A stretch of DNA of 33,895 nt from an uncultured Acidobacteriota bacterium (GTDB lineage: Bacteria; Acidobacteriota; Terriglobia; Terriglobales; Acidobacteriaceae), in contig CAINND010000101.1 of NCBI GenBank assembly GCA_903851035.1, positions 1 to 33,895 of the forward strand, read 5' to 3'. The position numbers and the translations under genes are program-made. Under the pieces are notes generated by a model that searched no databases, was not told the origin of the DNA, and saw nothing but the letters and a program-made list of their open reading frames with translations. This document shows positions 1-33,895 of the stretch, piece after piece. How positions within the stretch are numbered: the first letter of the stretch is position 1; each line of letters opens with the position of its first letter.

Positions 1-395
1 ATCTTGTACTGTTGTCCGTCGTCGTCTTCGGCGCCACGGGAGACACCTTTCTGGCGCGCGGCATGAAGCAGGTTGGCGCGATTGATGTGCAACACTTATC
101 GCACCTGATGACGGCGCTGGCCAATCCCTGGGTGCTGCTTGGCATCTTCAGCCTGCTGGCCTTTATGTGGAGCTACATGACGGCGCTCAGCTTTGCCGAC
201 CTGACCTTTGTGCTGCCAGCCACGGCCGTTGGATATGTGGTGATGGCACTACTCGGCCGCTTCTGGCTGCATGAGCACATCAGTCCCCTACGCTGGCTGG
301 GCATCGCACTCATCGTGGGCGGCGTGGGACTGGTGGCAGGCGGGCCATCGCGCACCGTGCATCCCGACGATCCCGACGCGGAGCACGGCCGATGA
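1..395 (+). CDS. Half-size EamA/DMT-type membrane protein, 5' partial
   Basis: The reading frame is open from the first base (codons begin at base 3), so the true start probably lies before the window. A TTG at base 12 could serve but is not needed. The protein is very hydrophobic, with about four membrane segments. Typical drug/metabolite-transporter features include an early FGATGD stretch and a late GLVAGG turn ending in a short acidic tail. At about 130 residues it is half the usual ten-helix EamA length, so it probably works as a dimer in the inner membrane. Its stop overlaps the next start (ATGA at 392-395), which suggests translational coupling to a second half-size protein. The substrate cannot be read from sequence. 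Confidence 0.8.
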   Translation, partial: LVLLSVVVFGATGDTFLARGMKQVGAIDVQHLSHLMTALANPWVLLGIFSLLAFMWSYMTALSFADLTFVLPATAVGYVVMALLGRFWLHEHISPLRWLGIALIVGGVGLVAGGPSRTVHPDDPDAEHGR

Positions 396-775
396 GGATC
401 TTCTACACCTGGGCCTGCATCGCCGTAACCGTCTGCGCGGCGGCCTCCGGAGACGTGCTGGTGGCCCTGGCCATGCGGCGCATCGGCGATCTCGGCGAGT
501 TCCGGCAAAAGCACGGCGTTCTGGCCGTCATCGCCCGCGTGCTCAGCAGTGGCGCGCTGTTTGGCGGAATCTTCTTTATGGCCGTCGCCTTCTTCAGCAA
601 CCTTGTCGGCCTCAGCTGGGCGGACCTGACGCTGATGGGACCGGCCTCGGCCGCGCTCACCTTTGTCACCAACGCGCTAGGTGCAAAATTCTTTCTTAAT
701 GAGAACGTGGATCGCCGCCGCTGGATCGCCACCATCTTTGTCTGCCTGGGCGTGCTGCTACTGACGCGCAGTTAA
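392..775 (+). CDS. Second half-size EamA/DMT-type membrane protein
   Basis: This 127-aa protein has about four hydrophobic helices. It is clearly related in layout to the gene before it: both have a GD near the N-terminus, a central S-x-AdLT-x-x-x-P stretch (here around SWADLTLMGP) and a late LNENV/LHEHI-type loop followed by a final helix. The ATG lies inside the stop overlap of the upstream gene, so the two are very likely made in equal amounts. That arrangement recalls heterodimeric small multidrug-resistance pairs or the ArnE/ArnF half-transporters. The natural reading is a two-subunit inner-membrane exporter or flippase. The family is supported by the hydrophobic pattern and motifs; the substrate is unknown. 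Confidence 0.82.
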   Translation: MRIFYTWACIAVTVCAAASGDVLVALAMRRIGDLGEFRQKHGVLAVIARVLSSGALFGGIFFMAVAFFSNLVGLSWADLTLMGPASAALTFVTNALGAKFFLNENVDRRRWIATIFVCLGVLLLTRS

Positions 776-814
776 CCCACTTCTCTGCTCGCGGCTGGTA
801 AAATAAGAGTAACG

Positions 815-2353
815 ATGTCCACCAAACGCTCCGCCAAAACCTCCGCCGCTCTAACTGCCAAGGCCGCGCCGCGCATCGGCTTTGTCAGCCTGGGCTGCCC
901 CAAGAACCTGGTGGATAGCGAGGTGATGATGGGCATGCTGAGCGCCAACGGCGCCCGCATCACATCCCGCGCGGAAGACGCCGACATCATCGTTGTAAAT
1001 ACCTGCTCGTTCATAGACACAGCCAAGCAGGAGTCGGTGGACACCATTCTTGAGATGGCACGCCACAAGACCGAGGGCCGAGCCAAAAAGCTCATCGTCG
1101 CCGGATGCCTGGTCGAGCGCTACCGCGACGAGATACAAAAGAATATTCCGGAGATTGACGCCGTCGTCGGTACCGGCGAGCTGGCCGATATTCTCGCTGC
1201 CGCAGGCATTGCGCCAATCGTTGAGCCGGCATCGCCATTCAACATCCTCAAGGGCAGTGGCCAGCATGAGCACGCCAGTGCCTCGCAGCAGCTTAAAAGC
1301 GGCATGGCACAGCCCTCGCGCCCGGAGGGTGATGCCCGCGAAAAAGCAGGGCGCTTTGCGCGCGACGGTTGGGATGGCGCAACCGCGGCTCTGCCTACAT
1401 ATCTTTACGACGAGAACACGCCGCGGCTGCTGGCTACGGCCAAGCATTCGGCCTATATCAAGATTGCCGAAGGCTGTGACCATCCCTGCTCCTTCTGCAT
1501 CATTCCGCAACTGCGGGGCAAGTTCCGCTCGCGCTCCATTGCCAGCGTGGTGGCGGAGGCAAACAAGCTGGCCGAGCAGGGTGTGCGTGAGATTAATCTG
1601 ATTGGCCAGGACACAACCTGCTACGGCGAAGACCTCGGCATTCAGGATGGGTTGGCGCAACTGCTGGAGGCGTTGGCCGGAGTGGAGAAAATCCGCTGGG
1701 TGCGCTTCCTCTACGCATACCCCAACAAGATTACACCGCGCCTGCTACAGGTTCTCGCGGAGCACAAAAAGCTTTGCAAATACATCGATGTGCCCTTGCA
1801 GCACGCCGCGCCGGCGGTGCTCAAGCGCATGAAGCGCGGCGGTTCGGCTGAGATATTCCTCAAGCTGTTGGCCAAGATTCGTCGCGAGGTTCCGGGCATC
1901 ACCCTGCGCACTTCGTTTATCGTCGGCTTTCCCGGCGAGACAGAAGATGACTTCAAGCAGCTATGCGAATTTGTTGAGGCCGCACAGTTCGACTGGATGG
2001 GCGTTTTCTCTTATTCCGACGAAGAGGGCTCGCCGGCCTACAATCTCGACGAGAAGGTTCCCGCGCGTACCATTGAGCGCCGCCGCCGCAAGCTGATGCA
2101 GTTGCAGAAGAAGATCAGCCGCCGCCTGCGCAAGCAGTGGATTGGCCGCGAAATTGAAGTTGTGCTCGAAGGTCCCAGCGAGGAGACCGACCTGCTGTGG
2201 GAGGCGCGCACTATGGCGCACGCTCCGGAGATTGATGGCAAGGTCTTCATCAACGACTTCGGCGAACTGCGCACTCCACGCGTCGGCAGTTTTCATCTCG
2301 CCATCGTGGAAGATGCGCACGATTACGACCTGGTGGCCCGGCTGCTTACATAA
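815..2353 (+). CDS. rimO: Ribosomal protein S12 methylthiotransferase RimO
   Basis: RimO is a radical-SAM enzyme that adds a methylthio group to a conserved aspartate of ribosomal protein S12. The N-terminal MTTase domain carries its three cluster-binding cysteines at C28 (GCPKN), C64 (NTCSF) and C98 (AGCLVERY). The radical-SAM triad follows at C221, C225 and C228 (EGCDHPCSFC), then the TIM-barrel body and a C-terminal TRAM domain ending near residue 512. Most RimO proteins have about 440 residues. Here an extra polar, low-complexity stretch of about 45 residues (roughly 148-193) sits between the MTTase and radical-SAM domains, and there is a short Ser/Lys/Ala-rich N-terminal extension. The Shine-Dalgarno site is weak. 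yacG follows three bases after the stop. Confidence 0.96.
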   Translation: MSTKRSAKTSAALTAKAAPRIGFVSLGCPKNLVDSEVMMGMLSANGARITSRAEDADIIVVNTCSFIDTAKQESVDTILEMARHKTEGRAKKLIVAGCLVERYRDEIQKNIPEIDAVVGTGELADILAAAGIAPIVEPASPFNILKGSGQHEHASASQQLKSGMAQPSRPEGDAREKAGRFARDGWDGATAALPTYLYDENTPRLLATAKHSAYIKIAEGCDHPCSFCIIPQLRGKFRSRSIASVVAEANKLAEQGVREINLIGQDTTCYGEDLGIQDGLAQLLEALAGVEKIRWVRFLYAYPNKITPRLLQVLAEHKKLCKYIDVPLQHAAPAVLKRMKRGGSAEIFLKLLAKIRREVPGITLRTSFIVGFPGETEDDFKQLCEFVEAAQFDWMGVFSYSDEEGSPAYNLDEKVPARTIERRRRKLMQLQKKISRRLRKQWIGREIEVVLEGPSEETDLLWEARTMAHAPEIDGKVFINDFGELRTPRVGSFHLAIVEDAHDYDLVARLLT

Positions 2354-2356
2354 GTT

Positions 2357-2635
2357 ATGGCGAAGAAGAATAGCATCTCGCTGCGTTGTCCCACGTGCCG
2401 TAAGATTGTGCTGCGCAAGGAAGAACACTTTCCTTTTTGCAGCGATCGCTGCCGCGTGATTGACCTTGGCAAATGGGTGAGCGGTGGCTATGTCATCTCG
2501 ACCCCGCTGAACGATCCCGAATCCGGCGGCGAGGCTGAGTACACCGATGGCCGCCAGCATGCAAACGGTGAAGGCACGGTGCGCCGCAATCCCAACGCTG
2601 AAGCAGGAGAGAGCGATGTCAGCAAGCCAAACTGA
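2357..2635 (+). CDS. yacG: Zinc-binding DNA gyrase inhibitor YacG
   Basis: The protein is a small (92 aa) zinc protein of the YacG family, whose E. coli member binds GyrB and inhibits DNA gyrase. The zinc ligands are all present as C11-x2-C14 (CPTC) and C28-x3-C32 (CSDRC), followed by the typical RVIDLGKW segment and an SGGYVI turn. The rest of the chain (from about residue 52) is polar and probably disordered, and somewhat longer than in E. coli YacG (65 aa). The start is three bases after the rimO stop, so the genes are probably co-transcribed. The last 20 bases overlap the start of pgpA. Confidence 0.92.
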   Translation: MAKKNSISLRCPTCRKIVLRKEEHFPFCSDRCRVIDLGKWVSGGYVISTPLNDPESGGEAEYTDGRQHANGEGTVRRNPNAEAGESDVSKPN

Positions 2636-3149
2636 GCCGCGCGAGCACACCAAGAAAGGCCCCGTCGGCCCCACGCGTCCCTACTGGGCGTGGACGGTCT
2701 CCACGTTCTTTGGCTTTGGCGCGCTTAAGCCCGGCCCGGGCACATGGGGCTCGGCGGCGGCCATGCTGAGCTGGATGCTGATCGCGCGACACCTGCCTGC
2801 CAGCATGCACATTCCCGGTGCTCTGCTTTATTGCGCGCTGGCCACGGCCATCGGAATTCCGGCGGCAACGCTCACCGCCCGCGCCTGCCATCGCGACGAT
2901 CCCTCGCACGTCGTCATCGACGAAGTTGCCGGGCAGATGCTGACCCTGGTCGCCGCTCCTATCACTTGGAAGGCGCAGATCGCCGGCTTTGTGCTCTTCC
3001 GCGCCTTTGATATTCTCAAGCCGCCGCCCATTCGCCTGCTGGAGCGCCTGCGTCCGGAGGGTGTCGGCATTGTGGTCGATGACCTTGGCGCGGGACTTTA
3101 CGGACTGATTGCCCTGCAACTTTTGTTGCATGTGGGCGCCTTACAATAG
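2616..3149 (+). CDS. pgpA: Phosphatidylglycerophosphatase A (PgpA)
   Basis: PgpA removes phosphate from phosphatidylglycerophosphate to give phosphatidylglycerol at the inner membrane. The protein shows the PgpA landmarks: GFGALKPGPGTWGS near the N-terminus, VIDEVAGQM in the middle, FRAFDILKPPPI after it, and a closing DDLGAGLYG helix. An in-frame ATG at 2547 exists, but the ATG at 2616 has an AGGAGA five bases upstream and gives a normal 177-aa protein, so 2616 is preferred. It overlaps the end of yacG by 20 bases in another frame, which suggests coupled translation. Several hydrophobic helices agree with a membrane enzyme. Confidence 0.93.
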   Translation: MSASQTEPREHTKKGPVGPTRPYWAWTVSTFFGFGALKPGPGTWGSAAAMLSWMLIARHLPASMHIPGALLYCALATAIGIPAATLTARACHRDDPSHVVIDEVAGQMLTLVAAPITWKAQIAGFVLFRAFDILKPPPIRLLERLRPEGVGIVVDDLGAGLYGLIALQLLLHVGALQ

Positions 3150-3177
3150 TGATTGATTACGCAACGCAAAGGCCCTC

Positions 3178-4215
3178 ATGAGTTCTAGCTCGCAAGCTCC
3201 CGTCGTTCTTTCGGTGGAACCCTCGTTTGCCTTGCCGGGTGGTGAGTTGATTGTGCATGGCCGCGCTCTGCTGAGCTCCATGCACCAGACCACTCATGTC
3301 GTCTTCGTCAACTCCATCGCCAACCTGGTCTTCGCCTCCGCCACAAAACTGGTGGTGCAGGTGCCTGACTCGGCGAGTGGCGCCGATGCCATGACCATTG
3401 CCACCGAGCACGGCTCGGTGAGCGTGCCCGTCACCGTGGCTTCCCTGCTCGGCGACGAACTGCACCCGGTGGCCAATCCCGCGGTGGATGAGCACTCGAA
3501 TATCTACATCACCTTCTCCGGCGGACGCGGCCAGAGCGTGCCCACGCCGCTTTACCGCATTGACGATTCAAGCGTGCTGCGCCCCATGTCGGCCGAGGTA
3601 ATGAACCCGACGAGCCTGGCGCTGGATGCCGTCGGCAATCTCTACATCTCTTCGCGTCACGATGGAGCCGTTTATCGCCTAACGCACAGCGGCGAGCTCT
3701 CCACCTACGCCGAGGGCATGGGCGTTGCCACCGGCATAGCTTTTGACGCCGCTGGAAATCTCTACGTGGGCGACCGCAGCGGCACCATCTTCAAGATTGC
3801 GCCCAGCAAAGAGATTTTCGTCTTCGCCACATTGGAGCCCAGCGTCGCCGCTTATCATCTGGCATTTTCGCCCAATCGAAATCTCTATGTCACGGCGCCT
3901 TCCACGTCGTCCAACGATTGCGTTTACGAGATTAATCCGCAGGGCGTGGTCACACCCTGGTTCGAGCGGCTGGGACGTCCGCAAGGCATGGCCTTTGACG
4001 ATGCCGGCAACCTCTACGTCGTAGCCTGCTGGCAGGGGCGTCGCGGTGTGCTGCGCATCACTCCGCAAAAAGATGCGACGCACGTTATTTCCGGTTCAGG
4101 GCTGGTTGGCCTGGCATTTGATGCCGGCCGCTCGCTGGTGCTGGCCACTACCAACGCTGCCTACTTTGTCCCGTGGAATATTCCAGGCTTCATTCACCGG
4201 CCGCTACTGCCGTAA
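3178..4215 (+). CDS. IPT/TIG plus NHL-type beta-propeller protein
   Basis: The protein has 345 aa and no recognisable signal peptide. Residues 8 to about 90 resemble an IPT/TIG immunoglobulin-like fold (VEPSFALPGGELIVHG, then a strand-rich segment ending in VPVTV). The rest holds about five NHL/SMP-30-like blades with the repeated core [AI]-FDaaGNLYV, for example around LALDAVGNLYIS, IAFDAAGNLYVG, LAFSPNRNLYVT and MAFDDAGNLYVV. Such propellers usually act as binding scaffolds or lactonase-like enzymes. No catalytic residues can be assigned. The gene starts 28 bases after pgpA and may be the last of that transcript, because a hairpin follows it. The domain calls come from repeat pattern and the function is unknown. 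Confidence 0.85.
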   Translation: MSSSSQAPVVLSVEPSFALPGGELIVHGRALLSSMHQTTHVVFVNSIANLVFASATKLVVQVPDSASGADAMTIATEHGSVSVPVTVASLLGDELHPVANPAVDEHSNIYITFSGGRGQSVPTPLYRIDDSSVLRPMSAEVMNPTSLALDAVGNLYISSRHDGAVYRLTHSGELSTYAEGMGVATGIAFDAAGNLYVGDRSGTIFKIAPSKEIFVFATLEPSVAAYHLAFSPNRNLYVTAPSTSSNDCVYEINPQGVVTPWFERLGRPQGMAFDDAGNLYVVACWQGRRGVLRITPQKDATHVISGSGLVGLAFDAGRSLVLATTNAAYFVPWNIPGFIHRPLLP

Positions 4216-4247
4216 GCTGGAAGACTTCACAGTTATTGCGTGCAAGT

Positions 4248-4285
4248 AAAAGCGCACCCACAGGGGGTGCACTTTGTTCTTTTCT
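4248..4285 (+). terminator. Rho-independent terminator between convergent genes
   Basis: An inverted repeat GCACCC (4254-4259) / GGGTGC (4265-4270), extended by AAAG/CTTT across one mismatch, is followed by a T-rich run up to 4283. It sits between the propeller gene (+) and the FKBP gene (-). The A-rich left flank could serve as a weaker terminator for the opposite strand. Confidence 0.7.
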
Positions 4286-4295
4286 GGCAGCCTGA

Positions 4296-4769
4296 CTAAT
4301 TTACTTCCAGCAGTTCCACATCAAATAGCAGGTATGCATTGCGCGGAATCTCCGGGGGCTGACCGCGATAGCCGTAGGCAAGCTCCGGCGGAATGCGCAG
4401 TTGGCGCTTGCCGCCCACCTTCATGCCCACCAGGCCAATCTCCCAGCCTTTGATGACTTCTCCTGCGCCAATGGTGATATCCAGCGGCTTGTTGCGGTCG
4501 TAGGAGCTGTCAAACTTTGAGCCCTGCTCTAGCAGCCATCCGGTGTAATGCACCTGGACCTTGCTACCCTTTTTCGCTTCCTTGCCGGTGCCAACGCGCA
4601 GATCCCAGTATGCGAGTCCGCTGGGCAGCGTCACCACGGCGATTCCGTCCACACTATCCGGATGCATTGGCGCCGCCTGGGCTGTGCCTGCGGCGGGCAG
4701 CAGAAGAGCCACGGCCAATACAGTCATGGCAACGATGCTTATGCGCGTCTTCCTGTCGCAAACTTTCAT
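4296..4769 (-). CDS. Exported FKBP-type peptidyl-prolyl isomerase
   Basis: This 157-aa protein begins with a basic stretch and a hydrophobic segment ending in GTAQA, a good signal peptide (about residues 1-32), so the mature enzyme is probably periplasmic. The FKBP domain is complete: VHYTGWL, FDSSYDR, VIKGWEIGL, an AYGYRGQ loop and the closing LLFDVELLEV strand. It would speed proline cis-trans isomerisation during folding of exported proteins. A clear AAGGAG lies seven bases before the ATG, inside the end of carB, whose stop is only four bases away, so it is the last gene of the car transcript. A protein-folding gene at the end of a carbamoyl-phosphate operon has no obvious metabolic reason. 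Confidence 0.93.
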   Translation of the reverse strand: MKVCDRKTRISIVAMTVLAVALLLPAAGTAQAAPMHPDSVDGIAVVTLPSGLAYWDLRVGTGKEAKKGSKVQVHYTGWLLEQGSKFDSSYDRNKPLDITIGAGEVIKGWEIGLVGMKVGGKRQLRIPPELAYGYRGQPPEIPRNAYLLFDVELLEVN

Positions 4770-4773
4770 CTCT

Positions 4774-7700
4774 TTACTCCTTCCCTTCCGCGGATTTCAC
4801 ACTGCTGTGCGCAGCGTGCAGTTCCTGCAGGTTCAGCACACTTACTTCTCCGGCTTGCAGCACGGGTATCGCCTCAATCACGGCCCGAGCCGCCGAGAGC
4901 GTGGTGATGGTGGGAATGCGCGCCGTGATAGCCGCGCGGCGGATCGCCTTCTCGTCAAACCAGGGCTCGCCGCGCGCCTGTGGCGTGTTGATGATGAGCT
5001 GGATGCGGTCGCCTTTGATGAGGTCCACCACGTTGGGACGGCCTTCTTTCACCTTGTACACGCGCTCCACGCGCATACCGGCCTCTTCCAATGCCTCGGC
5101 CGTTCCGTGCGTGGCCACCAGCTTAAAGCCCATGTCCACAAACATGCGCGCCACTTCCGCCACCTGCGGCTTGTCGCGCTCATTCACGCTGATGAAGACC
5201 GTTCCTTTTGAGGGCAATGCCTGTCCGGCGGCGAGCTGCGCTTTGGCAAATGCCTCGCCAAAATTATCGGCCACGCCCATCACCTCGCCCGTCGAACGCA
5301 TCTCCGGCCCCAGCACGGTGTCCACGCCCGGGAACTTGTTCCACGGGAAGACAGGCGATTTGACGAAGAAATGTTCGCCCGTGTTCAGGTCGCTCTTCTG
5401 GTCGATATTTTCCGGCAGGAACTCGCGCAGTTTGCGCCCGGTCATCATGCGCGCCGCAATCTTGGCGCAGGGCACGCCCGTCGCTTTGCTCACGTATGGC
5501 ACCGTGCGGGAGGCGCGTGGGTTCACCTCAATGACGTACACCTTGCCGCGCTGCACCGCGTACTGAATGTTCATCAGCCCGATGACGTTGAGCGCCTTCG
5601 CTAGTTTGTGCGTGTACTCGCGGATGGTCTTCAGCACTTCGGGCGAAAGGTCCACGCTGGGCAGCACGCAGCTTGAATCGCCGGAGTGAATGCCTGCCTC
5701 TTCGATGTGCTCCATGATGCCGGCGATGACCACATCCTCGCCGTCGCTCAGCGCGTCCACGTCCACTTCGGTCGCGGCTTCCAGAAAATGATCGATGAGA
5801 ATGGGCCGGTCCTGCGAGTACTCCACGGCCTGGCCCATGTACTCCTTCACGCCCTTCGCATCGTAGGCGATGACCATGGCTCTTCCGCCCAGCACGTAGC
5901 TGGGGCGCACCAGCACCGGATAGCCAACCTTCTCGGCCGCTGCCAGCGCCTCGTCCACGCTGCTGGCCATGCCGCCGGGCGACTGCGGAATATCCAACTT
6001 ATGCAGCAATGCCTCAAAGCGTTTGCGATCCTCGGCCAGGTCAATGGACTCCGGCGAGGTACCGATGATCTTGACGCCGTTGCGCTTCAGCGGCAGCGCC
6101 AGGTTCAGCGGAGTCTGTCCGCCGAACTGCACAATCACGCCGATCTCATCCGTGCCCTTCGACTCGTGATCGTAGATGGCCATCACGTCTTCGAAGGTCA
6201 GCGGCTCAAAGTATAGGCGGTCGCTGGTGTCATAGTCGGTGCTCACCGTCTCCGGATTGCAGTTGACCATGATGGTCTCAATACCATCGTCGCGCAGTGC
6301 AAAGGCCGCGTGGCAGCAGCAGTAGTCGAACTCAATGCCCTGCCCGATGCGGTTCGGTCCCGAGCCCAGGATGATGACTTTGCGCTTCGCCGTGGGCTTG
6401 GCCTCGTCCTCATCTTCAAAGGTCGAATACATGTACGGCGTGAAGCTCTCAAACTCGGCGGCGCAGGTGTCCACGCGCTTGTACACCGGCGTGATGCCCA
6501 GGCCTTTGCGCTTCTCGTAAACCTTGATGGCGCCTTCGCGGCCGGGCAAATCCCACAGCTCGCTCAACCGCGCATCGCTGATGCCCTTGCGCTTGGCCTC
6601 GCGCAAGGCCTCAGGCGTCACTGTGTCGAGCGTCGTCTTCTCCAACTCGGCCAGCTCGTCGCTGATCTCCTTGAGCTGATACAGGAACCAGGGATCCATG
6701 CCGGTCAGCTTGGCCACATGCGGCACCGTCCAGCCGTGGGCCAGCGCGTAGCGCACGTATTGCAAACGCTCCGGATGCGGTGAGACCAGGCGCTTGGTGA
6801 TGATCTTCGGCTCAATGGCCTCGGACTCCAGCCGTTTGCCGGTCTCCTGTGAGCGCACGGCCTTCAGCAGCGATTCCTTAAAGGTGCGGCCAATGGCCAT
6901 CACCTCGCCCACCGACTTCATCTGCGGCCCCAGGCTCTCATCCGCGCCGGGGAACTTTTCAAACTGCCACTTGGGAACCTTCGTCACCACGTAATCCAGC
7001 GTCGGCTCAAAGCAGGCCGGTGTCTTCTGCGTGATGTCGTTCGTAATCTCGTCGAGCGTATAGCCCACGGCCAACCGCGCCGCGATCTTCGCAATTGGGA
7101 AGCCCGTTGCCTTGCTGGCCAGTGCCGAGCTGCGAGAGACGCGCGGGTTCATCTCGATGACAATCTGGCGTCCGCTGGTGGGGTCCACGGCAAACTGCAC
7201 GTTGCTGCCGCCGGTCTCCACGCCAATCTCGCGCATCACCAGGATTGCGCCATCGCGCATGCGCTGATACTCGCGATCGCTCAGGGTTTGCGCCGGCGCC
7301 ACGGTAATCGAATCGCCGGTGTGCACGCCCATGGGATCGAAGTTTTCAATCGAGCAGACGATGATGACGTTGTCCTTCAGGTCACGCATCACCTCCAGCT
7401 CGTATTCCTTCCAGCCCAGCACGCTCTCTTCCAGCAGAACCTCGTGCACCGGACTCAGATCGAGTCCGCGGGCCAGCAGATCCATCAGCTCTTCGCGGTT
7501 GTAGGCAATGCCGCCGCCGCTGCCGCCCAGCGTAAACGACGGGCGCAGCACCAGCGGGAAGCCGATCTTGGCGGCAAAGTCCATGCCGTCTTTCAGGTTA
7601 TTGACCAGCGCCGAGCGCGGTACGTCCAACCCGATGCGCGTCATCGCATCCTTGAAGAGTAGGCGGTCTTCGGCCTTCTTAATGGCCTCCAACTGCGCGC

Positions 7701-8067
7701 CAATCAGCTTGACGCCGTACTTTTCCAGCACGCCGTTGTCGGCCAGTTCCACGGCCAGGTTCAGCGCCGTCTGGCCGCCCACGGTGGGCAGCACGGCCAT
7801 GCCTTTACCCACGCCCAGCTCCACCTCGCGGCGGATGATCTCCTCCACGTAAGCGCGAGTCAGCGGCTCAACGTAGGTGCGGTCGGCCATCTCCGGATCG
7901 GTCATGATGGTGGCCGGGTTGGAGTTCACCAGCACCACCTCAAAGCCCTCGGCCTTCAGTGCCTTGCAGGCCTGTGTGCCGGAGTAATCAAACTCCGCCG
8001 ACTGGCCGATGACGATCGGTCCCGAGCCAAGAATCAGAATCTTCGAAATGTCCGTGCGGCGTGGCAT
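4774..8067 (-). CDS. carB: Carbamoyl-phosphate synthase large subunit
   Basis: CarB uses two ATP and bicarbonate with ammonia from CarA to make carbamoyl phosphate for pyrimidine and arginine synthesis. At 1097 aa it is close to the usual 1070. The duplicated ATP-grasp halves are visible: the first begins [20 protein letters not shown] and the second near residue 568 with [20 protein letters not shown]. Each has its VRPS(F/Y)xLGG(S/R) phosphate loop and E-x-NPR(V/A)SR motif. The C-terminal 140 residues form the MGS-like allosteric domain ([21 protein letters not shown]), where UMP and ornithine bind in the E. coli enzyme. A gene for an exported protein separates it from carA. Confidence 0.98.
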
Positions 8068-8106
8068 CTATGTTCGTCTTCCCATCGTATGAATACGCTC
8101 TTGCCC

Positions 8107-8703
8107 TTACTGCGAAATCAGTTTAAAGAACGGCAGTTGCTCCAGGCGGCGGAACGGCCAGATTTCAGGAAAGCTCTTGGCCGACTCCGGCTCCGCCATC
8201 GGCGCGCCGCTCTGTACGCCAACAAACTTCTGCTCGCGGCGCATCACACGGCCCGATGCCAGATCAAAATGCAGCACCGTGTAGCGCATGCAGCCGCAGC
8301 CCGGCATATCCATGTAGCGGTCAATCAGCCCAATCGCGCGTCCGCCGGGATCGAAGCACATCTGCCCGGTGTGCATCTGCGTCACATTCATGCCGGAGCC
8401 CGGCGCGTCGTGCAGGTCCACCATCCAGTTGCCCTGGTGCCACACGCGAGCCACTCCGCGGTCCGTGGCCAGGGGGCGCGCATCGCTGCTGACCACCCGC
8501 CACTCCCCCTCGGCCGAACGCGTCAGCCGTCGCGAAGCTTCCACTGACGGGTCGGCGATGCCGCACATCTGCGCAAAGTCCGTGCGGCTCGAGGGCATCG
8601 TTCCCCTCTGCCCGCCCCCATGCGAAGGAGGCATCTGCGCCACGGCCATGGCGGCCAAAAGAATCAGTGTTCCAAGTACTACTTTGCGCACTAGCCTCTC
8701 CAT
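8107..8703 (-). CDS. Exported protein of unknown function between carA and carB
   Basis: I do not recognise this 198-aa protein. It begins with ERLVRKVV and a hydrophobic run ending AVAQ (about residues 5-23), a convincing signal peptide. The mature part has an early Gly/Ser-rich linker, a DFAQMCGIADPS segment, aromatic strand-like stretches (VARVWHQGNWMVDLHD, RYTVLHFDLASG) and four cysteines, two of them in a CGC motif near residue 137. The overall look is a small beta-rich periplasmic or lipid-facing domain. Its ATG overlaps the end of carA by 13 bases and its stop is 39 bases before carB, so it is firmly inside the car operon. No Shine-Dalgarno site is obvious, which fits translational coupling to carA. 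Confidence 0.8.
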   Translation of the reverse strand: MERLVRKVVLGTLILLAAMAVAQMPPSHGGGQRGTMPSSRTDFAQMCGIADPSVEASRRLTRSAEGEWRVVSSDARPLATDRGVARVWHQGNWMVDLHDAPGSGMNVTQMHTGQMCFDPGGRAIGLIDRYMDMPGCGCMRYTVLHFDLASGRVMRREQKFVGVQSGAPMAEPESAKSFPEIWPFRRLEQLPFFKLISQ

Positions 8704-9863
8704 TCGTTCATCATCTTCACAAAGTCGCCGAACAGGTAGTGCGAATCATGCGGCCCGGGCGAAGCCTCCGGGTGATACTGCACGCTGAAGAGCGGCATGG
8801 TGCGCGAGCGCAGGCCTTCCAACGTGTTATCGTTCAGGTCCACGTGCGTCAGCTCCACCTCACTCTGGTTCAGCGAGTCGGGATCCACCGCGTAGTTGTG
8901 ATTGTGCGCCGTAATCTCAATCTTGCCGGTCTTCAGTTGCTTGACCGGGTGATTGCCGCCATGGTGGCCAAACTTCAACTTGTAAGTCTTGCCGCCCAAG
9001 GCGAGCCCCGTGAGCTGATGTCCCAGGCAGATGCCGAAGATCGGCACGCGCCCCATCATCTTGCGGATCGCCTTCTGTGCGTACACCACGGCCTCCGGAT
9101 CGCCGGGACCATTGGACAGGAAGATGCCATCGGGATTCAGCCCCAGCACGTCTTCCGGCAGGGTCTGCGCCGGCACAACCGTCACGTCGCAGCCGCTGCT
9201 CACCAGCCGCCGCAGAATGTTGTGCTTGATGCCGTAATCGTAGGCGATAACCTTCTTGCGCTCCGGCGTCTTCAACTTCGCCGCCGACTCGCTGGTCACC
9301 ACCGTCAGCCGCGCCGTCTCATGCGGAACTTCAATCAGCCGCTCTTCGACGTCGCCCTTCGTCCACTGGTAACTGGTCTTGCAGCTGACTTCCTTCGCCA
9401 GGTCCAGTCCGTCAATGGTCGGAGTGGCCTTGGCCTGCGCAATCAGCTTTTCGGGATCGCTCTCCACCGTGCTCAGCACGCCGCGCATCACGCCGCGGTC
9501 GCGCAGGTGCCGTACCAGCGCGCGGGTATCAATATCGCTGATGACCGGAACCTTGTGGCGCTCCAGGTACTCGTCGGTCACCTGCTCGCTGCGATAGTTG
9601 CTGGCGTAGGGTGAAAACTCGCGCACCACCAGCCCCTCGATGTAAGGCCGCGTGGACTCTTCGTCATCAGGGTTGGTGCCGTAATTTCCAATTTCCGGGT
9701 TGGTGAGGACGACAATCTGCCCGGCATAGGAGGGGTCGGTGAAAATTTCCTGATAGCCGGTAATGGAGGTATTGAAAACGACTTCGCCGGTGCGTTCCAG
9801 CCGGGCGCCGTAGCCTTTGCCGCGAAAGACTTTGCCGTCTTCCAGCGCAAGGAGTGCTTGCAT
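8691..9863 (-). CDS. carA: Carbamoyl-phosphate synthase small (glutaminase) subunit
   Basis: CarA hydrolyses glutamine and channels ammonia to CarB. The 390-aa chain has the CarA-specific N-terminal domain (VFNTSITGYQEI, IGNYGTNPDD, then SDIDTRALVRHLRD) and a class-I glutamine amidotransferase domain. The nucleophile is C279 in FGICLGHQ and the His/Glu pair H364/E366 lies in QYHPEASPGPHDS. A GAGG sits about five bases before the ATG at 9863. The upstream gap carries a possible promoter. The gene is the first of carA, the exported protein, carB and FKBP. Confidence 0.98.
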   Translation of the reverse strand: MQALLALEDGKVFRGKGYGARLERTGEVVFNTSITGYQEIFTDPSYAGQIVVLTNPEIGNYGTNPDDEESTRPYIEGLVVREFSPYASNYRSEQVTDEYLERHKVPVISDIDTRALVRHLRDRGVMRGVLSTVESDPEKLIAQAKATPTIDGLDLAKEVSCKTSYQWTKGDVEERLIEVPHETARLTVVTSESAAKLKTPERKKVIAYDYGIKHNILRRLVSSGCDVTVVPAQTLPEDVLGLNPDGIFLSNGPGDPEAVVYAQKAIRKMMGRVPIFGICLGHQLTGLALGGKTYKLKFGHHGGNHPVKQLKTGKIEITAHNHNYAVDPDSLNQSEVELTHVDLNDNTLEGLRSRTMPLFSVQYHPEASPGPHDSHYLFGDFVKMMNEWRG

Positions 9864-9891
9864 CGCATCCTCGGGGGAGTGGATTTTATTA

Positions 9892-9920
9892 ATTCTATCA
9901 GCTAATCACGGCGCGCGTAA
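9892..9920 (-). promoter_or_regulatory. Candidate promoter of the car operon
   Basis: Read on the minus strand, TTACGC and TAGAAT are separated by 17 bases, and the TAGAAT lies about 28 bases before the carA ATG. The -35 match is weak, so this is only a candidate. It would give a short untranslated leader, leaving no room for a UTP-sensing attenuator. Confidence 0.3.
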
Positions 9921-9935
9921 CCCCCGCGGCATTTT

Positions 9936-9970
9936 ATGCATGATTATTCTAGTTAGCGAATATTATGCAT
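9936..9970 (-). repeat. AT-rich imperfect inverted repeat in the carA/reductase gap
   Basis: Arms of 13-14 bases (9936-9949 and 9958-9970), both bounded by ATGCAT, flank an eight-base loop. The repeat covers the stop codon of the reductase gene. It may be a terminator for lepB-reductase or a binding site for a car regulator. There is no run of T typical of a terminator. Confidence 0.45.
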
Positions 9971-10670
9971 TCCACGGCTGATACCCCGACTCCTCGGCGC
10001 TGTCTGAGGACTCCACCGTCGGTGCCTCGCCCACCCACAACTTTTCTTCCACGGCGCGCAATAGCTGCTGCGCCACGTCCGCGCGAGAGACCTGAAACCT
10101 CCGCGTCGCGCCCGTGTGTATCCGTACCCTCCCCGTCAGCGGACCATTCGTCAGCCCTACGGGGCGCAGCAGCGTCCAATCCAGGCCGCTGGCGCGCACC
10201 TCGGGCTCCATAATCTCCTTGTCGGCGTAGGGCGCGCGCAGCAGCGTGGAAAACACCACCCGCTGCCACAGGCTTGCCTGCACACGGCTCTCCCCCACGC
10301 CAAAGGAAGAAGTAATCACGATGCGTCGCAGCCCCATCTCCTTCATGACGGCAAGTATCTGGCGTGTACCCTGGCTGACGACGCCTGTGTTCCTGAAGAT
10401 GGAATTCTGCCCCAGGCAGTTGATGACCGCATCGGCGCCCAGCAGCGTCTTGCGCACGCTCTCCGCGTCCAGCACATTGCCCATCACAATGCGCATGTTC
10501 TGGTTCACCAGCGGCATGCGGTTGGGATTGCGCACCAGCACGCGCACGCTGTGACCTCTCTCCAGCGCCTGGCGAGTCACCTCCAGCCCGGTGCCGCCGG
10601 TTGCGCCAAAGATGGCCAGCCGCAACCCGTTTTTCTTCTCCACGGAGTTCTGTGCGCCAATCTCAATCAT
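9963..10670 (-). CDS. NmrA-like atypical short-chain reductase (NAD(P)-binding)
   Basis: The 235-aa protein has a classic N-terminal Rossmann start, LAIFGATGGTGLEV, followed by VRVLVRNPNRM and a GADAVINCLG strand. These place it among the atypical SDRs close to NmrA, BVR-B and complex-I-associated NDUFA9-like proteins. The usual Tyr-x3-Lys catalytic pair is not obvious, and many of this group are sensors or have unknown substrates. A WTLLRPVGLTNGPLTG stretch is typical of the family. The ATG overlaps the lepB stop by four bases, so it is translationally coupled to signal peptidase. The substrate cannot be told from sequence. Confidence 0.88.
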   Translation of the reverse strand: MIEIGAQNSVEKKNGLRLAIFGATGGTGLEVTRQALERGHSVRVLVRNPNRMPLVNQNMRIVMGNVLDAESVRKTLLGADAVINCLGQNSIFRNTGVVSQGTRQILAVMKEMGLRRIVITSSFGVGESRVQASLWQRVVFSTLLRAPYADKEIMEPEVRASGLDWTLLRPVGLTNGPLTGRVRIHTGATRRFQVSRADVAQQLLRAVEEKLWVGEAPTVESSDSAEESGYQPWNA

Positions 10671-11221
10671 CGTAGCTTCCCCATCATTCCCGCCGGCCAG
10701 TAAGCGAATACGGCCTTGCCGAAGATGGCCTGCCGTGTGACGGAGCCAAAGTCCCGGCTGTCGCTGGAGAGGTTGCGGTGGTCGCCCAGCAGAAAATAGC
10801 TGCCCTCCGGCACCATCAGCTCGCTCATCGAGCGCTCATCACGATACTGCACCGGCACGTAAGGCTCTTCCAGCCGCAGGCCGTTCACAAAAACCTGGCC
10901 GTGATCCACCACAATGCGGTCGCCAGGCACGCCCACCACGCGCTTAATGTAATTCTTCGCCGGATCGCCCGGATAGCGGAAGACCACCACGTCTCCGCGC
11001 TGGATATGGCCCAGACGGTAGGCATATTTGTTTATGAAGATCCGCTCCTGGTCGTTCAGGCCGGGCATCATGCTGGTGCCTTCCACCTTTACCGGCTGAT
11101 ACAGGAAGACGATGATGAAAACGCTGATGGCCACGGCAATAAGAACTTCGCGCAGCCATTGCCACCAGGCAACGTTTTGGCCGTCCTGTGGCGTTGCCGG
11201 ATTCTGTGGTATTTCGCTCAT
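10667..11221 (-). CDS. lepB: Signal peptidase I
   Basis: LepB cuts signal peptides from exported proteins at the outer face of the inner membrane. One N-terminal membrane segment (about residues 25-41) precedes the catalytic serine S50 in VEGTSMMPGL. The general-base lysine K93 lies in YIKRVVGVPGD, and the DHRNLSSDSRDFG box follows near the end. An ATG at 11248 gives nine more residues but has no ribosome site. The ATG at 11221 has GGGGTGG just upstream, so the 184-aa form is preferred. It is a compact single-anchor peptidase, and an NmrA-like reductase is coupled to its end. Confidence 0.94.
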   Translation of the reverse strand: MSEIPQNPATPQDGQNVAWWQWLREVLIAVAISVFIIVFLYQPVKVEGTSMMPGLNDQERIFINKYAYRLGHIQRGDVVVFRYPGDPAKNYIKRVVGVPGDRIVVDHGQVFVNGLRLEEPYVPVQYRDERSMSELMVPEGSYFLLGDHRNLSSDSRDFGSVTRQAIFGKAVFAYWPAGMMGKLR

Positions 11222-11359
11222 TTCCACCCCAATTGCTTCATTGTACATAGACGCATAACGGGCAAAATTGTTTCACTCCGGTGAATTTGCATGGCACCGC
11301 TGTGCCTCAGCATCGCGAGCCGCGATGCCGCCCTGTTTTGGCCCCCATTTACCCCCCGG

Positions 11360-11388
11360 TTGACGCTGCTCGTAACAAACGGTATAAA
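11360..11388 (+). promoter_or_regulatory. Sigma-70-type promoter for the TPR gene
   Basis: TTGACG (11360-11365) and TATAAA (11383-11388) are separated by exactly 17 bases, close to consensus. Transcription would start near 11395, about 70 bases before the chosen ATG at 11468. This argues against the longer reading frame that opens at 11291, because its first codons would lie upstream of the promoter. Confidence 0.7.
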
Positions 11389-11467
11389 GCTGTATCTTGA
11401 AGTAGTTACCGCCAGCCGCCATCTAAACTCCGCTGCGGCGGCTGGATTCGAGTTTGTGGAAGGGCCC

Positions 11468-12049
11468 ATGACCAAGAAAACGGATGTGAAGGCAAAAAGT
11501 CCCGCCTCCCCCCGGTCCAAAGGCGAAAACCGCAAGCCGGCCCCCAATGAGCAGCAAGTGCTGTTTGCGCAGACCATGCAAGCCTACGAACAAGCCCTTA
11601 AGTTGTTCCAATTAAAGAAGTTCGAGAAGGCCTGCCCGCTGCTGGACAAGGTCGCCGCCTCTGGCGTCAGCGAGCTTGCCGACCGCGCCAAGATTCACCT
11701 CAAGGTCTGCCGGCAGCAAATGGAGCAGGTTCGCAACAGCTTTGGCACGCCGGAAGAGCATTACGACTTTGCCATCTCCCTGATGAATGATGGCGAATTC
11801 GTTGGCGCACGCGAACACCTGGAAAAGCTCTCCGTTAAGAACCCGTCGCTCGACTTCGTCTGGTACGGCTTTGCCGTGCTGGAGTGCCTGACCGGGCGCA
11901 CGGCTGAAAGCCTGCAGCATCTGGCCGAGGCTATCCGCCTGAATCCCAGCACTCGCTTCCAGGCGCGCAACGATTCGGATTTCCGCAACATGGCCGACGA
12001 TCCGCGCTTCACGGAGTTGCTGTATCCCGAAGGCACCGTGGGGGCTTAG
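11468..12049 (+). CDS. TPR-repeat protein of unknown role
   Basis: The protein has 193 aa. After a charged Lys/Ser/Pro-rich N-terminus (about 1-28), helix pairs with TPR spacing are visible: around QAYEQALKLFQLKKFEKACPLL, HYDFAISLMNDGEFVGAREHL, and FAVLECLTGRTAESLQHLAEAIRLNP. The last is a near-perfect TPR motif ending in NPSTRFQARN. TPR arrays bind partner proteins, and the sequence does not reveal which. The ATG at 11468 has GGAAGGG upstream and sits downstream of a good promoter. There is no signal peptide, so a cytoplasmic role is likely. It may share a transcript with yvcK, 78 bases further on. Confidence 0.85.
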   Translation: MTKKTDVKAKSPASPRSKGENRKPAPNEQQVLFAQTMQAYEQALKLFQLKKFEKACPLLDKVAASGVSELADRAKIHLKVCRQQMEQVRNSFGTPEEHYDFAISLMNDGEFVGAREHLEKLSVKNPSLDFVWYGFAVLECLTGRTAESLQHLAEAIRLNPSTRFQARNDSDFRNMADDPRFTELLYPEGTVGA

Positions 12050-12127
12050 GCTGTAGCGGCCCAGGCCCTCTGCTCATCGCCATTTTTTCATTTCCACACC
12101 TAGCTGGCCTCTGTTATTACGGCTTCC

Positions 12128-13192
12128 ATGAAGATGAAGTTGCCCAACCCGATCGTGACATCCGCGGAGGGACTTCGCGTGGTTGCCATCGGCGGCGGCA
12201 CGGGGCTTTCCACCCTGCTGCGCGGATTGAAGCGCCATGTACAGCCCCGCCCACTTGGCGTGCAGATCCTTGAATTACCCGCCATTGCGCGCCTTACCGG
12301 CATCGTCACCGTCACCGATGATGGTGGCAGCAGCGGGCGACTTCGCAAGGAGCTCGGCGTACCTCCGCCGGGCGACATTCGCAATTGCATGACCGCCCTC
12401 AGCGACGACGAAGAGCTGCTCAATCAGCTCTTCTGCTACCGCTTCAGCGGCGGAGGCCTGAGCGGCCACAGCTTCGGCAACCTCTTCCTCACGGCGCTGG
12501 CCGGCGTCACCGGAGACTTCTCCCAGGCCGTGCAACTCAGCTCGCAGATTCTGAAGACGCGCGGCGAGATATTTCCCGCAGCCGCCAACAGCAACCTGCA
12601 ACTCGACGCGCTGATGCACAACGGCAAGCATGTCGTCGGCGAGACGAAGATCACGGCCAGCCGTAGCGGCATCGCTCGTCTCAAGCTAGTGCCATCGAAC
12701 GCTCGTCCCCTGCCGCAGGCCATCCAGGCCATCCGAGAGGCCGATCTCATCACCATGGGGCCGGGATCACTGTTTACCAGCATCATCCCCAACCTGCTGG
12801 TACACGGTGTGCCCAAGGCCATTGTGCAGAGCAACGCCGTGCGCGTTTACATCGGCAATCTGATGACGCAGCCCAACGAAAGCACAGGCCTCACCGCCAG
12901 CCAGCACATGGAGGCCATTTTCAGTCACGCCAAGTGCAAGGTCTTCGACTACGCCCTGCTCAACTTCGCTCCCGTGCCGGCCGCGCTGCGCCAGCGCTAC
13001 GCAGACGATAACTCCGAGCCTCTGCATAACGATCTGGACGCCATCCGCGCCCTCGGCGTCACGCCCATCCTGGGCGACTACCTGGATGCCAGCCACTTTG
13101 CGCGCCACGCCACGGACCGCATCACCACTGACCTGCTGAAGCTGGCCGTGCGCCTGCACCCGCAACAGTCCTCGAACTCGCCGCAATCTTAG
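12128..13192 (+). CDS. yvcK: Gluconeogenesis/morphology factor YvcK (CofD-like fold)
   Basis: YvcK proteins bind UDP-sugars (UDP-GlcNAc in Bacillus) and are needed for growth and normal cell shape on gluconeogenic carbon sources. The 354-aa chain shows the family hallmarks: VVAIGGGTGLSTLLRGLK at the N-terminus, VTVTDDGGSSGRLR, PPPGDIRNCM and the MGPGSLFTSIIPNLLV segment of the CofD-like fold. Its neighbour glmU makes UDP-GlcNAc, the likely ligand, which gives the pairing biochemical sense. A nearby start codon with a good ribosome site is not evident; the ATG at 12128 gives the usual length. Confidence 0.94.
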   Translation: MKMKLPNPIVTSAEGLRVVAIGGGTGLSTLLRGLKRHVQPRPLGVQILELPAIARLTGIVTVTDDGGSSGRLRKELGVPPPGDIRNCMTALSDDEELLNQLFCYRFSGGGLSGHSFGNLFLTALAGVTGDFSQAVQLSSQILKTRGEIFPAAANSNLQLDALMHNGKHVVGETKITASRSGIARLKLVPSNARPLPQAIQAIREADLITMGPGSLFTSIIPNLLVHGVPKAIVQSNAVRVYIGNLMTQPNESTGLTASQHMEAIFSHAKCKVFDYALLNFAPVPAALRQRYADDNSEPLHNDLDAIRALGVTPILGDYLDASHFARHATDRITTDLLKLAVRLHPQQSSNSPQS

Positions 13193-13249
13193 CCGCGCCC
13201 TTGCTGCCGCACACGATTCCGGCCCGCTCTGCTTTACAATGAATGCGCA

Positions 13250-14683
13250 ATGACCACTCCTAGATTTGCCATCGCCATCCTGGCCGCCGGTAAGGGCACG
13301 CGGCTCAAGAGCAAGCTGCCCAAGGTGCTGCACCAGATTGCCGGGCTTCCCCTGCTGAGCCATGTGGTGCGCGCCGCCAGCCAGATCGTTCCCGTCGAGG
13401 ACATCTACTGCATCATCGGCCATGAGGCCGAACGCGTGCGCCAGGAGATTGCGCCGCTTGGCGTGCAGTTTGTGGAGCAAACCGAGCAGCGCGGCACCGG
13501 GCACGCCATCATGCAGTGTCGCCAGGCGCTAGCCGCCTACGATCACGTGCTCGTCCTCAGCGGCGACGTGCCGCTCATCCGCCCGGAGACTATCGCCAGT
13601 GTTCGCGACTTCCACATCGCGCGTAAATCCGCCATGACCATCCTTACCGCACGGCCGCCAGACCCCTTCGGGTACGGACGCATCGTCCGCCGCGCGGAGC
13701 ACAACACGGAGACCGATCACGTCGCCGCTATCGTCGAGCAGAAACAGCTCACGCCTGCGCAGGAGACGATCGGCGAGATCAACAGCGGCATCTACACCTT
13801 CCTCGTAAAGGAGCTCTTTGCCCGCATCGATCGTCTCTCCACCGACAATCCTCACGGTGAGTACTACCTTACGGAGATTGCCGCCATCCTCGGGCAGGAA
13901 GGCCTGCCCGTGCTCGCCCTGCCCACCGCGCACGCCAGCGAGGTTCTTGGAGTCAACACGCGCCGCGAACTCGCACAGCTCGACGCCATCCTGCGCGAGC
14001 GCAAGACACGCGAACTGATGGACAACGGCGTCACCATCTTCAAGCCGGAAACAGTGATGATCGACGCCGACGTGCAGATCGGTGCCGACACGGTCATCGA
14101 GCCGTTTGTGCAACTGCTCGGCAACACCGCGCTCGGCGAGGATTGCCTCGTCCGCAGCTTCAGCGTGCTCACCAATCTCAAGTCCGGCAACGGGGTAAAG
14201 TTTCACCAGGGCACCATCGCCGAGGATTCCACCGTGGGTGATGCCGCGGTCATTGGCCCCTACGCCCGCCTGCGAATGGGCAGCCAGATTGGCCCCGAAG
14301 CGCATGTGGGCAATTTTGTGGAGACGAAAAAGACGCGCCTCGGCCGCGGCGCCAAGGCCAATCACCTCACCTATCTCGGCGACGCCGAAATAGGCGAGCG
14401 TACCAACATTGGCGCCGGCACCATCACATGCAACTATGACGGAGTCAACAAGAGCACGACGAAGATCGGCGCAGGTGCCTTCATCGGCAGCGATACCACA
14501 CTGGTCGCGCCGGTCAGCATCGGCGATGGAGCCTACATCGGCGCCGCAAGCTGCATTACAAAGGATGTTCCCGCCGACTCGCTTGGCCTGACGCGTCCTG
14601 AGCAGGTGGTGAAAGAAGGCTGGGCCACGGCCAAGCGCGTCCGGCTGGAAGCGGCCAAGAAAGCGGCGTCGCAGAAGAAATAG
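13250..14683 (+). CDS. glmU: Bifunctional UDP-GlcNAc pyrophosphorylase / GlcN-1-P acetyltransferase
   Basis: GlmU acetylates glucosamine-1-phosphate and then couples it to UTP, giving UDP-GlcNAc for peptidoglycan and lipid A. The 477-aa protein has the uridylyltransferase N-terminus (ILAAGKGTRLKSKLPKVLH, then a QRGTGHAI stretch and LSGDVPLI). From about residue 260 a left-handed beta-helix acetyltransferase follows, with hexapeptide repeats such as VMIDADVQIGADTVI, ending in the conserved VGNFVETKKTRLG, NYDGVNKSTT and GAGAFIGSDT motifs. The end is slightly Lys/Ala rich. A strong hairpin follows 21 bases after the stop. Confidence 0.98.
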   Translation: MTTPRFAIAILAAGKGTRLKSKLPKVLHQIAGLPLLSHVVRAASQIVPVEDIYCIIGHEAERVRQEIAPLGVQFVEQTEQRGTGHAIMQCRQALAAYDHVLVLSGDVPLIRPETIASVRDFHIARKSAMTILTARPPDPFGYGRIVRRAEHNTETDHVAAIVEQKQLTPAQETIGEINSGIYTFLVKELFARIDRLSTDNPHGEYYLTEIAAILGQEGLPVLALPTAHASEVLGVNTRRELAQLDAILRERKTRELMDNGVTIFKPETVMIDADVQIGADTVIEPFVQLLGNTALGEDCLVRSFSVLTNLKSGNGVKFHQGTIAEDSTVGDAAVIGPYARLRMGSQIGPEAHVGNFVETKKTRLGRGAKANHLTYLGDAEIGERTNIGAGTITCNYDGVNKSTTKIGAGAFIGSDTTLVAPVSIGDGAYIGAASCITKDVPADSLGLTRPEQVVKEGWATAKRVRLEAAKKAASQKK

Positions 14684-14699
14684 CTACCCGCACGCATAT

Positions 14700-14736
14700 A
14701 AAAAGGGCGAGGCCATTTGGCTTCGCCCGTTTGCTT
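14700..14736 (-). terminator. Bidirectional terminator between glmU and a small membrane gene
   Basis: A 10-bp stem (14705-14714 / 14719-14728, one G-T wobble) has a four-base loop. On the minus strand it is followed directly by five T, and on the plus strand by GTTTGCTT. It can end both glmU and the convergent 74-aa gene, with the better U tract on the minus side. Confidence 0.85.
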
Positions 14737-14788
14737 GACTAGCACGCGCTGCCGCACGCAGCACGACCATCAACCTGGCAATCGAATA

Positions 14789-15013
14789 CTAAATCTGCAC
14801 GCTCTCGCCACCCATGCGCGCCACCAGAATGCCGATGACGATGAGATCTACCGCGCCCAGCGGCTGACCGTAAGTGCCTGCCTCCAATGCCATGCCGGAA
14901 AACAACAGCCAGATCGTTCCGACGATTGCAATCAACTTACCAATTGGGCGCAACACGGGATCGTGCGTCACACCCAGAACTTTTTCCTCACCATATGCGT
15001 GATGTCCGCTCAT
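14789..15013 (-). CDS. Small two-helix membrane protein (74 aa)
   Basis: I do not recognise a family. The protein has a polar N-terminus (SGHHAYGEEKV) and then two hydrophobic stretches, around residues 25-41 (KLIAIVGTIWLLFSG) and 52-66 (LGAVDLIVIGILVARM). The frame is open upstream to 15259, but the ATG at 15013 has a perfect AAGGAG six bases before it, which settles the start. A terminator lies downstream on the same strand. The purU gene runs the other way, so this is a single-gene unit. It could be an anchored accessory or stress protein, which is inference only. The good ribosome site and terminator make it a believable gene. Confidence 0.78.
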   Translation of the reverse strand: MSGHHAYGEEKVLGVTHDPVLRPIGKLIAIVGTIWLLFSGMALEAGTYGQPLGAVDLIVIGILVARMGGESVQI

Positions 15014-15127
15014 AAGGCTCCTTATGCATAATGGATGCGCCACCCCCATCCGGGGATTCGCAAATTTGCCGTCCTCCGGTGATACACTTTGAAAATCCAC
15101 AATCATTCTGAATGGAAACCGCTGGCC

Positions 15128-16000
15128 ATGTCTTCTTCTTTGCAGGGTAGCCGCTCCGCCGTACTCCTCATCAGTTGCCCGGATCGCAAAGGCCTGGTGG
15201 CGGTCATCTCCAATTTCATCTTTCAGCACAACGGCAACATCCTGCACGCCGACGAGCATCGCGACGCGGAGACCAGCCTCTTCCTCATGCGCGTTGAATT
15301 CGAACCTTCGGGCCTCGATGTCTCACTCGACCAGTTGGCCGCGGAGTTTCTACCAATCGCTACACAATACGAAATGCAGTGGCGGTTGGCCAAGAATCAG
15401 CGCCGCCCGCGCATGGCCATCCTCGTCTCGCAGTACGACCACTGCCTGGCTGACCTGCTCTACCGCCATCGCGCCGGAGAACTCGATTGCGACATCCCGC
15501 TCGTCCTCAGCAACCATGAGAGCGCGCGCGACATGGCCGCCTTTTACGGCATCAACTTCGTGCACCTGCCCATCACGCGGAATACCAAGCTCACCGTCGA
15601 GCAGCAGCAGATTGCCCTGCTCCGCCAGCATGAGTGCGACCTTGTGGTGCTGGCGCGCTACATGCAGATTCTTTCGCCGGCGTTTCTCGCGGCCTTCCCG
15701 CACCAGATCATCAACATCCACCATTCGTTTCTGCCCGCCTTCATCGGCGCACGCCCCTACCACCAGGCCTTCGAGCGCGGCGTCAAACTGATTGGCGCCA
15801 CCAGCCACTACGTCACGGAGATTCTCGACGACGGCCCCATCATCGAACAGGCCGTCTCGCGCATCTCGCACCGCGACTCCGTGGAGAACCTTGTGCAGAA
15901 GGGCCGCGACCTGGAGAAGGTTGTCCTCAGCCGTGCCGTGGGCTGGCACCTGGAAAACCGCGTGCTGCTGTATGGAAAGAAAACGGTGGTCTTCGACTAG
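15128..16000 (+). CDS. purU: 10-formyltetrahydrofolate deformylase PurU
   Basis: PurU splits 10-formyl-THF into formate and tetrahydrofolate, balancing one-carbon pools and feeding formate to PurT. The N-terminal ACT domain starts at VLLISCPDRKGLVAVI, where glycine and methionine act in E. coli. The formyltransferase-like domain follows (ARYMQILSPAF, then INIHHSFLPAFIGARPYHQA and the final GATSHYVTEILDDGPII). The catalytic histidine lies in the IHHSFLP motif. A TTG start at 15089 is possible, but the ATG at 15128 gives a normal 290-aa protein that begins just before the ACT domain. It converges with the AmrS-like gene, with 20 bases between stops. Confidence 0.95.
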   Translation: MSSSLQGSRSAVLLISCPDRKGLVAVISNFIFQHNGNILHADEHRDAETSLFLMRVEFEPSGLDVSLDQLAAEFLPIATQYEMQWRLAKNQRRPRMAILVSQYDHCLADLLYRHRAGELDCDIPLVLSNHESARDMAAFYGINFVHLPITRNTKLTVEQQQIALLRQHECDLVVLARYMQILSPAFLAAFPHQIINIHHSFLPAFIGARPYHQAFERGVKLIGATSHYVTEILDDGPIIEQAVSRISHRDSVENLVQKGRDLEKVVLSRAVGWHLENRVLLYGKKTVVFD

Positions 16001-16020
16001 TTTTCGGTTCAGCTGCGCCG

Positions 16021-17043
16021 CTAATCCCAGCGCCCGGCAATCTCCGCGCCGCAGTGCGGACAACGCCCGCCGACAATCGCCATCTTCTCAATCCTGTGCC
16101 AGCTACGCTGAATCAGCGTGCGGTTGCATTGCGGGCAGCGCGTCGTTCCGCCCTCTCGCGTGTTGATATTGCCCTCGTACACATACTTCAGTCCGCGCTC
16201 CATGGCCGTTTGCCGCGCCCGGTGCAAGGTCTCCGGCGGCGTCGGCCCACGGTCCTGCATCTTGTAATCCGGATGGAAGGCCGTGAAGTGCAGCGGCACG
16301 TCATCGCCCAGCTCGCCCATGATCCAGTCGCAGAGTTCACGGGTCTCCGCCGCGCTGTCGTTGGCTCCGGGGATGAGCAGGTTCGTCACCTCGAACCAGA
16401 CATTGGTCTCGCGTCGCAGCCAGCGCAAAGTGTCCAGTACCGGCTCAAGGTGCGAGAGTGTCAGCCGTCCGTAAAATTCCTCGCGGAAGCCCTTCAGGTC
16501 CACGTTGGCGGCGTCCATGTGCTCATACACATCAAAGAACGCCTCGCGCGTAATGTAGCCGTTGGTGACCATCACCGTGCGCAGCCCTCGCGCGTGTGCC
16601 AGCCGGGCGATGTCCACGGCATACTCCGCCCAGATGGTCGGTTCGTTGTAAGTGAAGGCGATGGAAGGTGCACCCTGCTCGATGGCCAGTGCGACAACCT
16701 CTTCGGCTGACATATGGTGCGCACTGCCCTGCACCTGGCTGGCGCGGCTGATATCAAAGTTCTGGCAGAACTGGCAGCCCAAATTGCAGCCCGCCGTGCC
16801 GAGTGAAAGGATTGTGCTGCCGGGATGGAAGTGGAAGAGCGGCTTCTTCTCGATTGGGTCCACGGCCAGCGCCGCCGGGCGCCCATAGCCGTTTTGAATC
16901 AGTTCGCCGCCAACGTTTTGCCGGATATAGCAGAAGCCGTGCTGGCCTTCACCGAGGTGGCAGTTACGCGGACACAGATAACAATGCACGCGTCCATCCG
17001 GCATCGGCTTCCACCAGCGCGCGGGATGAGTTGCCGTCGGCAT
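16021..17043 (-). CDS. amrS: AmmeMemoRadiSam-type radical SAM enzyme (AmrS-like)
   Basis: The 340-aa protein belongs to the pyruvate-formate-lyase-activating-like radical SAM group known as AmrS, whose biochemical product is not settled. The SAM cluster cysteines are C86, C90 and C93 (GCNLGCQFC). An N-terminal cysteine set (C21, C24, C28, C38 in CYLCPRNC and GFCY) is typical of the family. A C-terminal zinc ribbon (CPQC about 314-317, CPHC about 331-334) is also present. FTYNEPTIW and VTNGYITREAF match the barrel motifs. A good AGGAGAG lies before the ATG. The usual partners (AMMECR1 and Memo) are not in the window. Upstream on the same strand are a rhodanese and a zinc-ribbon gene. Confidence 0.9.
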   Translation of the reverse strand: MPTATHPARWWKPMPDGRVHCYLCPRNCHLGEGQHGFCYIRQNVGGELIQNGYGRPAALAVDPIEKKPLFHFHPGSTILSLGTAGCNLGCQFCQNFDISRASQVQGSAHHMSAEEVVALAIEQGAPSIAFTYNEPTIWAEYAVDIARLAHARGLRTVMVTNGYITREAFFDVYEHMDAANVDLKGFREEFYGRLTLSHLEPVLDTLRWLRRETNVWFEVTNLLIPGANDSAAETRELCDWIMGELGDDVPLHFTAFHPDYKMQDRGPTPPETLHRARQTAMERGLKYVYEGNINTREGGTTRCPQCNRTLIQRSWHRIEKMAIVGGRCPHCGAEIAGRWD

Positions 17044-17084
17044 CTTCTCTCCTGCTTGGTAAAACCTGCGGCGTTTGGCGCCCG

Positions 17085-17405
17085 CTAGTAGCGTGCCACT
17101 GCCGGGTCCACTTCCCTTGACCAGCGGTCAATGCCGCCGCTCATGGACTGAGCTTTCTCATAGCCCTGCTGGCGCAACCAGTACGCAACGTTCATGCTGC
17201 GCACTCCGTGATGGCAGTACACGATAATGTGCTCGTCCGGATCCAGTTCCTGTATGCGCGCCGGAATCTCTCCCATGGGAATAAACGCGCTGTCTGTAAT
17301 GGCAGCCGTCTCGCGCTCCCACACCTCACGCACGTCCAGCAGCACAAACTTCTCTTGCCGCGCGCGGCGCTCGGCTATCTCCGGCGGAGTGATCTCGTAT
17401 TCCAT
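17085..17405 (-). CDS. Single-domain rhodanese-like sulfurtransferase
   Basis: The 106-aa protein is one rhodanese domain: VLLDVREVWERETAAITDSAFIP, then the active loop VYCHHGVRS with the catalytic cysteine C64, then a final SMSGGIDRWS helix. It resembles GlpE-type proteins that carry sulfane sulfur. The frame is open upstream, but the ATG at 17405 (GAGG seven bases before it) lies five bases after the stop of the zinc-ribbon gene, so coupled translation is likely. It is a cytoplasmic protein without a signal peptide. The active-site loop of six residues fits sulfur rather than phosphate substrates. Confidence 0.9.
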   Translation of the reverse strand: MEYEITPPEIAERRARQEKFVLLDVREVWERETAAITDSAFIPMGEIPARIQELDPDEHIIVYCHHGVRSMNVAYWLRQQGYEKAQSMSGGIDRWSREVDPAVARY

Positions 17406-17410
17406 AGGCC

Positions 17411-17623
17411 TCAGTAGTAGGTTTTGCGCTTGGCAAACAGGGCGTGCTCGTCCACGACCATGTCCGGCGTGCTGACGATGACGTTTTCTGATCCGCAGCA
17501 GGGGCAGACGGGGGTTTCGCCCTCGTCCCAAAAGTCTTCAACCTCAGCCCATTTGAATAGCCGGTAGCAGTTCGTGCAGCCGCAGGGAGTGTCCGGTGCC
17601 TGATCTTCGCGTGACATGGCCAT
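17411..17623 (-). CDS. Small zinc-ribbon protein (70 aa)
   Basis: The protein is not in a family I can name. It has two Cys clusters, CGCTNC (C14, C16, C19) and CPCC (C40, C42, C43), the usual spacing of a zinc ribbon, separated by a Trp- and acidic-rich stretch (FKWAEVEDFWDEGE). The C-terminus ends in a basic AKRKTYY. ATG codons at 17623 and 17617 are both possible and neither has a clear Shine-Dalgarno site. It is followed five bases later by the rhodanese gene, so the two are probably one transcript. It could bind zinc for structure or join a sulfur or metal process. No function is claimed. Confidence 0.75.
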   Translation of the reverse strand: MAMSREDQAPDTPCGCTNCYRLFKWAEVEDFWDEGETPVCPCCGSENVIVSTPDMVVDEHALFAKRKTYY

Positions 17624-17651
17624 AGCATAGCACTCGATGGGAACGAACGGC

Positions 17652-18716
17652 CTAGCTCTTGATGTCCGCCATAAGCTCTTCCACCTCGCGGCGCTGCGTG
17701 GCCGTCAGCGGCAGCAGGGGCAGCCGCGGAACGCCACCGGCAAAGCCATTCAGCTCGCTGGCGTACTTCACGCCGGGAATGCCCAGTTCGCTGACCACGC
17801 GGATGCAGGCCTGCTCCACGCGCACCTGCTTTTCGGCGGCCAGCGCATGATCGTTGTCGCGGAAAGCCGCATAAATCTCATAGCAAGCGGTCGGTGCGCA
17901 GGCGGCAAAGGCCAGCACGCCGCCTACCGCGCCGCTCTTCAGCAGCGCGTGCAGCTTGTTTCCGCTGCCCACCAACACCTGGAAGCCGACTTCCTTGGGC
18001 CGGGTGCGCAGCGTGCCGATCACCTGCACCGCCGCGGACGATGGCTTTGCGGCCGTGGCAGCCAAGGCGCCTGCGGCCACAAAATCGCCCACCGGAGCAG
18101 CCGTCGCCTTCTCAATCATGCGCCGGGTCACCGGCTGGAATTCGTGCGTCACCCGCGTCTCGCGCTTGATATGCCTGGTCAACTGCACCATGCGCTCCAC
18201 CTTGGCCAAATCGCCTGAGCTCTCCTTGATGCCGATGATGTTGCTGTGGTTAGCCAGCTCGGCAATCAACTCCACCGGCAGGTCGTAGCCCGTGCACTGC
18301 GGAAAGCTGTACATCACAATCGGCAGCGGAGAGCGGTCGGCCACCGTGCGGAAGTATGTGAGCATGGCCAGCGGCGTCATCTGCGCGCGATAGTAATGCG
18401 GCGTGCGCACCATGGCCACGTCGTAACCCAGGCTGGCGGCGGTCTCGCACATTTCCACGGTCTCACGCACGCTCTCATGCCCGCAGCCGGCAACCATCAC
18501 TTTCTCCGGCGCGGCGGCGGCAATGGCCGTGCTCAGCACCTGGTGCTGCTCCTGGCTATTCAGCATCACGGCCTCACCCGTGGAACCCAGCACGACCACG
18601 CCCGTCACCGGGCCGCGCGTGTAGCGATCCACGTTGTGCTCAAGCTTCTTGAGGTAAAGGCGGCCGTCCGAATAAAACGGCGTGGCAATGGCAGGATGGA
18701 TTCCGTGAAGCAACAT
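17652..18716 (-). CDS. DapA-family aldolase/lyase with a large insertion
   Basis: The N-terminus (GIHPAIATPF, then GVVVLGSTGEAVML) and the barrel show the dihydrodipicolinate synthase / N-acetylneuraminate lyase family. The Schiff-base lysine is K164 in IGIKESSGDL and the partner tyrosine Y136 lies in VMYSFPQ. At 354 aa it is about 55 residues longer than ordinary DapA. The extra segment (about 184-245) carries an RRMIEKA stretch, an AAGALAATAAKPSSAAV low-complexity run and a basic RTRPKEVG before the barrel resumes at FQVLVGSG. With no lysine-pathway gene nearby, the substrate could be a sugar acid or keto acid rather than aspartate semialdehyde. Confidence 0.88.
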   Translation of the reverse strand: MLLHGIHPAIATPFYSDGRLYLKKLEHNVDRYTRGPVTGVVVLGSTGEAVMLNSQEQHQVLSTAIAAAAPEKVMVAGCGHESVRETVEMCETAASLGYDVAMVRTPHYYRAQMTPLAMLTYFRTVADRSPLPIVMYSFPQCTGYDLPVELIAELANHSNIIGIKESSGDLAKVERMVQLTRHIKRETRVTHEFQPVTRRMIEKATAAPVGDFVAAGALAATAAKPSSAAVQVIGTLRTRPKEVGFQVLVGSGNKLHALLKSGAVGGVLAFAACAPTACYEIYAAFRDNDHALAAEKQVRVEQACIRVVSELGIPGVKYASELNGFAGGVPRLPLLPLTATQRREVEELMADIKS

Positions 18717-18746
18717 AATGGAATCATTCTATTGCAAGCCGCCGCG

Positions 18747-18773
18747 TAAAAGAAAACCCGGCCGCAGCCGGGT
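18747..18773 (-). terminator. Terminator after the VOC gene pair
   Basis: A 7-bp G/C stem (18756-18762 / 18767-18773) with a CGCA-type loop is followed on the minus strand by TTTTCTTTT. It lies just beyond the stop of the second VOC gene and upstream of the DapA-family gene, so it separates those two transcripts. Confidence 0.75.
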
Positions 18774-18803
18774 GTAAGTCAGGGCCCATAAGCTCCAGCG
18801 CAA

Positions 18804-19220
18804 TCAAGCCTGGTTGTTTTTCGCAATCTCCTCCGGCGTGCGCTCGCGGATGCGTTTTGCCACCCACCACCAGTTGCCGTCGGGATCCTCAAAGCCGCCC
18901 ACGCGGTCGCCGTACTCCTGGTCGGCCAGGGGATTCAACTGCTTTGCGCCGTGCTGCAGGGCCAGCGCGTGCGTAGCGTCGGGATCGTCCACGTAGACGT
19001 ACACCATCTGTCCGCGCGGCGGAAACTCCTTGACCGCCTGTGCCAGCATCAGTCGCGAGTCGCCCAGCCGCAGGTCGGCGTGGATGATGGTGCCATCCGG
19101 ACGGTTGTGGCGCTCTGTCAGCGTTGCGCCAAATACATTCTTCAGGAAGGCCAGCATCCGCTCGCCATCCGCCACCAGAAAAAACGAATTTACAGAATGA
19201 GAATCCTTGGGAACCGCCAT
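18804..19220 (-). CDS. VOC/glyoxalase-fold protein (PhnB-like), copy 1
   Basis: The 138-aa protein fits the PhnB-like branch of the vicinal oxygen chelate superfamily: FFLVADGERMLAFLKNVFGA at the start, then a DGTIIHADLRLGDSRLML strand pair, an MVYVYVDDPDATH turn and GGFEDPDGNWWWVAKR at the end. Such proteins are small dimeric enzymes or resistance and binding proteins, and the ligand cannot be told. An in-frame ATG upstream at 19295 is possible but the ATG at 19220 has a perfect GGAGGTGAGC before it. It is a diverged relative of the neighbouring VOC gene, which precedes it by 52 bases on the same strand. Confidence 0.88.
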   Translation of the reverse strand: MAVPKDSHSVNSFFLVADGERMLAFLKNVFGATLTERHNRPDGTIIHADLRLGDSRLMLAQAVKEFPPRGQMVYVYVDDPDATHALALQHGAKQLNPLADQEYGDRVGGFEDPDGNWWWVAKRIRERTPEEIAKNNQA

Positions 19221-19272
19221 GCTCACCTCCGAGTCTTTTGGATGTATTACTCCGCCGCACGATGCAAGATTC

Positions 19273-19704
19273 TCACTTCCCGTGTGTGGAACCACGGCGG
19301 TTCAACTCCTCGTCACTCAAGTCCTCTTTGCGGGTGGCAATCCACCACTGATTGCCTTCGCCATCCACCAACCCACCGCAGCGGTCGCCGTAGTACATAT
19401 CCTTAATGGGCGTCAGAATATTGGCCCCCGCCGATACGGCCCGTGCAAACAGAGTGTCGGCGTCCTCCACATACAGGTAGAGCGTCTGCGGACGGCAGGG
19501 CCATCCCTCCATTGCCTGCCCCACCATCAGCATGGAAGTTCCTATCTGCAGTTCAGCGTTCTTAAGCCTGCCATCAGGAGCGTCGTGGCGGTGCATCAAC
19601 ACGGCTCCCAGGCCTTTCTGTAAAAACGCAATGTAGCGCTCACCATCCGTAACCGTAAAGTACGGCGTCAGTGTGTGGTATCCCTCAGGAACAGCCTTTG
19701 CCAT
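19273..19704 (-). CDS. VOC/glyoxalase-fold protein (PhnB-like), copy 2
   Basis: The 143-aa protein has the same plan as its neighbour: LTPYFTVTDGERYIAFLQKGLGA, then DGRLKNAELQIGTSMLMV, a TLYLYVEDADTLF turn and GGLVDGEGNQWWIATRKEDLSDEEL. A clear GGGGAGGGGAA precedes the ATG at 19704. A longer ATG start at 19779 exists but has no such site. Both copies end in the same type of tail (E-E-I/L after a basic stretch), which points to an old tandem duplication. A palindrome (19753-19769) lies upstream, between this gene and msrA, and may be a control site for both. Confidence 0.88.
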   Translation of the reverse strand: MAKAVPEGYHTLTPYFTVTDGERYIAFLQKGLGAVLMHRHDAPDGRLKNAELQIGTSMLMVGQAMEGWPCRPQTLYLYVEDADTLFARAVSAGANILTPIKDMYYGDRCGGLVDGEGNQWWIATRKEDLSDEELNRRGSTHGK

Positions 19705-19752
19705 TAATTCCCCTCCCCATGGGGCTAAGTGTGGGCGGCATCTTTGCACAGA

Positions 19753-19769
19753 TTGCCAATCTCTGGCAA
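19753..19769. promoter_or_regulatory. Palindromic operator candidate between the VOC genes and msrA
   Basis: TTGCCA (19753-19758), five bases, then TGGCAA (19764-19769) form a perfect 6-bp dyad in the 125-bp gap between divergent genes. It lies about 60 bases from each gene's start codon. No matching regulator gene is in the window. It is a visible dyad with an inferred role. Confidence 0.4.
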
Positions 19770-19829
19770 CCGGAAGCATTTTCTGCCGCCTGCATCCTTA
19801 GAAGCACTCCGCGCATCTAAAATTAAGTT

Positions 19830-20369
19830 ATGAGTAAGACTGAAAGCGCGGTACTCGGCGGTGGCTGCTTCTGGTGTGTGGAGGCGGCATTGCTGCAATT
19901 ACAGGGCGTGCTCTCGGTAGAGAGCGGATACATGGGCGGCCACATCGATCAGCCCACCTATGAGCAGGTCTGCACCGGCACCACCGGCCATGTCGAGGTC
20001 GTGCGCGTCGAATTCGATCCCGCCATCATCACTTATCGCGACGTGCTGGAGGTCTACTTCACCGCGCATGATCCCACCACGCTCAACCGCCAGGGCAACG
20101 ACGTGGGCACGCAGTACCGCTCCGTCATCTTCACGCTCAACGGCCAGCGCAATATTGCCGAGGAAGTTGTCGCCTCCCTTACACAGGAGAAGGTATTCAA
20201 CGCGCCCATCGTCACCGCCATTGAGCCCGCGGGAATCTTCTGGAAGGCCGAGGGATACCATCAGAACTACTACGCCAACAATCCTCGCCAGCCCTACTGC
20301 ATGATGGCAGTGGCGCCCAAGGTGGCCAAGATACGCGCCAAGTTCGCCAACCGCCTCAAGCAGCCATAG
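19830..20369 (+). CDS. msrA: Peptide methionine sulfoxide reductase MsrA
   Basis: MsrA reduces methionine-S-sulfoxide in proteins and free methionine, using a catalytic cysteine and then thioredoxin. The active site is C13 in GGGCFWCVEAALLQ. The family motifs GYMGGHIDQPTYEQVCTG, VEFDPAIITY and the GNDVGTQYRSVIF box are present. The usual resolving cysteine lies in the NPRQPYCMMAVAPK end segment. The 179-aa length is normal, and there is no signal peptide, so a cytoplasmic role is expected. The ribosome site is weak. The start lies 125 bases from the VOC gene on the other strand, with the palindrome between them. Confidence 0.96.
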   Translation: MSKTESAVLGGGCFWCVEAALLQLQGVLSVESGYMGGHIDQPTYEQVCTGTTGHVEVVRVEFDPAIITYRDVLEVYFTAHDPTTLNRQGNDVGTQYRSVIFTLNGQRNIAEEVVASLTQEKVFNAPIVTAIEPAGIFWKAEGYHQNYYANNPRQPYCMMAVAPKVAKIRAKFANRLKQP

Positions 20370-20399
20370 CTCGCTTACTTCATTCGGCTGCAAAGCAGA

Positions 20400-20421
20400 A
20401 CGCCTCCCCGCAGGGAGGCGT
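20400..20421 (+). terminator. Hairpin terminator candidate between msrA and hemD
   Basis: A 9-bp stem (20400-20408 / 20413-20421) with a CGCA loop sits between the stops of two convergent genes. The downstream bases are not T-rich on either strand, so strength is uncertain. The position favours a terminator shared by both. Confidence 0.5.
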
Positions 20422-20445
20422 CGCCATTTGCAATCTGTGATGCGT

Positions 20446-21288
20446 TTACAACGCGGGCACAGGCTCCGCCACCGGAGAACCCTCTTCGGCGCGAAGCACC
20501 AGAGCCTTCACCAGGCCGGGTACGGTAAACTCCGTGGCCTGCACATCCACCGTCAGCTCAAAGTGCCGCAGGGTCTGGCTGGTCACTGGGCCAATCGAGG
20601 CATTCAGCACGCCCTCCACCAGCCGGCTCTTGCCGCTGCGAATCCCCAACAGCGCCACATAATTCTTCACCGTCGAGCTGCTGGTAAAGGTGATGACGTG
20701 CGGCCTCCGGCTGGGGTCGCGCAGCAGAGCGCGCAAGGCCACCCGCGACGATTGCGGCACCACCGTCTCATAGGCCTCCACCACGTCCAGGAAGGCGCCC
20801 ATGCGGCGCAGTTCACGGGGAATCACGTCGCGCGCAATCTTGGCGCGGCACAGCAGCACGCGCTTGCCGCGCACCTTCTCCTTCAGCGAGTCCACAATGG
20901 ATTCCGCCACATACTCGCGCGGCATCACTGTGACCGTCAGTCCTTCTCTTTCAATGGCCGCCCGTGTCGCCGGACCGATGGCGGCAATCTTCAGGTGCGC
21001 CAGCGAGCGCTTGGGGATGTTCAATCGCGCCAGCCGCTCGAACATCGCCTGCACGCCGTTCACGCTGGTCAGGATCAGCCACTCATACTCCGCCACCAGC
21101 TTCAGCGATTCGTCCATGCACTTGAATGAGCGCGGCGTTCGAATTTCGATGAAGGGTATCTCAAAGACCTCGGCACCCGCCTCGCGCAATCCCGCCGAGA
21201 GCGCTCCAGCCTGCTCCTTGGCGCGCGATACTAAGATGCGCCAGCCTTCCAGTGGTGCACTTGCTCCGAGTTCTGCTTTATCCGACAT
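20446..21288 (-). CDS. hemD: Uroporphyrinogen-III synthase
   Basis: HemD cyclises hydroxymethylbilane with inversion of ring D to give uroporphyrinogen III. The fold is poorly conserved, but LEGWRILVSRAKEQAG at the start, a WLILTSVNGVQAMF stretch, IAAIGPATRAAIE and the later VITFTSSSTVKNYV plus NASIGPVTSQTLR motifs are all there. It sits next to hemC, as in most haem operons. The ATG at 21288 has GGGGAA six bases upstream. A GTG at 21294 would add two residues. It is the last gene of the hem operon and the 280-aa length is normal. Confidence 0.93.
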   Translation of the reverse strand: MSDKAELGASAPLEGWRILVSRAKEQAGALSAGLREAGAEVFEIPFIEIRTPRSFKCMDESLKLVAEYEWLILTSVNGVQAMFERLARLNIPKRSLAHLKIAAIGPATRAAIEREGLTVTVMPREYVAESIVDSLKEKVRGKRVLLCRAKIARDVIPRELRRMGAFLDVVEAYETVVPQSSRVALRALLRDPSRRPHVITFTSSSTVKNYVALLGIRSGKSRLVEGVLNASIGPVTSQTLRHFELTVDVQATEFTVPGLVKALVLRAEEGSPVAEPVPAL

Positions 21289-21306
21289 CGTCACTTCCCC
21301 AGGGTT

Positions 21307-22239
21307 TTACGATTGGGGCGTAGGCGCGTTTTGCGCGTAAACGTCCTTCAAAATCTTGTCTCCGCCACGGCCCAGGATGAGGTTGCCCAGGCGCTGCCCA
21401 AGCTCCACCGGGTCCTTGCCCGTGCCGACTTCACGCAGCAGCTCCGTGCCATCAGGACGTGCGCAGATGGCCGTCATCGTCACCACTCCGTCTGTTACCT
21501 CCGCGAAGGCGCCAATCGGAACCTGGCAGCCGCCGCCCAACTGGTTCAGCAGCGCGCGCTCGGCCACCGTGGCCAGCCGCGAGGGCTCATCGTTCAAAAA
21601 CTCCAGATGCTTGCGCGTCGCCTCATCACCCAGGCGAATTTCAATGCCCAGCGCGCCCTGTCCGGCGGCGGAGCACATGATGTCGGCGTTGATGATTTCC
21701 TTGATGTGCTGCGTCTTGCCCAGGCGCTTCAGTCCGGCGGCGGCCAGGATAATGGCGTCATACTCGCCCTCTTCCAGCTTGCGCACGCGTGTATCCACGT
21801 TGCCGCGCAGCGGATAAATCGCCAAATCCGGACGGAACTGCATGAGCTGGGCCTGGCGGCGCAGGCTGCTGGTGCCCACGCGCGCGCCCTGCGGCAGCTC
21901 GCGCACGCTGTTGTACTTCAGCGAAAGGAAGGCGTCGCGCGGATCGACGCGCTCGGTGATGGCCGCAATCTCAAAGGGTCCGGCCAGCGTGGTGGGCAGG
22001 TCCTTCAGGCTGTGCACGGCCAGGTCCACGCGGCCCTCGGCCAGCGCTTCTTCAATCTCCTTGGTGAACATGCCCTTTGTGCCCACCTTGGCCAGCGCCA
22101 CGTCCTGAATCTTGTCGCCCGTGGTCTTGATTATCTCCAGCTCGACCTGGTGGCCCTTCTCGCGCAGCAAGGCGGAGATGTGATGCGCCTGCCAGAGCGC
22201 CAGTTGTGAACCACGGGAACCGATACGAAGCAATGCCAT
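21307..22239 (-). CDS. hemC: Porphobilinogen deaminase (hydroxymethylbilane synthase)
   Basis: HemC joins four porphobilinogen molecules into hydroxymethylbilane on its dipyrromethane cofactor. The cofactor cysteine is C238 in [10 protein letters not shown]. Other landmarks are [23 protein letters not shown] with the catalytic aspartate, and [12 protein letters not shown]. The 310-aa length is usual. An AAGGAAG lies before the ATG. hemA ends 13 bases upstream and hemD begins 18 bases after the stop, so all three are on one transcript. Confidence 0.98.
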
Positions 22240-22252
22240 TCGACTTCCTTTG

Positions 22253-23632
22253 CTATTTCTGAATTTGTTTCACCAGCGCTGGCGCTTCTGCCTCCGGGGC
22301 GGGCGCACGCTCAGGCGGACGCGCAGGAGCCGGCGCAGCGGCCTCTACCGGCTCTGGCGTCGATTCCTGCTTCGGATCCGGCCGCAGGTTGAACAGCTTG
22401 CGCACCACGTCAATCACCGTGGTGGACTCCGGATCGCGCGCCGCCGATTTCAACGTCGTGATCGGCGTGTGCATGATCTTGTTGATGATGCCCTTGGTCA
22501 GCGTTTCGACCGCCAGTTCCTGCTCCGGCGTCAGCTCGCCCAGGCGGCCGCGCACGCGATCCAGCTCGGCCTGCCGTAGGGTCTCAAGATGCTGCTGCAA
22601 ACTGACGATGGTCGGCACCACCTCTGCGGTCTGGGCGCGCGCCTCAAACTTGCGCACCTCTTCGTCCACCAACGACTCGGCGCGTACGGCCTCTTTGCGC
22701 CGGTCGCCCAGGTGAGACTGCACCACCTGCTGCAGATCGTCGATGTTGTAAACAAAGATGCCGTCCAGGTCATTCAGCCCGGCATCAATGTCGCGCGGCA
22801 CAGCAATGTCGATGAAGAACATCGGGCGGTTCTTGCGAGCCTGCAAAAACTTCTCGCCGTGCTCTTTGCGGAAGATGGCATGTGGCGCGCCCGTCGAGCT
22901 GATGATGATGTCGGCCCAGGGCACGGTGTCGTACAGGCGCTCAAACGGTATGGCCTCGCCATCGAACTTTTCCGCCAGGCTCACCGCGCGATCAAAGGTG
23001 CGGTTGCCCACAAAAATCTTCTTGGCGCCGTGCGCAATCAGGTGGCGCGCCGCCAGCTCGCACATCTTGCCCGCGCCCACCAGGGACACGCTCTTGCCCG
23101 TCAGGCTGCCAAAGATCTTCTCAGCCAGTTCCACGGCCACCGATGCGATGCTTACCGAGCTGCTGGCAATCGTCGTCTCGTTGCGAACCTTTTTGGCTAC
23201 GGCAAAGGCACGGGTCAGCAGTTGATCCAGTTGGCTGTTTACCGTGCCCAGTGCGCGCGCCGTCGCGTAGGCTTCCTTCACCTGTCCCAGAATCTGGCTC
23301 TCACCCACCACCATGGAATCCAGGCTGCTGGCCACGCGGAAGACGTGCTTTACCGCATCCAGGCTCTCATGCTGAAAGATGTAGGGCTCGTACTCGCCCT
23401 CGCTGAAACCGAAGAACTCGCGCACGAAGCGTTGCAGGTCGCACTCGCCGTCCTTCGAGCGCGCAAAAATCTCCACCCGGTTGCAGGTGGAGACGATCAT
23501 ACCCTCCTCCACCCCTTCCATCGAGGTCAGCTTGCCCAGTGCCTCCGGCAAGCGGGACTCGGGGATGGCGAAGCGCTCGCGCACTTCCACCGGTGCCGTT
23601 TTGTGGTTGACGCCTAATACTGAAAAATTCAT
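22253..23632 (-). CDS. hemA: Glutamyl-tRNA reductase
   Basis: HemA reduces glutamyl-tRNA to glutamate-1-semialdehyde, the first committed step of C5-pathway haem synthesis. The catalytic cysteine is C50 in [12 protein letters not shown]. The [21 protein letters not shown] box, the [21 protein letters not shown] site and the [15 protein letters not shown] dimerisation helix are present. The ATG overlaps the hemX stop by four bases. The protein has 459 aa, and the last 40 or so are a Pro/Ala/Glu-rich tail that most HemA proteins lack. The open frame upstream to 23782 belongs to hemX in another frame and is not coding here. Confidence 0.97.
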
Positions 23633-24444
23633 GGCGCTATGAACCTGTGCAACTTGCTCAAGTAGTTGGCACCCCAGGCGCAAACCGCGAGCACAAAGCC
23701 GATGCTGGCCAGGTAGGCGGCCTTCTTGCCGCGCCAGCCCGCGCTCCACCGCGTGTACAGCAGCAGCAGGTAGATTGCCCACATCAGCAGTGACAGCAGA
23801 ACCTTAGGATCGGCCACAAAGCTGGCGCCAAAGCGCTCCTCGGCAACCACCGAGCCCGCCAGCAAGCCGATCGTCATAAACGGAAAGCCCAGCAGCAGTG
23901 CCTTGTAGCCCAGCTCGTCAATCTCCTGCAAGGCCGGCATGCGAGAGGTCCACGACGATGGCTGCTTGCGCTTGAGCTGCCGCGACAGCAGCAGGTACAA
24001 CAGGCTGCTGACAAAACTCAGGAACAACATGGCATAGCCGAAGATCAGCGTGCAGACGTGGAAGAAAATCCAGCCGCCGTAGATCGGCGACTGCGCAATG
24101 GTCGTCCTTTGCTGGGAGAGCGCCGAGGCAAACGTCAGCAGAAAGATGAGAGGAAATATCAGGGCCGCCGGCGACGCCGTGCGATAGCGAACATAAAGAA
24201 CTGTAAAGATCAGTGCAATGATCAGAGCCAGCGCCGATTCTGCCTGGCGGATGGTCAACAGCTCGGAGTATCCATGCAGGGACGCGGTTTCAACCAGTGA
24301 TACCAGGTGAAAGACGATCCCAATACCGACCGCCGGAACCGCGATCTTGCCAAAACGCTCACCCCTTTGACGGAGCATGAGCATGGCATGAATCAGGCCG
24401 ACGCCATATAAAGCGGTTGCTACTCGAAGCCAAAGCAAAGGCAT
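23629..24444 (-). CDS. hemX: HemX/CcsA-like integral membrane protein
   Basis: The 271-aa protein has about eight hydrophobic helices and belongs to the cytochrome-c-assembly (CcsA/HemX) superfamily: an early SLHGYSELLTIRQAESALAL loop, a GGWIFFHVCTLIFGYA helix and a final DPKVLLSLLMWAIYLLLLY helix. In true CcsA the segment before DPK is Trp-rich (the WWD domain). Here it reads FGASFVADPK without tryptophans, so HemX is the better name. Bacillus HemX lowers HemA levels, which fits the coupled position. A GTG start at 24471, preceded by a G-run, would add nine residues; the ATG at 24444 is chosen. It is the first gene of the hem operon. Confidence 0.87.
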   Translation of the reverse strand: MPLLWLRVATALYGVGLIHAMLMLRQRGERFGKIAVPAVGIGIVFHLVSLVETASLHGYSELLTIRQAESALALIIALIFTVLYVRYRTASPAALIFPLIFLLTFASALSQQRTTIAQSPIYGGWIFFHVCTLIFGYAMLFLSFVSSLLYLLLSRQLKRKQPSSWTSRMPALQEIDELGYKALLLGFPFMTIGLLAGSVVAEERFGASFVADPKVLLSLLMWAIYLLLLYTRWSAGWRGKKAAYLASIGFVLAVCAWGANYLSKLHRFIAP

Positions 24445-24510
24445 AATGATTAGAAATCCACTCTCGCCCACCCCCCGAAACCCACCGGAAGCAGCACGAG
24501 TACACTGCTG

Positions 24511-24539
24511 ATTATACCCATGAGAAGAAACGGCCTAAG
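24511..24539 (-). promoter_or_regulatory. Promoter of the hem operon
   Basis: A perfect TATAAT lies on the minus strand (24511-24516). The hexamer 17 bases upstream is CTTAGG, a poor -35, which would suit an activator-dependent promoter. Transcription would begin near 24504, about 60 bases before the hemX ATG. Confidence 0.6.
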
Positions 24540-24552
24540 TGTGACTATCACT
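24538..24552. repeat. Secondary dyad next to the hem promoter
   Basis: AGTG and CACT flank seven bases (AGTG-N7-CACT), containing a TGTGA and a TCACT spaced too closely for a normal CRP site. It abuts the -35 region and lies just downstream of the CRP-type palindrome on the minus strand. A role as an accessory half-site is only inferred. Confidence 0.35.
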
Positions 24553-24558
24553 GCGAAT

Positions 24559-24574
24559 TGTGACGACCGTCACA
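24559..24574 (-). promoter_or_regulatory. CRP/FNR-type palindrome TGTGA-N6-TCACA
   Basis: The 16-base site matches the E. coli CRP consensus half-sites exactly. Its centre (24566.5) lies about 62 bases upstream of the predicted hem start, the class-I activator position. Crp/Fnr-family regulators are common, so the cognate protein may differ from E. coli CRP. The dyad is seen; the regulatory role is inferred. Confidence 0.6.
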
Positions 24575-24575
24575 T

Positions 24576-24818
24576 CGTTTCCCCTCTATCACGAGAACTG
24601 CCGCTGCTATCGTATTTGCATGGTACGCCTCAGCGCCGGATGGACAATTTCTTCTGCGGGCTATCGCATCTGACGATTTTCCCCTATCGATATCCTGATT
24701 CATCGCTCCGGAGAGCATTTGGCTCCGAAACAGACAACAGCGCAACCGCCTGCGTACCACAATGCTCAGTACCTTATCGGCACAAGTGATACCGTTCATC
24801 TGGCTCATTCGCACTGGT
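24576..24818. other. Intergenic stretch without a recognised feature
   Basis: Two short open frames cross this region (24520-24789 on plus, 24548-24832 on minus), but neither has a ribosome site or a recognisable protein character. The base composition is less GC-rich than the flanking genes. I see no hairpin terminator, RNA gene or repeat. It separates the divergent hem operon and the YtxH gene. Confidence 0.5.
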
Positions 24819-24847
24819 TTGTAATTCGACAAATCGGGTGCTAGGAT
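24819..24847 (+). promoter_or_regulatory. Candidate promoter of the YtxH gene
   Basis: TTGTAA (24819-24824) and TAGGAT (24842-24847) are 17 bases apart. Transcription would start near 24854, giving a leader of about 27 bases that carries the AGGAGG site. Both hexamers match the consensus at four of six positions. Confidence 0.5.
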
Positions 24848-24880
24848 TGAGCCCTTACGCTGTACCTAGGAGGCATTTCT

Positions 24881-25207
24881 ATGGCTGACGAAAGCTGCAA
24901 CTGCTCGGGTGGCGGTATCTTATGGTTCCTCGCCGGACTTGGCGTGGGCGCCGCAATCGGCGTTCTCTATGCTCCCAAGAGCGGCCGCGAAACCCGCGAG
25001 TCAATTCTTGCTGCGGCTGAGGAAGGCCGTGGCGTGGTCACTGAACACGCCCGCAAATATCGCGATCAGGCCACCGAGTGGGCCGATAAGGGCAAGGAAA
25101 CCATCGCGCAACAGAAGGAGAACCTGCGTTCGGCCTTTGAGGCTGGCCGCCAGGCCTATCGCGAAGCCCGCCATGAGCCCGAAGGTGAGCCCGGTACGGG
25201 TGTTTAA
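24881..25207 (+). CDS. YtxH-domain membrane-anchored protein
   Basis: The 108-aa protein has one glycine-rich hydrophobic segment (about residues 10-31, ILWFLAGLGVGAAIGVLYAPKSG) followed by the family's PKSGRETRE junction. A long charged helix rich in Glu, Lys, Arg and Ala follows, likely coiled-coil or amphipathic. YtxH proteins are linked to general stress in Bacillus, where ytxG, ytxH and ytxJ lie together. The AGGAGG seven bases before the ATG is perfect, suggesting strong expression. A cysteine pair (CNC) precedes the membrane segment. The next gene resembles DUF948/YtxG proteins, so the pair echoes the Bacillus cluster. Confidence 0.88.
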   Translation: MADESCNCSGGGILWFLAGLGVGAAIGVLYAPKSGRETRESILAAAEEGRGVVTEHARKYRDQATEWADKGKETIAQQKENLRSAFEAGRQAYREARHEPEGEPGTGV

Positions 25208-25211
25208 TTCC

Positions 25212-25230
25212 CCCGGGGATATTCCCCGGG
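25212..25230 (+). terminator. Hairpin after the YtxH gene
   Basis: An 8-bp stem (25212-25219 / 25223-25230) with a TAT loop starts five bases after the stop. No immediate T-run follows, so it may be a partial terminator or an mRNA-stabilising hairpin that sets the YtxH to DUF948 expression ratio. Confidence 0.4.
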
Positions 25231-25259
25231 CATAAACCCTTAATTTCTTCTGCCCCTCC

Positions 25260-25282
25260 GGAACTGTCCTGAAGACGGTTCC
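25260..25282 (+). repeat. Hairpin in the leader of the DUF948-like gene
   Basis: A 9-bp stem (25260-25268 / 25274-25282, one G-T pair) has a five-base loop. The 3' arm could also pair with GGAAC at 25293-25297, which would compete with the first stem. Attenuation or ribosome-site control is possible but not shown. Confidence 0.4.
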
Positions 25283-25305
25283 GTGGGGGGCTGGAACGGA
25301 TCGTA

Positions 25306-25821
25306 ATGATGAACGAACAAACCTTGCTCATCGCCTTCATCGCGGTTACTTCGGTGGCGGTGCTGCTGCAAACGGCGATCCTGTTTGGCATGTACCTCTC
25401 CACCCGTAAGCTCAGCCAGCGCATCACCGAGCTTTCGGTAAAGGTGGAGACGGACGTGCTCCCCCTGGCGGCTAAGGTTCGCACCCTGGTGGACGCAAAC
25501 GCGCCCAAGCTGGAGAGCGTGCTCACCAATCTGGCCGAAACCAGTGATATGGTGCGCGCGCAGGCCGGCAAAATTGACGCTGCCCTCACTGAGATCGTCG
25601 ATGTGGCCCGTACCCAGGCCGCCAACGCCGGAGAGCTGGCCGAGCGCACCATGCAGCGCGTGGATCACGCCGCCGGCAAGGTGCACAACGCCGTAACCTC
25701 TCCGCTGCGTCAGCTTTCCGCGCTGGTGGAAGGCCTGATGGCCGGGGTCACCGAGTTTGCTGGAATCCGCCGCGTGCGCCGCTCCACAAAGGCCGTGCCC
25801 ACGGATGAAATGTTCATCTAA
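25306..25821 (+). CDS. DUF948-like single-span membrane protein
   Basis: The 171-aa protein starts with one hydrophobic helix (residues about 5-28) and continues as a long, mostly helical chain of Ala, Glu, Thr and Val (LSVKVETDVLPLAAKVRTLVDANAPKLESVL and similar), which looks like a coiled coil. This is the layout of DUF948/YtxG proteins, and it directly follows a YtxH gene. The family is associated with the envelope and general stress in Firmicutes. The start at 25306 has a weak ribosome site (two ATG codons in a row); 25309 is equally possible. A strong terminator follows. Confidence 0.78.
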   Translation: MMNEQTLLIAFIAVTSVAVLLQTAILFGMYLSTRKLSQRITELSVKVETDVLPLAAKVRTLVDANAPKLESVLTNLAETSDMVRAQAGKIDAALTEIVDVARTQAANAGELAERTMQRVDHAAGKVHNAVTSPLRQLSALVEGLMAGVTEFAGIRRVRRSTKAVPTDEMFI

Positions 25822-25850
25822 CATCGCAATGCTGGGACCGGAAAATACAC

Positions 25851-25886
25851 AGAAGCGGAGGCTAAGTCCCTCCGCTTCTTTTCTTT
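25851..25886 (+). terminator. Strong Rho-independent terminator
   Basis: A perfect 11-bp stem (25851-25861 / 25869-25879) has a seven-base loop and is followed by TTTCTTT. It ends the YtxH/DUF948 transcript. Confidence 0.92.
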
Positions 25887-25907
25887 GCCTTGATTTAGCG
25901 TTGCGGC

Positions 25908-25951
25908 ACTGCCAGGTTTTTTCTCTTGTAATCCTGGTTTGATTTGGCAGT
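25908..25951. repeat. Inverted repeat upstream of the epimerase-like gene
   Basis: ACTGCCA (25908-25914) and TGGCAGT (25945-25951) form a perfect 7-bp dyad with 30 bases between. An inner CCAGG/CCTGG pair overlaps it, so two alternative hairpins are possible. It lies about 145 bases upstream of the gene, where a promoter or operator may be. The function is not known. Confidence 0.35.
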
Positions 25952-26095
25952 ATCTTGTTGAACCACTTGGCGCGCAAGTTTGCGCATGGCGGCCACCATT
26001 AGCCGCATGTTTAGAACACGCCTCGCAGATTCAATTTGCGCCGCCGTTGGCAAGCCCATGAGCGTGCCGGCAGGCGGTGCCGGGAAGGTACGTCC

Positions 26096-27250
26096 ATGAA
26101 TTGTAAGTCCATGAAGTCTCAACTGCTTGCCGCCGTTCTCACCCTAATCATCTTTGCCCTGTGCGCCGCGCCGCTGGTGGCGCAGGATACCCACGGCGTG
26201 ATGATCTTGAAGTGTTCGCAGACGAAGCAGGATCGACCGCAGTTCTTGGAGGCGATCTTCCTGCCCAATCACGGCATGAACCTGTTGCAGATCAAGGCCT
26301 ACCTGCCAGGCAAGGGAGTGGTCAGCTTGCTGGCCTCACCGCCGCTGCCAGAGGCACTGGCTAAGCTCGAAGGGCCCGATCCCTATGGCAACGAGGCATT
26401 TAAGATCGGCGGTGCCTTCCTGCTGCCCTATGCCAACCGCATCCGCGGCATGCTGAGCGAGGATAGCCAATCGATTGAAGCCGATGCCACCGGGCAGAAG
26501 CTGCACCTGCCCGCCAACTGGAAGGGCGACCACACCGGGGCCGAGCTGCACTCCATGCACGGACTCATCCTCAACGCCCGCTTTAGCGATATTCGTCGGG
26601 CGGATGGGCCGAAAAAAAGCACCCTCAGCGCCCTGCTCCACGCAGGCGACTTTGCCGGACGCTGGCCCAGCAAGACCGATGTAAAAATCCAGGCCGAGCT
26701 TACCGGCGACGTGCTGGACCTGAAGGTGACGGCCACCAACGTAGGCCACGAGCGGCTGCCCATGGCCATCGGGATGCATCCCTACTTCGCCTTCGCCAGC
26801 GGAGATCGCAGCCAGGCGCGGGTGCACATCCCGGCCACCATGCGCGCGCCCAGCAACAACTACGACGATGTGTTTGCCCTGGGCATGTTGGCACCGGTCG
26901 CCGATACGCGCTTTGACTTCCGCGCACCGGAGGGTGCCGCCCTGGGTAACTACTTTGTGGATGATTCGTTTACAGCGCTTGATCGTGGCAAAAAAGACGC
27001 ATTCGAAGTGCGCGTTACCGACCCGGCGGCAAACTACGGAATCAAGGTCATCGGCCTTTCGCCGGAGATTCGCACGGTGCAGATGTACGCGCCTCCGGCG
27101 AAGAACTTTGTGGCCATCGAACCGCAGTACAACCTCAGCGATCCCTTTGACCGCAAGGTGTGGGGCAACCAGGATACGGGCGTCGTGTACCTGCAGCCGG
27201 GCCAGAGTACAACCTGGCATGTGCAGTTCATGATTTACGCCCTCAAGTAA
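26096..27250 (+). CDS. Exported aldose 1-epimerase-like protein
   Basis: The 384-aa protein has a signal peptide (KSQLLAAVLTLIIFALCAAPLVAQ, about residues 6-27) and then an aldose 1-epimerase (galactose mutarotase) type beta-sandwich. The family motif is GMHPYFAF, containing the catalytic histidine, and the catalytic glutamate lies in VAIEPQYNLSDPF near the end. A NYFVDDSFTAL stretch follows the central linker. Most GalM proteins are cytoplasmic; this one is exported, so it may act on periplasmic sugars or polysaccharide breakdown products. The ATG at 26096 has GGGAAGG upstream; the longer frame from 26036 does not. Confidence 0.88.
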   Translation: MNCKSMKSQLLAAVLTLIIFALCAAPLVAQDTHGVMILKCSQTKQDRPQFLEAIFLPNHGMNLLQIKAYLPGKGVVSLLASPPLPEALAKLEGPDPYGNEAFKIGGAFLLPYANRIRGMLSEDSQSIEADATGQKLHLPANWKGDHTGAELHSMHGLILNARFSDIRRADGPKKSTLSALLHAGDFAGRWPSKTDVKIQAELTGDVLDLKVTATNVGHERLPMAIGMHPYFAFASGDRSQARVHIPATMRAPSNNYDDVFALGMLAPVADTRFDFRAPEGAALGNYFVDDSFTALDRGKKDAFEVRVTDPAANYGIKVIGLSPEIRTVQMYAPPAKNFVAIEPQYNLSDPFDRKVWGNQDTGVVYLQPGQSTTWHVQFMIYALK

Positions 27251-27272
27251 ACCTTGAAGAATACCGTGTAAG

Positions 27273-27307
27273 CGGGGCTGCCGATTGGGCGGCCCCGTTT
27301 GCTTTTT
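27273..27307 (+). terminator. Rho-independent terminator after the epimerase-like gene
   Basis: A 10-bp stem (27273-27282 / 27288-27297, one T-G pair) with a five-base loop is followed by TTTGCTTTTT. It separates the epimerase-like gene from the next gene. Confidence 0.88.
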
Positions 27308-27365
27308 GCATTTGCGGCTCAATGGGTTACGGGCGAGATTCGTTCTCCATAAGGATTACAAAACT

Positions 27366-28892
27366 ATGACCCCACCTGTTGATGGCTTTTGCAACAATTA
27401 CCGCATGAGTCAGTTGCCGGTGGTTATACAGGGCGGGATGGGCGCGGCGGTCTCCAATTGGAGGCTGGCGCAAGCGGTTTCGAAGACAGGTCAGTTGGGC
27501 GTAGTCAGCAGCGTGGCATTGGATACGATCCTCTGCCGCCGTTTGCAGGATGGCGATCCCGGCGGACACATGCGCCGCGGGCTGGCCATGTTCCCCTACC
27601 CGGAGATGGCGCAACGCATTCTAGACAAACATTTTAAGCCGAAGGGGCGGGACAAAGGCGCAGGCTACAAGCTGCTGCCCATGCTGGCGCGTGAGAACAG
27701 CCGCGAAGCCAATGAACTGCTGGTGGTTGCCAACTTTGTTGAGGTGATGCTGGCCCGTGAAGGCCACTCAAACCCGGTTGGAATCAACCTGATGGAGAAG
27801 ATTCAACTGCCCTTTCTGGCCTCGCTCTATGGCGCCATGCTGGGCGGCATCAGCTATGTGCTGATGGGCGCGGGAATTCCCCTGAAGGTTCCCGGCGCGA
27901 TTGACGCCTTTGCCGAAGGCCAGGCCGCCAGTTATCCCCTGAGCGTGACCGGAGCACAGGCAGAAGACGACATCCTGATGCGCTTTGACCCGACGGAGTT
28001 TTTTGGCCAGGAAGCGCCGAAGCTCAAGCGGCCTACATTCCTGGCCATCATCAGCTCCAACACGCTGGCCACCACCATGCTGCGCCGCTCCAACGGGCGG
28101 GTAGATGGATTCATCATCGAGGGGCCAACGGCAGGCGGGCACAACGCTCCTCCGCGCGGGCAGATGATTTATAACGAGCGCGGCGAGTGCGTGTACGGCG
28201 AGCGCGATGTTGTGGACCTGGCAAAGATTGCGCAGATGGGAGTTCCCTTCTGGCTGGCAGGCGGTTACGGTACGGCCGAGCGCGTGGCCGAGGCCCTGGA
28301 ATTGGGCGCCGCCGGAGTGCAGGTAGGCACGGCATTTGCCTTTTGCGAAGAGAGCGGCATGCGCGACGAGTACAAGAACGCGCTGATTGCCAAAATTCTG
28401 AAGGGCGAGGGCGAGGTGTTTACCGATCCGCGCTCGTCGCCGACCGGCTTTCCCTTTAAGGCCGCGCAACTGGAGGGAACGTCAAGCGAGCCTGAGGTTT
28501 ATGCCCGGCGCAAGCGCATCTGCGACATCGGCATTCTGCGTGAGTCTTATCGCACGCCGGAGGGCAAGATTGCCTATCGCTGCTCGGCCGAGCCGGAGAA
28601 TGTTTTTGTCACCAAGGGCGGAGAGCTTGTTGAGACTGAGGGCCGCAAGTGCCTGTGCAACTGCCTGCTGGCCGATATCGGCATGGCGCAGGTGCTGAAG
28701 GATGGCAGCGAGGAGCCCGGCCTGGTAACCACGGGCGACGATCTGGCCAGCGTGCGCCACTACCTGGCTGGACGCAGCAGCTATCCGGCAACGGACGTTG
28801 TGAAGGGATTGATGGCGGCAGCGGCCACGGCGAAGATTGTGCCGGCAGCGGCCGAGTCCAAGGAAACAACTGTGGGTGCCACAGCCAGCTAG
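27366..28892 (+). CDS. Nitronate monooxygenase-family flavoprotein, long form
   Basis: The 508-aa protein has the TIM-barrel FMN-binding fold of nitronate monooxygenases and PfaD-like proteins: VVIQGGMGAAVSNWRLA at the start, GFIIEGPTAGGHNAPPRG and VPFWLAGGYGTAERVAEAL for the flavin phosphate site. Ordinary nitronate monooxygenases have about 320-350 aa. The extra C-terminal part has five cysteines (C386, C406, and C429, C431, C433 in a RKCLCNCLL motif), which look like a metal or Fe-S site. The ATG at 27366 (AAGGAT about ten bases upstream) is preferred to the open frame from 27285, which overlaps a terminator. The substrate is unknown. It converges with the glycosyltransferase and the stops overlap in CTAG. 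Confidence 0.87.
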   Translation: MTPPVDGFCNNYRMSQLPVVIQGGMGAAVSNWRLAQAVSKTGQLGVVSSVALDTILCRRLQDGDPGGHMRRGLAMFPYPEMAQRILDKHFKPKGRDKGAGYKLLPMLARENSREANELLVVANFVEVMLAREGHSNPVGINLMEKIQLPFLASLYGAMLGGISYVLMGAGIPLKVPGAIDAFAEGQAASYPLSVTGAQAEDDILMRFDPTEFFGQEAPKLKRPTFLAIISSNTLATTMLRRSNGRVDGFIIEGPTAGGHNAPPRGQMIYNERGECVYGERDVVDLAKIAQMGVPFWLAGGYGTAERVAEALELGAAGVQVGTAFAFCEESGMRDEYKNALIAKILKGEGEVFTDPRSSPTGFPFKAAQLEGTSSEPEVYARRKRICDIGILRESYRTPEGKIAYRCSAEPENVFVTKGGELVETEGRKCLCNCLLADIGMAQVLKDGSEEPGLVTTGDDLASVRHYLAGRSSYPATDVVKGLMAAAATAKIVPAAAESKETTVGATAS

Positions 28893-30124
28893 CGGCGTCT
28901 ACCTACCGAAAGAAAATGTTCTTCCATGCGCGGCAGAGTGATGGATTCATCCCAACTCTGCCGCGCAAACTTTTCCGCCTCAATGCTCATGGCGGCCAGC
29001 CGTGCCGGGTCGGCAACCATGCCTTCGATGGCCGACCAGAGCAGGTCCGCGCGCTCAGGCTCAATGACCACACCTGCTCCAGAGCGCCGCACGGCTGATG
29101 CAACCTCACTGGCGGCGTTGACGGAGGCAATCACCGGGCAGCCGGCGCTGAGCAGCGTCACGGTCTTCGAAGGGAAGACGATGTCGCTGACAATCTTCTG
29201 CTGCGTGACCAGGGCAACGTCGGTGGCGGCCAGCATTTCGGCAAATTCATCATCATCCAGCAGCGGCAGGAAGCGAACATTCTCCAGATGGCGGAGACGC
29301 GCCTGCTCCTCCAACTGTGTGCGCATGGCGCCATCGCCGACAAAGAGATAGCAGAGGTCGCGGCGCTCACGTGAGCGCTCAGCTGCCTCCAGCACGACGC
29401 CCAGGCCCTGCTTGACTCCCATGTTGCCCGAGTGCGAGACGATGAACTGGCCATGCAGTCCATAACGCTGGCGAAAAGCCTGCGGGCTGACGCGCTGGCG
29501 CAGGCCGTAGAGCGAGGCATCGGCGCGCGGAGGAAATAGCACGATCCTGTCTGCGTCAATGCCCTTGCCCGCAATGCGCTGGCGCATGCCTTCCGTGAGG
29601 GTGCTGATGAGAGCGGCGTGACGATAGGAATGGCGCTCCACGGCATATAGAAAATTAGTGACGCGGCCCGGGCGCATCATGCCCAGTTCAATGGCGGCGT
29701 CGGGCTGCAGGTCTTCCACGTCGAAGATGTAAGGCACACGCCACAGGCTGGCGAGCGTGCTGGCCACCATGCCCAGGCCCAGCGGAGGCGAGACGGCAAA
29801 GATCACGTCCGGCTTGCTAGTGGCAAAGGCGCGCAACAGGCATCCGGCGGCAAAGGTGGCCTCGTGCAGCACGCGGCGCTTGGTGGTCAGCGCAGAGGGA
29901 ACGTACATCCACGAGCGCAGGATGGTGACGTCGTTGTGCTGCTCGCGCTGGATGAGTTTGCCGCGATATGCGGGCGGCACCTGCCACTGCGGATAGTAGG
30001 GCGGTCCGGTGCAGATGGTCACTTGGTGGCCCTGCGCGGCTAGAAACTCGCAGCGGCGGATGTTGAAGGCCGCAATGCCCGTCTGGTCCGGCCAGTAATT
30101 GATGCTGAGAACGAGAATCCGCAA
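28889..30124 (-). CDS. GT4 glycosyltransferase (WcaI-like)
   Basis: The 411-aa protein is a GT-B family-4 glycosyltransferase: ILVLSINYWPDQTGIAAFN at the start, VISTGPP/FAVSPPLGLG-like stretches, then the nucleotide-sugar half with VSHSGNMGVKQGLG and the FPSKTVTLLSAGCPVIA donor loop. It resembles WcaI-type enzymes that add a sugar during exopolysaccharide synthesis. No ATG lies near the start. The only usable start codon is TTG at 30124, with AAAGGGA upstream and an in-frame stop before it, so TTG is likely. The gene is not in a visible polysaccharide cluster. It follows the ThiF-like gene by 61 bases on the same strand. Confidence 0.9.
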   Translation of the reverse strand: MRILVLSINYWPDQTGIAAFNIRRCEFLAAQGHQVTICTGPPYYPQWQVPPAYRGKLIQREQHNDVTILRSWMYVPSALTTKRRVLHEATFAAGCLLRAFATSKPDVIFAVSPPLGLGMVASTLASLWRVPYIFDVEDLQPDAAIELGMMRPGRVTNFLYAVERHSYRHAALISTLTEGMRQRIAGKGIDADRIVLFPPRADASLYGLRQRVSPQAFRQRYGLHGQFIVSHSGNMGVKQGLGVVLEAAERSRERRDLCYLFVGDGAMRTQLEEQARLRHLENVRFLPLLDDDEFAEMLAATDVALVTQQKIVSDIVFPSKTVTLLSAGCPVIASVNAASEVASAVRRSGAGVVIEPERADLLWSAIEGMVADPARLAAMSIEAEKFARQSWDESITLPRMEEHFLSVGRRR

Positions 30125-30185
30125 AACTATTATTCCCTTTCAAACCTTTGTTACCGTGCCATGTCATCTTGCAGGAAGACGGTCG

Positions 30186-31205
30186 CTAGGTGCCAATGAA
30201 GCGCGCATATAGACTGCGCGCCACGCCAATATCCGTGGTGCCCTTAATGATGGCGCGGCCATCGGGAAAGAGCGTCAACTCGTAGGGCGGGCGCAGGAAC
30301 TTCAATACGTACTCGGTGTGACGCACCTCGCCGTGCGGGCTGAGGCGCGTGACCAGTTCGGCAAAATCCACGGGGCGGCGGCGCTCGTGAATCTGCACGG
30401 AGTTGCGTCCGCAAAGGGAGATATGGGCATGGGCGCGTCCGGCAAGGAAGGCGAACTGGCGCTGGCCGCAAACCGTGCATTCCGCACGCGGCTGCCCGGT
30501 GCGCACCTCAGAGCGATCGTTGTGCCAGGCGTCAAAGCTGAGCAGGGTGCGGCGCAGTTTGTCGTGGGCGCCGACCAGGAACTTCATGGCCTCCGTGACC
30601 GCTGCCGATGCGATGAGGTTGACCGCAGAGTTGAGGATGCCGCCGGTCTCGCAGGTTTCCACCGCTCCGGTGGGCGGCGCGGGAAAGACGCAGGCCAGGC
30701 AGGCCGTCTGCCCGGGAAGGATGTTCATGGTGACGCCATAGCTGGCAACGGCGGCGGTATAGATCCACGGACGGTGTTCGCGCACGGCGTAATCGTTGAT
30801 GAGGTAGCGAGTCTCGAAGTTATCGGTGCCGTCAAGGATGAGATCCGTCTCCTCCAGCAGTTCGGCGCAGTTGCGCGGCGTAAGGTCTTCCACCTGGGCT
30901 TCGACTGTGACCGAGGAGTTGATGGCCTTGAGTTTGCGCTCGGCGGCGATGGCTTTGGGCAGGCTGGCGGCGGCATCGGCTTCGTCAAATAAAACCTGGC
31001 GCTGCAGGTTGCTGGGCTCAATGTAGTCGCGATCAATGATGCGGACGTAACCAACCCCGGCGCGCGCCAGCAGCGAGCTGAGCACCGAGCCCGTAGCTCC
31101 GCAACCGACAATGACCACGCGCGAAGAGGCCAGCTTGCGCTGCCCCTCCTGCCCGATGCCGGGAAAAAGAACCTGCCGCGAATAGCGCTCATCATCCAAC
31201 CGCAT
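30186..31205 (-). CDS. ThiF/MoeB-family E1-like adenylyltransferase
   Basis: The enzyme adenylates the C-terminal glycine of ThiS- or MoaD-like sulfur carriers. RYSRQVLFPGIG, VVIVGCGATGSVLSSLLARAG, DRDYIEPSNLQRQ and DGTDNFETRYLIND show the ATP site. Zinc ligands occur as C169/C172 (CLAC) and C243/C246 (CTVC), and C185 in VETCETGG is the candidate catalytic cysteine. It has a C-terminal domain of about 70 residues (ISLCGRNSVQIHERRR to the end) beyond the usual ThiF core. An ATG at 31214 would add three residues; neither start has a clear ribosome site. No thi or moa gene is nearby, so the partner is not known. Confidence 0.9.
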   Translation of the reverse strand: MRLDDERYSRQVLFPGIGQEGQRKLASSRVVIVGCGATGSVLSSLLARAGVGYVRIIDRDYIEPSNLQRQVLFDEADAAASLPKAIAAERKLKAINSSVTVEAQVEDLTPRNCAELLEETDLILDGTDNFETRYLINDYAVREHRPWIYTAAVASYGVTMNILPGQTACLACVFPAPPTGAVETCETGGILNSAVNLIASAAVTEAMKFLVGAHDKLRRTLLSFDAWHNDRSEVRTGQPRAECTVCGQRQFAFLAGRAHAHISLCGRNSVQIHERRRPVDFAELVTRLSPHGEVRHTEYVLKFLRPPYELTLFPDGRAIIKGTTDIGVARSLYARFIGT

Positions 31206-31296
31206 GAGAAACATGATATGCGATGCGGCGCAGGATGGCGAAGCGGGAGCGGGATGCTTCGAGACAACTGCTGAATTGACTGTTAGGAGGAGAAGA

Positions 31297-31372
<76 letters not shown>

Positions 31373-31384
31373 ATCCTGAAGGCA

Positions 31385-31420
31385 CTACGGGAAGTGCTTA
31401 CGGAAGGGATTACGGAAGAC
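31385..31420. repeat. Three imperfect 12-bp tandem repeats in the tRNA leader
   Basis: CTACGGGAAGTG, CTTACGGAAGGG and ATTACGGAAGAC follow directly after one another (31385-31396, 31397-31408, 31409-31420). They lie between the tRNA gene and its promoter. Their role is unknown. Confidence 0.6.
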
Positions 31421-31446
31421 AACTGCATGACTGCCGCAACAAAATA

Positions 31447-31474
31447 ATTATAACAGCCACGTTGCAGTTGGCAA
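31447..31474 (-). promoter_or_regulatory. Promoter of tRNA-Phe
   Basis: On the minus strand, TTGCCA (31469-31474) and a perfect TATAAT (31447-31452) are separated by 16 bases. Transcription would start near 31440, 68 bases before the mature tRNA. The promoter begins about 35 bases after the hutI stop. Confidence 0.75.
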
Positions 31475-31508
31475 AGTTCGACCGGGCAGCGCTGTGGATT
31501 TCCCAAAT

Positions 31509-32825
31509 TCATCCGAGATCGGCAAAGCGCCCGGCCATCATCACGGCCACCGTGTGATTGGCTCCGAACCAGTAGGCCAGCTCTCGATGGTCGTCGAGCT
31601 CGAAGAAGGCTAGGTCGGCATCCTTGCCCGGCTCCACGCTACCCTTACGGGCACCAAGCTCCAAGGCGTGCGCGCCGTTGATGGTAGCAGCCGTCAAGGC
31701 CTCGGCCACGGTCATCTTCATCTGCGTGCAGGCCAGCGAAAGAATCATGGGCATGCTGATGGTGGGCGAGGTGCCGGGATTGTAATCGGTGGCAAGGGCC
31801 ACGGCCGCTCCAGCAGCAATCAGCTTGCGCGCCGGAGGGTAGGCCTTTGTGGCCAGAAAGTAATTCGCGCCGGGCAGCAGCGTGGCAACGGTATTGGTGG
31901 CGGCAAGAGCCTTGATATCGGCGGCGGTCAGATGGTCGAGGTGGTCGAGCGATGCGGGTGAGTGCTTCAACACATCCGCCAGCGGAGTGTTCGTCAACTG
32001 GCCCACGTGCACGCGCGTGCGCAGCTTGTGCGCCGTGGCGGCGGATAAAATGCGCTCGGTCTGCGCCAGGGTGAAGGCTCCGCGCTCGCAGAAGACATCC
32101 ACATACTGCGCTAGCTTCGCGCGGGTAACCTTGGGCAGCAGCTCGCGGCAGAGCAAATCCACGTAGGCATCTGGTATGGACTTAAACTCCGGCGGAACGA
32201 CGTGCGCGCCCAGGAAGGTGCTGACCACTGTTCCCGGCCACTCGGAGGCCGCGCGTCGAATGGCCTTGAGGCTCTTCAGTTCGCTGGCCGCGTCGAGTCC
32301 GTAGCCGCTCTTCGCCTCAATGGTTGTCGTGCCCTGCGCCTGCGCCTGTCTCAGCGCGGTGGAAACCTGCGCAGCCAACGCGGACTCGGTGGCCCGGCGC
32401 ACGCCATCAATGCTGGCGCGGATGCCTCCACCGGCGGCGGCGATCTCCTCGTAGCTGGCACCGGCTGCGCGCTTCTCAAAATCCACCAGGCGCGGCGCAG
32501 CGAAGACAGGATGAGTGTGCGAGTCCACAAAGCCGGGCGTGACCAGCTTGCCGCGGCAGTCGAGCTCGATGACCTCTCGACGATGCTGTTTGAGCCATGC
32601 GCTGCGTGAGATTTCGCGATGCGTGCCAACGGCGACAATCTGGCCTCCGCTGATGAGCACCGCCGCATCACGAACGATGCCAAGCTCGCGCATCTGGGCT
32701 CCGCGGCGCGGCGCTGCGGGACCGGCCAAGGTCACCAACTCGGAGATGTGGTCGAGGAGGATGACGGGCTCTGTTTCCGTTTGCGCCTCAACCGCCTTCT
32801 GCTTTCGCGCTGCGTTCTGCGGCAT
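31509..32825 (-). CDS. hutI: Imidazolonepropionase
   Basis: HutI opens the imidazolone ring to formiminoglutamate, the third step of histidine breakdown. The amidohydrolase metal site is visible as H103 and H105 (FVDSHTHP). The later TTTIEAKSGYGLD, HVGQLTN and LATDYNPGTSPT motifs are typical. The protein has 438 aa, about 30 more than usual, because of a charged N-terminal extension. The ATG is three bases after the hutU stop, so the pair is co-transcribed and hutU is first. No terminator is seen between hutI and the tRNA gene. Confidence 0.96.
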   Translation of the reverse strand: MPQNAARKQKAVEAQTETEPVILLDHISELVTLAGPAAPRRGAQMRELGIVRDAAVLISGGQIVAVGTHREISRSAWLKQHRREVIELDCRGKLVTPGFVDSHTHPVFAAPRLVDFEKRAAGASYEEIAAAGGGIRASIDGVRRATESALAAQVSTALRQAQAQGTTTIEAKSGYGLDAASELKSLKAIRRAASEWPGTVVSTFLGAHVVPPEFKSIPDAYVDLLCRELLPKVTRAKLAQYVDVFCERGAFTLAQTERILSAATAHKLRTRVHVGQLTNTPLADVLKHSPASLDHLDHLTAADIKALAATNTVATLLPGANYFLATKAYPPARKLIAAGAAVALATDYNPGTSPTISMPMILSLACTQMKMTVAEALTAATINGAHALELGARKGSVEPGKDADLAFFELDDHRELAYWFGANHTVAVMMAGRFADLG

Positions 32826-32828
32826 CGC

Positions 32829-33895
32829 CTACTTCCCTTCCATGGGAATCTTGACGCCCTTGGCGGCGGCGAATGTCTTGGCCTCGTCGTAGCCAGCATC
32901 CACGTGGCGCAGCACGCCCATGCCGGGATCGTTGGTCAGCACGCGCTCAATGCGGCGCGCCATCTCCGGAGTGCCATCGGCCACCGTCACCTGGCCCGCG
33001 TGCTGGCTGTATCCAATGCCCACGCCGCCACCGTTGTGGATGCTGACCCAACTGGCTCCGCTGGCGGTGTTGACCAGCGCGTTCAGCAGTGGCCAGTCGG
33101 CCACGGCGTCCGAGCCATCTTTCATACTCTCGGTCTCGCGGAAGGGCGACGCCACGGAGCCGCAGTCGAGATGATCTCGGCCAATGACGATGGGCGCCTT
33201 GATCTTGCCATCGGCAACCAGTTTGTTGATGGCCAGGCCGAACTCGGCGCGCTCGCCGTAGCCCAGCCAGCAGATGCGCGCGGGCAGACCCTGGAAGCGG
33301 ATGCGCTTACGGGCCAGATCAATCCAGCGCGCCAGCTTGCGATTCTCCGGAAAGAGTTCGAGAACGAGATCGTCGGTGATGGCGATGTCCTTGGAATCGC
33401 CAGACAAGGCCGCCCAGCGGAATGGACCTTTGCCCTCGCAAAACAGGGGACGAATGTATGCCGGCACAAAGCCCGGGAAGTCGTAGGCGTCTTTGACGCC
33501 CTGCTGGAAGGCGAAGGTGCGAATGTTGTTGCCGTAGTCGAAGGTAACGGCGCCCATCTTCTGCAGGCGCAACATGCCTTCCACGTGGCGCGCCATGGCC
33601 GCCATGGACTTCGCCTCGTAGGTCTTCGGATCGCGGGCGCGCAGCGCAAGCGCCTCCTCAAAAGTCATGCCGTTGGGCACGTAGCCGTTGAGAGGATCGT
33701 GCGCCGAGGTCTGGTCGGTGAGAATATCCGGCACCACGCCGCGCTCGGCCAGCTCGGGGATGACGTCAGCGCAGTTGCCCACCAATCCGACGCTGATGTT
33801 CTCCTTTTTGCGCAGCGAGTTCTTCAGTATGCGCAGCGCCTCGTCCAGCGAGTTGACCATGAAGTCGCAGTAGCCGCTCTTCAGGCGCTTCTTGA
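32829..33895 (-). CDS. hutU: Urocanate hydratase, 5' end outside the window
   Basis: HutU converts urocanate to imidazolonepropionate using tightly bound NAD. The window holds only the last 355 or so residues of a protein that usually has about 555; the frame runs on past base 33895 with [11 protein letters not shown] before the methionine at 33860. Motifs seen include [36 protein letters not shown], the active-site [15 protein letters not shown] segment with its conserved cysteine, and a [20 protein letters not shown] loop. The start and promoter lie beyond the window. hutI follows on the same strand. Confidence 0.96.

Follow-up and report, generated by a model that had tools for sequence, protein, structure and literature searches.

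A conserved TGTGA-N6-TCACA palindrome at the hem promoter of an Acidobacteriaceae genome and its predicted Crp/Fnr-family regulator

The haem biosynthesis locus and its promoter

The window, i.e. the whole stretch of 33,895 bases analysed here, is contig C101 of a source genome (G000) of 3.26 Mb in 121 contigs that is 98.9% complete. Its minus strand carries, consecutively, a hemX-like gene, hemA, hemC and hemD. The first gene of this operon (23629–24444; start ATG at 24444, MPLLWLRVAT...) encodes a membrane protein of the CcsB/HemX type (Pfam PF01578; NCBIfam ccsB below cut-off) and was named hemX by its position; its five matches in named genomes comprise four Acidobacteria MAGs (one of gp1) and one Deltaproteobacteria MAG (32% identity). 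The genes that follow encode glutamyl-tRNA reductase (hemA, 22253–23632, TIGR01035 over cut-off, protein start MNFSVLG), hydroxymethylbilane synthase (hemC, 21307–22239, TIGR00212 over cut-off) and uroporphyrinogen-III synthase (hemD, 20446–21294, PF02602 over cut-off). With hemA present in the window, a hemL-type match at E ≤ 1e-60 is missing from two of the four genomes of the genus (the source genome and G132), for which either an assembly gap or a different enzyme may account. A single tRNA gene, tRNA-Phe (GAA), is found in the window (31297–31372, minus strand), and an Rfam scan of 2,001 bases around the hem promoter returned zero matches at E ≤ 1.

Upstream of hemX lies the palindrome TGTGA-N6-TCACA that an earlier note on this DNA had placed at 24559–24574, and it is present and perfect there, reading TGTGACGACCGTCACA on the plus strand and TGTGACGGTCGTCACA (24574–24559) on the minus strand of the operon. 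This element, termed site 1, is a predicted operator and the only sequence in the window to match the consensus at 9/10 positions or better. Exactly 42 bp beyond its end, a perfect TATAAT (24516–24511, minus strand) constitutes the presumed -10 element, from which a transcript start at about 24504 was deduced. The hexamer located 17 bp 5' of TATAAT is CTTAGG, agreeing with the -35 consensus at 2/6 positions, in keeping with the earlier description of a poor -35, and a sigma-70 consensus scan identified no -35/-10 pair over threshold. Relative to the deduced start, the centre of site 1 falls at about -62.5, one base off -61.5, the classical class I activator position; the previously claimed distance of about 62 bases thus holds for this promoter, while beyond the genus and its near relatives the spacing differs.

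The earlier note had also pointed to a second dyad, AGTGTGACTATCACT, at 24538–24552. Its coordinates are correct; as a dyad, however, it was rejected, since its right half is not kept and in relatives only the GTGA half on the minus strand recurs. It is better read as a class II half-site (half-site 2, AGTGA-N6-CACTT, 24537–24552, minus strand), of which the GTGA half alone is conserved and whose AGTGA occupies 24552–24548 in the window. Counted from start to start, half-site 2 lies 22 bp, or two turns of the helix, behind site 1, and its centre at about -40.5 is near the class II position. GTGA is found exactly seven bases past the end of site 1 in 30 of 43 hemX sites, the chance for one such offset being about 1/256. 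Set against the positions of about -61.5 or -41.5, with a weak -35, that characterise this operator class, the elements of the window lie at a deduced -62.5 and -40.5, and a tandem of class I and class II contacts is likely to be the arrangement at the hem promoter. On the plus strand, 5' of a YtxH-like gene at 24881, a stretch at 24810–24870 containing GTTTGTAATTCGACAAATCGGGTGCTAGGAT is partly kept in congeners and may represent a divergent promoter.

Conservation of the hemX site and its recurrence at other genes

Nine perfect copies of TGTGA-N6-TCACA are present in the source genome, where approximately 1.5 would be expected from the base composition of the window, compared to none of the reversed pattern; the congeners G046, G132 and G103 contain ten, nine and five perfect copies, respectively (reversed pattern: 0, 1 and 0). 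To follow up the suggestion that the site be sought in relatives, upstream regions of hemX (up to 500 bp, with the exception of locus L045 with only 304 bp) were collected from 90 of the 147 genomes in which hemX was found among the 150 of the family, i.e. from the 30 best matches and 60 others hand-chosen from the list. A perfect site was present in 33 and a site of at least 9/10 in 43 of these 90 regions, while in dinucleotide shuffles (20 per gene set) perfect sites averaged 0.05 (at most 1) and those of at least 9/10 averaged 0.65 (at most 2); among the 30 best matches, 18 carry a perfect site. The conserved core encloses a variable spacer, as is characteristic of Crp/Fnr operators, whose palindromes are TGTGA-N6-TCACA or TTGAT-N4-ATCAA: among 54 perfect sites from five gene groups, the spacer begins with C or T in 52 and ends with G or A in 44, with the combined pattern [CT]-N4-[AG] in 42. 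The palindrome thus passes the conservation test proposed in the earlier note; it is a genuine conserved site that is predicted to be bound by protein and, from these patterns, very likely represents a functional Crp/Fnr-type site of the hem promoter.

Conservation has its limits, as the hemX site is absent from the congener G103 (where TATAAT is kept) and a site of at least 9/10 was found in 0/14 genomes of sister family f2 of the same order. The position of the promoter relative to the site also varies. A -10-like hexamer (TANNNT, at least 5/6) lies 42 bp past the site in eight of the 43 hemX sites, a group that includes the window and loci L022, L023, L025, L026 and L027, and other sites display spacings of 49 bp (seven), 48 bp (five), 1 bp (three) and 41, 47 or 19 bp (two each). 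These distances differ among clades, indicating that the operator itself is retained but not its spacing to the promoter. In loci L105, L107 and L110, which belong to distant clades, a 9/10 palindrome is positioned 1 bp 5' of a TATACT -10 element, a geometry that would be better suited to a repressor than to an activator. Four loci with the -10 element at 48–49 bp (L053, L058, L060 and L048) possess an extra inverted repeat of the CTGCC or GCCCC ... GGGGCAG type, apparently situated, as judged by eye, between the half-site and the -10 element.

The genes neighbouring the other perfect sites were named by Pfam and by similarity between loci. Further steps of the haem pathway are represented by hemE (G132 and G046), hemB (G046) and a Pfam class-III aminotransferase gene of G103, which we take to be hemL. 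In the source genome, a perfect site precedes a gene for an Rrf2 regulator followed by that for cytochrome bd subunit I, cydA being found in the same place in G046, and additional perfect sites lie before nuoA, before a carboxylase-type gene and before the Crp/Fnr gene C52. Cytochrome c genes are preceded by a perfect site in G000, G046 and G132, and in the same three genomes pyruvate:ferredoxin oxidoreductase is encoded about 250 bp downstream of one; a site also precedes the gene for the NiFe-hydrogenase small subunit in G046. In the source genome, a neighbour of this kind was identified for seven of the nine perfect sites and no evident target for the other two (L006 and L007); of the 24 perfect sites in the congeners, 12 or 13 lie next to haem or redox genes (G046 7/10, G132 4/9, G103 1 or 2/5). 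Two further palindromes are shared by G103 and G132: a perfect copy is kept between the same two genes, presumably for glycyl-tRNA synthetase subunits (L111 and L116), and another lies close to a gene identified by Pfam as a pyridoxal-dependent decarboxylase and near a second, presumably HypB-like gene (L120 and L131).

The haem and regulator loci were also assessed across the family, using 400 bp upstream of the 30 best matches for each gene. Sites of at least 9/10 were identified in 9/30 (hemE), 10/30 (hemB), 12/30 (hemL) and 15/30 (regulator gene) regions, of which seven, three, eight and three, respectively, are perfect, compared to shuffle means of 0.10 to 0.30; the final 400 bases of each matched stretch contained such a site in 0/30 in each of the four sets. 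The source genome itself carries 9/10 sites at hemE and hemB. A loose -10 hexamer (TANNNT, 4/6) follows the site at 21–22 bp for hemE (7/9), 23 bp for hemB (6/10) and 20–22 bp for hemL (up to 10/12), and the sites of these three genes, mostly 20–23 bp before the predicted -10 element, are therefore at class II distance.

The candidate regulator and alternative explanations

A PF13545 search of the source genome identified six proteins, among which C52 (G000:C52:16619-17386) and C28 alone possess the helix GTSRETVTR, matching residues R180, E181 and R185 of E. coli CRP. In an alignment of the 30 best C52-like proteins with E. coli FNR and CRP, this helix and an N-terminal CX2CX8C motif are present in 30/30, and the column of the cAMP-contacting Arg82 of CRP is occupied by Tyr in 30/30. 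Six Cys columns are conserved in all 30 and one in 27. The latter lies three columns before that of FNR Cys122, so that its candidacy as the equivalent of Cys122 was rejected; the Cys122 column itself holds Asn, Asp or Val and never Cys in these 30 proteins. As, in addition, the third Cys of CX2CX8C is offset from FNR Cys29, an iron-sulphur cluster is uncertain. C52 scores below the NCBIfam cut-offs for Fnr (39.6 versus 228 bits) and FnrL (50.8 versus 300 bits) and does not reach the CRP model either; it may work like FNR with CRP-type specificity, and we do not assign it to FNR proper. Downstream of C52 lies a gene for a protein of the 4Fe-4S ferredoxin type. The spacer of the palindrome before the regulator gene reads TATAAG or TATAAA in G000, G132, G046, G021 and G103, so the -10 element may lie inside the operator, which makes it probable that the C52-type regulator represses its own gene. 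Beside C28, a third FNR-like frame with N-terminal cysteines (L016:1956-2462, G000:C28) ends before the HTH domain.

The presence of the hemX site (at least 9/10) was compared with that of C52-like proteins: it was found in 31 of the 33 genomes whose C52-like protein is closest (E < 1e-93) versus 12 of the 57 others, where the E-values are rounded and the cut was chosen after they were known. The two exceptions are G103 (no site) and G109 (8/10). Other cuts gave 42/61 versus 1/29 (1e-60) and 43/80 versus 0/10 (any match), i.e. the site was absent from all ten genomes without an FNR-like match at E ≤ 1e-25. This co-occurrence is confounded by the relatedness of the genomes; a contrast within one genus (g59) is provided by G059, which has both a C52-like protein and the site, and G112, which has neither.

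We infer binding by C52, activation and oxygen sensing through an iron-sulphur cluster from what the sequence itself displays, namely the site, its geometry, its conservation, its recurrence at haem and redox genes and the features of the protein. The best explanation, and one that we hold to be reasonably probable, is that the palindrome is an operator for a Crp/Fnr-superfamily activator, the FNR-like C52, by which haem synthesis is coupled to low oxygen or redox state. A Crp/Fnr dimer would occupy site 1 at about -62.5, probably assisted by contact with the GTGA half-site that follows 22 bp further downstream at about -40.5, and would recruit RNA polymerase to a TATAAT promoter devoid of a good -35, whereupon transcription of hemX-hemA-hemC-hemD would rise. 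C52 would be the most likely activator, having CX2CX8C, a CRP-type helix and the palindrome before its own gene; that a C52-type protein binds the hem site is considered probable, while oxygen, perceived through an iron-sulphur cluster, is given an even chance of being the signal. Through C52, haem synthesis, including hemB, hemE and hemL, would respond to low oxygen or redox state, with genes for cytochrome bd, cytochrome c, pyruvate:ferredoxin oxidoreductase and hydrogenase co-regulated. An oxygen- or redox-sensing protein thus probably switches on haem synthesis together with haem-using respiratory genes via the palindrome. The more specific proposal, that this is the family's own low-oxygen regulator, with a CX2CX8C sensor and CRP-type specificity, which activates hemXACD, hemB, hemE, hemL and the cytochrome bd, cytochrome c, pyruvate:ferredoxin oxidoreductase and hydrogenase genes and represses itself, is advanced tentatively, at slightly less than even confidence. 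The explanation is weakened by G103, which has a close C52 orthologue but no hemX site, by the approximately half of the congeners' perfect sites that have no haem or redox neighbour, by the existence of two source-genome proteins with the right helix (C52 and C28), by the 0/14 of sister family f2 and by the clades in which the -10 element follows the site by 1 bp.

The strongest rival binder is C28, and it is conceivable, if rather unlikely, that this second FNR-like protein or both paralogues bind the site, in which case the signal may differ (e.g. nitric oxide). C28 has the same helix and N-terminal cysteines as C52 and is encoded near the perfect site before cytochrome c genes, and 129 of the 150 family genomes encode at least one FNR-like protein of the C52/C28 type, many having several. 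Conversely, the hemX site tracks the closest C52 orthologues (31/33, paralogues not being tallied separately) and it is the C52 gene itself that is preceded by a site in the source genome. Activation of the haem operon by cAMP-bound CRP according to carbon status is improbable: the operator sequence is of the CRP type, including the spacer pattern in 42/54 perfect sites, and an identical consensus underlies the control of cydAB by Mycobacterium smegmatis Crp according to the available text of PMC7739888, but no adenylate cyclase of class III or I (PF00211 and PF01295, the classes searched) was detected at E ≤ 0.001 in this 98.9%-complete genome, and Arg82 of CRP is missing in both proteins with the right helix, C52 and C28. 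The earlier proposal of Crp/Fnr-type activation of the hem operon is therefore upheld by the conservation of the site, the motif at hemB, hemE and hemL and the matching regulator gene, while cAMP is disfavoured as its signal; among the signals then offered, oxygen or redox state appears favoured.

The most tempting rival is the NADH-sensing repressor Rex, whose palindrome is similar and whose targets overlap in the accessible parts of PMC5355995 and PMC2883068. Its N-terminal domain (PF06971), however, was not found in the source genome at E ≤ 0.001 and has a match in 7/150 family genomes (over cut-off in one), and TGTGAA-N4-TTCACA occurs in 0/54 perfect sites, with either inner base in 1/54. 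Rex was rejected on the grounds of the gene not being found and the inner AA...TT pair being absent from these 54 sites, which renders it highly improbable as the binder. In Streptomyces, too, the spacer of certain Rex sites departs from this pattern (PMC5355995, available text), and in Staphylococcus aureus a TGTGAn6TCACA-like motif before hemE is not bound by Rex (PMC2883068, available text). That the palindrome is a functionless product of chance is equally hard to credit; about 1.5 perfect sites are expected per such genome and G103 does without the hemX site, yet the conserved core with its variable spacer, the fixed half-site offset and the recurrence at three further haem loci contradict it.

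Comparison with known systems

Acidobacteriota abound in soil. Strains in culture respire oxygen at nanomolar concentrations, and in A. capsulatum cydA is upregulated as oxygen falls (PMC8407424, available text), a response compatible with the proposed regulon. In the accessible main text of the acidobacterial low-oxygen literature examined, including PMC8407424, fnr and crp are unmentioned, and among the open-licence PMC papers listed on the subject, judged mostly from the listing, none appears to describe a Crp/Fnr regulon or FNR-controlled haem genes for this phylum; Crp/Fnr control of haem genes as such is already known from FnrL. If the preferred reading, i.e. activation by C52, is true, it would name the regulator, operator and targets of the family's oxic-anoxic switch, wire haem supply to haem demand, and offer examples of an FNR-like sensor that uses a CRP-type operator and of one gene's operator shifting its promoter distance between clades.

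C52 resembles E. coli FNR in its N-terminal cysteines, its cNMP-fold and HTH domains and the E209 and R213 columns (kept in 30/30). In contrast to FNR, which has CX2CX5C and Cys122, it has CX2CX8C, no Cys at the latter position, an Arg at the column of CRP R180 and a CRP-type operator. Bacillus subtilis Fnr, an Fe-S protein that also uses a TGTGA-N6-TCACA operator, carries its cluster cysteines C-terminally, whereas the CX2CX8C cysteines of C52 are N-terminal. With E. coli CRP and mycobacterial Crp, the system shares the SRETV..R helix, the TGTGA-N6-TCACA operator and the class I and II positions, and in M. smegmatis a pair of these operators upstream of cydA is bound by Crp (PMC7739888, available text); CRP has the cAMP-contacting Arg82, whereas the C52-like proteins have Tyr (30/30) and N-terminal cysteines, in a genome in which no class I/III cyclase was found. 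In Streptomyces, Rex controls hemACD, cyd and nuo via a TGTGA...TCACA palindrome (PMC5355995), but Rex, in Streptomyces and Staphylococcus alike, is a repressor of another protein family and prefers, in the text available, the inner AA...TT pair seen in 0/54 sites here.

The FnrL protein of Rhodobacterales, a cysteine-bearing Crp/Fnr protein and low-oxygen activator, provides a parallel in that, when oxygen is low, it switches on haem genes, among them hemA and hemN, together with genes for cytochrome oxidase and for regulators; in D. shibae, one of its sites is located 41.5 bp upstream of the hemA3 start (PMC4634722 and PMC5398030, as far as their text was available). C52 scores 50.8 bits against the FnrL model (cut-off 300), and FnrL sites are of the TTGA type (TGA-N6-TCA with flanking T/A) rather than TGTGA-N6-TCACA. 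Additionally, more genes of the pathway carry sites here, namely the hemX operon, hemB, hemE and hemL, than under FnrL in the portions of those reports that were available.
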